Assembly: GCF_002142155.1 (NCBI RefSeq)
Contig: NZ_NASD01000010.1
Location: forward strand, 1-64,000
Direction: 5' to 3'
Source: Gilliamella apis
GTDB taxonomy: Bacteria > Pseudomonadota > Gammaproteobacteria > Enterobacterales > Orbaceae
DNA: 64,000 nucleotides
Shown: positions 1 through 64,000 of the stretch, in pieces
Position numbering within the stretch: the stretch's first letter is position 1
Layout: the number at the start of each line of letters is the position of its first letter
Made by a program: the position numbers and the translations under genes
The notes under the pieces: generated by a model
Told to the model about the DNA's origin: nothing
The model's database searches: none
What the model saw: the letters and a program-made list of their open reading frames with translations, nothing else

Positions 1-139
1 ATGATTTTATTTATTAATCTATTAAATATCATGTTAATAAAAATATAATTATCTACAGTTTTTTATGATCAAAAAATATTCATTATTTTATATTTAATCA
101 GCATAAGATTTAAATTACAAATCAAAAATATTTATTTTT

Positions 140-1443
<1,304 letters not shown>

Positions 1444-1444
<1 letters not shown>

Positions 1445-2154
1445 TGATTATGAATAAATTAAGCCATTTTGTCATAGCTATTGGCCGCAATAAATTTTAT
1501 CCATTGTTTTGTATTATTTGTGTCACCGGAGCATATATATATACGGATCCAATTAATGATTTCAATATACGCTATGCAGTATCATACGCTGGCGCATTTT
1601 TAGGATTGTTATGTGTAATCTTATTAGCTAAACGCAAAAATTTAGGTAATGTGCTTGGTATGCTAGCAGTAATCGCTGAATGTTGTGCAAATTTCCTTGG
1701 TGGCAATATTGGAGCAGGTTTACCAACGTTTTACTATTTTGGCTCACATATTTATGGCATATTAACTTGGCAAAAAAATCTAGATAATAATAAAAGCGTT
1801 AAAGTTCGTACTTTAAATGAAAACGCCTTTTTATATGCGTTAATATTCCTCATTGCGGCTGCTTTTTTCAATATTTATTTAACTAATGAAATCGGCGCAA
1901 TAAATACCTCCTACCAACTTATTACTAACTGCTTTATATTCGGTCTAGGCGTAGTTGCTCAACTTTTATTAATGATGAGATATGCTTTCAATTGGTATTT
2001 ATGGGTCTTATTAAATGTATTAGTTATTAGTTTAAATATTTATACTGACAATATTGTTATCGCAACTCAGTATTTAATTTATCTGTTTAATGCAGTATAC
2101 GGTATTTGTGAGTGGAAACTTTCCGAACAAAAAGAAAAAGAGAAGAAAAATTAA
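1444..2154 (+). CDS. pnuC: Nicotinamide riboside transporter PnuC
   Basis: This 236-residue inner-membrane protein has about seven hydrophobic segments. Its C-terminal third (NWYLWVLLNVL, then an aromatic LIYLFNAVYGICEW stretch) matches the PnuC family. It moves nicotinamide riboside by facilitated diffusion, and the NadR kinase traps it by phosphorylation. Its start overlaps the nadR stop (TAATG). An in-frame ATG at 1450 is an alternative start. The N-terminal half is diverged from the Escherichia coli protein, but the pairing with nadR supports the call. Confidence 0.9.
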
Positions 2155-2186
2155 TTTTCGATAAATGAAAGAGAATAGTTAAATAG

Positions 2187-2224
2187 AAAAAGGAGCAAAT
2201 AATCAAATTATTCGCTCCTTTTTC
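2187..2224. terminator. Bidirectional intrinsic terminator between pnuC and pcm
   Basis: An A-tract and GGAGC arm (2187-2196), a partly paired AATAAT/ATTATT extension, and a GCTCC arm followed by TTTTT (to 2224) form a long hairpin with one A/C mismatch. The genes converge here and both strands end in a T-tract, so it can terminate both transcripts. Confidence 0.85.
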
Positions 2225-2225
2225 A

Positions 2226-2852
2226 TTATTCTATATCACCATCAATAAGCGGAACAAATTTCACTTCACCTATATTCTGAGTAATAAAATTATCACCATC
2301 TCGCTCAATTAATTGTAACGTTTGCTGGTTTTTACCTACAGGTAACACTAGCCGCCCTTTGTCGGCTAGTTGTGTCAGCAGACTAGAAGGTACTTCGGTT
2401 GCTGCTGCAGTTACAATTATGCCATCAAATGGCCCACGTTCTGGCCAACCTTGCCAACCATTACCATGCCGAGTTGAAATATTATGGATATCAAGTAACT
2501 TTAATCGTCGTTTGGTATTCCATTGTAAGCTTTTTATTCTTTCTACTGAAAAAACATGATTAACTAGTTTGGCTAAAACTGCTGTTTGATATCCTGAACC
2601 GGTACCAATTTCAAGTACCCTAGCATTAGGCGTTAAGTTTAATAGTTCGGTCATTTTAGCAACAATATAAGGTTGAGAAATAGTTTGACCACTACCAATA
2701 GGTAACGAGCGATCATCATAAGCTTGATGTGAAAGCGCTTCATCAACAAAATTTTCACGTGGTATTGAAGCTATAGCATCTAAAACACGATCATCTTTTA
2801 TGCCCTGCTGACGCAATAAGTCAATCAACTGCTGCCTTTTTAAACTTTGCAT
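2226..2852 (-). CDS. pcm: Protein-L-isoaspartate O-methyltransferase
   Basis: At 208 residues it has the usual Pcm length. It shows [13 protein letters not shown] (53-65) and the SAM-binding motif [12 protein letters not shown] (81-91). The cytosolic enzyme methylates isoaspartyl residues of aged proteins so they can revert to aspartate. It starts 5 bp after truD on the same strand. In enterobacteria surE sits between truD and pcm and nlpD-rpoS follows pcm. Here surE is absent and transcription ends at the terminator, so nlpD-rpoS are not adjacent either. Confidence 0.95.
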
Positions 2853-2857
2853 TTAAG

Positions 2858-3880
2858 TTACTCATTTCCAATAATCAATTCACGTAATACACTTGTTGCA
2901 TAACAACCCGAAGGTAAATAAAAACTGATGTCCAAGTTATTTTCATCTCGCCATTGCCACTCTAGTTGCTCAGGACGTAACAATATTGAGCGTCGCATCG
3001 TTTCAACCCGTTCCTTTCTAAATAACTCAGTAAAACAAGACCAATTTTCCAAACAACTTTGTTCAAATGTTAAAGCAATAGATTCAGTACCTAATCCTGA
3101 ATCCCCCACCAAAGGAGCGGTAATATTAATCTCACCATTTTGTAAACGTTGTTGTAAAAGTGATAATTCCTCTGTTTTAGACAAAAACCAACTATTACTT
3201 TTTGATAATTGTAATATATCCCCATCAACAACTGTTTGCTGAATCTGGCGTTGAATCCTTTGACTGACTATATCATTAAAAATAGCACTACGTGCAGCAG
3301 AAAGATAAAAACTTCGTTTTTTACGGTCTTTAACTGAAATTTCACCATTAGCCCACTTTATTGCTTGATAAATATTATTTTGCTCACGTCCAAATCGTTG
3401 TTCGCCAAAATAATTAGGAACACCATGCTGTTTAATTAACTCTAATTTTGATTCGACTTCTTGTTGACCAGTCAAATTTCTTAAAACAATTTTAAATCGG
3501 TTACCTTTTAAAGCCCCTATTTTCAGTTTTTTATTATGCCGAGTAACCTGCAATATTTGACAACCAGTTAAATCAAATTGTGAAAAATCTGGGGTATCTT
3601 GCCCTGGCATATGCAAACTAAACCATTGTTGGGTAACAGCTTGGCGATCTTTAAGACCTGCATAACTGACATTTTTCGCTGAAATGCCAACATATTTAGC
3701 TAACTGTTCAGCCACAAAGACCGTATTACAATCTTTCTTTTCGAGATAAACTAAAACATGTTCACCTTCACCAGTTAAATCAAAACCTAGTTCTTCGATA
3801 ACAATAAAATCTTCATATTGTTGCTTATATAAACCATGGCTTGTTGGTTTACCATAAAAATAATTGAGCTCTGCTAACAC
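2858..3880 (-). CDS. truD: tRNA pseudouridine(13) synthase TruD
   Basis: The protein has 340 residues against about 349 in Escherichia coli. The TruD signature GLKDRQAVTQQW is at 75-86, with the catalytic aspartate at 78. NYFGEQRFGR near 186 is also typical. It converts U13 of tRNA-Glu to pseudouridine. It belongs to the ftsB-ispD-ispF-truD-pcm minus-strand run, 26 bp after ispF and 5 bp before pcm. Confidence 0.95.
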   Translation of the reverse strand: MLAELNYFYGKPTSHGLYKQQYEDFIVIEELGFDLTGEGEHVLVYLEKKDCNTVFVAEQLAKYVGISAKNVSYAGLKDRQAVTQQWFSLHMPGQDTPDFSQFDLTGCQILQVTRHNKKLKIGALKGNRFKIVLRNLTGQQEVESKLELIKQHGVPNYFGEQRFGREQNNIYQAIKWANGEISVKDRKKRSFYLSAARSAIFNDIVSQRIQRQIQQTVVDGDILQLSKSNSWFLSKTEELSLLQQRLQNGEINITAPLVGDSGLGTESIALTFEQSCLENWSCFTELFRKERVETMRRSILLRPEQLEWQWRDENNLDISFYLPSGCYATSVLRELIIGNE

Positions 3881-3906
3881 GTAATCGCCTATTGTCTAAT
3901 TTATCT

Positions 3907-4380
3907 CTATTTCTTTGCTAATAACACTACTGCTTCACAAGCTATACCCTCTTTACGGCCAGTAAAACCTAATTGTTCAGTCGTCGTTGCTTTGACACTA
4001 ATCTGATCAAAATGAACTTGCAAATCTTCAGCAATATTAACCCGCATTTGATCGACATGAGGTCTCATTTTAGGTTCTTGTGCAATAATAGTAGTATCTA
4101 AATTAATTAATTTATAACCTTTAGATTGGATAATACCATACACTTCTTTCAATAATAATCGGCTATCTATACCTTTGTATTTAGGATCTGTATCTGGAAA
4201 TAATTTACCAATGTCTCCTAAAGCCAATGCACCAATTAATGCATCAGTAATAGCATGTAATACCACATCACCATCAGAATGAGCAACAAGACCAAACTGA
4301 TAAGGGATTTTCACTCCAGCTAATGTAATTGGCCCTTCACCACCAAATTTATGGACATCAAACCCATGACCGATTCGCAT
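3907..4380 (-). CDS. ispF: 2-C-methyl-D-erythritol 2,4-cyclodiphosphate synthase
   Basis: This 157-residue enzyme carries the metal ligands of the IspF trimer: Asp8 and His10 in GHGFDVH and His42 in [10 protein letters not shown]. It catalyses the fifth step of the MEP isoprenoid pathway, forming the cyclic diphosphate from the IspD/IspE product. It lies 12 bp downstream of ispD, the usual partner. Length and motifs are normal. Confidence 0.97.
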
Positions 4381-4392
4381 AATCTACCTATA

Positions 4393-5088
4393 TTAATTTT
4401 GATTAGTTAAATAAAATGATGCTAAGTTTAAATCTTCTGGTCGAGTAATTTTTATATTATCTCGACGACATTCCACCAATAATGGATGACCACCACAATA
4501 CTCTATAGCCGATGCTTCATCAGTAATTGCAATGTTATTTTTTAAGGCTTTACTTAAACATGTTTTAAGTTCACCAGCATTAAATAATTGCGGCGTAGCA
4601 GCTCCCCATAAATAAGTTCGATCGATAGAGTGATCAATAACAGTTTGATTATCTCTATAAGCTTGTTTAATCGTATCACTTAGTGGTGTTGCTAATATTC
4701 CACCCTTATTTTCGTGTAATACTCGATTAATTAATTTTGTAATATCTTCATGAGTAACACATGGCCTTGCGGCATCATGAACTAAGGCCCATTGGTTATC
4801 ATTAACTAAATTTAAACCTGCTAAAACAGAATCAGCTCGAGTTTCACCACCATAAGCCACTTTAACATTATCTTGCGATGCGAGTTCAAGTGTATTAAAA
4901 AATTTATCCTCAGGACTGATGACCACCACTACACAGGAAATATTGGGATGAGTTAACAATTTTTGTATAGTATGTTCCAATATTGTCATTGGACCAATTT
5001 TTAGATATTGTTTAGGTAATTGGCTTTTCATGCGACAACCCACTCCTGCAGCAGGAACGATTGCGATAATATCACTATTATTTGTCAC
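4393..5088 (-). CDS. ispD: 2-C-methyl-D-erythritol 4-phosphate cytidylyltransferase
   Basis: The 231-residue protein has the nucleotidyltransferase motif PAAGVGCRM (12-20) followed by Lys26, and WALVHDAARPCV in the middle, as in IspD. It transfers CMP to methylerythritol phosphate in the MEP pathway. It starts 8 bp after ftsB and is followed closely by ispF, the conserved gammaproteobacterial order. Confidence 0.96.
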   Translation of the reverse strand: MTNNSDIIAIVPAAGVGCRMKSQLPKQYLKIGPMTILEHTIQKLLTHPNISCVVVVISPEDKFFNTLELASQDNVKVAYGGETRADSVLAGLNLVNDNQWALVHDAARPCVTHEDITKLINRVLHENKGGILATPLSDTIKQAYRDNQTVIDHSIDRTYLWGAATPQLFNAGELKTCLSKALKNNIAITDEASAIEYCGGHPLLVECRRDNIKITRPEDLNLASFYLTNQN

Positions 5089-5096
5089 GTAATACC

Positions 5097-5390
5097 TTAT
5101 TGTTTTGCTTTAGAATCAATAATTATTCGATAAAAATACTCATTGGCTTTAACCATGCCTAAATGACTGCGCGCTCTTTCTTCAATCGCTTCATAGCCTT
5201 TTTGCAAATCGTCAACTTCCGCAAACATCTGTTCGTTACGTGCTTTCAACATATCATTCTCTCGATGCAGATTCTGTAACATTTGCACATTTTCTTGATA
5301 ATCATAAATGTTATTCTTCCCATACCACAATGAGTACTGTAAATAACCCAGCACTAGTAGTAATAAAAATGGAATTTTCCACCTAATCAT
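5097..5390 (-). CDS. ftsB: Cell division protein FtsB
   Basis: The 97-residue protein has one N-terminal membrane segment (about residues 4-20) and a leucine-zipper-like coiled coil (about 30-72). This is the bitopic layout of FtsB in the FtsQ-FtsB-FtsL divisome complex. ERARSHLGM in the distal part is typical. Its place directly before ispD is conserved in enterobacteria. Confidence 0.95.
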   Translation of the reverse strand: MIRWKIPFLLLLVLGYLQYSLWYGKNNIYDYQENVQMLQNLHRENDMLKARNEQMFAEVDDLQKGYEAIEERARSHLGMVKANEYFYRIIIDSKAKQ

Positions 5391-5411
5391 AAGTTTAATT
5401 TATCTCTTAAC

Positions 5412-5729
5412 TTAAATACATTTAACAGGTTTTGGTAAGCCTGCTAGTTTAGTTGCTTGTTTAGCTGGACCATCAGGAAATAACTTATATAAATACCTAC
5501 TATTGCCCTTTTCTGGACCAAATTTTTTTTCCATTGCTTTAACCAATGCACGAATTGCCGGTGAAGTTTTATATTCTAAGTAAAAATCACGAACAAATAA
5601 AATCACTTCCCAGTGAGCATCAGTTAACTCTATAGATTCTAAAGTAGCTAATTCAGGTACTAAATCAACAGTCCAATCCTGCCAATTTTTTAAATACCCT
5701 TTATCATCAGTGTCTATTTGATTTAACAT
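5412..5729 (-). CDS. tusE: Sulfurtransferase TusE (DsrC family)
   Basis: The 105-residue protein ends in GLPKPVKCI, identical to the TusE tail, with the sulfur-accepting cysteine at 104, the penultimate residue. [22 protein letters not shown] is the DsrC-family core. TusE takes persulfide sulfur from TusBCD and hands it to MnmA for 2-thiolation of wobble uridine. It lies 21 bp upstream of ftsB on the same strand, which is not its position in Escherichia coli. Confidence 0.94.
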
Positions 5730-5922
5730 TTTTCAAAACATAACTTAATATTTGTTGCGTATTATACTCGATTAATAAGATTGCAACACTAGTTTTGGCG
5801 AGTAAACAATCTAGTTTTGTTGAATTTCGCCCGAATTTGGCGAAAATTAAAGCAGTCGATAAAAAATATTAAATTTACTATTTACAAACAAGTCCGTCTC
5901 CTTTAATATTCACAGCCATTGC

Positions 5923-6010
5923 GGAAGTGTGGCTGAGCGGTTGAAAGCACCGGTCTTGAAAACCGGCGAGGGGCGACCCTCCCAGAGTTCGAATCTCTGC
6001 GCTTCCGCCA
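5923..6010 (+). tRNA. serT: tRNA-Ser (anticodon UGA)
   Basis: The acceptor arm GGAAGTG pairs with CGCTTCC, followed by discriminator G and an encoded CCA (6008-6010). The anticodon loop CTTGAAA gives TGA at 5957-5959. The long variable arm and serine-type D-arm match enterobacterial tRNA-Ser(UGA) almost base for base. Length is 88 nt. No integrase or repeated 3' end was seen nearby, although the decayed accessory stretch begins just downstream. Confidence 0.97.
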
Positions 6011-6275
6011 TCTTCTTTAAATATTATCTAAAAATCAAAAAGTTGAAATGGAATTTTTTTCAGTCTGCCATCTAGTATACCACTTTAGTTAAATAATCTT
6101 ACAATCTTAAATAAGTTCTCATCTGCCAATATTTTAAGCCAATACGCACTAACTTATGGCTAAAACGGCTAAATTAGCCGAATTAGCAAAAAAATAATGA
6201 AATTTTTTTAAATTTAAAACACTAATTAAAAAAGTAAGTTTAGAGTAAAGCCTAACTCCTTTTTTATTCGGAATT

Positions 6276-6503
6276 TTATTGGTTTTTATTTAGCAATACA
6301 TGTAATTTGTTATGTTGAGCGTAAAACTCTAAGTAATCAGCCACTTCATGCTTATCTGGATACCCTTTTTGATCACCAGTCATAATTAAACCTGTTAGTT
6401 GATTCATTGCTCTTGGTGTAAACAACAGCATACTATCTGGTCGTCTACGCCAGACGTCTCCTATACGTTCATCTCTTTCTAATATAAGAACAGTAATATT
6501 TTT
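6276..6503 (-). pseudogene. Fragment of a flavin-dependent NAD(P)H monooxygenase (CzcO/FMO type)
   Basis: On the minus strand, 75 codons between two stops encode an internal piece of an FAD-dependent monooxygenase. LILERDERIGDVWRRR and DSMLLFTP are followed by YPDKHEVADYLEFYA, the conserved run after the first FAD-binding glycine motif. The N-terminal GxGxxG and all of the rest are missing and there is no start codon. It is a remnant and cannot be functional. The substrate of the ancestor cannot be told. Confidence 0.7.
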
Positions 6504-6554
6504 TTAGTCAGAAATGATGCTAAACACAGTCGTAAGTCATGAATTATATCCTTT

Positions 6555-6587
6555 AATAGATATATGTTGGGTGAGCATATATCTATT
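6555..6587. repeat. Perfect 12-bp inverted repeat
   Basis: The arm AATAGATATATG (6555-6566) and its exact complement (6576-6587) are separated by 9 bases. No T-tract follows, so it is not an obvious terminator. It may be an operator of a dimeric regulator acting on the remnants or the efflux genes. Its function is unknown. Confidence 0.55.
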
Positions 6588-6822
6588 CAATGGTTATTTA
6601 ATTGAATAAACTAGCTATATTAAATCTCTCATTCTTTTTTTTAAATGAAAATAATTGTCAAAGAATAAATAACTATTTGAAATATAGAGAGTTAAATAAA
6701 TGAATAATTTTTTTTTATAAAATGAAGTCAGCTTATTTGTTCAAGACAATATTACTCACCCATTTATATAATGCCATTAACTTTTCACAATCTAATAACC
6801 AAACAAGAGATGGAGTAACATA

Positions 6823-6930
6823 ATGGAAAATAATAAGGAAGTGGCTATGTCTGTGAATTTTTTACTCGGTTGTGGGAGTAATTATATTATGGGTCAAACT
6901 CTAGTTATTGATGGTGGAATGTTTGCTTAA
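6823..6930 (+). pseudogene. C-terminal remnant of a short-chain dehydrogenase/reductase
   Basis: A 35-codon open frame ends in GQTLVIDGGMFA and contains EVAMSVNFLL. This is the conserved C-terminal signature of classical SDR (FabG-like) enzymes, which continue with yitGq and vDGG. The Rossmann fold and the catalytic Tyr-Lys are absent. It lies 69 bp upstream of the efflux operon and is probably the tail of a deleted gene. Confidence 0.7.
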
Positions 6931-6999
6931 TGAAACAGCATTTTGTGATGCTATTCATAGAAGCAATGATTAAAATAAAAAATGTAAATGGAGTGTACG

Positions 7000-8175
7000 A
7001 TGGAAAACAACACCGATGGCCGACAATTCAATGGTTTAACACGATATAAAAAATTGATTATTTTATCTGTTATTTTCCTGGTTTCAGGGATAGGATACTT
7101 CATTTTTTGGTACATGTTTTCTCGGTTTACAGAATCTACAGATAATGCGTATGTTATGGGAAATCAAATTCCAATTCATACTCAAATAAGCGGAGGAATC
7201 TCCTCCATTTACGTTGATGATAATGACTTTGTGAGAAAAAAAGATGTTATCGCTCAATTAGAATCAATTGATGCTGAAAATAATTTTAGTTATGCAAAAA
7301 ATGAATTAGCCAAGGTAATAAGAGAAATTCAACAGATCAAACTGACAACTGAAAAATTGTCAGCAAGTATTCAATTAAAGCAAGCGACATTAGATAAATT
7401 AGAAAAAGATTTAGCTCGGAGAGAAGGCCTTTGGTCTCGTAATGCTATTTCAAAAGAAGAAATAGAGCATGCTAGGCAAGATGTATTAATTGCGTTAAAT
7501 GACTTAAAAATTTCCAAGCAAGAGTTAGAAATTAATAATGCCCTATTAATGCAGAATTCATTATTAGAACAACCACGTATTCAGCAAGCCATTTCTAAAC
7601 TAAAGGAAGCTTGGCTTAACTTAAAACGAGTAACAATTGTTTCCCCTGTCACTGGATATGTTTCGAGGCGCCAAGTCCAAGTTGGAACACAGGTTAATAG
7701 AGGAGAACGATTATTAGTTATTGTTCCTTTGGATCAAGTTTGGGTAGAAGCTAACTTTAAAGAAGTTCAATTAAAACACATTCGAATAGGACAAAAAGTT
7801 AAGTTAACTAGTGATTTTTATGGAGATGATATTAAATTCGACGGGGTGATTACAGGAATTGCTATGGGAACGGGAAGTGCATTTTCGTTATTACCAGCAC
7901 AAAATGCAACAGGAAATTGGATTAAAGTAGTTCAGCGTTTACCTGTTCGTATTGAATTGAATAAAGAGCAAATTAAGGAATATCCATTACGGGTAGGGTT
8001 ATCTATGTATGTAACAGTGGATACCAGTGATGTAAGTGGAAAATTACTTACTGATATTTCACCTCAAGAAATTAAATATCAAACAGATGTACTTGCTTAC
8101 GACTTAGATGAATTCGAGCAACTAGTACGAGAAATTATGCAAAATAACTTAATTTTAGAGAGTAATATTCAGTGA
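7000..8175 (+). CDS. EmrA-like membrane fusion protein (HlyD family)
   Basis: The 391-residue adaptor has a short cytoplasmic N-terminus, one membrane segment (about residues 18-40 of this start), TESTDNAYVMGNQIPI at the start of the lipoyl/barrel-sandwich domain, a coiled-coil hairpin, and VSPVTGYVSRRQVQVGTQV. This is the EmrA/VceA architecture that couples an inner-membrane MFS pump to a TolC-type channel. GGAG (6990-6993) lies 6 bases before ATG 7000, so that start is preferred over the in-frame ATG at 6988. It overlaps the following pump gene by 4 bp. The substrate is unknown. Confidence 0.9.
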   Translation: MENNTDGRQFNGLTRYKKLIILSVIFLVSGIGYFIFWYMFSRFTESTDNAYVMGNQIPIHTQISGGISSIYVDDNDFVRKKDVIAQLESIDAENNFSYAKNELAKVIREIQQIKLTTEKLSASIQLKQATLDKLEKDLARREGLWSRNAISKEEIEHARQDVLIALNDLKISKQELEINNALLMQNSLLEQPRIQQAISKLKEAWLNLKRVTIVSPVTGYVSRRQVQVGTQVNRGERLLVIVPLDQVWVEANFKEVQLKHIRIGQKVKLTSDFYGDDIKFDGVITGIAMGTGSAFSLLPAQNATGNWIKVVQRLPVRIELNKEQIKEYPLRVGLSMYVTVDTSDVSGKLLTDISPQEIKYQTDVLAYDLDEFEQLVREIMQNNLILESNIQ

Positions 8176-9713
8176 ATCATAAAATGTCACCATTATATCT
8201 ATCAGGTGCAAAATTAATTGGGCTTATTGTTGCATTGGCAACAGTGGCCTTCTTACAAATTTTAGATTTAACAATTGCCAATGTAGCACTCTCTACTATT
8301 GCTGGAAACCTAGGAACATCAAGTAGCCAAGCAACATGGGTAATTACATCATTTGCCGTATCCAATGCCATTTCAATTCCTATATCTGGATGGCTAGCTA
8401 AGTACTTTGGAGAAGTTAAATTATTTTTGTTTTCAATTTTGTTGTTTGTATTTGCTTCTTGGTTATGTGGTGTCTCCAACAGCCTTGAAATGTTAATTAT
8501 TTCACGAGTACTACAAGGTGCGGTTTCTGGACCAATTATTCCTCTTTCTCAAAGCTTATTATTAGCTAACTCTCCAGATTCCAAAAAAAATATGTCTTTA
8601 GCAATATGGTCGATGACTATTATTATTGCTCCCGTCTGCGGACCTATTTTGGGTGGATGGATAAGTGACAATTTATTTTGGGGCTGGATTTTTTTACTAA
8701 ATGTGCCAATTGGTCTAATAGCTTGGATAAGTACTAAAATATTATTAAAAGGACGAGAAACAGAAATAAGTAAATCTCGAATAGATACTATCGGGCTTGC
8801 TTTATTAATATTTGGTGTTGGTAGTTTACAGCTTATTTTAGATAGAGGGAAAGAACTGGATTGGTTTAATTCATCTGAAATTATTATTTTATCTGTGATA
8901 GCGTTAGTAACACTATCTTTTTTTGTTCTTTGGGAAATGACATCGAATCATCCTATTGTTGATCTATCTTTATTTAAATCAAGAAATTTTACAGTAGGGA
9001 CAATTTGCATAAGTTTGGCATTTTTGCTACATATAGGCACATTAGTTATGCAACCACAGCTATTACAACGAGTTTTTGGTTATACTGCAACGTGGGCAGG
9101 ATTAGCATTGTCTCCCATCGGTTTAGTTCCTATTGTTCTTGCTCCAATAGTCGGTCGTTTTGTTCCTTATTTAGATATGAGGAAGCTTGTGACTTTTGGT
9201 TTCATTGTTTTTGCTTTGTGCTTTTTTTGGAGAGCTTACTCATTTGAGCCTAATATGGATTTTTCGAGTTCTGCATGGCCCCAATTCTTTCAAGGATTTG
9301 CGATAGCCTGCTTTGTTATGCCTTTGAATATAATAATTTTAACTGATATACCTTCGCACAAGTTAGCGGCTGCAGGAAGTTTATTTAATTTTTTTAGAAC
9401 ATTATCTACTTCCATTGGTACTTCTTTAACAAATTCATTATGGGAACATCGCGAAGCAATTCATCACAACCAACTAACTGATCTAATGAATCAAAATATA
9501 CAAACGCTAGAATACACATATCAGCAGTTTCAGTTGCAAGGTTTTTCTGAAACTCAAGCTTCGGCAAAACTAGCACAAAATATTACTAATCAGGGGCTGG
9601 TAATCGCAACCAACGAAATTTTTTGGCTATATGGAATTATTTTTCTACTATTAATCATAGTTGTTTGGTTTGCAAAATCAACCATTACATCAAAGAATGA
9701 AATAGAAAAATAG
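8172..9713 (+). CDS. EmrB-like MFS drug efflux permease (DHA2, 14 TMS)
   Basis: The 513-residue permease has about 14 hydrophobic segments. FLQILDLTIANVALSTIAG near residue 24 is the DHA2 motif and SRVLQGAVSGPIIPLSQS is motif C-like. Start GTG 8172 overlaps the emrA stop (GTGA); ATG 8184 is an alternative without a visible ribosome site. With the adaptor it should form a tripartite pump exporting hydrophobic compounds. Its neighbours are remnants of biosynthetic genes and a broken PPTase, so it may once have exported a locally made metabolite. Confidence 0.92.
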   Translation: MNHKMSPLYLSGAKLIGLIVALATVAFLQILDLTIANVALSTIAGNLGTSSSQATWVITSFAVSNAISIPISGWLAKYFGEVKLFLFSILLFVFASWLCGVSNSLEMLIISRVLQGAVSGPIIPLSQSLLLANSPDSKKNMSLAIWSMTIIIAPVCGPILGGWISDNLFWGWIFLLNVPIGLIAWISTKILLKGRETEISKSRIDTIGLALLIFGVGSLQLILDRGKELDWFNSSEIIILSVIALVTLSFFVLWEMTSNHPIVDLSLFKSRNFTVGTICISLAFLLHIGTLVMQPQLLQRVFGYTATWAGLALSPIGLVPIVLAPIVGRFVPYLDMRKLVTFGFIVFALCFFWRAYSFEPNMDFSSSAWPQFFQGFAIACFVMPLNIIILTDIPSHKLAAAGSLFNFFRTLSTSIGTSLTNSLWEHREAIHHNQLTDLMNQNIQTLEYTYQQFQLQGFSETQASAKLAQNITNQGLVIATNEIFWLYGIIFLLLIIVVWFAKSTITSKNEIEK

Positions 9714-9877
9714 TTGGTTATATAAGTACGTAAGTCATAACAAGATTATAATATTTCGAAAAATAAAAATGAACTTCAAAAACTTTATTGATCGGATTAC
9801 CTACATGTAATGTACATGTTTTTTTCTTTGTTTATACCTATGCAAAAAATATCTTCATATGAAAGTGTAATACCAGT

Positions 9878-10430
9878 TTAGCTAAACGCCTTATATAAAC
9901 GCTCTTGGGCTGAAAATACTAAAGTAATGTAATGTGTTATGTCCATTATCATGTCACTGGGAGTAGGGCATTTTAGGATCGTTTGACTTAAATCAATTGC
10001 TTTTTGAGTGGACATTATTTTTTCTATATCAACTCCTATGCTTTGAACCTCATTTGAGTGTTTTATTGTAACCGCAGTTACAAAATTATTAGAGTGAAAT
10101 ATTGAACCAGCTATGTTTTTAGGTCATAAAACGGCTCCGTTGGAACTTTTTAGTCTCCAGTAATATTCTCCCTCGCGCAATAAGTTTTCTAATGCCATAG
10201 CAGAACACACTCTACCAGCTAAGAACTCTATTTTTCTTCTTACTGGAAAGTATTGAATATCTTTTTTTAATTTTAATGGTAAATCATCAAAATTATTAAT
10301 ATTAAAATTATCTACTGAAAAATGGCCAAAAGATTGCGAAATATTTTGCGATCCTATAATAAAGTTTTTGGTGATAGGTTTAAAATAGCCAAAAATACGT
10401 TTGTATTGTTCTTGATTAACTTTATATATG
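9878..10430 (-). pseudogene. Broken 4'-phosphopantetheinyl transferase (EntD/Sfp type)
   Basis: The minus-strand frame encodes VRRKIEFLAGRVCSAMAL, then PKNIAGSIFHS, then SIGVDIEKI and FSAQERLYKAFS. These are, in order, the PPTase family motifs (R-aEFLaGR, GSisHs, GiDiE, FSaKE-lYKA). There is no ATG or GTG behind the candidate ribosome site near 10440. A TGA at 10124-10126 falls where the family has tryptophan (xWP before GSisH). A TAA at 9878 removes the C-terminus, and further stops follow down to about 9714. The reading frame is otherwise kept, so inactivation looks recent. Such enzymes activate carrier proteins of siderophore and polyketide synthases. Confidence 0.8.
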
Positions 10431-10550
10431 ATATGTGTTATCCTTTAGTTAGTTTAAGTTAATCGAATTACGTATATATATAGTCTTTAAATATGGTTTA
10501 TGTTACTGTTTTTAATGACAAGGATGTTTATTTAGCAAGGATAAAATATC

Positions 10551-11369
10551 ATGTTAGACAATGATTTGTTAGTTAAAGTGCACCGACAAAATTTATCTAC
10601 ATTGCTTTTCATAAACAATATCACGACGGATTGGCATCGTCACCCTTCTCTTCAATTGACAATATCATTGCACAATATGTCTTTTGAGCTAGAAACACCA
10701 GATGAAAAAAAAGATGTGTTTGGTTTTATTATTCAATCAAATGTTCCCCATAAACTGAGCGCACCAGATGTCTGTTGTATTAATTTGCTTATTGACCCAG
10801 AAAACCCCTATTATCACTTATTATCGCATTTTACTGAAACTAATCCTGTTTATTTTCTTACTAAAGAAGAAGCATTAAAAATTGCCAGTTATTTTATGAA
10901 ATCTGTTACTGTTAGCCAACCATTTGAACTTTATCACGTCTATAAGTTATTATGTGAGTCAGATCCTAATTGTTCATGTGATCAAGATAACCGCATTAAT
11001 AAAGCAGTCTCTATTATTTCATCATTACCTATAAAGCAAATTTCATCGAGGGAAATCGCCGAAAAAATACACCTTTCTGAAAGTCGCTTTCTTCATCTTT
11101 TTCGTTCTGAGTTGGGTATTAATTTTAGGGGTTATCTATTGTGGAAAAGATTACAGGATGTAATTGATACACTCGACTCCCCTACAACACTGACAAAATT
11201 AGCCAATGATATGGGATTTTCTGATTCGGCTCATTTTAGTAGAACATGTTTATCTAGTTTGGGGCTGAGACCATCACAACTCAAACGAGCTTTAATAATT
11301 GATAATAAAGACACTATATGCGGAAAACATTACTGTTTGTACAGCGTATTTCAGGCATTACATACCTAA
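10551..11369 (+). CDS. AraC-family transcriptional regulator
   Basis: The 272-residue protein has a divergent N-terminal cupin-like region (about 1-140) and a C-terminal AraC double helix-turn-helix (about 150-246). The second HTH shows MGFSDSAHFSRTCLSSLGLRPSQ. ISSREIAEKIHLSESRFLHLFRSELG is the first HTH. A ribosome site AAGGA lies near 10537. A role in controlling the adjacent efflux pair is possible, but no operator was identified. Confidence 0.88.
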   Translation: MLDNDLLVKVHRQNLSTLLFINNITTDWHRHPSLQLTISLHNMSFELETPDEKKDVFGFIIQSNVPHKLSAPDVCCINLLIDPENPYYHLLSHFTETNPVYFLTKEEALKIASYFMKSVTVSQPFELYHVYKLLCESDPNCSCDQDNRINKAVSIISSLPIKQISSREIAEKIHLSESRFLHLFRSELGINFRGYLLWKRLQDVIDTLDSPTTLTKLANDMGFSDSAHFSRTCLSSLGLRPSQLKRALIIDNKDTICGKHYCLYSVFQALHT

Positions 11370-12124
11370 AATACACTGTATTATCGTTTATATACTACTA
11401 ACTGAATATAAGATTCTTCGTTTCAGAAATATTGACCAAAGATTGCATTTGATTAATCGCAATACCATTAAGTGGTATCAAGCATTCGCAAGCACTTATA
11501 CCTTGATGAATTAAGACTGAGTTAATACTTTGCAGATTAGATAAAATGACTAATTGCTCTTTTGAATCATTATGTAAACAATTAACAATGCATCCGAATA
11601 TGGAAAAAAATACACTTGATAAATATTGAAGATAGTATGTTACATTTTCATATTGAGTACAAAACTAGAGGAACACCTATTCCTCATACACATCGTTATT
11701 ATGATAAAAAATTAAATTTAATCAATATACGTTGAACCGAGAATATAACTATATAAAAAATATATATTTGCAAGTATTCTATCTGGAATTTTTTGGTAAA
11801 GAAATAACTGATTTCAGGATAAGTCATTTTCATTGTAATGTTACTTATTTTTTCTGCCCTGTAGTATCACTTCACCATTTATTTGTAAAAATAATTGAGG
11901 AGTGTATACCGTCACATTAATATTTGGGTGATTAATAACCTGTTCTCGTTTGGATGATTATGGATAGAGGAGTTAGCTATGCTTAAGGCTCATTTTAACT
12001 AAAACTATTACCTAAATAGGCATACTACTACAAAAGTATAACATCCTACTTAGGCATTAAAATTGATAATGCACTATAAATAAGTATATAAATATAGATT
12101 TAATAGTGCTGTAACAATCTTTGA
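11370..12124. other. 755-bp accessory gap with traces of decayed coding sequence
   Basis: No intact gene is supported here. A minus-strand stretch of over 60 codons without a stop (about 11410-11610) reads ILSNLQSINSVLIHQG. A short plus-strand frame near 11638-11735 contains PIPHTHRYYD. A minus-strand frame ending near 11852 reads VYTPQLFLQINGEV. I do not recognise any of them. They look like pieces of lost genes, in keeping with the remnants at 6.3-10.4 kb. Confidence 0.4.
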
Positions 12125-15100
12125 TTAAAGGTTAATATTCAAAGCTTCTTGTAACTGTTTTGCTTTCGCAACTGCTGTTGACTTTAATTTTGATGAAGCT
12201 ATTTCGTGCAGACCTTCCCATTTAGCATCTTTGATGTAACCACGCAATGCAGCTTCTTTCAAATAAGCGGCATACTGTAAAGATATGTCTAAAATACGAT
12301 TTGTCCAGACTGGTATTTTTTCCCCTCGACTAACAAGATTACCAACAAAACGAACACATTCAATTAAAATAGGCCAAAGTAGCGGTAAAAATTTAATTTC
12401 TTTTTCTAGTGACCTAATAAGTTTTGCAGGACTTACAATGGGATTTTTTAAAAATAGTAAAATTGCTCTACGAACAGTTTCTTCATCAATGCGACTCGTT
12501 AAAACATAATTTTCAGCAAAATAGGCACCCTCGCCATCTTGAGCGAGAAGTCCAATAACAATTATTAATAAAGTATTCGATAATGCTGGTATTTCTGTAC
12601 TAGACAATGGGCCATCTTCATTTTTTAACCAATTTCGATATTTGCTCACCAGTAAGGCTTTTTTATCATTATCCCAATGCAAATAAACACTTTCTTGGCT
12701 ATCTGTTGTAAATTTAGGGTGTTCCATGGGAGCCGGATATGCTTGACATTGCCCTTCTATTTCTAAATCAAAAAACCAATTTGTTTTTACTATATGAAAA
12801 ACACGGTCATTAATATCTGGTAGTTTCAATGTAAAAATGAAAGCGGAATTAGATTTGCTTTGCTCAAATAAATCAATTGAGATAATAGCGCCATCATCAA
12901 GTACCGGAATGTTTCTTTCTTTTTTAGGCCAAATTTTATCAAAATCAGTTATATTAACTTCATTAGAATTTTTTGATTTAACAGACTTAATGTCTGGTAA
13001 TTGGGTAATAATATATTTTGCTACACTGATTGCCCGTGAACTACCTGTTTTTTCAGCTAAAGCTCTCAAACCTAAAAGATCCAGTTGGTTTGGCGACGCA
13101 AGTCCATTGGTAACTGCAAACTGAACTTCGGGTAAAAATTCTGCCATAGCATCTACAATTTCATCAGTTCCTATTAGCAATCTCGGCGCTTTTAAAGACG
13201 CTAAAATTAATTCATCTAAAATTGGCCATACAACTGATAAAAGTCCTTGATGTGCAATATTTGACAATGTTGCAACTAAACTCACTAATTTAGAAGGAGT
13301 GTTATTTATCCAGTCTAGTAAGAAAACATCAGCAATTCCTGGTATAAGTAAACCTCTTTCCCATGCCTCATTCACGGCTAAGGCTATATCAGCTATAGCA
13401 CGGGGTGATGCTGAACGCTGTGCAGCGAGAATATTCATTGCAACACCAGCAGTTAACGGTATTTGTCTCTTAGCAATTTGCCTAAAAATGAGACCCTTGA
13501 CATGTTCCGTTTCATTGAAACAAGAAACACTCAGTCGTATAGCAGCATCACCCCAGAGCGGAAACACAGAAAATGCACTAGTAGTCAAATCACCTAAAGA
13601 ATCAAACCTTTTAGGAAAGTATTGTAATGATGGGGTGGTTGGAATTTTTATATCCCAAAAATATTCCTCATTATAATCTAATAAAACTTCTTTTACTGGG
13701 CAATCAAGATAAGCTAAAACCATGTCACCAGCGTTAACAGGAATTTTTTTACCTGATTGTAAAATGACATCAACCTTTAACGTTTTTAATAAGTTTAAAT
13801 TTTTACTACTTTGTGTTTTGGTATCCAAACGAGTTAAAGCTAAAAATATATCCGCTTCAAGTGCATGAATTTTATTTTTCTGATATTTTTCTAGTCGCTT
13901 ACAAAGATCATCTACTGTAATTGAAAGATCACTCTTACTAGGAGTTGATAAAATACAAGGCAATTGATCTAAATTTTTGCACACTACATAATTACGAGCA
14001 TGCAATACTTCATGTACCATATCTTTCTGATCTGCTCCCCAATAGCCTTCAGGTTCGATTCCTTTCACCCAACAAGCAATCAAATTAAGTAGTACATCAA
14101 CAGATGTTGGTTTCACCCCCGCCAAACTTGTTCGAGCCGATTGAGGATCGTTATAAGCGATCTTATTTGCAACAGCTAAAAATCTTTCAGCAACAGTATC
14201 ACAAACAAACTCTCTTCGACTAACCAGTTCACTGGCAAGCTCTGTTAGTGCTTGAGGTGTAACTTTTCCCCAATCAAATTGAGGACATGTCCACAAAGAT
14301 GGTGTTTTTTGCCAAAGATATTTAATGTCCTGTGTATGACTTTCTTCAATTTGTGCATAATTGAGTTGCCAATGGTTAGCCAATTGACGAGCTAGCTTTG
14401 CAATAGATTTATCTTTATCGTCACACCATATCGCCAGCCATGGTGTGAGTTGCGCTACATCACTAGCGGCTTTTCTTGTCATTGCTGTTTTTAAAACTAA
14501 CTGTTTTGTTGATTTAACCTTTGCTGAGAATGAAGCTATCATTACCTCATTTAAAAGTTCATCATCAACATTCTTTATCAATATAGGCGCAATTTTTGCA
14601 ATTACATCTGATTCACCTTTGGCAAGTAAAGGAATCAAAACAGCTGTTCTTTCATATAACGTTGTAGTACTTATCCCTAACTCCTCTATTGCACTAACCC
14701 AAACCTTTCTATCCCCAGGTCGACTGGCAACATCTAACGCAAAAAAGATAAACTCTATGGCGTCTTGTTTTGAGAGCCAACCTTGTTTAACACCTTCGAT
14801 AAATACAGAAAAGAATGGTCCAGTTGCAGGTACATTGACGGCAATCCCTATTTTAATATGCTCAGAAAATCTGCGTTTTATTTGTTCTTGTATTGGTAAC
14901 TCTTGAGTCGATACTGCTCTAGAATAGTCTTCAGCAGGTAATCCCATAGACAAAGCAGCATAAACAGCCCAATCTTTCATATATTCGTAGCTTTCAGGAA
15001 TAGCTAAATTTAACTGATCAACAAGTTGAACGGCAATATCACCAAATACACTTGAAGAGTGTTCAAATACTCTTCTTCTGGATACGCAAGCTTTGCTGAT

Positions 15101-15442
15101 AAAGTTAGTCGCATATTTTTCACCTTTATCCTTAATAATAGGCAGTAATAAGGGCCTATCAGCAAAATAAGCAAACTCTAGAGCACGGGTGATAGAAACG
15201 CCAATCCTAATAGCATACAATGTGATATGTTTGAGATTGCATTCAATATATCCTTCATTGCTGTAATCGCTGTTTGCCTCTCTTTTAATAAGACGCTCCC
15301 AGTCTCCATTTTTTAGACCATTCAGCGCTATTTTTTGTTGTTCTTTTGTGCCTAGTGGTTGCTGTAATATGGTATCTATAGTTACTTTTTCCCATCCCAA
15401 AGAGTTAAAAATAGCAACGGCTTCTTCAAGCTTAGAGTTCAT
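12125..15442 (-). CDS. Large repeat protein of unknown function coupled to a SWIM protein (possibly DUF6493)
   Basis: The 1105-residue protein has no signal peptide or membrane segment. It is mostly predicted helix, with repeated 35-50 residue blocks rich in Leu/Ala, suggesting a HEAT-like solenoid. I see no nucleotide-binding or catalytic motif. Its start overlaps the end of the SWIM zinc-finger gene by 11 bp, so the two are one translational unit. From memory, proteins of this kind next to SWIM proteins are annotated DUF6493, and SWIM genes also occur with MoxR-ATPase/VWA genes (yehL-yehP-yehQ in Escherichia coli). No ATPase or VWA gene is present here. The function is unknown. Confidence 0.6.
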   Translation of the reverse strand: MNSKLEEAVAIFNSLGWEKVTIDTILQQPLGTKEQQKIALNGLKNGDWERLIKREANSDYSNEGYIECNLKHITLYAIRIGVSITRALEFAYFADRPLLLPIIKDKGEKYATNFISKACVSRRRVFEHSSSVFGDIAVQLVDQLNLAIPESYEYMKDWAVYAALSMGLPAEDYSRAVSTQELPIQEQIKRRFSEHIKIGIAVNVPATGPFFSVFIEGVKQGWLSKQDAIEFIFFALDVASRPGDRKVWVSAIEELGISTTTLYERTAVLIPLLAKGESDVIAKIAPILIKNVDDELLNEVMIASFSAKVKSTKQLVLKTAMTRKAASDVAQLTPWLAIWCDDKDKSIAKLARQLANHWQLNYAQIEESHTQDIKYLWQKTPSLWTCPQFDWGKVTPQALTELASELVSRREFVCDTVAERFLAVANKIAYNDPQSARTSLAGVKPTSVDVLLNLIACWVKGIEPEGYWGADQKDMVHEVLHARNYVVCKNLDQLPCILSTPSKSDLSITVDDLCKRLEKYQKNKIHALEADIFLALTRLDTKTQSSKNLNLLKTLKVDVILQSGKKIPVNAGDMVLAYLDCPVKEVLLDYNEEYFWDIKIPTTPSLQYFPKRFDSLGDLTTSAFSVFPLWGDAAIRLSVSCFNETEHVKGLIFRQIAKRQIPLTAGVAMNILAAQRSASPRAIADIALAVNEAWERGLLIPGIADVFLLDWINNTPSKLVSLVATLSNIAHQGLLSVVWPILDELILASLKAPRLLIGTDEIVDAMAEFLPEVQFAVTNGLASPNQLDLLGLRALAEKTGSSRAISVAKYIITQLPDIKSVKSKNSNEVNITDFDKIWPKKERNIPVLDDGAIISIDLFEQSKSNSAFIFTLKLPDINDRVFHIVKTNWFFDLEIEGQCQAYPAPMEHPKFTTDSQESVYLHWDNDKKALLVSKYRNWLKNEDGPLSSTEIPALSNTLLIIVIGLLAQDGEGAYFAENYVLTSRIDEETVRRAILLFLKNPIVSPAKLIRSLEKEIKFLPLLWPILIECVRFVGNLVSRGEKIPVWTNRILDISLQYAAYLKEAALRGYIKDAKWEGLHEIASSKLKSTAVAKAKQLQEALNINL

Positions 15443-16787
15443 AAATACCTTCCTTGATTTGTACAGCTAAAACGTGCTTACAAGGGCCTTTTTTCTGTTG
15501 ATTTTTAAGATACCAAGTACATGTACATTGTGGATTGCAATTCAGTTGATTTGTAGGAATAGACACTCGATAACAATCATCTGTAGAATTGACCATCCAT
15601 GTCATCTCATCAATTTTTTCGATCCGATCAACTAATTTATGCGCACCAATAAGACGTGGATTATCTTTTAAAACTCGGTTCGGATCTTCTGGTAACTCAC
15701 GATGAAAATAAGAACCTTCATATGCATCAAACCCAAGTTTTCCAGAAACGGCAAGATAAGCAAGTGCGCGCTCAATACGATAAGCCTCTAATGCTGAAGC
15801 ATTTGACAATTGTTCTTTATTAATAAGCGCATCAAACTGTAAAAGATCATTCACTATTTTTGAATCTTCTTGTTCTACTGATGAAACTAAAGAGGTTAAC
15901 AATGCTCCTTCACCAGAATATCCTTGCCATGTTTCAGCTGTTAAGCTAAGTGTTAAACGAGCACCCAAAAGGCTTACTTCAATCATGCATGGCCCCTGCT
16001 CGTTATTTTGCAAACAGTAAAAGGTTAAACTTTTAATATTCGTTATTAGGCGCTTAAGTGCATTGAGACGATGCAAGCCAGATATATAAACACTATGCGT
16101 ATCGCTTCTAGACATTAATTTAATACCTGAACGCGATAATACAAGCCAACCAGATTGATTTTTACTCGTTACATTAGGTAGAGTACTCACAAACATTTGT
16201 GCTTGAGGTCCTTTTATTGTAAAAACTGGCTTCATGTTTTTATGAATTTCAGCGATATTGCCTAAAGCTCTTATCCACCGATTAGGCATTTGAACAGGCC
16301 GTTGTAAAATGATTTTTGCTAACCCATTGAGATGATTGCCTTTATCCTCTATATACCGTGTTGCTAACCCTTGATCACCTATATTTAAATGAAGTCTGTC
16401 TTTACTATTAACCTTAGCAAGAGCTTGTCTTAAACCAATACCAATATCAACATTAGTAGTACCTCGATGAATCTCTCCATCAAGGCCGTCTCTTAATAAA
16501 TCTAAACGTGCATATACCCCATTACAGGCAGAAAAACACTCTGCTCTTACACGGTCACCTTGCGCTGAAAGTACCGGATCTTTTTGAAACTCAGGCTTAT
16601 ACTGGCAATAGTTCGTAGAGGTAATGTCTGCTAATGCAAGCAAGCCTCTTGCAATAATTTGAGGGTAAAGAGCAAAACCAGAAAAAAATACCGGATGATG
16701 AACAATACCTGTTGGCGTCAAAGCAGGCGAAAGCGCTAAAGCTAGTGCTCCATCAGTAAAATTTGATTGCTGAAAAAAAGCTCGCAC
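15432..16787 (-). CDS. SWIM zinc-finger protein
   Basis: The 451-residue protein ends in a SWIM finger, CxC-x12-CxH, with Cys421, Cys423, Cys436 and His438 (CTCTWYLKNQQKKGPCKH). The N-terminal 400 residues have no motif I recognise. SWIM fingers bind DNA or protein. The gene is the first of a two-gene unit with the large repeat protein downstream. YehQ of Escherichia coli is the nearest named relative I can suggest. It is likely cytoplasmic. Confidence 0.8.
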   Translation of the reverse strand: MRAFFQQSNFTDGALALALSPALTPTGIVHHPVFFSGFALYPQIIARGLLALADITSTNYCQYKPEFQKDPVLSAQGDRVRAECFSACNGVYARLDLLRDGLDGEIHRGTTNVDIGIGLRQALAKVNSKDRLHLNIGDQGLATRYIEDKGNHLNGLAKIILQRPVQMPNRWIRALGNIAEIHKNMKPVFTIKGPQAQMFVSTLPNVTSKNQSGWLVLSRSGIKLMSRSDTHSVYISGLHRLNALKRLITNIKSLTFYCLQNNEQGPCMIEVSLLGARLTLSLTAETWQGYSGEGALLTSLVSSVEQEDSKIVNDLLQFDALINKEQLSNASALEAYRIERALAYLAVSGKLGFDAYEGSYFHRELPEDPNRVLKDNPRLIGAHKLVDRIEKIDEMTWMVNSTDDCYRVSIPTNQLNCNPQCTCTWYLKNQQKKGPCKHVLAVQIKEGIYEL

Positions 16788-17135
16788 GGTTTTTCCTAAA
16801 TAAAAAATTTAAACAAATACTAAAATAGAACCAATGCTACATATGATATCTTTTAAGATTATATAGTTTATTGATAATTAGTTTATCAAAAACCAACAAA
16901 AAAGTGAGTTTTTTTAAAGGTAAACATTGCTTTTAGCATCTATTTATTAGAAGATTATTTATATTAGAGTTTTTATGAAAAATATCTGTTTTTAACTCTT
17001 ATCTACCAATTTTATTGGCAATATTGAACGCCAAATATTTGTACAATAACAAAATTAAAATACAATAAACAACAATCTTTACTGAAATGCATACTTAGAT
17101 TATTTGTTGCATATAAAAATATAGGAATAGAACAC
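16788..17135. other. Divergent intergenic region, no gene seen
   Basis: This 348-bp, very AT-rich stretch separates the minus-strand SWIM gene from the plus-strand secreted protein. It must hold the promoters of both. I see no open frame, hairpin terminator or recognisable operator. Confidence 0.5.
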
Positions 17136-17729
17136 ATGAAAGAACTATTAAAAAAAATCACTATATTATCTTTGTTGTTTGCAGCCCCATTATTTGCCAA
17201 CCCAACTACTGAAAACATATCCATATTTAAAAAACAGAAGGAAGTTTTAAATGATGGAATAGAATATTTAACTTACTCAGCAGATATTGATGATGGTCGC
17301 TTTGTATTTATTGTTAATAATTATTCTAATAAAAACGATTATTCCAGAGAAGCGGTTGCGAGATATATCGTCGGTAACAATATTTATCGTGTAGTTTTAG
17401 TTGAGTTTTGTGTCGACGAAACTGATCTATGTGGTGAATTACCTACATTATTAACCCCGGTAGAAAAATTTGCTGATACTTTCTATCATGGTGAAGATCC
17501 TACAAATTACATTTGGAAGATCACTTACGTCAAAAATGATAAATTAGTCACTATTGAAGAATTTGCTACAATACCTAAAGTAGGTGATTTAAATGATTTT
17601 GTTGGTAAAATTCCGTCAGAGGAAGATGAAGAGGAAGGTATGGACTCTTCTATAAAGTATAATGAACAAGATATTAATTATAAACCATACATTCTAGATT
17701 GGGGCTATGGACCAAAAGTCAAACCATAA
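17136..17729 (+). CDS. Secreted acidic protein of unknown function
   Basis: The 197-residue protein begins with a clear Sec signal peptide (about 1-21, ending LFAAPLFA). The mature part is acidic, with EEDEEEG near 170, two cysteines close together (CVDETDLC) that could form a disulfide, and an aromatic tail (YKPYILDWGYGPK). I do not recognise the family. It stands alone between divergent and convergent neighbours. A periplasmic or surface role is inferred only from the signal peptide. Confidence 0.7.
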   Translation: MKELLKKITILSLLFAAPLFANPTTENISIFKKQKEVLNDGIEYLTYSADIDDGRFVFIVNNYSNKNDYSREAVARYIVGNNIYRVVLVEFCVDETDLCGELPTLLTPVEKFADTFYHGEDPTNYIWKITYVKNDKLVTIEEFATIPKVGDLNDFVGKIPSEEDEEEGMDSSIKYNEQDINYKPYILDWGYGPKVKP

Positions 17730-17825
17730 TATAGAAAGATAATTTCATTTTAAACTTGTTCAAATGTATCAACAAGGTAAACTTTCTTACTATTTTATTT
17801 TTATGATATCTTTTTTTAAATAGTA

Positions 17826-17854
17826 TAAAAAATGCAAACAATTGTTTGCATTTT
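17826..17854. terminator. Bidirectional intrinsic terminator
   Basis: The 20-base palindrome ATGCAAACAATTGTTTGCAT is flanked by an A-tract before and TTTT after. It separates the plus-strand secreted protein (ending 17729) from the minus-strand TonB receptor (ending 17874), so it can serve both. Confidence 0.8.
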
Positions 17855-17873
17855 GTTAGTTTATAGTTGATAA

Positions 17874-19910
17874 CTACCATTTATAGTTAAGCGTTCCTAC
17901 CACACTGCGTTCCGCACCGTAATAACACCAATAACTACAACCTGATACATATTTTTTGTCGGTTAAATTAGTTGCATTAACTTGTACTGACCATGATTTA
18001 TTAAACTGATATTTAACCATTGCATCCCATAAGGTATAACTAGGTACACTTTCATTTGGATAATAGACTTCATCAACAGTTTTACCAATATAACGAAGCC
18101 CTGATCCAACAGTTAACCCATCAAGCTGACCATCAAATTTATAATTTACCCAAGCTGAAGCAGAATGTTTTGGAATTAATGAACTACGTGTTGTCAATGA
18201 AGCTGTTTGATCTGTTTTAGCATGAGTATAAGTATAAGCAAAATCCATATCTATACTTTTAGTAATATCAGCCTTTATTTGTAACTCTACACCTTTACTG
18301 CGTGCTTCTAATGTTTGTGATGCTTGCCCTGTCCCATTAGAAACAAATGAATTCTGAGATTTAATATCAAAATAGGCCAGAGTAAATGTACCATTTAACC
18401 AATCAGGCTCATACTTACCCCCTACTTCCCACTGTTTTGCTTCATAAGGTCGATACATTGTTTTGTTGACACTATCATAGCCATACACTGGCAAAAATGA
18501 TTCTGAATAATTTATATAAGGTGCAATATTGTTATCGAAAATATACATTAAACCAGCATTATAGGCATTATGGTTATAATCACGATTAAAATCAGAACCA
18601 CTCCAGTATCCATCATTTTTTATTTTGCTATGACGGATACCTTGATTGAAAATCAGTTTATTATCAAAAGTCAGTTGATTTTGTACATATGCACCTAATT
18701 CTTGTGCTTTTAATTTAAAAGGTGAATAACTACCTGTAATATTTGAATGAGTTAATCTTGGTTTAAAACGATTCACTGTACTAGCGCTGCCACTAAAATT
18801 ATTTCCACTCATATTGGTATTTAAATAATCAATTCCAATTAATAATGTGTCTCGCCAATTTCCATATTCAAAATCTTTAGAAAGGCGATTATCAATTGTG
18901 TGAGTATTGTTAATACCTATTTGAGAATATGCAAAACGTGAATAATTTTTTCCATCAACTGTTGGTGTGAAATCCATACCATAAACACCTGATAAATCTA
19001 AATCTTGATGAGCATATTTATAGTTTTGCGTAAAAACAAGTCCATTATTGAATTGATGTCTAAATTCATAACCGACCGTTTCTGATTTACGATTAAAATT
19101 ATCAAAATCTTTATCACCGTAATAAGTATCCCTTGCCACTTTCCCATATTTAGAATGAAATAGCGTGCCATAAGCAGGGAAAAATCCATTTTCAGGAATG
19201 CCAAAATCACGTTGGAAACTTGATAATAAAGTTAAAGAAGTTAGTTCATTTATGTCCCATGTTAAACTCGGTGCAAAATAATAATGCTTTAATCCAGTTT
19301 TGGTTTGTTGTCCATTTTCATCTCGATAGGCACCCACTAATCGATATCGTACATCATCAGTTAATATACCACTATAATCTCCATTTATTCCTACTTGTGC
19401 ATGTGTTCCATAAAACACATTAACTTCACCAGCTGGAGCCTTTTTGGGACGTTTGGATATCATATTGACGGTACCGCCAGGTTTAGATGAACCATATAGT
19501 TGAGAACTTGCGCCCTTTAATACTTCTATTTTTTCCAGTCCGAAAATTTCAGGTGTTGAACCAAAATAACTATAAGTAAATTGAGGCATACCGTCTAAAG
19601 TAAATGAAACATCTAATCCTCTAATTTTTAACCAATTTGTGCGGCCATCATGACCATATGAACTATTTAATACGCCAGAAGTATAAGATAGTGCTTCGTC
19701 GACTTTTTTATAGTCTTTATCTTTAATCTGCTTTTCATCAATAGAATCTGTCGATTGAGTATCATAAAATTTGACCGTGCCTGTTTTGGCCATTGAACCA
19801 ACAACTTCCATTGTATCAGTTGTTTCAGCATATGCGATGATAGGTAAAACAGATAATATAGAACAAACTAAAATACGTTTTTTAGGTTTAAAATGAGTTG
19901 AATAACTCAT
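17874..19910 (-). CDS. TonB-dependent siderophore receptor (FhuA/FoxA type)
   Basis: The 678-residue protein has a signal peptide (about 1-28) and a TonB box DTMEVVG (32-38). Its plug domain contains VDEALSYTSGV and IEVLKGASSQLYGSSKPGGTVN. The rest is a 22-strand-type barrel with many aromatic strands ending in YKW. The plug motif LYGxxxPGGxVN is the siderophore-receptor signature. It is the last gene of the Fur-controlled operon and would pass ferric siderophore, probably a hydroxamate given fhuBCD, to the periplasm. An AAAGGAG site lies just upstream of the start. Confidence 0.93.
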   Translation of the reverse strand: MSYSTHFKPKKRILVCSILSVLPIIAYAETTDTMEVVGSMAKTGTVKFYDTQSTDSIDEKQIKDKDYKKVDEALSYTSGVLNSSYGHDGRTNWLKIRGLDVSFTLDGMPQFTYSYFGSTPEIFGLEKIEVLKGASSQLYGSSKPGGTVNMISKRPKKAPAGEVNVFYGTHAQVGINGDYSGILTDDVRYRLVGAYRDENGQQTKTGLKHYYFAPSLTWDINELTSLTLLSSFQRDFGIPENGFFPAYGTLFHSKYGKVARDTYYGDKDFDNFNRKSETVGYEFRHQFNNGLVFTQNYKYAHQDLDLSGVYGMDFTPTVDGKNYSRFAYSQIGINNTHTIDNRLSKDFEYGNWRDTLLIGIDYLNTNMSGNNFSGSASTVNRFKPRLTHSNITGSYSPFKLKAQELGAYVQNQLTFDNKLIFNQGIRHSKIKNDGYWSGSDFNRDYNHNAYNAGLMYIFDNNIAPYINYSESFLPVYGYDSVNKTMYRPYEAKQWEVGGKYEPDWLNGTFTLAYFDIKSQNSFVSNGTGQASQTLEARSKGVELQIKADITKSIDMDFAYTYTHAKTDQTASLTTRSSLIPKHSASAWVNYKFDGQLDGLTVGSGLRYIGKTVDEVYYPNESVPSYTLWDAMVKYQFNKSWSVQVNATNLTDKKYVSGCSYWCYYGAERSVVGTLNYKW

Positions 19911-19927
19911 AGTTTTCTCCTTTTTGG

Positions 19928-20061
19928 TTATGAACTGAGCTCGTGAAATTGATCATTGAACTCCTCAATAATGCCATCAGTATGCTCAAAATATTGTTAT
20001 CATGACTAATAGCAAAAATAGTATGACCATATGGTTTAAAAGTTTGCAAAAAAGCCGACAT
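19928..20061 (-). pseudogene. Remnant of a siderophore/cyclic-peptide ABC exporter
   Basis: Directly after the fhuB stop, a frame reads TFKPYGHTIFAISHDNN. This matches the H-loop region of PvdE/SyrD-type exporters (L-x-GKTI-aISHDD-YF). After a one-base frameshift it continues YFEHTDGIIEEFNDQFHEL to a stop at 19928. Only about the last 45 residues of a roughly 550-residue protein remain, with no Walker A or transmembrane domain. The ancestral operon probably read fhuB, exporter, receptor. Confidence 0.72.
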
Positions 20062-20063
20062 TA

Positions 20064-22037
20064 TCAAGAACGCCTTATTAGATAGATAAAGCAAGACCCA
20101 CCAATCAGTGATGCCATGACTCCTGTTGGAATTTCGTAAGGAAACATAATATTACGACCTAACCAATCAGCAGCGATCATTAATATGCTTCCAATTAGCG
20201 ATGACATGAGTAATTGACTACGGATGAAATGATAACCAATAATCCGAGTAATTAATGGTGCAAGTAGACCAATGAAACTAAGTGGTCCAATTTGTAATGT
20301 GGCTAAAGTGATTAAAATGGTCGAAACGACAATTAATAAAAAACGAGCAATATTGCTATTCATGCCTAATGCATTGCTCATATTTTCTGGCAATTCCAAC
20401 AAGCTTATTGGTCGTGAAAATATCAATAAGATAAATAAAATGAATAATGCTACTAAAAATATCACCACACTACTTAGTAGCCCACTACTGTATGTTGATC
20501 CCGATAACCATATTAATAAATATTGAATACGCGGATCGCCAGTAACTAAAAATAATTGAATCAGAGCCGTTAAAAAAGCTGCAAAAGCTATCCCCGTTAA
20601 AATCACTTTTTCTGGTTGGAATTTATTTTTAATATTAATTGCAATAATAAATAAAAAGGTCAGTAGAGCACCCAATAATCCCGGCAACCAAAGTGGCATG
20701 ATGTCATACCCCATCGCCATAACTGTGACAATAATAGCAATAGCTGCACCTGAGCTAATACCTAACAAATCAGGGCTAGCCAGAGAATTATGGGTCATGC
20801 ATTGCAGTAAAACACCACACATGCTTAACATGATTCCAGCCGAAATGGCAGTGATAATTCTTGGTAATTTAATGTTTAAAAGAGAATGATTCCAACCAGT
20901 CGATATAAAACCGTATTGTGTATTACTGATTGTTAAACTAGACCATAATAATATTAAGATTATTAATATCGCTAATATCCAGTGTCCCCTTGTTTTTATG
21001 GGCGTTAATAAATCACATCGAGTTAAAGAGTTATTATTTGATATACTAATTGTTGTAGGTAACGCTTTGAAAATTAAATAAAGCAATAAAGGTGTTCCAA
21101 TAAATGCACTGACTGTGCCGACAGGCAAATAAAACGAACAATAGAACTGGATAATAACTAAAAGACAATCTGTTAATAATAAAATTAATCCTGCTGTTGT
21201 ATATGAAAAGAGAAGCTTATGCCAGGCTTTGGTTAACTGCAATTGATTAATCATGGTAACTGCGGCTAAGCCGATAAATCCAATCATCCCAACTAAACTT
21301 AGTGTTGTAGCACATAAATAAGCGACAAACAAAATACAGACAACACGGATAACCACTACCGATACACCTAAGCTTTTTGCTTGAGTTTCACCTAATTGCA
21401 TAACTTCAAATGAGCGCAATAATAAAATCAAGATGGCAAATGCAATCAAAGAGACAATAACTATCTGTTTGACATCATGCCAACTATCTTGAATTAATGA
21501 GCCAGCTTGCCAAGCAAAAATGTTTTTAGCCGCTTCAGGATGGAATATAACTAATGCTGTGGCTAATGCTCCCAAATATAAATTTAATATCAAACCTGAC
21601 AGTAGCATCCTGATTGGTAAAAATTGATTACGATAAGACATCATAAACACAAGCAGTAAACTGGCAAGTCCACCTAAAAATGCAATCATTGCACTACTTA
21701 ACCAAAGTAATAATGATGGTATAAATAGATGAGTGCCAAGTAGGGCAATATAAGCACCGCTACTTACAGCTAACGTTGAATCAGAGGCTAAGGGATTATA
21801 AGTAACTTGCTGTAGAATGATGGTACTAATACCTAATGCCCCACCAACCAATAAAGCCATAGTAAAGCGAGGTAACCAGTTATCGACAAGAATTATACGT
21901 TTTAATACACTTACTTGAATTAAATCAACTTGCAAAAAAGGCTGATGTAACTCATGCACAATAATCCAAACGATTGCTATCATAGCAAGTAAAAAAAGAG
22001 ATAAATTAATTAAGATGATTTTCTTCAATGCCGACAT
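20064..22037 (-). CDS. fhuB: Fused ferric-hydroxamate ABC permease FhuB
   Basis: The 657-residue membrane protein is a tandem duplication of two FecCD-type permease halves (about 1-325 and 345-657), each with about ten membrane segments. GGALGISTIILQQVTYNPLASDSTL in the first half corresponds to CGVLLQCMTHNSLASPDLLGISSG in the second. Fused FhuB is typical of the hydroxamate importer FhuBCD. It begins 4 bp after fhuD. The start shares ATGTCGGC with the exporter remnant just downstream of its stop. Confidence 0.93.
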   Translation of the reverse strand: MSALKKIILINLSLFLLAMIAIVWIIVHELHQPFLQVDLIQVSVLKRIILVDNWLPRFTMALLVGGALGISTIILQQVTYNPLASDSTLAVSSGAYIALLGTHLFIPSLLLWLSSAMIAFLGGLASLLLVFMMSYRNQFLPIRMLLSGLILNLYLGALATALVIFHPEAAKNIFAWQAGSLIQDSWHDVKQIVIVSLIAFAILILLLRSFEVMQLGETQAKSLGVSVVVIRVVCILFVAYLCATTLSLVGMIGFIGLAAVTMINQLQLTKAWHKLLFSYTTAGLILLLTDCLLVIIQFYCSFYLPVGTVSAFIGTPLLLYLIFKALPTTISISNNNSLTRCDLLTPIKTRGHWILAILIILILLWSSLTISNTQYGFISTGWNHSLLNIKLPRIITAISAGIMLSMCGVLLQCMTHNSLASPDLLGISSGAAIAIIVTVMAMGYDIMPLWLPGLLGALLTFLFIIAINIKNKFQPEKVILTGIAFAAFLTALIQLFLVTGDPRIQYLLIWLSGSTYSSGLLSSVVIFLVALFILFILLIFSRPISLLELPENMSNALGMNSNIARFLLIVVSTILITLATLQIGPLSFIGLLAPLITRIIGYHFIRSQLLMSSLIGSILMIAADWLGRNIMFPYEIPTGVMASLIGGSCFIYLIRRS

Positions 22038-22041
22038 ACAA

Positions 22042-22950
22042 TCACCATGTATTCACTGTTTGCTTAGTTAAAGCGTTGGTTAATGAAGAACTAAACCGTT
22101 GCATTGAAGGTAACGCTCCAAATCCCCACACAGAGGGTAAAATATAATAATTTCCCTGCTGACTAAATGGCAACTTTTGCCATAATGAATTTTTTTCTAA
22201 TTGCTGATTAACATTAGCTGGATAAGGTTTAACAATAATAAGACTCGTATTTTTGGGTAATGTCGTTAAGTCGATTAAACTAATTTGACTAAATCCCCAT
22301 GCATTTGTCGAATGTTGCCATGCATTATCTAAATTCAATTTAGTTAATACCACACCGTATAAACTATTGGCGCCATAGATACGTAACTGATGAGAGTCAA
22401 TAAATTGCACAACTGCATAGGACTGCTTTGGTATTGTCTTTAAGCGTTGAATATTATCAGTAAACTGTTTTTCAGTCTGGCTTATCAATATCTGAGCCTG
22501 ATTAGTTCTGTTGACTAGTTGCGCTAATTTTTCTGTTGTTTGTACGATGTACGACCAACTTGTACCTTCATTTGTGTAAAAATCAATTGCAGCTAACTTT
22601 ATCGGAATAATATTTTTGGGGATCAGATTTTGTGTCCAAGTTGAATTTATCAATAGAGTGGGTTTTAAATTAGCAATTACTTCTAAATTAGGTTGTGATC
22701 TTAATCCTAAATCAACAATATTATCATTTAAGACAGGTTCACCTACCCACGTGGCATACTCTTTTGTATCACCTACTCCCACTAAAGGTGCTTGTAAAGC
22801 TAATAATGTTTCTGCGATAGTCCAATCCGTAGTGATAATTCTAGTTGGGTTATCAAATTGTGCATAATCCTGATTACTATCAGGTAAATGTATTATCCAT
22901 AAAATAGAGCTTACAATAACAAAGCTAATTAAGGTTATTTTGAACTTCAT
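22042..22950 (-). CDS. fhuD: Periplasmic siderophore-binding protein FhuD-like
   Basis: The 302-residue type III binding protein begins with a hydrophobic signal/anchor segment (about 5-22). RIITTDWTIAETLLALQAPLVGVGD and LGLRSQPNLEVIANLKPTLLI match the FhuD/FecB fold, including the first lobe and hinge helix. It would deliver ferric hydroxamates to FhuB. Its start overlaps the fhuC stop by 4 bp and its stop lies 4 bp before fhuB. Confidence 0.9.
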   Translation of the reverse strand: MKFKITLISFVIVSSILWIIHLPDSNQDYAQFDNPTRIITTDWTIAETLLALQAPLVGVGDTKEYATWVGEPVLNDNIVDLGLRSQPNLEVIANLKPTLLINSTWTQNLIPKNIIPIKLAAIDFYTNEGTSWSYIVQTTEKLAQLVNRTNQAQILISQTEKQFTDNIQRLKTIPKQSYAVVQFIDSHQLRIYGANSLYGVVLTKLNLDNAWQHSTNAWGFSQISLIDLTTLPKNTSLIIVKPYPANVNQQLEKNSLWQKLPFSQQGNYYILPSVWGFGALPSMQRFSSSLTNALTKQTVNTW

Positions 22951-23711
22951 GCTAAAGCAACCTTATGACTTCGAGTAGGATGATCAATGATCTCAAAATG
23001 AACACCATAAATTTCCCGTAAAATCGATGGCGTAATCATCTGTTTTGTCGGTAAATCATAAATTAATTGACCTTGTTTAAAAGCTAATAACTGGTCACAA
23101 AACTCACTAGCCAAATTAATATCATGAAGCACAATAATAGTCGTTATTTGATTCTTTTTGGCCAGCTGTTGAAGTAATTTCATTACTTCAATTTGATAAT
23201 TAATATCTAACGCTGAAAGAGGTTCATCAAGTAAAAGATATTGACTTTGCTGTGCTAAACACATGGATAACCAAACTCGTTGACGTTCTCCTCCTGACAA
23301 TGAGCTCAAAAAACGTTCTTTAAGATGTGCAGTATTTGTTTGTATTAATGCTTGATCAACAATTTTAAAATCTTTTTCCGTATAACGTTCAATTATGCCA
23401 TGCCATGCAAATCGCCCTAATTTAACCAGTTCTTTAACCGGCAGATTAATGTCAGTAGGCAAATATTGTGGTAAATAACTTAGTATTCTCGCAAGCTGTT
23501 TATGTGAATAGTGAGTGAGTTCTTTTTCATCTAATGTAATAACACCAGATGTTGCGGCAATTTGCTTTGCTAATAATTTAATAAATGTCGATTTGCCAGA
23601 ACCGTTATGACCAACAATACCATAGACAAGCCCTGGTTGAAATTGAGTCGTTACATGATTAACAACAAGGGTATCTTGAATTTGGTATTCAATATCTTGA
23701 GCAATAAGCAT
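22947..23711 (-). CDS. fhuC: Siderophore ABC transporter ATPase FhuC
   Basis: The 254-residue ATPase has Walker A GHNGSGKST (34-42), signature LSGGERQRVWLSMCLAQ, Walker B YLLLDEPLSALD and the H-loop IIVLHDINLA. Order and spacing match FhuC/FepC. It energises FhuB-mediated import. It lies 59 bp downstream of the MFS gene and overlaps fhuD by 4 bp. Confidence 0.93.
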   Translation of the reverse strand: MLIAQDIEYQIQDTLVVNHVTTQFQPGLVYGIVGHNGSGKSTFIKLLAKQIAATSGVITLDEKELTHYSHKQLARILSYLPQYLPTDINLPVKELVKLGRFAWHGIIERYTEKDFKIVDQALIQTNTAHLKERFLSSLSGGERQRVWLSMCLAQQSQYLLLDEPLSALDINYQIEVMKLLQQLAKKNQITTIIVLHDINLASEFCDQLLAFKQGQLIYDLPTKQMITPSILREIYGVHFEIIDHPTRSHKVALA

Positions 23712-23770
23712 ACTAATTTAATTATCCATCTAATTACACTTTAAAGTTATCCTATCTACCTATTCTGCTC

Positions 23771-24985
23771 CTATTTTCCCATTGTTCGGTTTGCATAGAA
23801 TGCATTTAAAAATGCGAGTACTATTGAGCCGATTACAACTGGAAAATAACCAAATTTTTTTGCCAGATAATAACTTAGTGATATTACGATAAATCCACAT
23901 ATAAAACTTGGCGCTGATTGAGCATTACAAGCAGTAGAACGTGCCTGTGAACTATCTGAGTTGTCCATTATGATGGCAGTAATCGCAATAGACATTAAAG
24001 GTAAACTAAAGAAGTAAAGAAAACAGGCTAAATAGACATTAAAAATATTAACATAACCTAACGAGATCGGGATGAATGCAAGTAAAGCAAACGCATGAAA
24101 AAGTAATGAATAGGTTAAACTTTGTTTCCTAGATAATCGTTTGAGGATTTTTGCAACTAATATAACAGCCACTAAGCTAACAATGGATCCAAATACTTTT
24201 AATAAAATAGCAATATCTGATAATGCCCAACCATCATCGACAAGTATTGGTGATAATAGATTATAAGCCGGTAGGAAACTAAACGGCATAAGTATCAAAA
24301 TAATTAACCAATTAATTCTACCTTTCCAGATGATAATCAGATCTTTCCAATATTGAGGATCCATATTTTCATATGTTGGCTTATTTTGACAGTAACGGTA
24401 CTCTTCAAAAAAGAAAAGTTGAATTAATGTAAATCCAATTAAAATAGCAATTAATAATAAACAACCCATCCAACCAATATAGGCATAAAGTAGTAAAATT
24501 ACTCCGCCGCCTAAAATATTACCTATCATAGAACCACTGGTTTTTATACTTGAAATAAGATAACGTTGCTGAACTAAAAAAATATTACAGGCTAATCCCG
24601 ATATGGCTAATTCTTGAGTTGCAGTCATGGTCGAAAAAATAAAAATGATGGGTAAAATGATATAAAACTGTTGTATAGGATCTAAAAAAGCTATAAATAT
24701 TAAACATACTAACATTAGCGTTAAAGAGATAAATAACCAATTGCGATAATGAGATATTCGTCTTTTTAAATATTTATCAATAACAGGTGCCCATAAAATT
24801 TTTAAACCAATTGGTAACATCATTAAAGGAATAAGACTTAACTGGTCTAACTCCATGCCATCTTTTCTTAGGATTAAAGCTAAGGCGATAGTTAAAAAGC
24901 CAATACCAACATATTCTGTAATATAAAGACTTACAAATAATAACCATACATTTTTAGGTAATTTAATTGTTGCATTGTCATTCAT
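23771..24985 (-). CDS. MFS transporter, RhtX/FptX-like siderophore permease
   Basis: The 404-residue permease has about 12 membrane segments. LPKNVWLLFVSLYITEYVG, then LMMLPIGLKILWAPVIDKY, resembles the RhtX/FptX family of inner-membrane siderophore importers, which is related to AmpG. It is the first intact gene after the Fur-regulated promoter and sits with fhuCDB. It could import a second siderophore, perhaps the ligand of the deleted receptor upstream, or release siderophore. Direction cannot be told from sequence. Confidence 0.8.
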   Translation of the reverse strand: MNDNATIKLPKNVWLLFVSLYITEYVGIGFLTIALALILRKDGMELDQLSLIPLMMLPIGLKILWAPVIDKYLKRRISHYRNWLFISLTLMLVCLIFIAFLDPIQQFYIILPIIFIFSTMTATQELAISGLACNIFLVQQRYLISSIKTSGSMIGNILGGGVILLLYAYIGWMGCLLLIAILIGFTLIQLFFFEEYRYCQNKPTYENMDPQYWKDLIIIWKGRINWLIILILMPFSFLPAYNLLSPILVDDGWALSDIAILLKVFGSIVSLVAVILVAKILKRLSRKQSLTYSLLFHAFALLAFIPISLGYVNIFNVYLACFLYFFSLPLMSIAITAIIMDNSDSSQARSTACNAQSAPSFICGFIVISLSYYLAKKFGYFPVVIGSIVLAFLNAFYANRTMGK

Positions 24986-25107
24986 TTACTAATTATCCTT
25001 TTGCAGTACCTATTTTGTGGTCATAATATTTTCATTAATACTATTTTTTAGTAGTAAAAAATAAAACAAATTTAGATTTTTCGTACATTTAATATTTAAC
25101 ATATTTA

Positions 25108-25227
25108 TTAATAGTTTATTTGTGCAGAAATACCTACTTGTCGTGGTTGCTGATAAGTTCTATATCGAGAAGATGAGGACATAAAGCACAAGCTAAATAA
25201 ACTAAATTTTGCAGTTATCTTTTTCAT
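25108..25227 (-). pseudogene. Internally deleted TonB-receptor ghost (signal peptide joined to last strand)
   Basis: A 39-codon frame begins MKKITAKFSLFSLCFMSSSS, a signal peptide, and ends YQQPRQVGISAQINY. The ending looks like the last barrel strand of a TonB-dependent receptor (aromatic, PR, alternating residues, terminal aromatic). Over 600 codons are missing in between. It sits directly behind the Fur box, where the first receptor gene of such an operon is expected. The peptide may still be translated as the operon leader. Confidence 0.6.
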
Positions 25228-25244
25228 CCGAATATACTAAAATT

Positions 25245-25263
25245 GATAATGATTTTCATTTGC
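25245..25263 (-). promoter_or_regulatory. Fur box of the siderophore operon
   Basis: The 19-mer beginning GATAATGATTTTCATT matches the Fur consensus GATAATGATAATCATTATC at 15 of 19 positions. It lies just downstream of a consensus -10 element on the minus strand, over the expected transcription start. Iron-bound Fur would repress the whole siderophore operon from here. Confidence 0.85.
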
Positions 25264-25264
25264 G

Positions 25265-25293
25265 ATCATATAGATTGGAAAATAAGCTGTCAA
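25265..25293 (-). promoter_or_regulatory. Strong sigma-70 promoter of the siderophore operon
   Basis: On the minus strand a perfect -35 TTGACA (25288-25293) is separated by exactly 17 bases from TATGAT (25265-25270), 5/6 to the -10 consensus. The Fur box follows at once. It drives the receptor ghost, the MFS gene, fhuC, fhuD, fhuB and the TonB receptor. Confidence 0.85.
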
Positions 25294-25391
25294 ATTACTG
25301 TTTAAAAAAAATCAATATTATTAAATTAACTTGATTTTATTCAGAAGGAATAACTAAAATTTATAATCAAGTTAAATGATATATAAAATAA

Positions 25392-25415
25392 AAAACCCTA
25401 GTTAAACTAGGGTTT
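25392..25415 (-). terminator. Intrinsic terminator after aspD
   Basis: AAACCCTAGTT pairs perfectly with AACTAGGGTTT around a minimal loop, with a T-rich run following on the minus strand. It ends the aspT-aspD transcript before the siderophore promoter. Confidence 0.8.
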
Positions 25416-25450
25416 GATATGTAGATAGATGAATAAATCTAAGTGATTAA

Positions 25451-27064
<1,614 letters not shown>

Positions 27065-27081
27065 TTAATTTGAGATGTCAA

Positions 27082-28782
27082 TTAAACAAAAGCAACAACT
27101 AATGGTCCTAATAACGTTAGGAAAACATTAGCTAAAGCATAGGTAATAGCAAAAGAATTGGTAGGAGTTGAGTTACCCGCTTTATTAAGTACTTCACCAA
27201 AAGCAGGATTCGCACTGCGAGAGCCAGCTAAAGCCCCGGCAAATACAGCCGAATTTTTATAACCTAGCACATACTTACCAAAATAAATACCAAGTAACAT
27301 CGGCAATAAAGTCACCACAACACCGATTAAGAATAATGAAAGACCTTGATCTTTAATCGTATTAATGGCTTGTAAACCTGAGCTTAGCCCAACCACGGCT
27401 ACGAAGCCAGCTAGACCAAAGTCTTTAAGTAATTGCACTGCTCCAGTTGGAATATTGCCAACAGTTTGATGCAAAGAGCGATACCAACCAAACAATAAAC
27501 CTGATAATAATGCACCACCACCTGCACCTAAAGTGATTGGAATATCACTGACTCGGATCACAATAAGACCAATAATAAGTCCAACAACAAGACCTAAACC
27601 ATGGAATATCCAATCAGTTTTTTCACTTTTGGTAATCGGCGCACCAATTCTGTCAACCACACGCCTTAAATCACCATCGGTACCATAAATGGTAATAACA
27701 TCACCTAACTTAAATACCATATCATTATTTAATGGCAATGGTTGTCCATCACGATGAACAGCAATTAAATAAATACCATGCTTTAATTTCATCACTTCGT
27801 CAGATGAAAGCACTTGCGTTAAATTTTGACCGACATATCGAGTATTACGCATTTCAACATCTTGGGTATTCATCACCACATCCATACCCTGTGCTGAATT
27901 CACTTCTTCACCCAATAAATCAGCTGCAGCAATCATGGCATCCCGATGACCAACAACCAAAATAATATCTTTGGCTTTTAATAAAGTTTCTGGTGCAGCT
28001 TCAATAATACGATTGCCACGTTTGATTCGCTCAATACTAATACCATTAATCACCTTTTCTAAACTTTCAACGGTTTGATTAACCTTATTAGTAATACGAT
28101 ATAAGCGACCAGTTACATCAGATAAAGCAAAGTTTTGACCACTACCTAATAAAAGCGAGCCATGTAATTGTTCTGCTTCGGCCTTAATTGCATCGTCGTT
28201 AATTTCTCGCCCCATAATTTTCGGCAAAATGTTAACACAGACAATAATCGCGCCCAGTGAACCAAATATATAAGTCACTGCATAACCAATGGTTACATTA
28301 CTTTGTAATCGGCTTAACTCTTCTGGGCTTAAGCCTAGCTGAGTTAGCGCATCAGATGCCGTACCCATAATGGCAGATTGTGTTAATCCTCCTGCAGCTA
28401 AACCAGCAGCAAGACCTTTATCTAAATTGAATAATTTGGCTAAAACTACTACCGTTACAAAACCAGCAACAGCAATAAATAATGCTAAAAAGATTTCACG
28501 TAGAGTTTTAACTCCTAATGAACGGAAGAATTGTGGTCCACTTTCGAAACCAACAGCATAGATAAATAAAGCGAAAAGCACCGCTTTAACGCCAGCATCG
28601 ACAGTAACACCAAATACACTTAATGCCACTGCTACCAATAATGAACCAGCAACACCACCTAATTGAAATTTACCAATTCGAATTCCACCAATCAAATACC
28701 CTAAGCTTAAAGAGAGAAATAAAAGTATTTCGGGTGAATGCTTAAGTCCATCTAAAATCCAATTTGAAAGCCATTGAAACAT
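27082..28782 (-). CDS. aspT: Aspartate:alanine antiporter AspT
   Basis: The roughly 566-residue protein has two blocks of membrane segments flanking two cytosolic TrkA-C (RCK_C) domains, as in the AAE transporter family. GSRSANPAFGEVLNKAG near the C-terminus and GGLTQSAIMGTASDAL in the first block are the paired family motifs. It exchanges external aspartate for internal alanine electrogenically. GAGGA precedes ATG 28782 by about 8 bases, so the upstream TTG at 28797 is not favoured. It is co-transcribed with aspD. Confidence 0.93.
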   Translation of the reverse strand: MFQWLSNWILDGLKHSPEILLFLSLSLGYLIGGIRIGKFQLGGVAGSLLVAVALSVFGVTVDAGVKAVLFALFIYAVGFESGPQFFRSLGVKTLREIFLALFIAVAGFVTVVVLAKLFNLDKGLAAGLAAGGLTQSAIMGTASDALTQLGLSPEELSRLQSNVTIGYAVTYIFGSLGAIIVCVNILPKIMGREINDDAIKAEAEQLHGSLLLGSGQNFALSDVTGRLYRITNKVNQTVESLEKVINGISIERIKRGNRIIEAAPETLLKAKDIILVVGHRDAMIAAADLLGEEVNSAQGMDVVMNTQDVEMRNTRYVGQNLTQVLSSDEVMKLKHGIYLIAVHRDGQPLPLNNDMVFKLGDVITIYGTDGDLRRVVDRIGAPITKSEKTDWIFHGLGLVVGLIIGLIVIRVSDIPITLGAGGGALLSGLLFGWYRSLHQTVGNIPTGAVQLLKDFGLAGFVAVVGLSSGLQAINTIKDQGLSLFLIGVVVTLLPMLLGIYFGKYVLGYKNSAVFAGALAGSRSANPAFGEVLNKAGNSTPTNSFAITYALANVFLTLLGPLVVAFV

Positions 28783-29011
28783 AATAATTGTCCTCAAGTG
28801 CTAAGATTTATGAAATAGAAAAAGATAGAAAAGAAAAGATTGGAACTTGAATAATATTCATACTAATTTATGAATATGGATATATTTTAAACTTCAATAC
28901 CAAGAATAGATAGTTAATTTTAACAATTAATATTATTGTCAGTAAATAACATTATATTGTCTAAAATATTAAATAGAAAAATATAATATCAACAATGAAT
29001 TCAACATAAAA

Positions 29012-29034
29012 AAGCCCAAACAAATTTTGGGCTT
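29012..29034 (-). terminator. Intrinsic terminator of the small lipoprotein gene
   Basis: AAGCCCAAA (29012-29020) pairs with TTTGGGCTT (29026-29034) around a 5-base loop. On the minus strand a run of six T follows. It lies 46 bp beyond the stop of the minus-strand lipoprotein gene. Otherwise the 28783-29079 gap shows nothing but the upstream region of aspT. Confidence 0.82.
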
Positions 29035-29079
29035 AGTCGTTCTTTCTTTGAAAATAAAAATTATTTTTAGATTAAATTT

Positions 29080-29478
29080 TTATTTAGCTCTGAAAAGACT
29101 TTCTCTAATTTTAACATCAAGATTATTTACCCAACGATTGTAATTACGATGTACTTTTCCTTTACTATCTTGCAAGTTTGGACTAACAGACACGTAATTG
29201 ATTGAGTAACTTGTTGCAGAATAAGGGATATCAACTACAATTTCAAATTTACGGTTGAATAAATGACCTCTAATTGTATTGCTATTTAAGACTTCCATTT
29301 TCCAAGTACCGAATGCTGCTTTACCTTTTGTTCCACTATCCAAAATAGCTTGTTTAACCTGTTCTTTAGTTAAACCACTAACAGGGGTAGTGATATTGTG
29401 TGGTGCTTGATATTTACCGGCACAACCAAATAATAGTGAAACTAAGAAAAATGCAGCAATATATTTAAAAAATTTCAT
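29080..29478 (-). CDS. Small lipoprotein of unknown function
   Basis: The 132-residue protein has a lipoprotein signal peptide with lipobox LLFGC (Cys19). The mature part has a KEQVKQAIL helix and then beta-type segments, ending in basic residues. I do not recognise the family. An AGGAG site lies about 7 bases before the start. It lies 26 bp downstream of the APE methyltransferase on the same strand and might be co-transcribed with it, but nothing else links it to pigment synthesis. Confidence 0.75.
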   Translation of the reverse strand: MKFFKYIAAFFLVSLLFGCAGKYQAPHNITTPVSGLTKEQVKQAILDSGTKGKAAFGTWKMEVLNSNTIRGHLFNRKFEIVVDIPYSATSYSINYVSVSPNLQDSKGKVHRNYNRWVNNLDVKIRESLFRAK

Positions 29479-29504
29479 TGTTTACTCCTTTAAGATTATT
29501 TTTA

Positions 29505-30590
29505 TTAACGTTTTTTACATATAAGTAAAGTATGACCAAATCCAAGTCCATCAATATCTTTCTCAACGTGAAAACCAGCTTCATTTAAACATTGATAAAA
29601 CACTTTAGAATGATAAAAACGACTATTACCGTTAGCTAAACAGGTAAAATAGAGAGAGGAAGCATTTAAGCTTAAAGCTCCTGCTTCAAAATTTTGACGA
29701 TCCCAAAAAAGATCCATAATACAGACTGTAGCATCATCATGCATACTACGATGGATTAATTTTAATATCTGGGTAATTTGATCCAAACTAAAGCAATCTA
29801 GAAACTGACTCATCCACCATACATCTGCTTGATTGGGTAAAATTTGAGCATCCAATAAATTAACAGAGACACCATCAATACGATCATCATAACCTGCTTG
29901 TTTGATGTTTTCGTTAGCGACAGCTATTTGTTCAGGTAAATCTAAGATTGTTACTTGAGTTTTCTCTAAATGCTTAGCACAAAAAATCGCCCATTTACCT
30001 GTGTTTCCACCAATATCATAAATATGTTTTGGTTTTAATTGAATAATATAAGGCAAAGCAGCAGGAAAAGAGTGATCCGAATAAAAATGATCGAACTCGA
30101 ACCAACTTTTTTTAGCTTGTTTTGGTAATGATTGTAATATTGGATAAATCGTTTTTCCCTCACCAAAAATTTTCAAGCCGCTTGGTTCACCCTTTTCAAG
30201 CGCTTCTTGAAGAAAAAACATGCTTTGATAGCAAATATCTTGGGAAAAATTGAGGTTAACTTCTGTCATTTTGTCATGTAATAAAAAATGACCTATTTTA
30301 CCTAAAATATAGTTTGAATCTTGTTGATAAATGACACGTATGCTAAGTGCAACATCTAACAGTAGTTCAATTGCGTAAGAAGATAAAGAAACTTTTTTAG
30401 TTAGGTCATCTAAGTTAATACCATTTTTTCCAGCCTGATCAATTTGAGATAAAATCCCATGATTTTTAATAGCGATGATTGCTTGGAATAAAATTGGTGC
30501 AAAGGCAATTTTTTGGGCTTCTGTAATTGCTTCTAATGCAGTATAAATTTCTTTATTAAATCCATACTTGCTGTTTTCTTGTTCTGTCAA
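29505..30590 (-). CDS. SAM-dependent methyltransferase of the aryl polyene cluster
   Basis: The 361-residue protein combines an N-terminal dimerisation/winged-helix region (about 15-100) with a C-terminal class I methyltransferase (motif I IYDIGGNTGKWAIFCAK, then QVTILDLPEQI). This is the small-molecule O-methyltransferase layout. It is divergent from apeC across 120 bp, and methyltransferases occur in APE clusters, where the aryl head group is methylated. The exact target, ring carbon or oxygen, cannot be told from sequence. Confidence 0.8.
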   Translation of the reverse strand: MTEQENSKYGFNKEIYTALEAITEAQKIAFAPILFQAIIAIKNHGILSQIDQAGKNGINLDDLTKKVSLSSYAIELLLDVALSIRVIYQQDSNYILGKIGHFLLHDKMTEVNLNFSQDICYQSMFFLQEALEKGEPSGLKIFGEGKTIYPILQSLPKQAKKSWFEFDHFYSDHSFPAALPYIIQLKPKHIYDIGGNTGKWAIFCAKHLEKTQVTILDLPEQIAVANENIKQAGYDDRIDGVSVNLLDAQILPNQADVWWMSQFLDCFSLDQITQILKLIHRSMHDDATVCIMDLFWDRQNFEAGALSLNASSLYFTCLANGNSRFYHSKVFYQCLNEAGFHVEKDIDGLGFGHTLLICKKR

Positions 30591-30633
30591 TCTCTTGCCT
30601 TTTTATTGTTTTACTGTATTGTATAAATTAAAT

Positions 30634-30663
30634 TTGATGTTTCTCAAGAATTATTGATTTAAT
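30634..30663 (+). promoter_or_regulatory. Possible promoter of the ape operon
   Basis: TTGATG (30634-30639), 18 bases, then TTTAAT (30658-30663) gives 4/6 and 5/6 matches. It lies in the 120-bp divergent gap upstream of apeC. AT-richness makes chance matches likely. Confidence 0.35.
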
Positions 30664-30710
30664 AATATTACAAAAAGTAACTAAGTAAAGAATTAATTAA
30701 AAACATTACT

Positions 30711-31430
30711 ATGAAATTTTCTTTTTCAATCGAAAATTGGTTTGCTTTATCTGCGGGTTTATCTTCTAAATCTGACTGGCAATTATGGTCAAAACAGATT
30801 AACCACAATTGGGATTTACCACTACCCAAACTCAATAAACTACCTATGATGCAAGCAAGGAGGATGAGTATTTCATCTCGCCTAGCAGTTGAAGTTGGTT
30901 TGGAGCTTATTGAAAATAACAAACTTGACTTAGCAATATTCTCAAGTAGGCATGGTGAACTTGAAAGAACATATAAAATACTTACAGCATTAAATCAAAA
31001 TGTTGATATTTCACCAACTGACTTCGCATTATCAGTACATAATACAGCATCAGGATTATTCACGATTATTGCCAAACAAAAAGTGCCCGTCACTTCACTT
31101 AGTGCAAATGATGATAGTTTTCAGCAAAGTTTGTTAGAAGCACTACCGATATTACTTCAAAAAGATAAAAAAGTACTATTAATTGATTTTGATGGTATGA
31201 TACCTCAATCTTATCAAACAATTGTTCACCAATTAATTCCTTACTATGCGGTAGGATATATTTTAACTAAAGGTAATCAATTTACTTGTCAAAGTATTGA
31301 AAAAACATCACAATCAAATCAAATCGACTATCCTCAATCGTTAGCTTTTTTAAATGCATTTTTAAATAAACAGCAACAATTCATCATAAAAGGTTTATCT
31401 CAAGATTGGCAATGGACTCTCAATACATAA
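30711..31430 (+). CDS. apeC: Beta-ketoacyl synthase-like chain length factor ApeC
   Basis: The 239-residue protein resembles only the N-terminal half of a ketosynthase (LAVEVGLELIENNKLDLAIFSSRHGELERT, then SVHNTASG). It has no active-site cysteine. This is the short chain-length-factor type of APE systems, which pairs with the true ketosynthase ApeO. It opens a 16-gene plus-strand run whose order matches apeC-apeR. Confidence 0.85.
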   Translation: MKFSFSIENWFALSAGLSSKSDWQLWSKQINHNWDLPLPKLNKLPMMQARRMSISSRLAVEVGLELIENNKLDLAIFSSRHGELERTYKILTALNQNVDISPTDFALSVHNTASGLFTIIAKQKVPVTSLSANDDSFQQSLLEALPILLQKDKKVLLIDFDGMIPQSYQTIVHQLIPYYAVGYILTKGNQFTCQSIEKTSQSNQIDYPQSLAFLNAFLNKQQQFIIKGLSQDWQWTLNT

Positions 31431-32209
31431 AAAAACGAAAACCATATACCTTAAATCAGTGGTGGCGATTATTCGCAACTGCATTGGGTTTTATTATATT
31501 TGGTCTTTATGGGTTAATCGTTCTTTCGATAATCTGGTTTAGTTTATTGAGGTTATTCGTATGGAATAAACAAAAAAGAACAATAATTGCTCAATATAGC
31601 ATTAGTATAAGTTTTAAAGTATTTTTGTGGATAATAAAATATCTAGGTATTTTTAATTATCAATTTACAGGAATTGAAAAATTAAAACACGATGAAGGAT
31701 GTTTAATCATTGCAAATCATCCCTCTTTATTAGATGTAGTATTGCTGGTATCCGTTATGCGTAGATGTGATTGCTTGGTTAAAGGAGCTTTACTTAATAA
31801 TATTTTCATCAGTCGCATTATTAAAACGGCAGGTTATATTCTTAATGGAGAATCAAGCAGGATACTACCACAATGCAACGAAATCTTGTCTAACAAGGGT
31901 AAAATTTTGATTTTCCCAGAAGGAACAAGAAGCATACCCAATAACCCTATAACATTACAAAGAGGTGCTGCAAACATAGCATTACGTTGCCATGCAGATA
32001 TTCGAATCATACATATTCAATGCAATCCACCTTGGTTGATAAAACAACAAAAATGGTATGACATTCCTAAAAGAAAGGCAGTTTTCAATATCAATGTCGG
32101 TGAAAAGATTAAAATTGAAGACTTTTTAGACCAAAATACCACTATTGCCGCAAGAAAACTGACAAGACATCTTGCATCATTGTTAACCCTAGAACAATTA
32201 AAAGAATAA
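31412..32209 (+). CDS. apeD: Lysophospholipid acyltransferase-like membrane enzyme ApeD
   Basis: The 265-residue protein has an N-terminal membrane segment and the PlsC motifs ANHPSLLD (101-108) and IFPEGTRS. It probably transfers the polyene acyl chain to a lipid or sugar acceptor at the inner membrane. ATG 31412 is preferred over the upstream TTG at 31406. It overlaps apeC by 19 bp. Confidence 0.85.
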   Translation: MDSQYIKKRKPYTLNQWWRLFATALGFIIFGLYGLIVLSIIWFSLLRLFVWNKQKRTIIAQYSISISFKVFLWIIKYLGIFNYQFTGIEKLKHDEGCLIIANHPSLLDVVLLVSVMRRCDCLVKGALLNNIFISRIIKTAGYILNGESSRILPQCNEILSNKGKILIFPEGTRSIPNNPITLQRGAANIALRCHADIRIIHIQCNPPWLIKQQKWYDIPKRKAVFNINVGEKIKIEDFLDQNTTIAARKLTRHLASLLTLEQLKE

Positions 32210-32228
32210 CAGATACAAAGGAAATAAA

Positions 32229-32483
32229 ATGGAAACTCTACATCATGATATAAAGGCATTAATAATTGATGTTCTTAATTTAGAAGATATCACACCTGAA
32301 GATATTGATACCCAAGCTCCACTATTTGGAGATGGATTAGGTTTAGATTCAATAGACGCACTAGAACTAGGTCTTGCGATCAAAAATCAATATGGTATTG
32401 TTTTATCATCTGAAAGTGAAGAAACCAAAAAAGCATTTTACTCAGTTGCAACTTTAGCTGATTTAATTAGTTCTCAACAGTAA
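32229..32483 (+). CDS. apeE: Acyl carrier protein ApeE
   Basis: This 84-residue carrier protein has the phosphopantetheine site LGLDSIDALELG with Ser41. It needs a 4'-phosphopantetheinyl transferase to become active. It is followed 15 bp later by a second carrier. In APE systems one carrier holds the aryl starter and growing chain. The order matches apeE. Confidence 0.9.
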   Translation: METLHHDIKALIIDVLNLEDITPEDIDTQAPLFGDGLGLDSIDALELGLAIKNQYGIVLSSESEETKKAFYSVATLADLISSQQ

Positions 32484-32498
32484 TAAGGAAGTTTTTTA

Positions 32499-32747
32499 AT
32501 GGATAAGCAACAAATTTTTCAACAAGTTCAATCTGCACTAGTGCAACTTTTTGAATTACCTGCCGATCAGATTAAGCCAGAATCTAAACTTTTTGAAGAA
32601 TTAGACTTAGACAGTATTGATGCTGTAGATTTAGTCGTACATTTACAAAAAAAGATTGGTAAAAAAGTCGATCCAGAAACATTTAAAGCAGTTAGAACCG
32701 TTCAAGACGTTGTTGATGCAGTAGACAATTTAATGAATACCAAATAG
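32499..32747 (+). CDS. apeF: Acyl carrier protein ApeF
   Basis: This 82-residue carrier protein has the site LDLDSIDAVDLV with Ser39. It differs clearly from the preceding carrier, so the two are not a recent duplication. Adjacent paired carriers are characteristic of APE clusters. It is followed 4 bp later by a membrane protein. Confidence 0.9.
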   Translation: MDKQQIFQQVQSALVQLFELPADQIKPESKLFEELDLDSIDAVDLVVHLQKKIGKKVDPETFKAVRTVQDVVDAVDNLMNTK

Positions 32748-32751
32748 CATA

Positions 32752-33315
32752 ATGAATAAGGTAAAGTTAATAATAAAAGCAATAACAGGGGTTATCCTGT
32801 TTTGCTACCCTTTAGTTATTTACTTATCTTTCAAATATCAAGTAATCAATATTGCTATTTTATGTATTGTTACATTGTTAATATTGAGACTAATTACATT
32901 ACCCAATTTATTTTCAAATATAGGTTGGTTAGCTAAAGTTGTAACGTGCTTTGGGTTGTTATTAGCATTAATTAGTTGGATATTTAACGAATTTCAATTC
33001 TTACTTTATTACCCTGTAGCAACTAACCTACTATTCTTAATCTTTTTTGGCTACTCATTATATCAACCACAAAATATTATTGAAAAATTTGCCAGATTAA
33101 AAGAAGGTAATTTAACACCGAGTACAATTAAATATACAAGAAAAGTAACTATTTGTTGGTGTTTACTTTTTATATTAAATGGTTCAATTGCACTAATTAC
33201 ATGTTTCATTAATGATATGTATTGGTGGACAATATATAACGGATTAATAAGTTATATCTTTACTGGACTATTAATGGGGGGAGAATGGATTGTTCGTCAA
33301 AAACTAAAACATTAG
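32752..33315 (+). CDS. apeG: Membrane protein ApeG (COG4648-like)
   Basis: The 187-residue hydrophobic protein has about five or six membrane segments and no catalytic motif. Proteins of this type always sit between the carriers and the adenylation enzyme in APE clusters and are sometimes mislabelled as gyrase subunits. The role is unknown, perhaps anchoring the synthase to the membrane. It overlaps apeH by 31 bp. Confidence 0.75.
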   Translation: MNKVKLIIKAITGVILFCYPLVIYLSFKYQVINIAILCIVTLLILRLITLPNLFSNIGWLAKVVTCFGLLLALISWIFNEFQFLLYYPVATNLLFLIFFGYSLYQPQNIIEKFARLKEGNLTPSTIKYTRKVTICWCLLFILNGSIALITCFINDMYWWTIYNGLISYIFTGLLMGGEWIVRQKLKH

Positions 33316-34655
33316 TTTTATTATCGGAGCAATTATTACGCCCTGATTATGAAATAATAGCATACAGAAAACACCAACCACTAACAGTTGGTGATTTAAA
33401 AAAACTAACCAATACTATTATCAGCAAAATCAGAAAACATCCAGAAAAAAACTGGGTTTTATTCATGGATGACAGTTTTAATTTTGTTGCAGGACTTTTC
33501 GCTCTCCTATATTCAGGAAAACATCCACTGCTACTAAATCCTAACTATATTGAGTTACAACACTATTATCAGGCAATATTAACTGATATCGATATCGCAA
33601 ATATTAATTTACCAACTACGCTACCAATCATTGATATCAATCAGCCTCAACTAGATGAGAAAATTAGTACAATCAATCCAAACTTTAAACAAACATCATT
33701 GACATTATTTACCTCAGGTTCAACTGGATTACCCAAACCAATTGAGAAATCAATTTCTCAACTTGAAAATGAAATTGCGATATTAATAAATAATTTAGGC
33801 GGACCAACCAATGATCTATTTGTTGCTTCTGTGTCACATGAACATATGTATGGGTTAACTTTTAAAATAATGTTATCGTTAAGTTGTAAAATACCTTTTG
33901 TATGCGAAACAATACTCTATCAAGAACAATTAGCAACTTACCAATCAAAAAAAATAACTTACATTACAACGCCATCAATTGTTAAAAATTTAGATAATAA
34001 ATTACCGATTATTAAGTGTGAAAATGTGTTTTCTTCTGGCGGAAAACTGAGTTTCGACAATGCTCAATTTTGCTTACAAAATTTCAACGTATTACCTTGT
34101 GAAATTTATGGTTCAAGTGAAACAGGAATTATAGCAAAAAGAAAGCAAAAATCGTTAAATACGCCTTGGGAACTTTTTTATCCAATTCAAATAAAATACA
34201 CCTCAGATCATCAACCACTATTGATATCACCATTACTGCAGCAAGCTGAATTACTAAGCGATAAATTACAAAAAATAGATGATACGAAATTCTATTTAAA
34301 AGGTCGCATAGATAAAATAGTCAAGATTGCCGAACAGCGCCTATCCCTTACATTTATAGAAAAGCAAATAAATAAACTAGCAGTAGTTGAAGAAGTAATT
34401 GTTATTCCATTAGAACAAAATAATCGAACTATTTTAGGCGCCATTATCAAAATAGACTCAACCAACAGTAAAGAGATAGATAACTTTAACCACTTTAAAC
34501 TTACACAATATTTTCGACATTTAATAAAAGATACATTATCATTAGTTGAAACGCCCAAAAAATGGCGTTTTATTGAAAATTTTCCGAAAAATTCACAGGG
34601 TAAATGCACTTATACTGACTTAAAAGCATTATTTGATGCAACAGATAAGATATGA
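33285..34655 (+). CDS. apeH: Adenylation enzyme / acyl-ACP ligase ApeH
   Basis: The 456-residue member of the acyl-CoA synthetase superfamily has the P-loop-like motif TLFTSGSTGLPKP (140-152), EIYGSSETG near 275 and FYLKGRIDKIVKI near 340. KNSQGK near the end supplies the catalytic lysine. It is expected to activate an aromatic acid such as 4-hydroxybenzoate and load it on a carrier protein. It overlaps both neighbours. Confidence 0.88.
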   Translation: MDCSSKTKTLVLLSEQLLRPDYEIIAYRKHQPLTVGDLKKLTNTIISKIRKHPEKNWVLFMDDSFNFVAGLFALLYSGKHPLLLNPNYIELQHYYQAILTDIDIANINLPTTLPIIDINQPQLDEKISTINPNFKQTSLTLFTSGSTGLPKPIEKSISQLENEIAILINNLGGPTNDLFVASVSHEHMYGLTFKIMLSLSCKIPFVCETILYQEQLATYQSKKITYITTPSIVKNLDNKLPIIKCENVFSSGGKLSFDNAQFCLQNFNVLPCEIYGSSETGIIAKRKQKSLNTPWELFYPIQIKYTSDHQPLLISPLLQQAELLSDKLQKIDDTKFYLKGRIDKIVKIAEQRLSLTFIEKQINKLAVVEEVIVIPLEQNNRTILGAIIKIDSTNSKEIDNFNHFKLTQYFRHLIKDTLSLVETPKKWRFIENFPKNSQGKCTYTDLKALFDATDKI

Positions 34656-35014
34656 AAAAAGAGTTAGCCACAGAAATAAACATTATAAAAACTGAAACAG
34701 AAGCTAATATTGAAATGACCATACCATCAGATCTTTTTTGGTTTCAAGGGCATTTCCCTACACAACCAGTATTGCCTGGGGTGACACAGCTTAATTGGGT
34801 TATTAGTTATGCCCAAAAGCTATTCAATTCTAATTTATCAATATCATCTATTGAAGTAGTAAAATTTCAATCACCGATATTACCCAATGATCATCTAAAA
34901 TTAACCTTAATTTGGGATAAAGACACCCAAAAACTAAAATTCACTTATAGTTTTATTACCCAGTACAATAACAATAAAATAGCAAGTACAGGAAAGCTTA
35001 CCCTATGTCAGTAG
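34652..35014 (+). CDS. apeI: 3-hydroxyacyl-ACP dehydratase-like protein ApeI
   Basis: This 120-residue hot-dog-fold protein has GHFPTQPVLPGVTQ (33-46), the FabA/FabZ active-site loop with His34. In APE biosynthesis ApeI works as a heterodimer with ApeP, and each dehydration adds one conjugated double bond. It overlaps apeH by 4 bp and apeJ by 10 bp. Confidence 0.87.
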   Translation: MKKELATEINIIKTETEANIEMTIPSDLFWFQGHFPTQPVLPGVTQLNWVISYAQKLFNSNLSISSIEVVKFQSPILPNDHLKLTLIWDKDTQKLKFTYSFITQYNNNKIASTGKLTLCQ

Positions 35015-36738
35015 TAGCACCGCACTTGTCTGATAGTTACTGTTTTATTATCCCTTGTTATAATCATAGTGATGCATTAGTCAATGTACTCAAAAATATT
35101 GAGCAATACCATATTCCTTGCTTTTTAATTGATGATGGTAGCGCATATGAGCAAGCACAAAAACTAATTGAAATCAGTAATCAATACCCATGGGTAAATT
35201 TAGTTCGATTATCTTCAAATAAAGGTAAAGGTGCGGCTGTTATGTGTGGGTTTAACCATGCATTTAATCAAAATTTTGATTATGCCATACAGATTGATGC
35301 TGATGGGCAACATGATAGCAAAATTGTAAAGCAGCTTATTGAACAATCTAAATTAAACCCAAATGCATTGATATCTGGTTGTCCTGTCTATGATGATTCA
35401 GTACCAAAACATCGCCTCATTGCGAGGTATATAACCCATTTTTGGGTATGGATAGAAACCTTATCTTTTAATATAAAAGACAGTATGTGTGGGTTTCGTA
35501 TTTATCCTTTAAAACCAACATGTAAACTGATAAAACAATACCAAATTGGTAAAAAAATGGATTTTGATACCGACATCATGGTTCGATTATATTGGCAAGG
35601 CATTGATTCGGTTTTTGTACCGACACAGGTGACTTATCCTGTTGATGGTATCTCTCACTTTAAAGCATTCAAAGATAATCTATTAATTTCTTGGATGCAT
35701 ACACGACTTTTTTTGGGCATGTTGCCACGAATACCAAAATTAATAAAACATAACCGATTGAAGAAAAATAAAAATACGCACTGGTCACAAACTGAAGAAC
35801 GTAAAGGTCTATTTGGTATTAAATTAATTTTAATGTTATATCGCTTATTAGGTCGTCGAGCGGCTCAAATAATCATGTTCCCGGTAATTAGTTATTTCTG
35901 GTTAACTGGAAAAAAACAACGGCAAGCATCCAAAATATATTTAGAAAAAATTCTTAAACAATATCAAAATGTTCCTTTAATAGAGAAGAAAAAATTAACT
36001 TCTTTCCAACATTTTCAACATTTTGGTGAATCACTCTTAGACAAACTTGCCAGCTGGCAAGGTGATATAAAACTTGATGACATTTATGCACCGAATAAAA
36101 ACGAATTTTTAAAGTTAGTTTCGGAACAAAAAGGCATTATATTAATTTGTTCCCATCTAGGTGATATTGAAATGTGTCGAGCACTAGCTGAAATATCACA
36201 TAATGTGAAAATTAATGCCCTAGTTCATAAACGTAATGCAGTACGATTTAATCAAGTATTAAAACAAGTTAATGAAGCTTCGATTATTAATTTAATTGAA
36301 GTCGCAACTTTAGGTGCAGATACAGCCATATTACTTCAGCAAAAACTAGAAGCTGGTGAATGGGTCGCTATCATTGCAGATAGGACTTCGGTTAATCCAT
36401 ATCAGAGAGTACCCGAAAACTCAATTATTTGGGCAAACTTTCTTGGTAAACCTGCTCCCTTTCCTAAAGGACCGTTTGTATTATCTTCTGCATTAAAATT
36501 TCCTGTTTACTTTTGCTGGGGATTAAAACCAAACGGGCGATTCCAAATATACCTTGAACACTTTACTGATGAGTTAAAACTATCAAGAAAAAACAGACAA
36601 GAAGAACTTGAACAAACTGTACAACTTTACGCTAATAGACTAGAACATTATTGTCTACAATCGCCACTTGATTGGTTCAATTTTTTCGATTTTTGGCAAT
36701 TTAATCCACCTGAAACACTTAGAAATAAAGATGAATAA
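35005..36738 (+). CDS. apeJ: Fused family 2 glycosyltransferase / acyltransferase ApeJ
   Basis: The 577-residue protein is a fusion. Residues about 10-240 are a GT2 glycosyltransferase (IPCYNHSDALVNVLKN, QIDADGQHD with the DxD motif). Residues about 265-570 are an LpxL/HtrB-like acyltransferase (ICSHLGDIEMCRAL as the HX4E motif). It probably builds the glycolipid anchor that carries the polyene. Start and end overlap the neighbouring genes. Confidence 0.86.
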   Translation: MSVVAPHLSDSYCFIIPCYNHSDALVNVLKNIEQYHIPCFLIDDGSAYEQAQKLIEISNQYPWVNLVRLSSNKGKGAAVMCGFNHAFNQNFDYAIQIDADGQHDSKIVKQLIEQSKLNPNALISGCPVYDDSVPKHRLIARYITHFWVWIETLSFNIKDSMCGFRIYPLKPTCKLIKQYQIGKKMDFDTDIMVRLYWQGIDSVFVPTQVTYPVDGISHFKAFKDNLLISWMHTRLFLGMLPRIPKLIKHNRLKKNKNTHWSQTEERKGLFGIKLILMLYRLLGRRAAQIIMFPVISYFWLTGKKQRQASKIYLEKILKQYQNVPLIEKKKLTSFQHFQHFGESLLDKLASWQGDIKLDDIYAPNKNEFLKLVSEQKGIILICSHLGDIEMCRALAEISHNVKINALVHKRNAVRFNQVLKQVNEASIINLIEVATLGADTAILLQQKLEAGEWVAIIADRTSVNPYQRVPENSIIWANFLGKPAPFPKGPFVLSSALKFPVYFCWGLKPNGRFQIYLEHFTDELKLSRKNRQEELEQTVQLYANRLEHYCLQSPLDWFNFFDFWQFNPPETLRNKDE

Positions 36739-37153
36739 TTTTAACAACTGCTATATCACAATCGACTATACCCCATCTTTTCATGATACTGATGCTATGG
36801 GTGTTGTTTGGCATGGTAATTATCTTAAATTTTTCGAAAAAGCTCGCGAAGCCTTATTTAGAAAATTTAACTATGGTTATAAAGAAATGATTGATTCTGG
36901 TTATCTATGGCCTATTGTTGATGCCAAAATCAAATATACCGCACCAGCGCTAGCTGAACAAACTTTAGAAATTAATGCCAAACTTGAAGAATATGAGCAT
37001 AGAATAAAAATAAGCTACCTAATAAAAGACAAAAAAACAGGTAAAAAAACGACATCAGGCTACACAATTCAAGTTGCTGTATCGGCTGCTAATCAAGAAA
37101 TGACCTTTGTCACACCTGACATATTTTTGCAATGTTTTGGATTAATCAAATGA
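36731..37153 (+). CDS. apeK: 4HBT-family thioesterase ApeK
   Basis: The 140-residue hot-dog thioesterase has FHDTDAMGVVWHGNYLKFFE near its start, the 4HBT active-site motif. ATG 36731 overlaps the apeJ stop by 8 bases and gives the normal family length. An upstream in-frame ATG at 36668 would add 21 residues of apeJ-overlapping sequence. It probably releases or edits the polyene chain. The end overlaps apeL by 4 bp. Confidence 0.87.
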   Translation: MNNFNNCYITIDYTPSFHDTDAMGVVWHGNYLKFFEKAREALFRKFNYGYKEMIDSGYLWPIVDAKIKYTAPALAEQTLEINAKLEEYEHRIKISYLIKDKKTGKKTTSGYTIQVAVSAANQEMTFVTPDIFLQCFGLIK

Positions 37154-37755
37154 AAAAATACCTTACTATTTTATTCTCGATGCTACTCTTGACCTTTTCA
37201 ACTATATCCAGTGCAATAACGTTAACTGATTTACAACAGTTATTTAGTAAAAACCAAGTTGTTCGTGCTGATTTTGTTCAAGATCGCTATATTAATGGTT
37301 TAACTGCACCCATTCATTCAACAGGAAAAATGATCATATCCAAAGAATTAGGATTATGGTGGCAACAAAAGACACCTTTTGCGATGACATTAAAAATGAA
37401 TCAACAACGGATGGAACAACGAATAGAAGGCCAAGAACCAGAAGTGATAACAGCAGAAAAACAACCACAACTTTTTCAATTTAATCAACTACTAACAGCA
37501 ATTTTCACTGCCGATAAAGATATGCTTGAAAGTAATTTTGATATAACAGTTACCGAACAAAATAAATATTGGACCGTAACACTACAACCTAAATTGGCGC
37601 CCTTAAACAAAATTTTCAAACAGATAATTCTCAATGGTAAATCTTATTTAGAAAAAGTTACCATTAATGATATGCAAAACGATAAAACAGAACTGACATT
37701 CGCAAATCATAAAACAACGAAATTAAGTCAAAATGAACAATTGTTATTCCGATAA
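37150..37755 (+). CDS. apeL: LolA-like periplasmic carrier ApeL
   Basis: The 201-residue protein has a Sec signal peptide (about 1-22, ending STISSA) and a LolA-type fold signature (FVQDRYINGLTAPIHSTGK, then LWWQQKTPF). LolA carries lipoproteins across the periplasm. This paralogue is thought to carry the hydrophobic aryl polyene lipid to the outer membrane. ATG 37150 overlaps the apeK stop (ATGA). Confidence 0.86.
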   Translation: MKKYLTILFSMLLLTFSTISSAITLTDLQQLFSKNQVVRADFVQDRYINGLTAPIHSTGKMIISKELGLWWQQKTPFAMTLKMNQQRMEQRIEGQEPEVITAEKQPQLFQFNQLLTAIFTADKDMLESNFDITVTEQNKYWTVTLQPKLAPLNKIFKQIILNGKSYLEKVTINDMQNDKTELTFANHKTTKLSQNEQLLFR

Positions 37756-40042
37756 TCGATTAATATTAACAAGAAGAGCAATTCTATGGTTAATAATCGC
37801 AATCTGTCTGATTTTTACTGCATATAATCTTTTAGTTAACAGTAAAATCAATAGTAGCGTTTTATCTTTATTACCCAAAGAACAAACCAACAATGTTCCG
37901 ACTGAACTCATTGATGGCTTCCAAAATCGATTGGACAAACAGTTAGTCTGGTTAATTAAGCCTGCAAATAATGAATTAGAGCCAGTAAATTGGTGGTACC
38001 AAACTTTAAAAAAACAATCTTTCATCGGCGAAGTAAATGGTTATTTCGATGAACAATTTCAAAAAAAATGGGGAGAGTTTGCATTTAAATATCGCTACCA
38101 ATTGCTCGACATAAAAACCAGCGAAAGATTGAAAAATCATACGCAACTAAATTGGATTCAAAGCCAATTATATTCTCCATTTAGTGGGATAAGTGCTACC
38201 GAATTAGAAAATGATCCGCTTTTACTTACACGCTCATCACAATTAAATCAACTAGCAAACTCAGGTGGGTTGACTATCCAAAATAACCGGTTGTCTGGAC
38301 AAGATAACCAAGGCAATCAATGGTATATGATTTACGCTGAACTAAGTGATTCATCATTTAATATGAGTCAATCGCATAAGATTACCAGTCAGTTAAGTGA
38401 TCTTACCAAACAATTACATGAACAATGGCCTAATGTTGAAATTTTAAAAAGAGGTGTGCTGTTTTACAGCGATTATGCAAGTAGTGAAGCTAAAGATGAT
38501 ATAACCACAATTGGTAGTCTATCAATCATCGGTATAGTAATATTAATTATTAGTATATTTCGATCCATAAGGCCGATAATTCTATCTTTACTGTCAATTT
38601 TTATTGGTTTAATTTGTGGTTTAATTGCGGTTTTAACTCTATTTGGTGAAATTCATATTATGACACTAGTTATGAGCACTAGTGTCATAGGTATAACCGT
38701 TGATTATTCACTTCACTACTTAACAGAACGACTGTTACATGGTAATCAAGAATCACCTTATGCCAGTTTAAAAAAACTAATATCAACGCTAACTTTAGCC
38801 CTGTGCACAAGTTTTATTGCTTATATTATTCTATTAATTGCACCTTTTCCCGGTTTGAAACAGCTATCAATATTTGCAGTATTTGGCCTGATAGGTGCTT
38901 TTTTAACCGTCATATGCTGGTATCCATTACTAGTTAACAAATTGCCTGTCCGTGAACATGTTGGTTATAAATTATTAAATCGCTGGTTAAATTTATGGCA
39001 ATATAAACAGATGCAATGGTTAATGGTATCGATTGCAGTATTATTTATTGGTTATGGCTTAATTAATTTAAAGGTCGATGACGATATTGGAAAACTACAA
39101 GCATTACCAGTACAATTACAACAACAAGAACAAAAAATTATCAGCATCACCCATCAGACAACTGATCAAAAATGGTTTATCGTGTTTGGTGATACAGCTG
39201 AACAAACCTTGCAACGACTAGAACAGTTTTCACTCAAACTTGAAAAAGCCAAATTAGCAGGTTATTTTGAACAATATCAAAGTATAAATTTACCTTCGAT
39301 ACAAAAACAACAACAAAATATTGAATTAGTAAAACAATACAGTCCAGAAATTTTATCCTCATTAACGCAAATGGGAATTAAAACTAAGTTACCTGACCTT
39401 AATAAGAAACAAGCGATTATTACACCAGAGGAATGGCTACAAAGTGAACTTAGTCAGGGGAGAAAATTACTTTGGTTAACCTTACAAACAGGACAAAGTG
39501 CTACTTTAATTCCAATTAGCGGTATTAAAAATATCAGTGAAATTAAAAAATTATCTGAAATTGATAAAGGTATTTATTGGCTTGATCGTCGAGATGAATT
39601 TAACACTATGTTTACCTTTTATAGAATACACTTATCTCAACTTATTGCTGGAGCAGTAACTATTATTTGCCTATGTTTTATATTCTATCATCGTAAATAT
39701 GGTTTAAAAGCAGCATTAAAAAGCACATTGCCAACCTTATTATCGATTGGTATCGCATTAGCTATGCATGGCATAACTAATCAAACTCTTAATTTATTCT
39801 CAATGTTAGCACTAATTCTTGTTATTGGTATTGGTATCGACTATAGTTTATTTCTTAGTAATGATAAAAGCCAAACTCAAAGTGCGTTATTAGCAGTTTT
39901 TATGGCTGCGTTAACCACAATATTATCTTTTGGCCTATTAATAATAAGCCATACTGTCGCAATCAAGGGGTTTGGATTGGTATTAACCAGTGGCATTTTT
40001 ACTGCTTTTTTATTTGCTCCATTAGTTATCAATAATAAATAA
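37733..40042 (+). CDS. apeM: RND/MMPL-family exporter ApeM
   Basis: The 769-residue protein has the RND layout: one N-terminal membrane segment, a periplasmic domain, a block of about five segments, a second periplasmic domain and a second block. GITVDYSLHYL and GIGIDYSLFL are the paired TM4/TM10 motifs with the proton-relay aspartate. It most likely extracts the polyene lipid from the inner membrane and passes it to ApeL. It overlaps apeL by 23 bp. Confidence 0.88.
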   Translation: MNNCYSDNRLILTRRAILWLIIAICLIFTAYNLLVNSKINSSVLSLLPKEQTNNVPTELIDGFQNRLDKQLVWLIKPANNELEPVNWWYQTLKKQSFIGEVNGYFDEQFQKKWGEFAFKYRYQLLDIKTSERLKNHTQLNWIQSQLYSPFSGISATELENDPLLLTRSSQLNQLANSGGLTIQNNRLSGQDNQGNQWYMIYAELSDSSFNMSQSHKITSQLSDLTKQLHEQWPNVEILKRGVLFYSDYASSEAKDDITTIGSLSIIGIVILIISIFRSIRPIILSLLSIFIGLICGLIAVLTLFGEIHIMTLVMSTSVIGITVDYSLHYLTERLLHGNQESPYASLKKLISTLTLALCTSFIAYIILLIAPFPGLKQLSIFAVFGLIGAFLTVICWYPLLVNKLPVREHVGYKLLNRWLNLWQYKQMQWLMVSIAVLFIGYGLINLKVDDDIGKLQALPVQLQQQEQKIISITHQTTDQKWFIVFGDTAEQTLQRLEQFSLKLEKAKLAGYFEQYQSINLPSIQKQQQNIELVKQYSPEILSSLTQMGIKTKLPDLNKKQAIITPEEWLQSELSQGRKLLWLTLQTGQSATLIPISGIKNISEIKKLSEIDKGIYWLDRRDEFNTMFTFYRIHLSQLIAGAVTIICLCFIFYHRKYGLKAALKSTLPTLLSIGIALAMHGITNQTLNLFSMLALILVIGIGIDYSLFLSNDKSQTQSALLAVFMAALTTILSFGLLIISHTVAIKGFGLVLTSGIFTAFLFAPLVINNK

Positions 40043-40072
40043 AACGAATAATGAAATATTAGGTATAAAAGG

Positions 40073-40642
40073 ATGAAGAAATATTTAAATTTAACTTTAT
40101 TATTATTAAGTCTATTGATTTCAGCTTGCTCATCTCAACCTAAATCAGAAGCTTGGTTGACCAAAGGAACTAAAGTTAACTTGCCAAAATTAGATCTCAA
40201 CCAAGATTATCACGATCAACAATTGTTAACTTTTAAATACAATAATCAAGAAAACTCAATTATCACAATCGTTGACATCAAAAACAACCATTTAACTGTA
40301 ATGGGACTTTCTACTATCGGTATTCGTCTATTTGAAATCCAATATAACGGCAGTGAAGTCAAAGCGAAACAACATTTATTTATCCAACAACTACCTCCAC
40401 CAGAACAAGTATTATCGGACATCATGTTAAGCATTTTGCCAACAGTTGCATGGCAAAAAGTATTACCTAGCAATTGGCAGCTCATTGATAAAGATTTATC
40501 TAGAACACTTATTAATGACCTACACGAAACCATTATTAATATCACCTATAATAAACAGTCCTCAACTGTTATACGCAAACCAATTAAAATTGAACATGCT
40601 GTATTTGGTTATCAAATTGCAATTCAGAGTATGGAACAATAA
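40073..40642 (+). CDS. apeN: Outer-membrane-type lipoprotein ApeN (DUF3261)
   Basis: The 189-residue protein has a lipoprotein signal peptide with lipobox LISAC (Cys19) and a DUF3261-like body. Serine at +2 suggests outer-membrane sorting. In APE clusters it accompanies the LolA-like carrier, so it may be the LolB-like receiver. It follows apeM by 30 bp with its own AAAGGA site and ends 3 bp before apeO. Confidence 0.82.
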   Translation: MKKYLNLTLLLLSLLISACSSQPKSEAWLTKGTKVNLPKLDLNQDYHDQQLLTFKYNNQENSIITIVDIKNNHLTVMGLSTIGIRLFEIQYNGSEVKAKQHLFIQQLPPPEQVLSDIMLSILPTVAWQKVLPSNWQLIDKDLSRTLINDLHETIINITYNKQSSTVIRKPIKIEHAVFGYQIAIQSMEQ

Positions 40643-40645
40643 TAG

Positions 40646-41827
40646 ATGATTTATATTGCAGCGCTTGGCGCAATAAACACTTTAGGAAACAACAAACAAC
40701 AAATAGCCAATAATTTATCAGAGAATTATTGTGCGAAACATTTCTTAACGAAACAAGACGGTTGGTTACTAAATGGCCATAATATCTGGTTAGGTAAAGT
40801 TACCGATGATTTGCCCTCAATTCCAGAACATCTGGTGCAATATTCAACAAGAAATAATCAATTACTCTATGCTGCATATTTGCAAATCAAACAACCAATA
40901 CAACAAGCTATCGAAAAATATGGTACCAAACGAATAGCCGTCATAATGGGTACAAGTACTTCGGGAATACATGAAGGTGACAACAATATTAAATATTACC
41001 TAAAAACACACCATTGTCAGCCAAATTTTCATTACCATCAACAAGAACTGGGTGATCCGTCTAGATTTTTAACAGAATTACTCAACTTAAAAGGTCCTAG
41101 TTACAGCATTTCAACTGCTTGTACTTCTAGTGCAAAAGCAGTAATGAGTGGACAACGATTGATTGAATTAGGTCTAGTTGATGCTGCGATTGTTGGTGGT
41201 GCTGATAGCTTAAGCAGAATGCCAATCAATGGCTTTAATGCACTCGAGGCTCTATCAGATAGCCCTTGCATGCCATTTGCTAAAGATCGTAACGGCATAA
41301 ACATTGGTGAAGCTAGTGGCATAATCTTATTAACCAAAGAAGAATCAAGTGAAATTGTTCTATTAGGCTCCGGGGAATCTTCAGATGCTTATCATATTTC
41401 ATCCCCTCATCCAGAAGGAATTGGTGCGCAAGCTGCAATGGAAATGGCATTAAATGATGCTAACTTAACACCTAATGAAATTGGCTATCTTAACTTACAT
41501 GGCACAGCAACAATTCTTAATGACCAAGCTGAAAGTAAGGCGGTTTATCGTTTATTTAATCAAAACTTGCCTTATTGCAGTTCAACTAAACATCTAACTG
41601 GGCATACATTGGGTAGTGCAGCAATTACTGAATTGGCCATAAGCTATTTGTTACTTAACCAAAATATTTATTTACCGCAGCAAGATTTTTCGATATCACC
41701 CTATGACATGAATCTAGATAAAATCAATATAGTTACAGAAAAAATGATGCTACAAACACCAATTATAATGTCAAATTCTTTCGCTTTTGGTGGCAATAAT
41801 GCATCACTTATTATTGGAAAAGTATAA
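40646..41827 (+). CDS. apeO: Beta-ketoacyl-ACP synthase ApeO
   Basis: The 393-residue ketosynthase keeps the catalytic triad: Cys159 in ISTACTSSAKA, His in LNLHGTAT, and His in KHLTGHTLGSA. It is the elongating enzyme expected to pair with the chain-length factor ApeC. It ends one base into apeP (TAATG). Confidence 0.9.
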   Translation: MIYIAALGAINTLGNNKQQIANNLSENYCAKHFLTKQDGWLLNGHNIWLGKVTDDLPSIPEHLVQYSTRNNQLLYAAYLQIKQPIQQAIEKYGTKRIAVIMGTSTSGIHEGDNNIKYYLKTHHCQPNFHYHQQELGDPSRFLTELLNLKGPSYSISTACTSSAKAVMSGQRLIELGLVDAAIVGGADSLSRMPINGFNALEALSDSPCMPFAKDRNGINIGEASGIILLTKEESSEIVLLGSGESSDAYHISSPHPEGIGAQAAMEMALNDANLTPNEIGYLNLHGTATILNDQAESKAVYRLFNQNLPYCSSTKHLTGHTLGSAAITELAISYLLLNQNIYLPQQDFSISPYDMNLDKINIVTEKMMLQTPIIMSNSFAFGGNNASLIIGKV

Positions 41828-42300
41828 TGCAATATCAATCAGTAAATTCCTATTTACCACACAAGACACCAATGATCATGATCGATAAAGTTCATTTAGT
41901 TAACAATAAACAAAGCATTTGCAGTGTTAAAGTTACTAAAGATGGCATACTCTCTCCATTTTTAAATAGAGATAATCAACTACCCAATTTTTTTGCTATC
42001 GAATTGATGGCTCAAACCATTGGCGTTTGGAATGGATATCATGATGCAAAAAAAAATCATTCACCACAATTGGGTATGTTACTAGGCGGTCGAGCAATAA
42101 AAAATACATTACCAGCATTTCCTCTTAATAGTGAATTACTAATAACCGCTAATTTAGTACTTTTTGATACAAAATTGGCTAATTTTGATTGCCAAATTAC
42201 CATCAATCAACAATGTGTTTCATCAGGCAAACTAAATGTTTATGAACCCGATCACAATGAATTAGATCAACTTTTTGGTTCCCAGCGACTAGGAGGATAA
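41827..42300 (+). CDS. apeP: 3-hydroxyacyl-ACP dehydratase ApeP
   Basis: The 157-residue hot-dog-fold protein has FFAIELMAQTIGVWNGYH and GMLLGGRAI, resembling the dehydratase partner of APE systems. YLPHKTPMIMIDKV replaces the FabZ loop of ApeI, so the two subunits are not equivalent. It overlaps apeO by one base. Confidence 0.87.
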   Translation: MQYQSVNSYLPHKTPMIMIDKVHLVNNKQSICSVKVTKDGILSPFLNRDNQLPNFFAIELMAQTIGVWNGYHDAKKNHSPQLGMLLGGRAIKNTLPAFPLNSELLITANLVLFDTKLANFDCQITINQQCVSSGKLNVYEPDHNELDQLFGSQRLGG

Positions 42301-42305
42301 GGATA

Positions 42306-43037
42306 ATGAATCGAACAATACTTGTCACTGGAGCAAGTAAAGGAATTGGTAAAGCAATTGCTTGCAAATTATCATTAGATGGTTTTGATATCGTTATACA
42401 CTACCATAGTGATAAACAAGGTGCGCTTGAAACGCAAAAATTCATAGAACAAACAGGTCAAAAAAGCAGACTCATACAATTTGATATCAGCAACACAGAA
42501 CAATGCCAACAAGTAATTGAAGCCGATATTGAACTGCATGGTGCTTATTACGGTGTTGTGAATAATGCTGGAATTATTCGAGATGGAGCTTTTCCTGCTC
42601 TAACTCAAGATGATTGGAAATCGGTAATTCATACCGATCTTAATAGTTTTTACAATGTTTTACACCCATGTATTATGCCCATGATTGGATTACGTGATGG
42701 AGGAAGAATTATTGTTATATCATCAGTTTCAGGTATCGTTGGCAATCGAGGGCAAGTTAATTATAGTGCTGCCAAAGCAGGTGTAATTGGTGCAACCAAA
42801 GCGTTAGCCCTTGAACTAGCTAAACGAAAAATTACTGTTAATTGCATTGCACCAGGTTTAATTGATACTGGGATATTGGATATGGAACCAATAGCTTTAA
42901 AAGAAGCAATGAACATGATTCCACTGAAAAGAATGGGACACGTTGACGAAGTTGCAGGACTTGCAAGTTATTTAATGTCAGACAATGCTGGGTATATAAC
43001 ACGGCAAGTCATTTCAATAAATGGAGGAATGGTATGA
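42306..43037 (+). CDS. apeQ: 3-oxoacyl-ACP reductase ApeQ (FabG-like)
   Basis: The 243-residue classical SDR has TGASKGIG (8-15), NNAG, and YSAAKAG with catalytic Tyr and Lys. Its C-terminal VISINGGMV has the usual SDR ending. It reduces the beta-keto intermediate with NADPH before dehydration by ApeI/ApeP. It has an AGGAGG site near 42290 and overlaps apeR by 4 bp. Confidence 0.92.
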   Translation: MNRTILVTGASKGIGKAIACKLSLDGFDIVIHYHSDKQGALETQKFIEQTGQKSRLIQFDISNTEQCQQVIEADIELHGAYYGVVNNAGIIRDGAFPALTQDDWKSVIHTDLNSFYNVLHPCIMPMIGLRDGGRIIVISSVSGIVGNRGQVNYSAAKAGVIGATKALALELAKRKITVNCIAPGLIDTGILDMEPIALKEAMNMIPLKRMGHVDEVAGLASYLMSDNAGYITRQVISINGGMV

Positions 43038-44260
43038 CAAAACGAGTAGTCATAACAGGAGTTGGTGGCATTACTGCATTTGGTAGCGAATGGACCGAAA
43101 TTGAACACAAATTAAAACAATTAGACAATGCTGTTCGATACATGCCTGAATGGGAAATCTATGACGGATTACATACCAAGCTTGGTGCTCCTATTGATAA
43201 TTTTGTATTGCCTGAACACTATACAAGAAAAAAAACCCGTTCTATGGGCAGAGTTTCTCTACTCTCAACCAAGGCAACTGAAATTGCCTTAGAAAAAGCA
43301 GGATTGTTAGATGACCCCGAGCTCACTAATGGCAATACTGGCATCGCATTTGGATCATCAACAGGTAGTACTCAACCAGTTGCGTCATTTGCAACTATGT
43401 TAAATGAAAAACATACCAATAACATCACTGCAACAACCTATATTCAAATGATGCCGCATACTACTGCTGTTAATACTGGCTTATTTTTTGGTTTGAAAGG
43501 TAGATTGATCACAACATCAAGTGCTTGTACATCTGGCAGCCAAGCGATTGGCTATGCTTACGAGGCAATAAAATACGGTATGCAAAAAATAATGGTAGCT
43601 GGTGGTGCCGAAGAATTATGTCCATCGGAAGCAGCAGTCTTTGATACTCTATTTGCTACTAGTCAACTTAACGACACGCCTAAACTATCACCACGGCCGT
43701 ATGATCGCGATCGCGATGGTTTAGTTATTGGTGAAGGTGCAGGAGCATTAGTTTTGGAAGAATATGAACATGCCAAAGCTCGCGGAGCGAAAATTTATGG
43801 TGAAATTATTGGCTTCAAAACTAACTGTGACGCCAGTCATATTACTCAGCCAAGACAAGAAACAATCCAGTATTGTATCGAACAATCATTAAAAGATGCA
43901 GGATTAGATGCTAACCAAATTGGTTACATTAGTGCGCACGGCACCGCTACCGCACGAGGAGATGTAGCTGAAAGTAACGCGGTTGCAAATATTTATGGTA
44001 ATAAAACACCAATATCATCATTAAAAAGTTATTTTGGTCATACCCTTGGTGCTTGTGGTGCAATAGAAGCGTGGTTAACGTTAGAAATGATGCACTCAGG
44101 TTGGTTTAACCCAACTATTAACTTAAATGATGTGGATCCACAATGCGGTGATCTTGATTATATTGTCGGTGAAGGGCGAAATTTAGATATTGAATACTTT
44201 CAAACTAATAATTTTGCTTTTGGTGGTATTAATACTTCAATTATAATCAAAAGAATATAG
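43034..44260 (+). CDS. apeR: Beta-ketoacyl-ACP synthase ApeR (FabF/FabB-like)
   Basis: The 408-residue ketosynthase has Cys165 in TTSSACTSGSQ, ISAHGTATARGD and SYFGHTLGACGA, the full Cys-His-His set. As the second ketosynthase of the cluster it is thought to catalyse the first condensation onto the aryl starter. It is the last gene of the ape run and is followed by terminator hairpins. Confidence 0.92.
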   Translation: MTKRVVITGVGGITAFGSEWTEIEHKLKQLDNAVRYMPEWEIYDGLHTKLGAPIDNFVLPEHYTRKKTRSMGRVSLLSTKATEIALEKAGLLDDPELTNGNTGIAFGSSTGSTQPVASFATMLNEKHTNNITATTYIQMMPHTTAVNTGLFFGLKGRLITTSSACTSGSQAIGYAYEAIKYGMQKIMVAGGAEELCPSEAAVFDTLFATSQLNDTPKLSPRPYDRDRDGLVIGEGAGALVLEEYEHAKARGAKIYGEIIGFKTNCDASHITQPRQETIQYCIEQSLKDAGLDANQIGYISAHGTATARGDVAESNAVANIYGNKTPISSLKSYFGHTLGACGAIEAWLTLEMMHSGWFNPTINLNDVDPQCGDLDYIVGEGRNLDIEYFQTNNFAFGGINTSIIIKRI

Positions 44261-44357
44261 TTTACTCTTTTAGACATTACAAATACCCCAAACAAATTTT
44301 TTAAGAAAATTTTTTTTGGTTCTATTTGTGCTATAAAGAGGCTATGCTTAACTTTTT

Positions 44358-44373
44358 GGGGTTAAAAAACCCC
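44358..44373 (+). terminator. Possible GC hairpin after the ape operon
   Basis: GGGGTT (44358-44363) pairs with AACCCC (44368-44373) around four bases, followed by a T-rich run at 44383-44390. The T-tract starts about 10 bases late, so efficiency is doubtful. It may assist the stronger hairpin downstream. Confidence 0.4.
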
Positions 44374-44405
44374 TCTCCTCAATTTTTTTTAACTTATTAA
44401 CAGAT

Positions 44406-44433
44406 AAAAAATAGCGCTATACAGCGCTATTTT
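44406..44433. terminator. Bidirectional intrinsic terminator between apeR and purD
   Basis: AAAAATAGCGCT and AGCGCTATTTTT form a perfect 12-bp stem with a 4-base loop, with A and T tracts on either side. It lies between the convergent apeR and purD genes. Confidence 0.88.
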
Positions 44434-44447
44434 TATTGATTAGTCTT

Positions 44448-45737
44448 CTAACTATTTTTTTCTCGTTCAATAGCTCGATAACCAATATCATGACGATAGT
44501 AACAACCATGCCAATAGATATTTTTAAGTTGTTCATAGGCATATTGTTGAGCTTCAGATACCGTGTTACCTAGTGCAGTAACACAAAGAACTCGCCCACC
44601 ATTAGTATATACTTGTCCATTTTCTAAGCTGGTTCCAGCATGAAAGACTTTGCAATCTTGATCTATTTCAGCAGGTAAGCCTAAAATGACATCTTTAGTA
44701 TTGTAATCACCAGGGTATCCACCTGCAGCAAGAACTACCCCTAAAGCAGGTCTTGGATCCCATTTTGATTTAATTGTGTTTAATTTACCTTCTACGGCAG
44801 CTAAACAGAGTTCAACCAAATCAGATTGCATTCGCATCATTATTGGTTGGGTTTCAGGATCACCAAATCGACAGTTAAATTCAATAATTTTTGGATTACC
44901 TTGTTTATCAATCATTAAACCAGCATAAAGAAAGCCGACATACACATTACCTTCCTGTTCCATGCCATTAACTGTTGGATAGATGATTTGTTCCATCACT
45001 TTAGTAAATACATCATCAGTTACCACTGGCGCTGGTGAATATGCACCCATTCCACCAGTATTAAGACCTGTATCACCATCCCCTACTCGTTTATGATCTT
45101 GACTGGTTGCCATTGGTTCAATATGTTTACCATCGACCATAACAATAAAACTGGCTTCCTCACCATCAAGAAACTCTTCAATGACAACTCGATGACCTGC
45201 ATCACCAAAGGCATTACCCGCTAACATATCATGTACAGCATCTTCGGCTTCTTTTAGCGTCATAGCGACAATCACACCTTTACCAGCAGCTAACCCATCG
45301 GCTTTTATTACAATTGGCGCACCTTTTTGGCGAATATATGCAATAGCAGGCTCAATTTCGGTAAAATTTTGGTATTCAGCCGTTGGGATATTGTGACGAG
45401 CTAAGAAGTCTTTAGTAAAAGCTTTTGATCCCTCTAACTGTGCAGCCGCTTTAGATGGGCCAAAAATTTTCAATCCAGCTTTTTGAAAACTGTCAACAAT
45501 GCCGATAACTAATGGCGCTTCTGGTCCGACTATGGTTAAGTCTATTTGTTGCTCCTGTGCAAAATTTAATAGTCCGGCAATGTCGGTTGCTTTTATATTG
45601 ATGTTTTCTAAATTTGTTTCAAGTGCGGTACCTGCATTACCCGGCGCAACAAATACTTTGGTCACTAATGGTGATTGTGCTGCTTTCCATGCTAAGGCAT
45701 GTTCACGCCCACCATTACCGATAACTAAAACTTTCAT
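44448..45737 (-). CDS. purD: Phosphoribosylamine-glycine ligase
   Basis: The 429-residue protein has the ATP-grasp layout of GAR synthetase: MKVLVIGNGGREHALAWK at the start, VIKADGLAAGKGVIVA in the ATP-binding lobe, IIEFNCRFGDPETQ near residue 288. It makes glycinamide ribonucleotide in purine synthesis. An AAAGGA site 6 bases before ATG 45737 and the exact match to family length fix the start, rather than a TTG 15 bp upstream. It follows purH by 27 bp, as in enterobacteria. Confidence 0.96.
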   Translation of the reverse strand: MKVLVIGNGGREHALAWKAAQSPLVTKVFVAPGNAGTALETNLENINIKATDIAGLLNFAQEQQIDLTIVGPEAPLVIGIVDSFQKAGLKIFGPSKAAAQLEGSKAFTKDFLARHNIPTAEYQNFTEIEPAIAYIRQKGAPIVIKADGLAAGKGVIVAMTLKEAEDAVHDMLAGNAFGDAGHRVVIEEFLDGEEASFIVMVDGKHIEPMATSQDHKRVGDGDTGLNTGGMGAYSPAPVVTDDVFTKVMEQIIYPTVNGMEQEGNVYVGFLYAGLMIDKQGNPKIIEFNCRFGDPETQPIMMRMQSDLVELCLAAVEGKLNTIKSKWDPRPALGVVLAAGGYPGDYNTKDVILGLPAEIDQDCKVFHAGTSLENGQVYTNGGRVLCVTALGNTVSEAQQYAYEQLKNIYWHGCYYRHDIGYRAIEREKNS

Positions 45738-45764
45738 ACAAGGTCCTTTCAATACTTTTAAAGA

Positions 45765-47357
45765 TTAATGCCTAAAATGACGCATATTGGTAAAAATCAT
45801 CGCAATATTATGCTCGTTTGCGGCTTGAATAACTTCATCATCACGAATCGATCCACCCGGTTGAATAACGCAAGTAACGCCCACCGCAGCGGCTGCATCT
45901 ACGCCATCTCTAAATGGAAAGAAAGCATCAGAAGCAACTACCGAACCAGCAACTTCTAGGTTTTCATCTTTTGCTTTGATGCCGGCAATTTTCGCTGAAT
46001 AAACACGGCTCATTTGCCCTGCACCAATACCAATTATCATATTATCTTTGGCATAAACAATGGCGTTAGATTTAACAAATTTTGCTACCTTCCAACAAAA
46101 TAGCGCATCGGATAGTTCTTTTTCAGTTGGTTGGCGTTTGGTAACAACTTTTAACTGATCTTTAGTAACCATACCTAAATCTTTTTCTTGTACAAGAACC
46201 CCACCATTAACACGTTTAAAATCTAAACTAGTTGTAGAACTACTTGACCAACTACCACATTCAAGTACACGAACATTCTTTTTAGTTTGTGTGATAGCTA
46301 AAGCATCTTGGTCAATTGAAGGTGCAAGAATCACTTCAACAAATTGTTTATCGACAATAGTTTGAGCGGTCTTAGCATCTAAAGGGCGATTAAAAGCAAT
46401 AATGCCACCAAATGCAGAGGTTGGGTCAGTTTTAAAAGCATTTAAATATGCAGTTAAAATATTATCACTTACTGCAACACCGCAAGGGTTGGCATGTTTG
46501 ACAATTACACAAGCAGGTTCATCAAAGGATTTTACACATTCCAATGCAGCATCAGTATCGGCAATATTATTATAAGATAATTCCTTACCTTGTAGCTGTT
46601 TAGCGGTTGCAATAGAGGCTTGCTCAAGCTGTTCTTCAATATAAAATGCAGCTTGTTGATGAGCATTTTCACCATATCGCATATCTTGTTTTTTAATAAA
46701 CTGCAGATTTAAAGTTCGAGGAAACTCTCCAGCAGGCTTATCAGTGTCGCCATAATATGGTGGGACAAGTTTACCAAAATAGTTAGCAATCATGCCGTCA
46801 TATTGAGCTGTATGTTCAAAAGCTTTTATTGCTAGACTAAAACGATATTTAAAAGAAAGGCAATTTTGTTGGTTATCCAACATATCAATGATTGTGTTAT
46901 AGTCCTGACAATCAACCACAATCGCAACATCTTTATTATTTTTGGCGGCAGAACGTACCATAGTTGGCCCACCAATATCGATATTTTCTATCGCATCTTC
47001 TAAACTACAGTTTGGATCAGCAACAGTTTTTGCAAAAGGGTATAAGTTCACAACGACCATATCAATTGGGTCGATCTGATGTTGTTGCATGACGTCATCA
47101 TCAACACCTCGACGGCCTAAAATACCACCATGTATTTTAGGATGTAAGGTTTTAACTCGGCCATCCATCATTTCAGGAAAACCTGTATAATTAGATACTT
47201 CAGTAACAGGAATATGGTTGTCGATTAATAGTTTAGCGGTACCACCAGTGGAAAGGAGTTCTACATTACGATCTGATAAAGCTTTGGCAAATTCAATAAT
47301 TCCTGTTTTATCAGAAACACTAAGTAGAGCACGACGGATAGGACGAAACTGCTGCAT
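45765..47357 (-). CDS. purH: Bifunctional AICAR transformylase / IMP cyclohydrolase
   Basis: The 530-residue protein has the N-terminal MGS-like cyclohydrolase domain ([34 protein letters not shown]) and the C-terminal transformylase domain ([24 protein letters not shown]). It performs the last two steps of IMP synthesis. It heads the purH-purD operon. I found no PurR operator in the 175 bp upstream. Confidence 0.97.
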
Positions 47358-47488
47358 GAAAAAGCTCCGAAATTAAAATTCTAAATCCAAGTCAGTGAAA
47401 GGCTATTATATATAAAACCAGAGTAGATGTTTAGCATTAACTTTTGAAAAATAAATCGGAACAGGAGTTGATAAATTAGAAAGTAATC

Positions 47489-47511
47489 ATCAGGCAAAAT
47501 CTTTGCCTGAT
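47489..47511 (-). terminator. Possible terminator of the rpoE-era transcript
   Basis: ATCAGGCAAA (47489-47498) pairs with TTTGCCTGAT (47502-47511) around a 3-base loop, 22 bp beyond the era stop. The T-tract on the minus strand is weak. Position supports a terminator more than composition does. Confidence 0.5.
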
Positions 47512-47532
47512 ATTTATACAAAAGGATTTGGA

Positions 47533-48438
47533 TTAATCGTCACTATAGCCTAAGCTTCGAAGAGCTCGCTCATCATCAGCCCAGCCAGCTTTAACTTTTA
47601 CCCATAATTCTAAATGAACTTTATTATCAAAAAATAATTGCATATCTTTACGTGCTTCTATGCCAATTTTTTTGATTTTTTCACCTTTATTACCAATGAC
47701 CATTTTCTTTTGACCATCACGTTCAACCAAAATTAAACCATTGATACGGTACATGCCGGTACGCTCATCGACTTTAAATTGTTCTATTTCAACCGTGACA
47801 GAATAAGGTAGTTCATCACCTAAAAAGCGCATTAGTTTTTCACGGATGATTTCTGAAGCCATAAACCGTTGTGAACGATCAGTAATATAATCTTCTGGGA
47901 AATGATGTTCACCAACAGGTAAATGTTTTTTTACAATGTCTTTGATGATATCAACGCCTTCACCTTTTTCAGCACTAATAGGCACAACATCCAAAAATTT
48001 GATTTTTTGGCTGATTTCTTGAATATGAGGCAACAGCTGGGTTTTATCTGTCACATTATCAATTTTATTAATCACCAGTAATACAGGCGCTTTACAATCT
48101 TTAAGTTTGCCTGCAACCATTTCATCATCATCAGTCCAGTGTGTGCCTTCAACAACAAAGATAACCAATTCAACATCACCAATTGAACTGCTAGCAGCAC
48201 GATTCATTAACCGGTTAATCGCTCTTTTTTCTTCAATATGAAGACCGGGGGTATCAATATAGATAATTTGATCATCACCTTGAGTATCAATACCTACAAT
48301 ACGGTGACGTGTAGTTTGTGCCTTACGTGAAGTGATTGATACCTTTTGACCAAGTAGTTGATTTAATAAAGTTGATTTGCCGACATTTGGTCTACCGACT
48401 ATGGCAACAAATCCACAATGTTGTTTTGATTCTGTCAT
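47533..48438 (-). CDS. era: GTPase Era
   Basis: The 301-residue protein has G1 GRPNVGKST (15-23), DTPG, NKID and a C-terminal KH domain ([12 protein letters not shown]). Era assists 30S maturation by binding the 3' end of 16S rRNA. It overlaps rnc by 4 bp, the conserved order lepB-rnc-era. Confidence 0.97.
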
Positions 48439-49109
48439 TTTATACCTAATTGGTTTAGTGCTTCTTGAGCTGCGGCTTGTTCAGCCTTGCGACGGCTTAA
48501 ACCTCGTCCTAAATATTGATGATCATCATTATCAATTTTGCATTGAATGAGAAACTCTTGCTCATGATTATCACCAGTAACTTCAAGAATTAAATAGCAT
48601 GGTCGTTCATGTCGAATACCTTGCAAATATTCCTGTAATCGTGTTTTAGCATCTTTTTGCTTAATGCCGGGTTTAATTTCGTTTAAACGTGTTGTATACC
48701 AAGCTAAAATTAACTGACGAATATTTTCAATATCGCTATCTAAATAAACAGCACCGATGATAGCTTCCACGGCATCAGAAATAATCGACTCACGGCGATA
48801 ACCACCACTTTTTAATTCGCCTTGACCTAAAATAAGATAATCACCTAATTTAAACTCTTTGCCCATTTCAGCAAGAGTTTGACCACAAACTAAACTTGCT
48901 CTCATTTGGCTAAGATCACCTTCATCTTGCTTACTAAATCGATGATAAAGCTCATCAGCAATAACAAAACTAAGGATTGAATCACCTAAAAACTCTAGCC
49001 GCTCATTGTGCATTTTATTCGCACTGCGATGAGTCAGTGCGAGTTGTAGTAAAGATGTATCTTTAAACTGATAACCAATCGATTGTTGTATTTGATTCAA
49101 ATTTTTCAT
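48435..49109 (-). CDS. rnc: Ribonuclease III
   Basis: The 224-residue protein begins [15 protein letters not shown] and has the catalytic signature ERLEFLGDS (36-44) and a C-terminal double-stranded RNA binding domain ([18 protein letters not shown]). It cleaves rRNA precursors and other duplex RNA. The start at 49109 gives the normal length and leaves 11 bp to lepB. A longer frame to 49166 would run into lepB. Confidence 0.96.
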
Positions 49110-49120
49110 AGTTATCACAG

Positions 49121-50122
49121 TTAATGGATCCCACCGATACGGCTGAATCGAATTCCTGTAGGCCATTCGTCAGGTTGTTTTTCAAAGCTAATCCAAATAG
49201 CGGTTGCACGACCAACAAAGTTTTCTTCAGGAACAAAACCAAAATATCGGCTATCGCCACTATTATCACGATTATCACCCATCATAAAGTAGTTACCTTG
49301 TGGTACTACCCAAGTTGCAACAGGTTGACCTTTTTGATGATAAAAATAACTCGGATCTTCCTCTATTCCAGATGTAGTTAAAATATCATGTGACTTATTA
49401 CCCAACGTTTCTTGTTGAATTTTTATATCAAACGTTCTTATAAATTGAGAATCAACAATACCTTTGTCCTTATATTGTTCCAAGGTATAAAAACTTGGGT
49501 TAGATTTATCTTTTTCGTGTACTTGTTTCCAATTGCTTGGCTGTGGTTGAGTATAGTGCAAATCTAATGGCTCAGATCGTTGACCAACACAATTACTATC
49601 CGTTGTTTGACAAGCAGGATAAATAACTACTTTCTTTTCATTAACCAGATAAACAATCTTATCACCAGGTAAACCAACCACACGTTTAATTAGATCCATT
49701 TGCGGTATGTTAGGATGCTTAAATACAGCAACATCCCCTCTTTGGGGTTTTCCTGTAGCAATTAGTACTTTATTGTTAATTGGATTTTTTAAGCCATAAG
49801 AAAATTTTTCAACCGCAATAAAATCACCAATTAATAAAGTTTGCATCATCGATCCTGAAGGAATCTGAAAGGGTTCATAAATAAATGAACGAATAACAAA
49901 AACCACGAATAAAACCGGAAAAAAAGATGCTAAGCTTTCAACCCAACCTTTTGGTTTTCCAACCTCAGCAAGGACTCGCCCATCAACCTCACCATTATGG
50001 GCTTTACGCACTTCTTCTACTTTACGTTGTCTAGCTGGTTTCCATCTAAATTTTTCTAAAAACCAGAAGATAGCGGTAATAAAAGTTGCTAATGTTAATA
50101 TGATGGCAAATGTTCCAGCCAT
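49121..50122 (-). CDS. lepB: Signal peptidase I
   Basis: The 333-residue membrane protease has two N-terminal membrane segments (about 3-22 and 64-82), catalytic Ser91 in PSGSMMQTL, Lys146 in [11 protein letters not shown] and the box [14 protein letters not shown]. It removes Sec and Tat signal peptides. It lies 20 bp downstream of lepA, as in enterobacteria. Confidence 0.96.
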
Positions 50123-50142
50123 TTGTTTTCCTCTTTAACTGA

Positions 50143-51939
50143 TTAATCTTTTCCTACATGCAAAATTGCTAAAAACGCTTCTTGAGGTAGTTCAACATTA
50201 CCTACTTGCTTCATACGTTTTTTACCCTCTTTTTGCTTCTGTAAAAGTTTCTTTTTACGACTAACGTCACCGCCATAACATTTGGCTAATACGTTTTTAC
50301 GTAATTGTTTTACTGTAGAACGTGCTATTACATGATTACCAATTGCCGCTTGAATTGCTATATCAAACTGTTGACGAGGGATAAGATCTTTCATCTTTTC
50401 CACTAGTTCTCGACCACGGTAAGGTGCATTATCTTTGTGTGTGATAAGCGCTAATGCATCAACTCGTTCACCATTAATTAATACATCAAGTCTTACCATA
50501 TCAGCAACTTGGAAACGCTTAAAACTATAATCTAAAGATGCATAGCCACGTGAAGTCGATTTAAGTTTATCAAAGAAATCCAATACAACTTCGGTCATTG
50601 GTATTTCATAAGTTAATGCAACTTGATTGCCATGATAAACCATATTAACTTGTACACCACGTTTTTCAGCACATAATGTTATTACATTACCTAAGTAAGT
50701 TTGTGGTACTAAAATGTTACATTCAGCTATCGGCTCACGTAGTTCTTGAATATTGTTTACGGCCGGTAGTTTAGCAGGGCTATCAACATAAATGATCTCA
50801 TTTTGAGTAGTTAAAACCTCATAAACTACCGTTGGAGCTGTAGTAATAAGATCAAGGTTATATTCGCGTTCTAACCGTTCTTGAATGATTTCCATATGCA
50901 ACAAGCCAAGGAAACCACAACGGAAACCAAATCCTAATGCGCCTGAATTTTCTGGCTCATAAAAAAGTGAAGCATCATTAAGACTTAATTTACCTAATGC
51001 ATCACGAAATGCTTCGTAATCATCTGAGCTAGTTGGAAATAAACCTGCATAGACTTGTGGTTTTACTTTCTTAAAACCTGGTAATGCTTTCTCAGCAGGT
51101 GCTCTGGCCGATGTTAAGGTATCGCCGACTGGTGCACCTAAGATATCTTTAATAGCACAAACCACCCAACCTACTTCACCACAATGTAAACAGTCTTTAT
51201 CAACTTGTTTTGGTGTAAAAATACCTAAACGATCAACATTATAAGTCATTCCGGTACTCATAACTTTGATTTTCTCACCTTTGCGTAGTTCACCATTTTT
51301 AATACGAATTAGTGATACAACACCTAGGTAGTTATCAAACCATGAGTCAATAATTAGCGCTTGTAATGGTGCATTAGAGTCACCTTCGGGTGCAGGAATA
51401 TCATGAACAAGTTGTTCAAGTACATCAACCACCCCAACACCAGTTTTCGCTGAACATCTGACTGCATTGCTGGCATCTATACCAACAATGTCTTCAATCT
51501 CTTCCGCCACTCGTTCAGGTTCAGCCGCAGGTAAATCGATCTTATTAAGTACTGGTACGACTTCTAGATCCATATCAAGTGCCGTATAACAATTGGCAAG
51601 TGTTTGCGCTTCAACACCTTGTCCTGCATCGACTACCAATAATGCTCCTTCACATGCAGCTAACGAGCGTGATACTTCATAAGAGAAGTCAACATGCCCA
51701 GGAGTATCAATAAAATTCAGCTGATATGTTTGGCCATCTTTAGCATGAAAATCTAAAGTAACACTTTGAGCTTTAATCGTAATCCCTCGTTCACGTTCCA
51801 AATCCATCGAATCTAGAACTTGAGCTTCCATTTCGCGATCAGAAAGTCCACCACAAATTTGGATAATACGATCAGAAAGCGTTGATTTACCATGGTCAAT
51901 ATGAGCAATAATTGAAAAATTGCGGATATTTTTATTCAT
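50143..51939 (-). CDS. lepA: Elongation factor 4 (LepA)
   Basis: The 598-residue translational GTPase has G1 AHIDHGKST (12-20), [12 protein letters not shown] and the LepA-specific C-terminal domain ([20 protein letters not shown]). It acts on ribosomes during initiation or stalled translocation. It lies 127 bp downstream of rseB. The enterobacterial gene between them, rseC, is absent. Confidence 0.97.
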
Positions 51940-52066
51940 ATCAATAAGTTATATTTTAGTTATGTACTGTTAATTATCATTAATGTTATTGGCTATAAAT
52001 AACAAGTCAAATAATCACGAATTTGAAAGCAGACATTCTACACATTAATAGTGAGTAAGCATAGTG

Positions 52067-53068
52067 TTATCGAGAGTTTTCCGGTGATTTCTCAACAATA
52101 TTTTGTGCAATTTTTTCTATTGTTACTTGTGGTAAATTACCAATAATTATGATATTTTTATTACCCATGTTAGTTGAGAAAATCGTTCGGCCACCTTGCT
52201 GAATAATTTGATTTAATTGACTGGCCTGCTCTAAAGAAACATTTACAGTAAATGAAAATACACCATCAGAAAACAGCTTAGTCGCTATATCAGAACTATA
52301 AAAGTTAACATTATAAGCAGCAATCTCTTTAAACCCTTTAGGTAACCATGCTAAACGCCAAGCATCAAGAAGATTATTCTGTTTTTCAATTGATAATAAA
52401 ATTGGGTAGGTTCGATTATCAATATAATTTTTAAATTTTTTTGCATCAAATTCTTTATCAAGATCAACCACTTTTAATTGATTAATAATATCATTATCTT
52501 CATCTAACAAATCAATGCGTAGTGGTAAAAAATTTTCATCATCGATCCATATAACATAACTATAACGATCTTTATCTTTAGCAATGACTTTGACTAATTG
52601 AGCACCTCGATTAGCCGTTCTAGTCTTACCTAATAAAATAAAGTCATAAATATTAGCTAATGAATTAAAATCATTATAAATAACGTCAGGAAAAGCCTCT
52701 GTAATGCGGGAACTTGAAATCGAAAAAGAAGGACTATCAGGTTGGAAATAACTAGTGGTATTATTATGTAAAATTATCTCTTTAGCTGGACCTTCAAGAT
52801 AAAGCAGTTGAGCATTGATATTTTCTTTTTTGTCAGCACCTAAATGATTATATTCAAAGGTAGTTGCATATTGATCTTTATCTTGCGCAATAAAATGAAT
52901 TTGATAGTCACGCGTCTGCACAGCTTTGGTCATTTTATTGAGTAAACTCAACGCATCATGCGTTTCTTCCGCCATAACAGATGCGGAAAAAAATATAAAA
53001 AACAGAGTAATAAAAAAATTATTACTCTGTTTTAACATAAATTTTATCAAAGAATAAAGAAAATTCAT
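52067..53068 (-). CDS. rseB: Sigma-E regulatory protein RseB
   Basis: The 333-residue periplasmic protein has an N-terminal signal segment (LKQSNNFFITLFFIFFSASVMA) and the MucB/RseB fold: N-terminal LolA-like domain, then a smaller C-terminal domain (AWLPKGFKEIAAY). It binds RseA, shields it from DegS cleavage and senses mislocalised lipids. The start may instead be Met11, which gives a tidier signal peptide; neither start has a clear ribosome site. It follows rseA by 6 bp. Confidence 0.9.
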   Translation of the reverse strand: MNFLYSLIKFMLKQSNNFFITLFFIFFSASVMAEETHDALSLLNKMTKAVQTRDYQIHFIAQDKDQYATTFEYNHLGADKKENINAQLLYLEGPAKEIILHNNTTSYFQPDSPSFSISSSRITEAFPDVIYNDFNSLANIYDFILLGKTRTANRGAQLVKVIAKDKDRYSYVIWIDDENFLPLRIDLLDEDNDIINQLKVVDLDKEFDAKKFKNYIDNRTYPILLSIEKQNNLLDAWRLAWLPKGFKEIAAYNVNFYSSDIATKLFSDGVFSFTVNVSLEQASQLNQIIQQGGRTIFSTNMGNKNIIIIGNLPQVTIEKIAQNIVEKSPENSR

Positions 53069-53074
53069 TTTTAG

Positions 53075-53635
53075 TTAACGGGCATTTAACCTTTTTTGTA
53101 ATTCATAATCTTGAACCAACAACCTAATCTTATCATATTGTCTTTTTTCAAGAAGTTGCTGATCATTATGTTGTTGTATACCACCAACAGGCGCAACGTT
53201 TACTCCCATAGGGATAGTATTTAGCGTAGGCGCACCACTAACATCATCTGATTGACCTTGATGATATTGGACTCCCGCAATAATAGCTAAGGTAACACAA
53301 GCCGCTAATCCAATTTGACTAACTTTAGCCATAATATCTTTCATTCGAATCCAGAATAGATTTTCGGCTTTTGGAATTGAAATCTCACTTTGGGATGGCT
53401 GCTCAGTTAATTGTGGATATAAGTCATCATCAGCAATCGCCATAGCAACTTGTTTGGTAATATCTAATGTTAATGAACTACCGTGCAATTCTCCTCGCAT
53501 TGCGTCTCTTGCAATATGATAACGATGCCAGCAGGATTGCAAACTTTCATCATGGCTAACCATCTCAACAACATGTTGATCAGTTAACTCACCATCCATT
53601 AATAATGAAAGTTGCTGTTTCTGTTCTATTTGCAT
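53075..53635 (-). CDS. rseA: Anti-sigma-E factor RseA
   Basis: The 186-residue protein has the N-terminal anti-sigma domain (SLLMDGEL, SCWHRYHIARDAMRGE), one membrane segment (about 104-124) and a periplasmic tail that RseB binds. It sequesters sigma-E at the membrane until regulated proteolysis. It lies 35 bp after rpoE. Confidence 0.92.
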   Translation of the reverse strand: MQIEQKQQLSLLMDGELTDQHVVEMVSHDESLQSCWHRYHIARDAMRGELHGSSLTLDITKQVAMAIADDDLYPQLTEQPSQSEISIPKAENLFWIRMKDIMAKVSQIGLAACVTLAIIAGVQYHQGQSDDVSGAPTLNTIPMGVNVAPVGGIQQHNDQQLLEKRQYDKIRLLVQDYELQKRLNAR

Positions 53636-53670
53636 AGTAGATACCTTAAATTTCTTGCTACTTAATTTAT

Positions 53671-54243
53671 TTAACCAATTAAAGGTTTAATTTTTTCATC
53701 AATAGCATCACGAGCTCTAAAAATACGTGATCTAACTGTTCCAACCGGTGTTCCCATAATTTCGGCAATTTCCTCATAACTTAGACCGTCAATTTCACGT
53801 AATGTGATAGCAGTTCTCAAATCATCAGGTAATGCTTCAATTGCTTCAAATACAACTTTTTCAACTTCTTTAGAAAGAACTAAACTTTCTGGGTTATCGA
53901 CATCTCTCAATGAGTCGGCACCTTCGTAACTTTCAGCTTCACTAGCATCAATATCCGAAGATGGCGGTCGTCGACCTTGCGAAATTAAATAATTTTTTGC
54001 TGTATTAACCGCAATTCGGTACAACCAAGTATAAAAAATACTTTCCCCTTTAAAAGAGCTTAACGAACGATAAGCTTTGATAAAGGTTTCTTGCACAACA
54101 TCAGGGACCTCAGAAGGTAAAACATAACGTGATACCAAATGAGCTAGCTTATTTTGATAACGAACGACAAGTAAATTAAACGCATTTTTATCTCCGTTTA
54201 AAACGCGATCAACTAAAACTTGGTCTGTTATTTGCTCCCCCAT
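53671..54243 (-). CDS. rpoE: RNA polymerase sigma-E factor
   Basis: The 190-residue ECF sigma factor has region 2 (FNLLVVRYQNKLAHLVSRY, VQETFIKAYRSLSSF) and region 4 (EALPDDLRTAITLREIDGLSYEEIAEIMGTPVGTVRSRI). It is nearly identical in motifs to enterobacterial sigma-E, which directs the envelope stress response. It heads rpoE-rseA-rseB and probably reads on into lepA-lepB-rnc-era. A sigma-E promoter lies upstream. Confidence 0.97.
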   Translation of the reverse strand: MGEQITDQVLVDRVLNGDKNAFNLLVVRYQNKLAHLVSRYVLPSEVPDVVQETFIKAYRSLSSFKGESIFYTWLYRIAVNTAKNYLISQGRRPPSSDIDASEAESYEGADSLRDVDNPESLVLSKEVEKVVFEAIEALPDDLRTAITLREIDGLSYEEIAEIMGTPVGTVRSRIFRARDAIDEKIKPLIG

Positions 54244-54305
54244 TAAAGGCCATTCCTCATTATGTTAATAACTATTAGTTGGCCCAAAACTGTGCACTCT
54301 AACAG

Positions 54306-54333
54306 TTAGATTCGTAAATTTAAAAAAAGTTCC
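54306..54333 (-). promoter_or_regulatory. Sigma-E autoregulatory promoter of rpoE
   Basis: On the minus strand GGAACTT (54327-54333) is followed after exactly 16 bases by TCTAA (54306-54310). The sigma-E consensus is GGAACTT-N16-TCTGA/TCAAA, so the -35 is perfect and the -10 differs by one base. It starts about 60 bp before rpoE. Confidence 0.88.
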
Positions 54334-54446
54334 CATTATTTTAATAGAAATTTCATTTTTTTAATCAATCATTTTCATTTTTAATTATTTATATACTAAA
54401 AGACAATGATTTTATTAAATTTTTAGATAAAAAATTTTTTAGATAA

Positions 54447-56918
54447 TTAATTCAATAAGAAGATTTCGCGCTCGCCCGCATCGTTATATGTGATTTGATA
54501 AAATTGCGGTAAATTAAAATTAACTGAACTACTGGTAGTGAAAGTAAAACGGTCATCAGATAATACATAAAAATCATTGATATCTTTAACCATATTTTCT
54601 TTAGTACCATTACAATTACGGTATATTTCTATTTGATTATGTTCATTTAAAATATATAAATCAAATCCTGTAGTAGTATCTTCAAAGAAGAATTGAATAA
54701 TACCTTCATAAGCGACGCTATCTATCTCTTTAGGTAATTCATTACTTTCATCTAAGATATTTAACGGCCTACCTTGAACTTTATTATTCGATACCGCTCC
54801 ATAAAAATCAATAGCATTTTCGAATTGATGAAATGAAACGCCAAATCGTTCAAAAAATAGATACCATGAAGCACCATCTATTCTAAGTGGTTTGACTTGG
54901 GTTAAGTTATTTTTAGTAGTCGTCAATCGTAAATCAACACAGTCATCCATCAGTTTTTTCATTTGTTTACAGACTTCATGACTAAGATGTTTACTATAAC
55001 AAAAAATTTCGACCGAATTAGGTAAATCAGCATCTTTATGCATACGATTAAGTAACGCTTTTATGGCTTCCAGCACACATAAAGAACCACTAAAATGTAA
55101 TACCCGAATTTCATTCCATGAGTTACGATAAAGTAAATCTATAGAACCAACTAAACTTAACTCTTGCTTGCCATAATTTAAAACATTAGTACTAATTTCA
55201 TCCTCAAGTTCTAAATTAATAGTTGGATCATCTTCTAAATTCAAGATAATCGCCAAATGGCGTATTTCACAAGGCCCATATAACTGTTCTTCAGTTGCGG
55301 CAGGTACATCTATCGGAAAATAATTTTTCAGATCTTCGATGAGCTTGGTTATTTTTTGATTATCTCGCTCATCACCATCGTAATAATAAAAATTGGTCGA
55401 ATCAGAAATTAAACCATTAAAGTAACACCAACCAACTAATTTAACCAAGTATTTACTATATTCTAAGTATTGGTGACCAATAATAGAATTTAGTTTAGGT
55501 GTTTGATTGTAAACATACCAACCAGCTCGATTGATACGATCTTCTTTGACATGAATAAAAGTTAATACATCTTCTTGCAGATTATCTGAAATATTAAGTT
55601 TTAATGTTGAAATTTTACCCGGTAAAACTTCAAAAGAGGCATATAATTTACGAGTCAGTATAGCCAAGTCTTGTGGACTAATAAGTGAATCTAAGTTATT
55701 ACGACGACCAAAATTGAGTAAATTACGATAACCTGTCATCATGGTATGGAGCAATATTTCGTGTATTTCACGTACTTGTTCTATTTTCCATGTTTTACTG
55801 GCGTCCAATTTTACCAATAACTTATGCGTCCATCCCCATTGTTGTACTAATTCATTTAATATTTTTCGACGCCATAACAATGGCTGATCATTATCTGATA
55901 ATTTTTCATTTACTTTTAAATAAAAACAATGCCTTACCAATTCAAGACGTTGAAAATCTCTAATTTCAATTAGATAATTAGAAATCCGATCTAATAACAT
56001 AGAGTATGAATCAAGATAATGATGAACGTGAATTTCACCTTTTTGAATATACTCGCGCATTTCATAAGCAATTGGTCTATTTTCAGGATAGATTGAAGAA
56101 TAAGCTTCAAGTAGTAATGTTTTTAATACAGCTTTAAATGGCGAATCAATACTTTTATAGAGTTGCCATAAACTTGCACCAAAATACTCTTCAGCAGACA
56201 ATCCTGTGAGTGGTCCAAAATCGATCCATTCTTCACGTTTGATTATATTAGCGACCACTAATGCTTGAACACATTTTTCATAAGTTGGGTAAGTAACATC
56301 ATTAATAGTAAAATCAGCTGGAACTGCAAACCATAGTAGTCGTTTACCAGCTAAAAGATTGGCGGAACGATAGAACTCTTCCAGCAATAAAATATGTTGT
56401 GCTGAACCACAGTTTTCACCCATCAAACATTCATGATGTTGGTTGATAAATCGATCGACATCAACGACAAATAATGTAAGTTTTACACCTAGTTCCTCAG
56501 CCCACTCTTCAATCAATCGACACTTCGTTATTAAAGCTTGCTTTTTAACTGTAGATAAATTATTTTCGATACAAACCCATATATCAAGATCAGAGGTAAC
56601 CGCCTGTCCTATAGAGCAGGTACTCCCCATTGAATATAGTGCAGATATGTCAGAATATTTTGTCTGTGTAGCGCTCTTAAAATTGAAACAATGTTGTAGT
56701 TGTTCAATAATCTCATTTGAAGGTTGATAGTATGCAATACCTGATGGGGTATCTATATTTTGATAACCGGGAAGATCTGGATGATGAAAATGAAAAAGCA
56801 CTGGTAACAAGGTAAAAACTCGTTGGAATTCCAAAGGCATTCCACTTCGAGCTCGCTCATGTTTCAGAATAGCAAGATCATCAAGTTCTTTTTTTATGTT
56901 ATTAATATCGTATTGCAT
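54447..56918 (-). CDS. cyaA: Adenylate cyclase class I
   Basis: The 823-residue protein has the CyaA catalytic site GSTCSIGQ (98-105) followed by SDLDIW with Asp110 and Asp112. The C-terminal half is the regulatory domain. It makes cAMP for CRP. Length is close to the 848 residues of Escherichia coli. It lies upstream of rpoE on the same strand, separated by 203 bp with the sigma-E promoter, and is divergent from the Nudix gene. Confidence 0.96.
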   Translation of the reverse strand: MQYDINNIKKELDDLAILKHERARSGMPLEFQRVFTLLPVLFHFHHPDLPGYQNIDTPSGIAYYQPSNEIIEQLQHCFNFKSATQTKYSDISALYSMGSTCSIGQAVTSDLDIWVCIENNLSTVKKQALITKCRLIEEWAEELGVKLTLFVVDVDRFINQHHECLMGENCGSAQHILLLEEFYRSANLLAGKRLLWFAVPADFTINDVTYPTYEKCVQALVVANIIKREEWIDFGPLTGLSAEEYFGASLWQLYKSIDSPFKAVLKTLLLEAYSSIYPENRPIAYEMREYIQKGEIHVHHYLDSYSMLLDRISNYLIEIRDFQRLELVRHCFYLKVNEKLSDNDQPLLWRRKILNELVQQWGWTHKLLVKLDASKTWKIEQVREIHEILLHTMMTGYRNLLNFGRRNNLDSLISPQDLAILTRKLYASFEVLPGKISTLKLNISDNLQEDVLTFIHVKEDRINRAGWYVYNQTPKLNSIIGHQYLEYSKYLVKLVGWCYFNGLISDSTNFYYYDGDERDNQKITKLIEDLKNYFPIDVPAATEEQLYGPCEIRHLAIILNLEDDPTINLELEDEISTNVLNYGKQELSLVGSIDLLYRNSWNEIRVLHFSGSLCVLEAIKALLNRMHKDADLPNSVEIFCYSKHLSHEVCKQMKKLMDDCVDLRLTTTKNNLTQVKPLRIDGASWYLFFERFGVSFHQFENAIDFYGAVSNNKVQGRPLNILDESNELPKEIDSVAYEGIIQFFFEDTTTGFDLYILNEHNQIEIYRNCNGTKENMVKDINDFYVLSDDRFTFTTSSSVNFNLPQFYQITYNDAGEREIFLLN

Positions 56919-57026
56919 AGTATTATTCAGGTGAAACAGATGTACTATTGACGAACAATTTCTCCAATAATTTTATATTATAACGTAAAAAGAATGTAAA
57001 CCTAAAAATAAAACGAAATAAATATT

Positions 57027-57650
57027 ATGACCACAATCAAAAAAATATCACAATCTTTAAAAAAAACCAAAAAACAATTTCACACCATTAATAAAGCAGC
57101 AGTATTAATACCCATTATCTCTATCAAAAATCAATTACACCTACTTTTTCAAGTACGTTCAAAGCAACTCAAATGGCAACCCGGTGATATTTGCTTTCCT
57201 GGTGGTCGAGTTGAAGTAACTGATGATAGCCCTGAATATACAGCTAAACGTGAAACCTTTGAAGAATTAGGCATTCCTATTGATCAAATAACTATTTTGG
57301 GGCAATTGCCGAAATTTATTGCTTCATTAGGTATGATGATTTATCCATTTGTCGCAAAAATCGAATCTTTAGATAACTTGCTACTTAATCAAGATGAAGT
57401 TGAATCTGTTTTTACGGTTCCACTTGAATGGTTTATTAACCATCAACCGAAACAAGCTAACATGTTAGTCGGTTTTAAGCCTGATGACAATTTTCCATTT
57501 GAATTGGTACCTAATCGAAGCGCAAATTGGCAACAAAAGTCGCAACATGATGTTCATTTTTATCAATATGATAATTTTGTTATTTGGGGATTGACTGCAC
57601 AAATTATTAATAGTTTTATAAGTACCATCAAAAGTAATACTCAATTATAA
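57027..57650 (+). CDS. nudL: CoA-type Nudix hydrolase (NudL-like)
   Basis: The 207-residue protein has a Nudix box at about 59-83, GGRVEVTDDSPEY followed by AKRETFEELGI. The preceding WQPGDICFPGG is typical of the CoA diphosphatase branch. It likely cleaves CoA or related dinucleotides to phosphopantetheine and ADP. It is divergent from cyaA. The 5' end follows an AT-rich 108-bp gap holding both promoters. Confidence 0.85.
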   Translation: MTTIKKISQSLKKTKKQFHTINKAAVLIPIISIKNQLHLLFQVRSKQLKWQPGDICFPGGRVEVTDDSPEYTAKRETFEELGIPIDQITILGQLPKFIASLGMMIYPFVAKIESLDNLLLNQDEVESVFTVPLEWFINHQPKQANMLVGFKPDDNFPFELVPNRSANWQQKSQHDVHFYQYDNFVIWGLTAQIINSFISTIKSNTQL

Positions 57651-57949
57651 ATTACAGTTAAATTAAATATGCTTCAGTTCTGACTTTAACATAAAATGCT
57701 TTAAGAAAAATTTTTTCAAAAAAAACTAAGTGGTACCTACACAAATATTTTGATTAATATATACTATTAATCGGTTGTTTCTCATTTCTATCATTTCTAC
57801 CCTGTTTTATCTAGCTGTCTGAAAGAATTAGTAAAAGATTTATTTCGAGAGCGTTATTCGTTTTTCAAAACTCTCATGCAATACCCCCATAGAATAAGCG
57901 TTACAAATTGTTTTTTAATTTTTATAACATAAATATGAAGGACATTATT
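57651..57949. other. Intergenic region upstream of the ydgH-like gene
   Basis: About 300 bp of AT-rich sequence with no open frame. An A/T-rich inverted stretch near 57700-57725 may end the Nudix transcript. The promoter of the next gene must lie here but no element is convincing. Confidence 0.4.
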
Positions 57950-58750
57950 ATGAAACGTTTTAATAAATCATCTATTGCATTAGCTTTACTATTATCTCTA
58001 CCTGTTGCCAATATTTATGCGGCATTACCATTAACAGCAGAAGAAAGTAATAACCTCATTCCTTATAAAGAAATTTCAGTAACTGGTAGCTATTTACAAG
58101 CACAAAATGCAGCAGATGATATATCTAAAGCTGCTGATGAAGCTGGAGCAAAATATTATCATATCACTGGTATTGAACAACCAGCTACTGGTACTTCAAC
58201 CGATCGTGCTGTTGTTTATGCTGATATTTATTTATCAAATGCGCCAATTGCTGTCAGCAAAGATGAAGCTACCCATAATGGTATTGTGCTTTATCCTCGC
58301 TCTAAAGCACTTTATTATTTACCATTTGAAATAGTTAAATACAAAGGTAACTATAACAATACCTCTGAAATAATGGATTCAGCAAGTAAATTAGCAGCAG
58401 AAAAAAATGCTTATGCATTTTATGTGTATTCAATTACTGCCGATGATGTTAAAAATAATGAGCAGGAAATTGATGTTGCTTTATTTAAAAAAGATGCGCC
58501 AGTCCGTGACTTTATTATCTCTAAAGCTATTGCAGGTCAAGATGCTTATGAAATCACTAGTGATGCTTTCAAAGTGATGAAACCTTATCAAACTATTGTT
58601 TTCCATGGCACATTTAATAATACTAGCGAAATTAGTGCTGCTGCACAAAAATATGCTATCGCTAATGATGCTAATTTCTATTATGTCAAAGAAGTCTCTG
58701 CCAATCGTGCCGGCACCGCTCAAACAGTTTATGTAAATTTATATAAATAA
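57950..58750 (+). CDS. YdgH-like periplasmic protein with three DUF1471 repeats
   Basis: The 266-residue protein has a Sec signal peptide (about 1-24, ending NIYA) and three DUF1471 (YhcN/BhsA) repeats. They begin near PYKEISVTGSYLQAQNA, FEIVKYKGNYNNTSEIM and PYQTIVFHGTFNNTSEIS, each followed by an A-rich helix and an ending strand with Y/V. YdgH has the same three-repeat layout. GAAGGA (57937-57942) sets the start at 57950 rather than the ATG at 57908. The family is linked to stress and biofilm; the exact role is unclear. Confidence 0.85.
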   Translation: MKRFNKSSIALALLLSLPVANIYAALPLTAEESNNLIPYKEISVTGSYLQAQNAADDISKAADEAGAKYYHITGIEQPATGTSTDRAVVYADIYLSNAPIAVSKDEATHNGIVLYPRSKALYYLPFEIVKYKGNYNNTSEIMDSASKLAAEKNAYAFYVYSITADDVKNNEQEIDVALFKKDAPVRDFIISKAIAGQDAYEITSDAFKVMKPYQTIVFHGTFNNTSEISAAAQKYAIANDANFYYVKEVSANRAGTAQTVYVNLYK

Positions 58751-58767
58751 CGATCCACTACATAATT

Positions 58768-58808
58768 ATCCATGTGTTAAATATCATATTTTTACACATG
58801 GATTTTTT
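58768..58808 (+). terminator. Intrinsic terminator of the ydgH-like gene
   Basis: ATCCATGTGT pairs with ACACATGGAT, with a partly paired ATAT/ATAT inner stem, and is followed by TTTTTT. It lies about 18 bp after the stop. The remaining 170 bp to the next gene show no further feature. Confidence 0.85.
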
Positions 58809-58983
58809 ACAAAAATTAACTTTTAGTTTCAAGCTCTACCTAACAATGCAATTCATAAAAAAGATTTTTATCCAAGAATTAAGCTTTTCACGATTTAAGT
58901 TTTTAGTAATAAGTATCAGCATAATTTAAACACAATAAATGTATCTTTTTTATTTAAATTTAAGAATTAAAAGGTAAGGTAAG

Positions 58984-60489
58984 ATGATGTTATTGAAAGG
59001 ATTTAAATTTATACTGTTTTCTCAATTTCAATGCTTAACACGATTTATCATATTCTTTTTAATTTCAGTATTTTTAATGAACGGTTTAGCTTTGGCATTG
59101 GATACAAAAACAGTAGAGGTTATTCATGGTTCCGCTCCCTATTTTACTAACCCAGATGCGATAGGCATAAATGGTTCTCGAGAATATAATCAACAAAACT
59201 TTCATTATTTTGGAGTAAAATTACAAACTACAATAAACTCTGAGTTAAATAGTTTAAACGACACAATAAAGTCCATAAATTTCCCTCAAGTTGATCCTAA
59301 TACAACCACACCAAATCAATTGTTAACTATGTTAAAGTCTGATTATGGTTTTGAACCTATAATAATGCCATTTTCACCTACTAATCCAATTGATAGCCAG
59401 AACGTCTCTGATGATGACGGCGATGTTATAACTACAATAACCCCACCTGATGGCGGTTTTAAAATAGATTGGTTCTATCGAGCTGCCAATATATCCTATT
59501 TGTTATTGGAGCCAGATAGAAATAGAACCTTTTGTGAGCTAGCACGGTTGGGGTGGAACCCATATATCAGAATTTCAGGCACTATCGCTTTAGTTTCTGA
59601 ATATGGCATGCCAAATTATACAATTTATTCGACGCCTAAAAGTGACTTTTTGATTTACAATGCGATCAAACCTACAGTTTGTGCAAATCGACCATCAATT
59701 GTATATTCATTCCCTTTCGAAAATCGAGATTACACTGGTGACTGGGCTCATTTAACTTGGGGTGATAACAATCAATACATAGTTGATTCTGGCTTCGTCA
59801 ATAAAGTCAGTGCTGGTGGTTTTCCAACTACTGGATTTGATCAAGCACGATTTCTCATGTTTATAGCTGGTGCACCTTTTGATTTATCGACAATAACATC
59901 ATCAAATAGTTCAAAAGGAGTAAATGTTCAAGTAAATACAATTAGTGATAATGATGTAGATAGCCACCTAGCTAACACGGCTGTTCAAATTAAATTGCTA
60001 GGAGAAGCCACTGAAGCAAATCCTACATTTTCTATAAAATCCAACGGTGAAGATATTTATTCGTTTACTATTAAGAAATGGTTCTCCGCACCCAGCCAAG
60101 ATTTTTATCCTTATAATCAAAGTAGAAGTGTTTGTCAGGGAAACTATATCGTTCCATCTATTGAAGATTTAACCAACAGTGACCAAGGTCTTATAACTAG
60201 TGGTGGTGCTTGCCAATCTGATAATAACTCAGATAATTGTCTAGCCATTACAACAAATCACTATTATCGTCAGGTTGGAAACAATCTTTTAGCTGAATGG
60301 GGTGATGTAACTAACGAAGAAAACTATTATCATCACACTTATCCCGGTAACCATTTTCCTAGAGGACATTTATATTGGACTTCAGACGAAAGAGATAGTA
60401 ATAACCAATATGCAGTAGGTTCAACAAAAGGGGCTATTGAATGGCAGTTGAAAGATAATGAATTATATTTTGTTTGTGTGCTGAAATAG
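58984..60489 (+). CDS. Secreted protein with C-terminal lectin-like domain, unknown function
   Basis: The 501-residue protein has a long N-terminus with a hydrophobic signal segment (about 20-38, ending ALALA). The middle is Ser/Asn/Thr-rich and beta-type. The last 130 residues show spaced cysteines (SVCQGN, GACQ, DNCLA, YFVCVL) and HLYWTSDERDSNNQYAVG, resembling the C-type-lectin-like/intimin-invasin tail (YWTS...VCV). It is probably exported and may be surface-exposed. There is no LPxTG, autotransporter barrel or other anchor. It stands alone with its own terminator. Confidence 0.6.
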   Translation: MMLLKGFKFILFSQFQCLTRFIIFFLISVFLMNGLALALDTKTVEVIHGSAPYFTNPDAIGINGSREYNQQNFHYFGVKLQTTINSELNSLNDTIKSINFPQVDPNTTTPNQLLTMLKSDYGFEPIIMPFSPTNPIDSQNVSDDDGDVITTITPPDGGFKIDWFYRAANISYLLLEPDRNRTFCELARLGWNPYIRISGTIALVSEYGMPNYTIYSTPKSDFLIYNAIKPTVCANRPSIVYSFPFENRDYTGDWAHLTWGDNNQYIVDSGFVNKVSAGGFPTTGFDQARFLMFIAGAPFDLSTITSSNSSKGVNVQVNTISDNDVDSHLANTAVQIKLLGEATEANPTFSIKSNGEDIYSFTIKKWFSAPSQDFYPYNQSRSVCQGNYIVPSIEDLTNSDQGLITSGGACQSDNNSDNCLAITTNHYYRQVGNNLLAEWGDVTNEENYYHHTYPGNHFPRGHLYWTSDERDSNNQYAVGSTKGAIEWQLKDNELYFVCVLK

Positions 60490-60502
60490 AAAATTTATTC
60501 AT

Positions 60503-60535
60503 AAATTGCGTTATAAGATGATATAACGCAATTTT
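60503..60535 (+). terminator. Intrinsic terminator of the secreted protein gene
   Basis: AATTGCGTTATA (60504-60515) pairs perfectly with TATAACGCAATT (60522-60533), with a following TTT. It lies 14 bp after the stop codon. Confidence 0.82.
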
Positions 60536-60713
60536 CATTGTTATTATAGTTAAAATAATTTTAATTTCGCTTTTAAAAAGCAGATAATCCACTTTAGTAT
60601 TTACTGTTAAAAGCAACTCATCATTTATATATTAAATAAGATAAATAAACTTAATCCAAAAAATAACTAGTGGCTGATTTTTCAACTATGACTATCAATT
60701 GACATTAATCAAT

Positions 60714-60729
60714 TCACTCAAAAGAGTGA
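60714..60729 (-). terminator. Possible terminator of the tRNA operon
   Basis: TCACTC and GAGTGA form a 6-bp stem with a 4-base loop about 26 bp beyond the last tRNA-Gln. The T-tract is weak on the minus strand. Processing rather than termination is also possible. Confidence 0.3.
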
Positions 60730-60755
60730 TACATAGATAATGTTTGAAAATTAAA

Positions 60756-60830
60756 TGGCTGGGGTACCAGGATTCGAACCTGGGCATGGCGGGATCAAAA
60801 CCCGCTGCCTTACCGCTTGGCTATACCCCA
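60756..60830 (-). tRNA. tRNA-Gln (anticodon UUG), second copy
   Basis: On the minus strand the gene begins TGGGGTA and ends TACCCCAGCCA with encoded CCA. The anticodon loop TTTTGAT gives TTG. It differs from the neighbouring copy by one base in the variable-region junction. It is the last of four tRNA genes in this operon. Confidence 0.96.
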
Positions 60831-60960
60831 ATATGAATGGAGATTAGATATCTGATAAATATACTAATTCCGCATATTTTTATAGAATTGATTATAGTGG
60901 CAAAGTTCCAATATAAAAATAGACTAAAAAGTCGGATATAAAAATATGAGCAGATTGGAA

Positions 60961-61035
60961 TGGCTGGGGTACCAGGATTCGAACCTGGGCGTGGCGGGAT
61001 CAAAACCCGCTGCCTTACCGCTTGGCTATACCCCA
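60961..61035 (-). tRNA. tRNA-Gln (anticodon UUG), first copy
   Basis: It has the same structure as the copy at 60756-60830, with anticodon TTG and an encoded CCA. It lies 26 bp downstream of tRNA-Leu and 130 bp upstream of the second copy. Two consecutive tRNA-Gln genes after metT-leuW match the enterobacterial operon order. Confidence 0.96.
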
Positions 61036-61061
61036 ATAAAGGATAGACATTAAGATTAAAA

Positions 61062-61146
61062 TGGTGCGGGTGGAGAGACTTGAACTCACACACCTTGCGG
61101 CGCCAGAACCTAAATCTGGTGCGTCTACCAATTTCGCCACACCCGC
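61062..61146 (-). tRNA. leuW: tRNA-Leu (anticodon UAG)
   Basis: On the minus strand the gene begins GCGGGTGTGGCGAAATTGG and ends CACCCGCACCA. The long variable arm and anticodon loop ATTTAGGT (TAG) match enterobacterial leuW closely. Length is 85 nt including CCA. Confidence 0.97.
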
Positions 61147-61183
61147 ACTGTATACTTTCGGTAAAAGTACAAACTAATCTTAA

Positions 61184-61260
61184 TGGTGGCTACGACGGGA
61201 TTCGAACCTGTGACCCCATCATTATGAGTGATGTGCTCTAACCAGCTGAGCTACGTAGCC
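61184..61260 (-). tRNA. metT: tRNA-Met (elongator, anticodon CAU)
   Basis: On the minus strand the gene begins GGCTACGTAGCTCAG and ends CGTAGCCACCA. The anticodon loop CTCATAA gives CAT. The T1 pairing and the G1-C72 pair identify an elongator rather than the initiator. It is the first gene after the promoter at 61299-61327. Confidence 0.96.
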
Positions 61261-61298
61261 ATTTCATTCGCAACGTCATAACCAACACTGCGAGGCGC

Positions 61299-61327
61299 AT
61301 TATGCTTGTGTTACGGCAAATCGTCAA
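61299..61327 (-). promoter_or_regulatory. Strong stringent-type promoter of the tRNA operon
   Basis: On the minus strand TTGACG (61322-61327), 17 bases, then CATAAT (61299-61304) give 5/6 matches at each element. The GC-rich discriminator GCGCC follows the -10, the feature that makes stable-RNA promoters sensitive to ppGpp. The promoter lies about 40 bp before tRNA-Met. Confidence 0.85.
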
Positions 61328-61377
61328 CCCTTTTTTTTAGATATTTTAAAAAAAAGTGACGATTGATTAAGATGCAA

Positions 61378-62475
61378 TCAAATACCGTTTAATATCACTT
61401 CAATTCGCCTTTTTTGTAACTCATTATGAATTAACTTTCCAGTATAACCTTCGGCAATTATATTTTGAACATCGACTGCTTGAGCTAATTTATATGCTTG
61501 TTCAAGGTATTGAGCTTGAGGAAATAATTCCGTTTTAGCATAAGATTGGCTAGCAATTATCAATTGATTAAGATGGGCTGGGTTGCGCCATACATCTATT
61601 TTATTGAACAATTCGATAATTTGTTCCGCAGTTAATTGTATCACGTTAGTAACACTATTATGAAATTGCTGCACCATAATTGCTAATTTCGTATATTGAT
61701 TAGGGGCTTTAATTTGTAAACAAAGTTTTTCTAGCTCAGTTTTGGATACAAACTCACCACACAAGACTGCAAAGCGCACGGTCAGATCATCAGTCAATAA
61801 AGTCGATTTTTTTAATGCATCAGTAATAGTGCTGGAAAGTTTGAGTGATGGAAATAATAATGCTAAAGCACCACATTGTTCCAGTACTTGAAAATAAACT
61901 TGCGGATCCTCGGTCGCTAGCGCCTTTTCAGTCTCTTTCCATACCCGTTCTGCTGTAAGGGTATTTATTTCACCAGCAGAGACCATCTCTTTCATTAAAT
62001 TATTCGTTTCAGCAACAATTCTGAAACCTAAATGGTGATAACGGGCAGCGAAACGGGCCACTCGCAAAACTCGTAGGGGATCTTCTCTGAATGCAGGAGA
62101 AACATGGCGTAATAATTTAAGCTTAATATCATTAACACCATGATAAGGATCGACTATATTGCCTTCTTGATCCATGGCAATCGCATTTATAGTAAGATCT
62201 CGTCGAATAAGATCTTGCTCTAAAGTAATATCTTTACTAAAGTCACAAATAAAGCCTGTATAGCCTTTACCTGATTTCCGCTCTGTTCGAGCTAGAGCAT
62301 ACTCTTCTTTAGTTTTGGGATGTAAAAAAACAGGAAAATCTTTACCAACCTGTTGATAACCTAATGCTAAAAGTTCATCTGGGGTTGCACCAACCACAAC
62401 CCAGTCTCGATCAACAACAGGTAGATGTAACAATCTATCTCTAACTGAACCGCCAACAAGATAGATTTTACTCAT
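61378..62475 (-). CDS. cca: CCA-adding tRNA nucleotidyltransferase lacking the HD domain
   Basis: The 365-residue protein has the class II signature GGSVRDRLL (8-16), DRD (22-24) and RRDLTINAIAMD. Enterobacterial Cca has about 412 residues and ends in an HD phosphohydrolase domain. Here the line LLTDDLTVRFAVLCGEFVSKTELEKL continues past the point where family members read LCHDLGKG. The HD histidines and HHGHG are deleted. The polymerising core looks intact. The tRNA genes here encode their CCA, so repair is the likely role. Confidence 0.93.
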   Translation of the reverse strand: MSKIYLVGGSVRDRLLHLPVVDRDWVVVGATPDELLALGYQQVGKDFPVFLHPKTKEEYALARTERKSGKGYTGFICDFSKDITLEQDLIRRDLTINAIAMDQEGNIVDPYHGVNDIKLKLLRHVSPAFREDPLRVLRVARFAARYHHLGFRIVAETNNLMKEMVSAGEINTLTAERVWKETEKALATEDPQVYFQVLEQCGALALLFPSLKLSSTITDALKKSTLLTDDLTVRFAVLCGEFVSKTELEKLCLQIKAPNQYTKLAIMVQQFHNSVTNVIQLTAEQIIELFNKIDVWRNPAHLNQLIIASQSYAKTELFPQAQYLEQAYKLAQAVDVQNIIAEGYTGKLIHNELQKRRIEVILNGI

Positions 62476-63090
62476 TTAACGCATCCAACGATCTTTTTTA
62501 CGACGACCAGGCATAATAGCCGGCAAAATAAGACCAAGAAGAAAACCACCACCAGCAACTAATCCACCATAAGTAAACCAAGTTACAATCAGATCACGGC
62601 GCTTATCATCAACTTGATTTAACATAGACTCAAGCTTCATCTCTTGCTGTTTATTAAGTTGTTCTAACTCATTATTCTTAGCTTGTAAGCTTTCAATCGA
62701 TTGTTCAGCTTTTTGTAGTTTTTCGGCATAATCTTGGATGGCATTTTGTTGATTTTTTTCTGCATTATCAACTTTATCTTTATACTCAGCAAGTTGTGCT
62801 TCTAATAATGGCACAAGTTCTTTAAAACTAGGTTGATCTTTTAATTTATTAGACTCAATCCAAGCTGAACTACCATTAGGAAGCTGTATTCGTGTATATT
62901 TACCATCAGCACTTTTTTCAAGTTCAATTACTTTTTGACCGGCTTTAACTGCGTTTGAATAAGCATATTGAGAGCTAGGGCCTCGGCGTAGATAAATATC
63001 AACATTTTCAGTAACATATTTATCAACTGCATTTGCACTAAAAGCTACAGCAATAAAAGAAAGTAAAGTAATAATATTCTGTTTTTTCAT
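62476..63090 (-). CDS. ygiM: SH3-domain membrane protein YgiM (TIGR04211 family)
   Basis: The 204-residue protein has a signal peptide (about 1-21), a bacterial SH3b domain (about 22-95, NVDIYLRRGPSSQYAYSNAVKAG), a coiled coil (about 95-165, rich in QNAIQDYAEKLQKAEQ), a C-terminal membrane segment and a basic tail GRRKKDRW. The layout and the neighbourhood with cca match YgiM. It is likely anchored to the inner membrane with the SH3 domain in the periplasm. It starts 615 bp upstream of cca, directly adjacent on the same strand. Confidence 0.9.
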   Translation of the reverse strand: MKKQNIITLLSFIAVAFSANAVDKYVTENVDIYLRRGPSSQYAYSNAVKAGQKVIELEKSADGKYTRIQLPNGSSAWIESNKLKDQPSFKELVPLLEAQLAEYKDKVDNAEKNQQNAIQDYAEKLQKAEQSIESLQAKNNELEQLNKQQEMKLESMLNQVDDKRRDLIVTWFTYGGLVAGGGFLLGLILPAIMPGRRKKDRWMR

Positions 63091-63723
63091 GATATTTTAA
63101 ATTTTTACCCACAATAAAAACATGATAACACAAAAAGTAGCCTTTTCGCACAACCATTTATAATAAAAATTTGATAATCTCAAATTTTATTAACAATAAA
63201 TGAAACCGATTACATTCATTAAAATATAAATCAAAAAACAATAATCCAATGATGTGAATAAATAAAAAAAATCATCACATTATTTAGGACTCAGCAAAAT
63301 ATAAAGTTAATAGTCAATAATTATGCTATGCAATTTATTATCCAACACCATTGGTTAATAAATATTTATTTACTATTACTAGAACCAAACCCAGTTAAAC
63401 CATGTTAATAGACGTAATAACAAACTAAAATATTTACTTTTTTCATTCAATTTAACAGCTTAGCATTTTCAATCTTCTACATTAATATATTTTTTATTGA
63501 AACAATTCATATAAAAATGAGCTTATTGGCAAACTAAAAATTTTGTTCTATTATAACCAGTTAAGTAGATATTCAGAATATTACGGGCAATAACAATAGC
63601 AAATGTAATCGTAATATTTGAATCTTAGGTTTTCAGCCAATTTACGAGCTATTTATTCTAATCAATCGATAATTTGAAAACTCTATATTGGCAATAAGTT
63701 AAAAAAAGTTAAAAGGATTTTTT
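63091..63723. other. 633-bp intergenic region upstream of a GalR/GalS-type gene
   Basis: No open frame or RNA gene is supported. A possible GalR-type operator lies at 63200-63215. Several A/T-rich inverted stretches occur, as expected by chance at this composition. The ygiM promoter and the promoter of the downstream regulator must lie here. Confidence 0.4.
63200..63215 (+). promoter_or_regulatory. Possible GalR/LacI-family operator
   Basis: The 16-mer ATGAAACCGATTACAT matches the GalR/GalS consensus GTGKAANCGNTTNCAC at 10 of 13 fixed positions, including the central C-G. It lies about 500 bp upstream of the GalR-like gene and 110 bp upstream of ygiM. It might be autoregulatory or serve an unseen target. 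Confidence 0.35.
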
Positions 63724-64000
63724 ATGGCGACAATCAAAGATGTTGCAAAGTTAGCAAAAGTTTCCGTTGCAACGGTATCACGGGTGATTAATAACGCTGA
63801 CAATGTCAGTAATAAAACACGTGAAACAGTAAAAAAATCCATGGAAAAATTAAATTATTATCCTGATGCTAACGCCCGAGCTTTATCCCAACAAAACTCT
63901 AATACTATTGGCATCGTGGTAGCAGACCTATCCGATCCATTTTCTGGCGCGATGATTAGTACTGTTGAAAAAGTTGCAGCGAAAAACGGTCATTTTTTGC
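63724..64000 (+). CDS. LacI-family regulator, GalR/GalS-like (partial, runs off the window)
   Basis: The first 92 codons are open to the end of the window. They begin MATIKDVAKLAKVSVATVSR, the LacI-family helix-turn-helix, followed by the hinge (NARALSQQ) and the start of the effector domain (TIGIVVADLSDPFSGAM). This is closest to GalR/GalS. An AAAAGGA site precedes the ATG by 6 bases. Which galactose genes it controls cannot be told here. Confidence 0.85.
   Translation, partial: MATIKDVAKLAKVSVATVSRVINNADNVSNKTRETVKKSMEKLNYYPDANARALSQQNSNTIGIVVADLSDPFSGAMISTVEKVAAKNGHFL

What the first reader, a model, noticed from the sequence alone, without database searches (positions are those of the whole stretch)
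17874..25293. Fur-regulated siderophore operon that kept import but lost an exporter and a second receptor
Directly seen: a consensus promoter with a Fur box, then a TonB-receptor ghost, an intact MFS transporter, fhuC, fhuD, fused fhuB, an ABC-exporter ghost and an intact TonB receptor. Family knowledge: PvdE/SyrD-type exporters move siderophores or peptides they are made with. Inference: an ancestral produce-export-import locus has decayed into an import-only locus, a scavenging or cheater state. The ghosts are well enough preserved to be dated by comparison with relatives.
Basis: partly seen in the sequence, partly recalled or inferred. Interest (0 to 1): 0.8.

Follow-up and report, generated by a model that had tools for sequence, protein, structure and literature searches.

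The report
Mosaic iron-import operon with two remnants
A bee-gut bacterium carries an iron-scavenging operon pieced together from two uptake systems; one old receptor and one export pump survive only as stubs, and relatives suggest the pump belonged to the import machinery rather than to a lost siderophore factory.

Summary
On the minus strand of a Gilliamella genome a promoter with a Fur-like site leads into a receptor stub, an MFS gene, fhuC, fhuD, fhuB, an ABC-exporter stub and an intact TonB receptor. Relatives identify both stubs. The receptor stub is a 39-codon remnant of a 671-694-aa FyuA-like receptor (RecA), intact upstream of the MFS gene in five other Gilliamella genomes. The exporter stub (about 40 of ~540 codons) is the end of a YojI-family exporter, intact between fhuB and receptor in another genus of the family and in two further genomes.

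The genome looks import-only by the three marker families searched. But the three genomes with the exporter intact at that place lack these markers too, and in 21 of 26 sampled genomes holding both best matches the exporter and an FhuA-type receptor are neighbours (18 of the 21 from one family). So the exporter is more likely an exit pump tied to uptake than a relic of a siderophore factory, though part of its wider family does sit with NRPS genes. The locus is a mosaic: a yersiniabactin-type module joined by an Fhu module, eroded differently in different lineages. What the exporter carried is untested.

The parts
25265..25293 (-). sigma-70-type promoter TTGACA-17-TATGAT
   Evidence: 11 of 12 consensus positions; TTGACA is seen in 7 of 7 Gilliamella leaders, TATGAT or TAAGAT in 6 of 7. 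Number of promoter-like hits in the region is not above shuffles, so conservation is the argument
25245..25263 (.). Fur-box-like operator just after the -10
   Evidence: 1 mismatch to the recalled pattern; 16-17 of 19 to a recalled consensus in 7 of 7 Gilliamella leaders, 0 of 300 shuffles each
25108..25227 (-). stub of receptor A (RecA, FyuA-like): 39-codon open frame joining the start to the end of the receptor
   Evidence: intact 671-694-aa copies at the same site in L049, L050, L145, L146, L147; junction fits a deletion of about 1.9 kb between 8-bp direct repeats, both present exactly in 2 of 4 intact copies examined; a different stub in G015
23771..24985 (-). MFS transporter, RhtX/FptX-like (inner-membrane siderophore importer class)
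   Evidence: TIGR02718 2.4e-32 but 112 bits, below the 356-bit cut-off; dN/dS 0.10-0.14 against seven relatives
22947..23711 (-). fhuC, ATPase
   Evidence: best NCBIfam match FhuC, below its cut-off; dN/dS 0.216 against G015; early stop codon in the G032 MAG copy
22042..22950 (-). fhuD, periplasmic binding protein
   Evidence: best NCBIfam match FhuD, below cut-off; best solved chain 7w8f (named only a putative binding protein) 7.5e-40, FhuD / ferrichrome-binding chains 5.4e-35 to 2.8e-34
20064..22037 (-). fhuB, permease
   Evidence: NF007866 FhuB 595.5 bits, above cut-off 554; full-length at 97-100% in 3 of 35 Gilliamella genomes
19937..20055 (-). stub of a YojI-family ABC exporter (C-terminal end, frameshifted)
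   Evidence: intact gene at the same place in L088 9759-11384, over the NF007813 and TIGR01194 cut-offs
17874..19910 (-). receptor B (RecB), TonB-dependent, similar to FhuA, FoxA and the enantio-pyochelin receptor
   Evidence: TIGR01783 over cut-off; best solved chains 3qlb enantio-pyochelin receptor, FoxA, FhuA; dN/dS 0.05-0.13
17829..17854 (.). palindromic hairpin after the operon, possible terminator
   Evidence: listed as terminator-like on the + strand only, count not clearly above shuffles (5 vs mean 3.5)
25451..28797 (-). flank: aspartate 4-decarboxylase and aspartate-alanine antiporter genes marking the site in relatives
   Evidence: both over NCBIfam cut-offs; next to RecA or its stub in 8 of 8 loci compared

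Best explanation
The locus is an import-only siderophore operon with a Fur-type promoter, built from two uptake modules. The older one at this site is a yersiniabactin-type module (FyuA-like receptor RecA, in one genome a YbtPQ-like ABC pair, and an RhtX/FptX-like MFS importer). An Fhu module (fhuC-fhuD-fhuB-exporter-RecB) was added behind the MFS gene. In the window lineage RecA was then cut to a stub and the exporter to its last ~40 codons, leaving RecB to bring a ferric siderophore through the outer membrane with TonB, FhuD to bind it and FhuBC to move it inward. The lost exporter was a YojI-family pump that is genetically tied to the receptor in relatives. I infer that it was an exit route for what the receptor and importer let in: spent or excess foreign siderophore, or toxic look-alikes such as microcin- or albomycin-type compounds. 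Shown: gene content, stubs, intact relatives, linkage, absence of the searched synthesis markers. Inferred: order of events, substrates, and the exporter's role.
For: Intact RecA upstream of the MFS gene in G013, G014, G034, G001 and (with an ABC pair between) G009, all downstream of the same aspartate genes. RecA's best solved match is the pesticin receptor (FyuA), 4.7e-20; the ABC pair in G009 matches the yersiniabactin importer chains 6p6i_A at 1.9e-124 and YbtQ at 2e-138. FhuB at 97-100% in only 3 of 35 Gilliamella. G014 keeps only a decayed fhuC start and lacks fhuD, fhuB and RecB, colinear on both sides. Intact exporter between fhuB and RecB in G290, G231, G277, over YojI and TIGR01194 cut-offs, 40-48% identical to E. 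coli YojI. No IucA/IucC and no condensation domain in G000, G290, G231, G277. Exporter adjacent to a RecB-type receptor in 21 of 26 genomes with both best matches; in Aeromonas caviae the order is receptor-exporter-fhuC-D-B. Two more distant relatives sit in fhu import clusters. One TonB_C match in each of 6 genomes incl. G000. In print: YojI gives resistance to microcin J25 by efflux, FhuA imports it (PMC10926693, passages); a Bradyrhizobium exporter of another family expels foreign siderophores and probably albomycin (PMC10760861, abstract).
Against: Three of seven sampled distant relatives lie beside NRPS genes. Thirteen of the 16 fhu loci fetched have no exporter between fhuB and receptor, so it is dispensable or a later addition. 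Of 71 exporter-bearing genomes, 45 had no RecB-type match at the cut-off used, and in E. coli yojI lies apart from fhu. Of the 21 adjacent pairs, 18 come from one related group (f26). The exporter tree does not resolve whether it travelled with fhuB. The synthesis search covered three marker families. FhuC, FhuD, RecB and MFS fall below the cut-offs for those exact names. The receptor substrate was not determined.
Confidence: 0.68

Rival explanations
1. One reading: an ancestral locus made, exported and re-imported one siderophore; synthesis and export were lost and import kept, giving a scavenger or cheater.
For: Own genome lacks the searched synthesis markers. Part of the exporter family sits with NRPS genes: Azotobacter, Janthinobacterium (with ornithine hydroxylase and receptor), Alteromonas.
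Against: Genomes with the intact exporter at the homologous place have no IucA/IucC or condensation match either. No synthesis gene among 29 of 34 further ORFs scanned around those three operons; the ORFs of the other 13 loci were not annotated. The lost receptor is of a different uptake type.
Confidence: 0.12
2. The exporter in fhu operons is specifically a defence pump against toxic compounds that enter through the hydroxamate receptor; its loss in Gilliamella reflects absence of such compounds or a receptor that no longer admits them.
For: YojI family membership of the intact copies, published YojI efflux of microcin J25 and FhuA as its receptor, gene adjacency to the receptor.
Against: No toxin or sensitivity data for these organisms; the same linkage is expected if the pump expels spent siderophore.
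Confidence: 0.3
3. The exporter expels iron-free or excess foreign siderophore after uptake (recycling or homeostasis), as ExsFGH does in Bradyrhizobium.
For: Linkage with the whole importer, also in Azospirillum (with a siderophore-interacting protein) and Tistrella; precedent in PMC10760861 (abstract).
Against: ExsFGH is an RND pump, not an ABC exporter; no transport data here.
Confidence: 0.3
4. The whole operon is dying and no longer works.
For: G032 (a MAG) has an early stop in fhuC and lacks two codons beside the ATP-binding motif; the missing codons and nearby residues are shared with the decayed G014 copy. G014 lost fhuD, fhuB and RecB.
Against: All five genes are open in the window and in G015, with dN/dS 0.05-0.22 in the nine usable comparisons; promoter and Fur-like site conserved.
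Confidence: 0.12

Closest known systems
E. coli fhuACDB ferrichrome uptake system
   Same: Receptor, ATPase, binding protein and single-chain FhuB permease in one cluster; FhuB model passed
   Different: Gene order C-D-B-(exporter)-receptor instead of A-C-D-B; an MFS gene and two stubs in the unit; receptor 32% identical to FhuA
YojI of E. coli (microcin J25 efflux ABC protein)
   Same: Intact copies in G290, G231 and G277 pass the NF007813 (PRK10522) and TIGR01194 cut-offs
   Different: E. coli yojI lies between alkB and mqo, not beside fhu; here the relative lies between fhuB and the receptor and in the window is only a stub
Yersiniabactin import set FyuA-YbtPQ-YbtX (names partly recalled)
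   Same: RecA, the ABC pair of G009 and the MFS gene are the matching classes
   Different: RecA-FyuA similarity is modest; MFS is below the RhtX/FptX cut-off; in the window RecA is a stub and no such ABC pair stands at this site
ExsFGH of Bradyrhizobium japonicum
   Same: Proposed role: exporter handling foreign siderophores (abstract)
   Different: RND family, unrelated protein class

Membership tests
FhuCDB hydroxamate importer | FhuB permease over the curated cut-off | tested here: met
   NF007866 595.5 bits vs 554
FhuCDB hydroxamate importer | FhuC and FhuD over their curated equivalog cut-offs | tested here: not met
   FhuC 249.5 vs 433, FhuD 165.2 vs 252; they are nevertheless the best matches
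FhuCDB hydroxamate importer | transport of ferric hydroxamates | not testable with these tools
   no transport data
FhuA ferrichrome receptor | curated FhuA equivalog cut-off | tested here: not met
   NF007465 367.9 vs 803; only the general TonB-siderophore model TIGR01783 is passed (300.7 vs 223.5)
FhuA ferrichrome receptor | ferrichrome-contact residues | tested here: inconclusive
   ten positions recalled; one does not fit FhuA itself in my numbering, several fall in gaps, few are kept
YojI-family exporter | NF007813 and TIGR01194 cut-offs, intact relatives at the same place | tested here: met
   3 of 3 proteins tested
YojI-family exporter | family assignment of the window stub itself | tested here: inconclusive
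   only ~40 codons in two frames; not run against the models, assigned by position and alignment
RhtX/FptX MFS siderophore importer | TIGR02718 cut-off 356 bits | tested here: not met
   112.4 bits
FyuA-type receptor (RecA) | closest solved chain | tested here: met
   4epa pesticin receptor 4.7e-20; only two chains match at 1e-5
Siderophore producer | IucA/IucC, NRPS condensation or full-length Lys/Orn hydroxylase in G000 | tested here: not met
   0, 0, and two short partial hits

The most novel reading that the evidence does not exclude
Many bacteria that only borrow siderophores keep a dedicated YojI-type exit pump genetically paired with the hydroxamate receptor, so that entry and exit form one unit; E. 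coli YojI would be a member of that pair that became unlinked, and its microcin J25 efflux would be one instance of clearing what comes in through FhuA. Loss of the pump while import is kept, as in this Gilliamella lineage, would be a natural experiment.
Probability: 0.35. Interest if true: 0.65.

Novelty: new member of a known kind. Interest (0 to 1): 0.45.

Why it matters
It corrects a common inference: an exporter beside siderophore uptake genes does not by itself show that the organism once made a siderophore. It gives a concrete, testable proposal for what YojI-type exporters do outside E. coli, and shows one chromosomal site at which related gut symbionts hold different mixes of two iron-uptake modules.

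Tried and rejected
Considered the stubs as chance matches: rejected. Considered that G014 never had the Fhu module: rejected, since a decayed fhuC start remains there. Looked for exporter remnants in the fhuB-receptor gaps of the 13 loci lacking it (L089, L090, L093-L103): no row printed has E below 0.015, with E-values relative to each short gap. Looked for remnants of the G013 NRPS cluster within L144, L172, L173 and L175 (about 20 kb each, not the whole genomes): none at 1e-3. Ferrichrome-contact residues: uninformative. Trees: the five Orbaceae fhuB rows group together (100/100), but the exporter tree is unresolved where it matters and has long branches. One dN/dS value (fhuC against G032, 1.289) was dropped because that copy has an internal stop, which upset my codon threading. 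An earlier count said the G032 fhuC has only a 6-bp deletion; one search corrects this. Whether the pairing of YojI-type exporter and receptor is in print: searches showed no title or abstract start stating it; the list showed 12 of 217 papers, and most listed papers were not opened. Structure prediction was not used.
Full report
What is there. The window lies in a 2.52-Mb genome in 54 contigs (G000). On the minus strand between 25293 and 17874 lie, in order: a promoter with a Fur-like site, a receptor stub, an MFS gene, fhuC, fhuD, fhuB, an exporter stub and a TonB receptor gene, RecB. fhuC and fhuD overlap and fhuD and fhuB are 4 bp apart.

Receptor stub. An intact receptor (RecA, 671-694 aa) stands upstream of the same MFS gene in G014, G013, G034, G001 and G009, all next to the same aspartate antiporter and decarboxylase genes. 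In the window a 39-codon frame joins its start to its end. In two of four intact copies examined, an 8-bp sequence occurs exactly twice, 1899 bp apart, at the two places that meet in the stub; the stub's junction differs from it by one base. A deletion between short direct repeats is the simplest cause (inference). G032 has the same kind of stub as the window, G015 a different, longer one: either independent deletions, or a second deletion nested on a G015-like allele. RecA is closest to the solved pesticin receptor, FyuA (second name recalled). In G009 an ABC pair stands between RecA and the MFS gene; its two members are closest to the two chains of the yersiniabactin importer. RhtX, FptX and YbtX are MFS siderophore importers (PMC8891985, passages). 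So RecA and MFS look like parts of a yersiniabactin-type uptake module; the MFS protein is below the curated RhtX/FptX cut-off.

Fhu module. Full-length FhuB at 97-100% identity occurs in 3 of 35 Gilliamella genomes. G014 has RecA and MFS intact and then a decayed fhuC start; everything from there to about window position 17,070 is missing and both flanks are colinear. So at one site some lineages keep RecA plus MFS (G001, G009, G013, G014, G034) and others MFS plus FhuCDB plus RecB (G000, G015, G032). In G032, a MAG, fhuC has an early stop and lacks two codons, sharing the missing codons and nearby residues with the G014 remnant; recombination or MAG mixture are both possible. Against G032, fhuB and recB show lower synonymous divergence (dS 0.025, 0.036) than the flanking aspartate decarboxylase (0.185), which would fit exchange of the module between lineages (inference, few genes). 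In the window and G015 all five genes are open, and dN/dS lies between 0.05 and 0.22 in the nine usable comparisons of recB, fhuB, fhuD, fhuC and MFS with G015 and G032.

Exporter stub. It matches the last part of a YojI-family exporter that is intact between fhuB and the receptor gene in G290 (same family, another genus), G231 and G277. Of the 16 loci fetched, 3 have the exporter there and 13 do not; one of the 13 (G250) has an unrelated ORF in the gap. In the family labelled f26 five loci were fetched: in L148 and L150 the ORF map shows receptor, exporter, fhuC, fhuD and fhuB, in L149 receptor, exporter and fhuB, in L151 and L152 receptor and fhuB only, the exporter being known there from the coordinates. 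A named Aeromonas caviae record has the same order, so f26 is probably Aeromonas; f9, the family of G231 and G277, is probably Pasteurellaceae (both inferences). Joining the best matches of two 394-genome searches, 26 genomes hold both a RecB-type receptor (E 1e-100) and the exporter (E 1e-60). In 21 the two matches lie 77-179 bp apart (18 in f26, 2 in f9, 1 in the window's family); in 5 they do not, 4 of these on different contigs of draft genomes and 1 at 443 kb (on the tables). The 18 from f26 are one related group, not independent cases. Of the other genomes, 45 of 71 with the exporter had no RecB-type match and 30 of 56 with the receptor no exporter match at these cut-offs; E. coli yojI is not near fhu.

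Is the exporter a sign of lost synthesis? In 16 genomes chosen by hand, IucA/IucC: 0 of 16; NRPS condensation domain: 7 of 16, none in G000, G032, G014, G009, G020, G290, G231, G277 or G184; Lys/Orn hydroxylase: hits over the cut-off in 15 of 16, but each covers only 72-191 of 339 positions, the longest in a broken frame, so probably other flavoproteins (inference). The genomes with the intact exporter between fhuB and receptor thus look like non-producers too. Around those three operons 29 of 34 further ORFs were scanned with Pfam; none is a siderophore synthesis gene. More distant relatives on plasmids are mixed: of seven sampled, one per genus, three lie beside NRPS genes (Azotobacter, Janthinobacterium, Alteromonas), three beside a TonB receptor without a synthase in the ~13.5 kb shown (Methylomagnum, Azospirillum, Tistrella), one beside other ABC genes (Vibrio harveyi). 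The seven were picked by hand from 55 records; records of enteric bacteria and Pseudomonas aeruginosa were not opened.

Mechanism. Uptake: RecB with TonB (one TonB_C match in G000), FhuD, FhuBC; substrate class inferred from FhuB, not shown. Exporter: efflux by YojI is linked to microcin J25 resistance in E. coli, and FhuA takes that peptide up (PMC10926693, passages); YojI needs TolC (PMC8277102, passages). In Bradyrhizobium a different pump expels foreign siderophores, and its mutant is more albomycin-sensitive (PMC10760861, abstract). Linkage of a YojI-type pump with a hydroxamate-type receptor fits an exit route for imported cargo. That step is inference, and so is the choice between defence and recycling.

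A better producer/non-producer pair. G013 and G034 carry an NRPS cluster with a TonB receptor, an AraC-type regulator and an MFS gene. In G013 it holds an AMP-binding plus chorismate-binding protein, an NRPS with three condensation domains, a reductase-ended NRPS and a thioesterase (Pfam); the G034 proteins were not scanned. G000, G014, G015 and G020 carry the same receptor-regulator-MFS set without that NRPS (regulator confirmed by Pfam for G000). If a locus in this genus shows makers and takers, it is this one. A salicylate-type product is my reading of the domains. Whether G000 lost the NRPS or never had it is open: no remnant was found near it, though G001 has a 156-aa condensation fragment at a related locus.

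Prior work. A Gilliamella pan-genome paper lists NRPS and siderophore among eight cluster types in 147 strains (PMC9598484, passages). I saw no paper in the lists that describes this operon or the exporter-receptor pairing; few were opened.

Verdict. A sound observation of a mosaic, import-only operon with two real stubs; the lost-factory story is the less likely reading. Interest 0.45, mainly for the exporter-receptor pairing.

Noticed in passing
L169, L170 (G013), L171 (G034); G000:C11 = L144 5142-9639: NRPS cluster (in G013: AMP-binding + chorismate-binding protein, NRPS, thioesterase) with receptor, AraC-type regulator and MFS in two Gilliamella genomes; the window's genome and three others have only the receptor-regulator-MFS set.
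   Followed up: partly
L168 1188-16799 (G015, beside the aspartate antiporter): A 4960-aa NRPS with thioesterase and a phosphopantetheinyl transferase gene sits just upstream of the aspartate antiporter in G015, a few kb from its fhu operon; no condensation domain in G000.
   Followed up: partly
window 25451-28797: Aspartate 4-decarboxylase and aspartate-alanine antiporter genes (both over curated cut-offs) mark a site behind which Gilliamella genomes hold different iron-uptake gene sets.
   Followed up: partly
window 17136-17729: 197-aa plus-strand ORF with no Pfam or NCBIfam match at 0.001; a similar ORF lies at this place in G015, and the region is missing with the fhu module in G014.
   Followed up: no
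L174 8804-9274 (G001): 156-aa condensation-domain fragment between a split RecA-like receptor and an ABC-protein pair: a possible NRPS remnant.
   Followed up: partly
L188 5905-8727 (Tistrella mobilis plasmid): YojI-like exporter directly behind receptor, ATPase, binding protein and fhuB, next to three NHLP-type RiPP precursor genes on the other strand.
   Followed up: no
L032 5254-6012 (G032 MAG): fhuC with an early stop and two missing codons, sharing features with the decayed G014 fhuC remnant; suggests recombination between lineages or a mixed MAG.
   Followed up: partly
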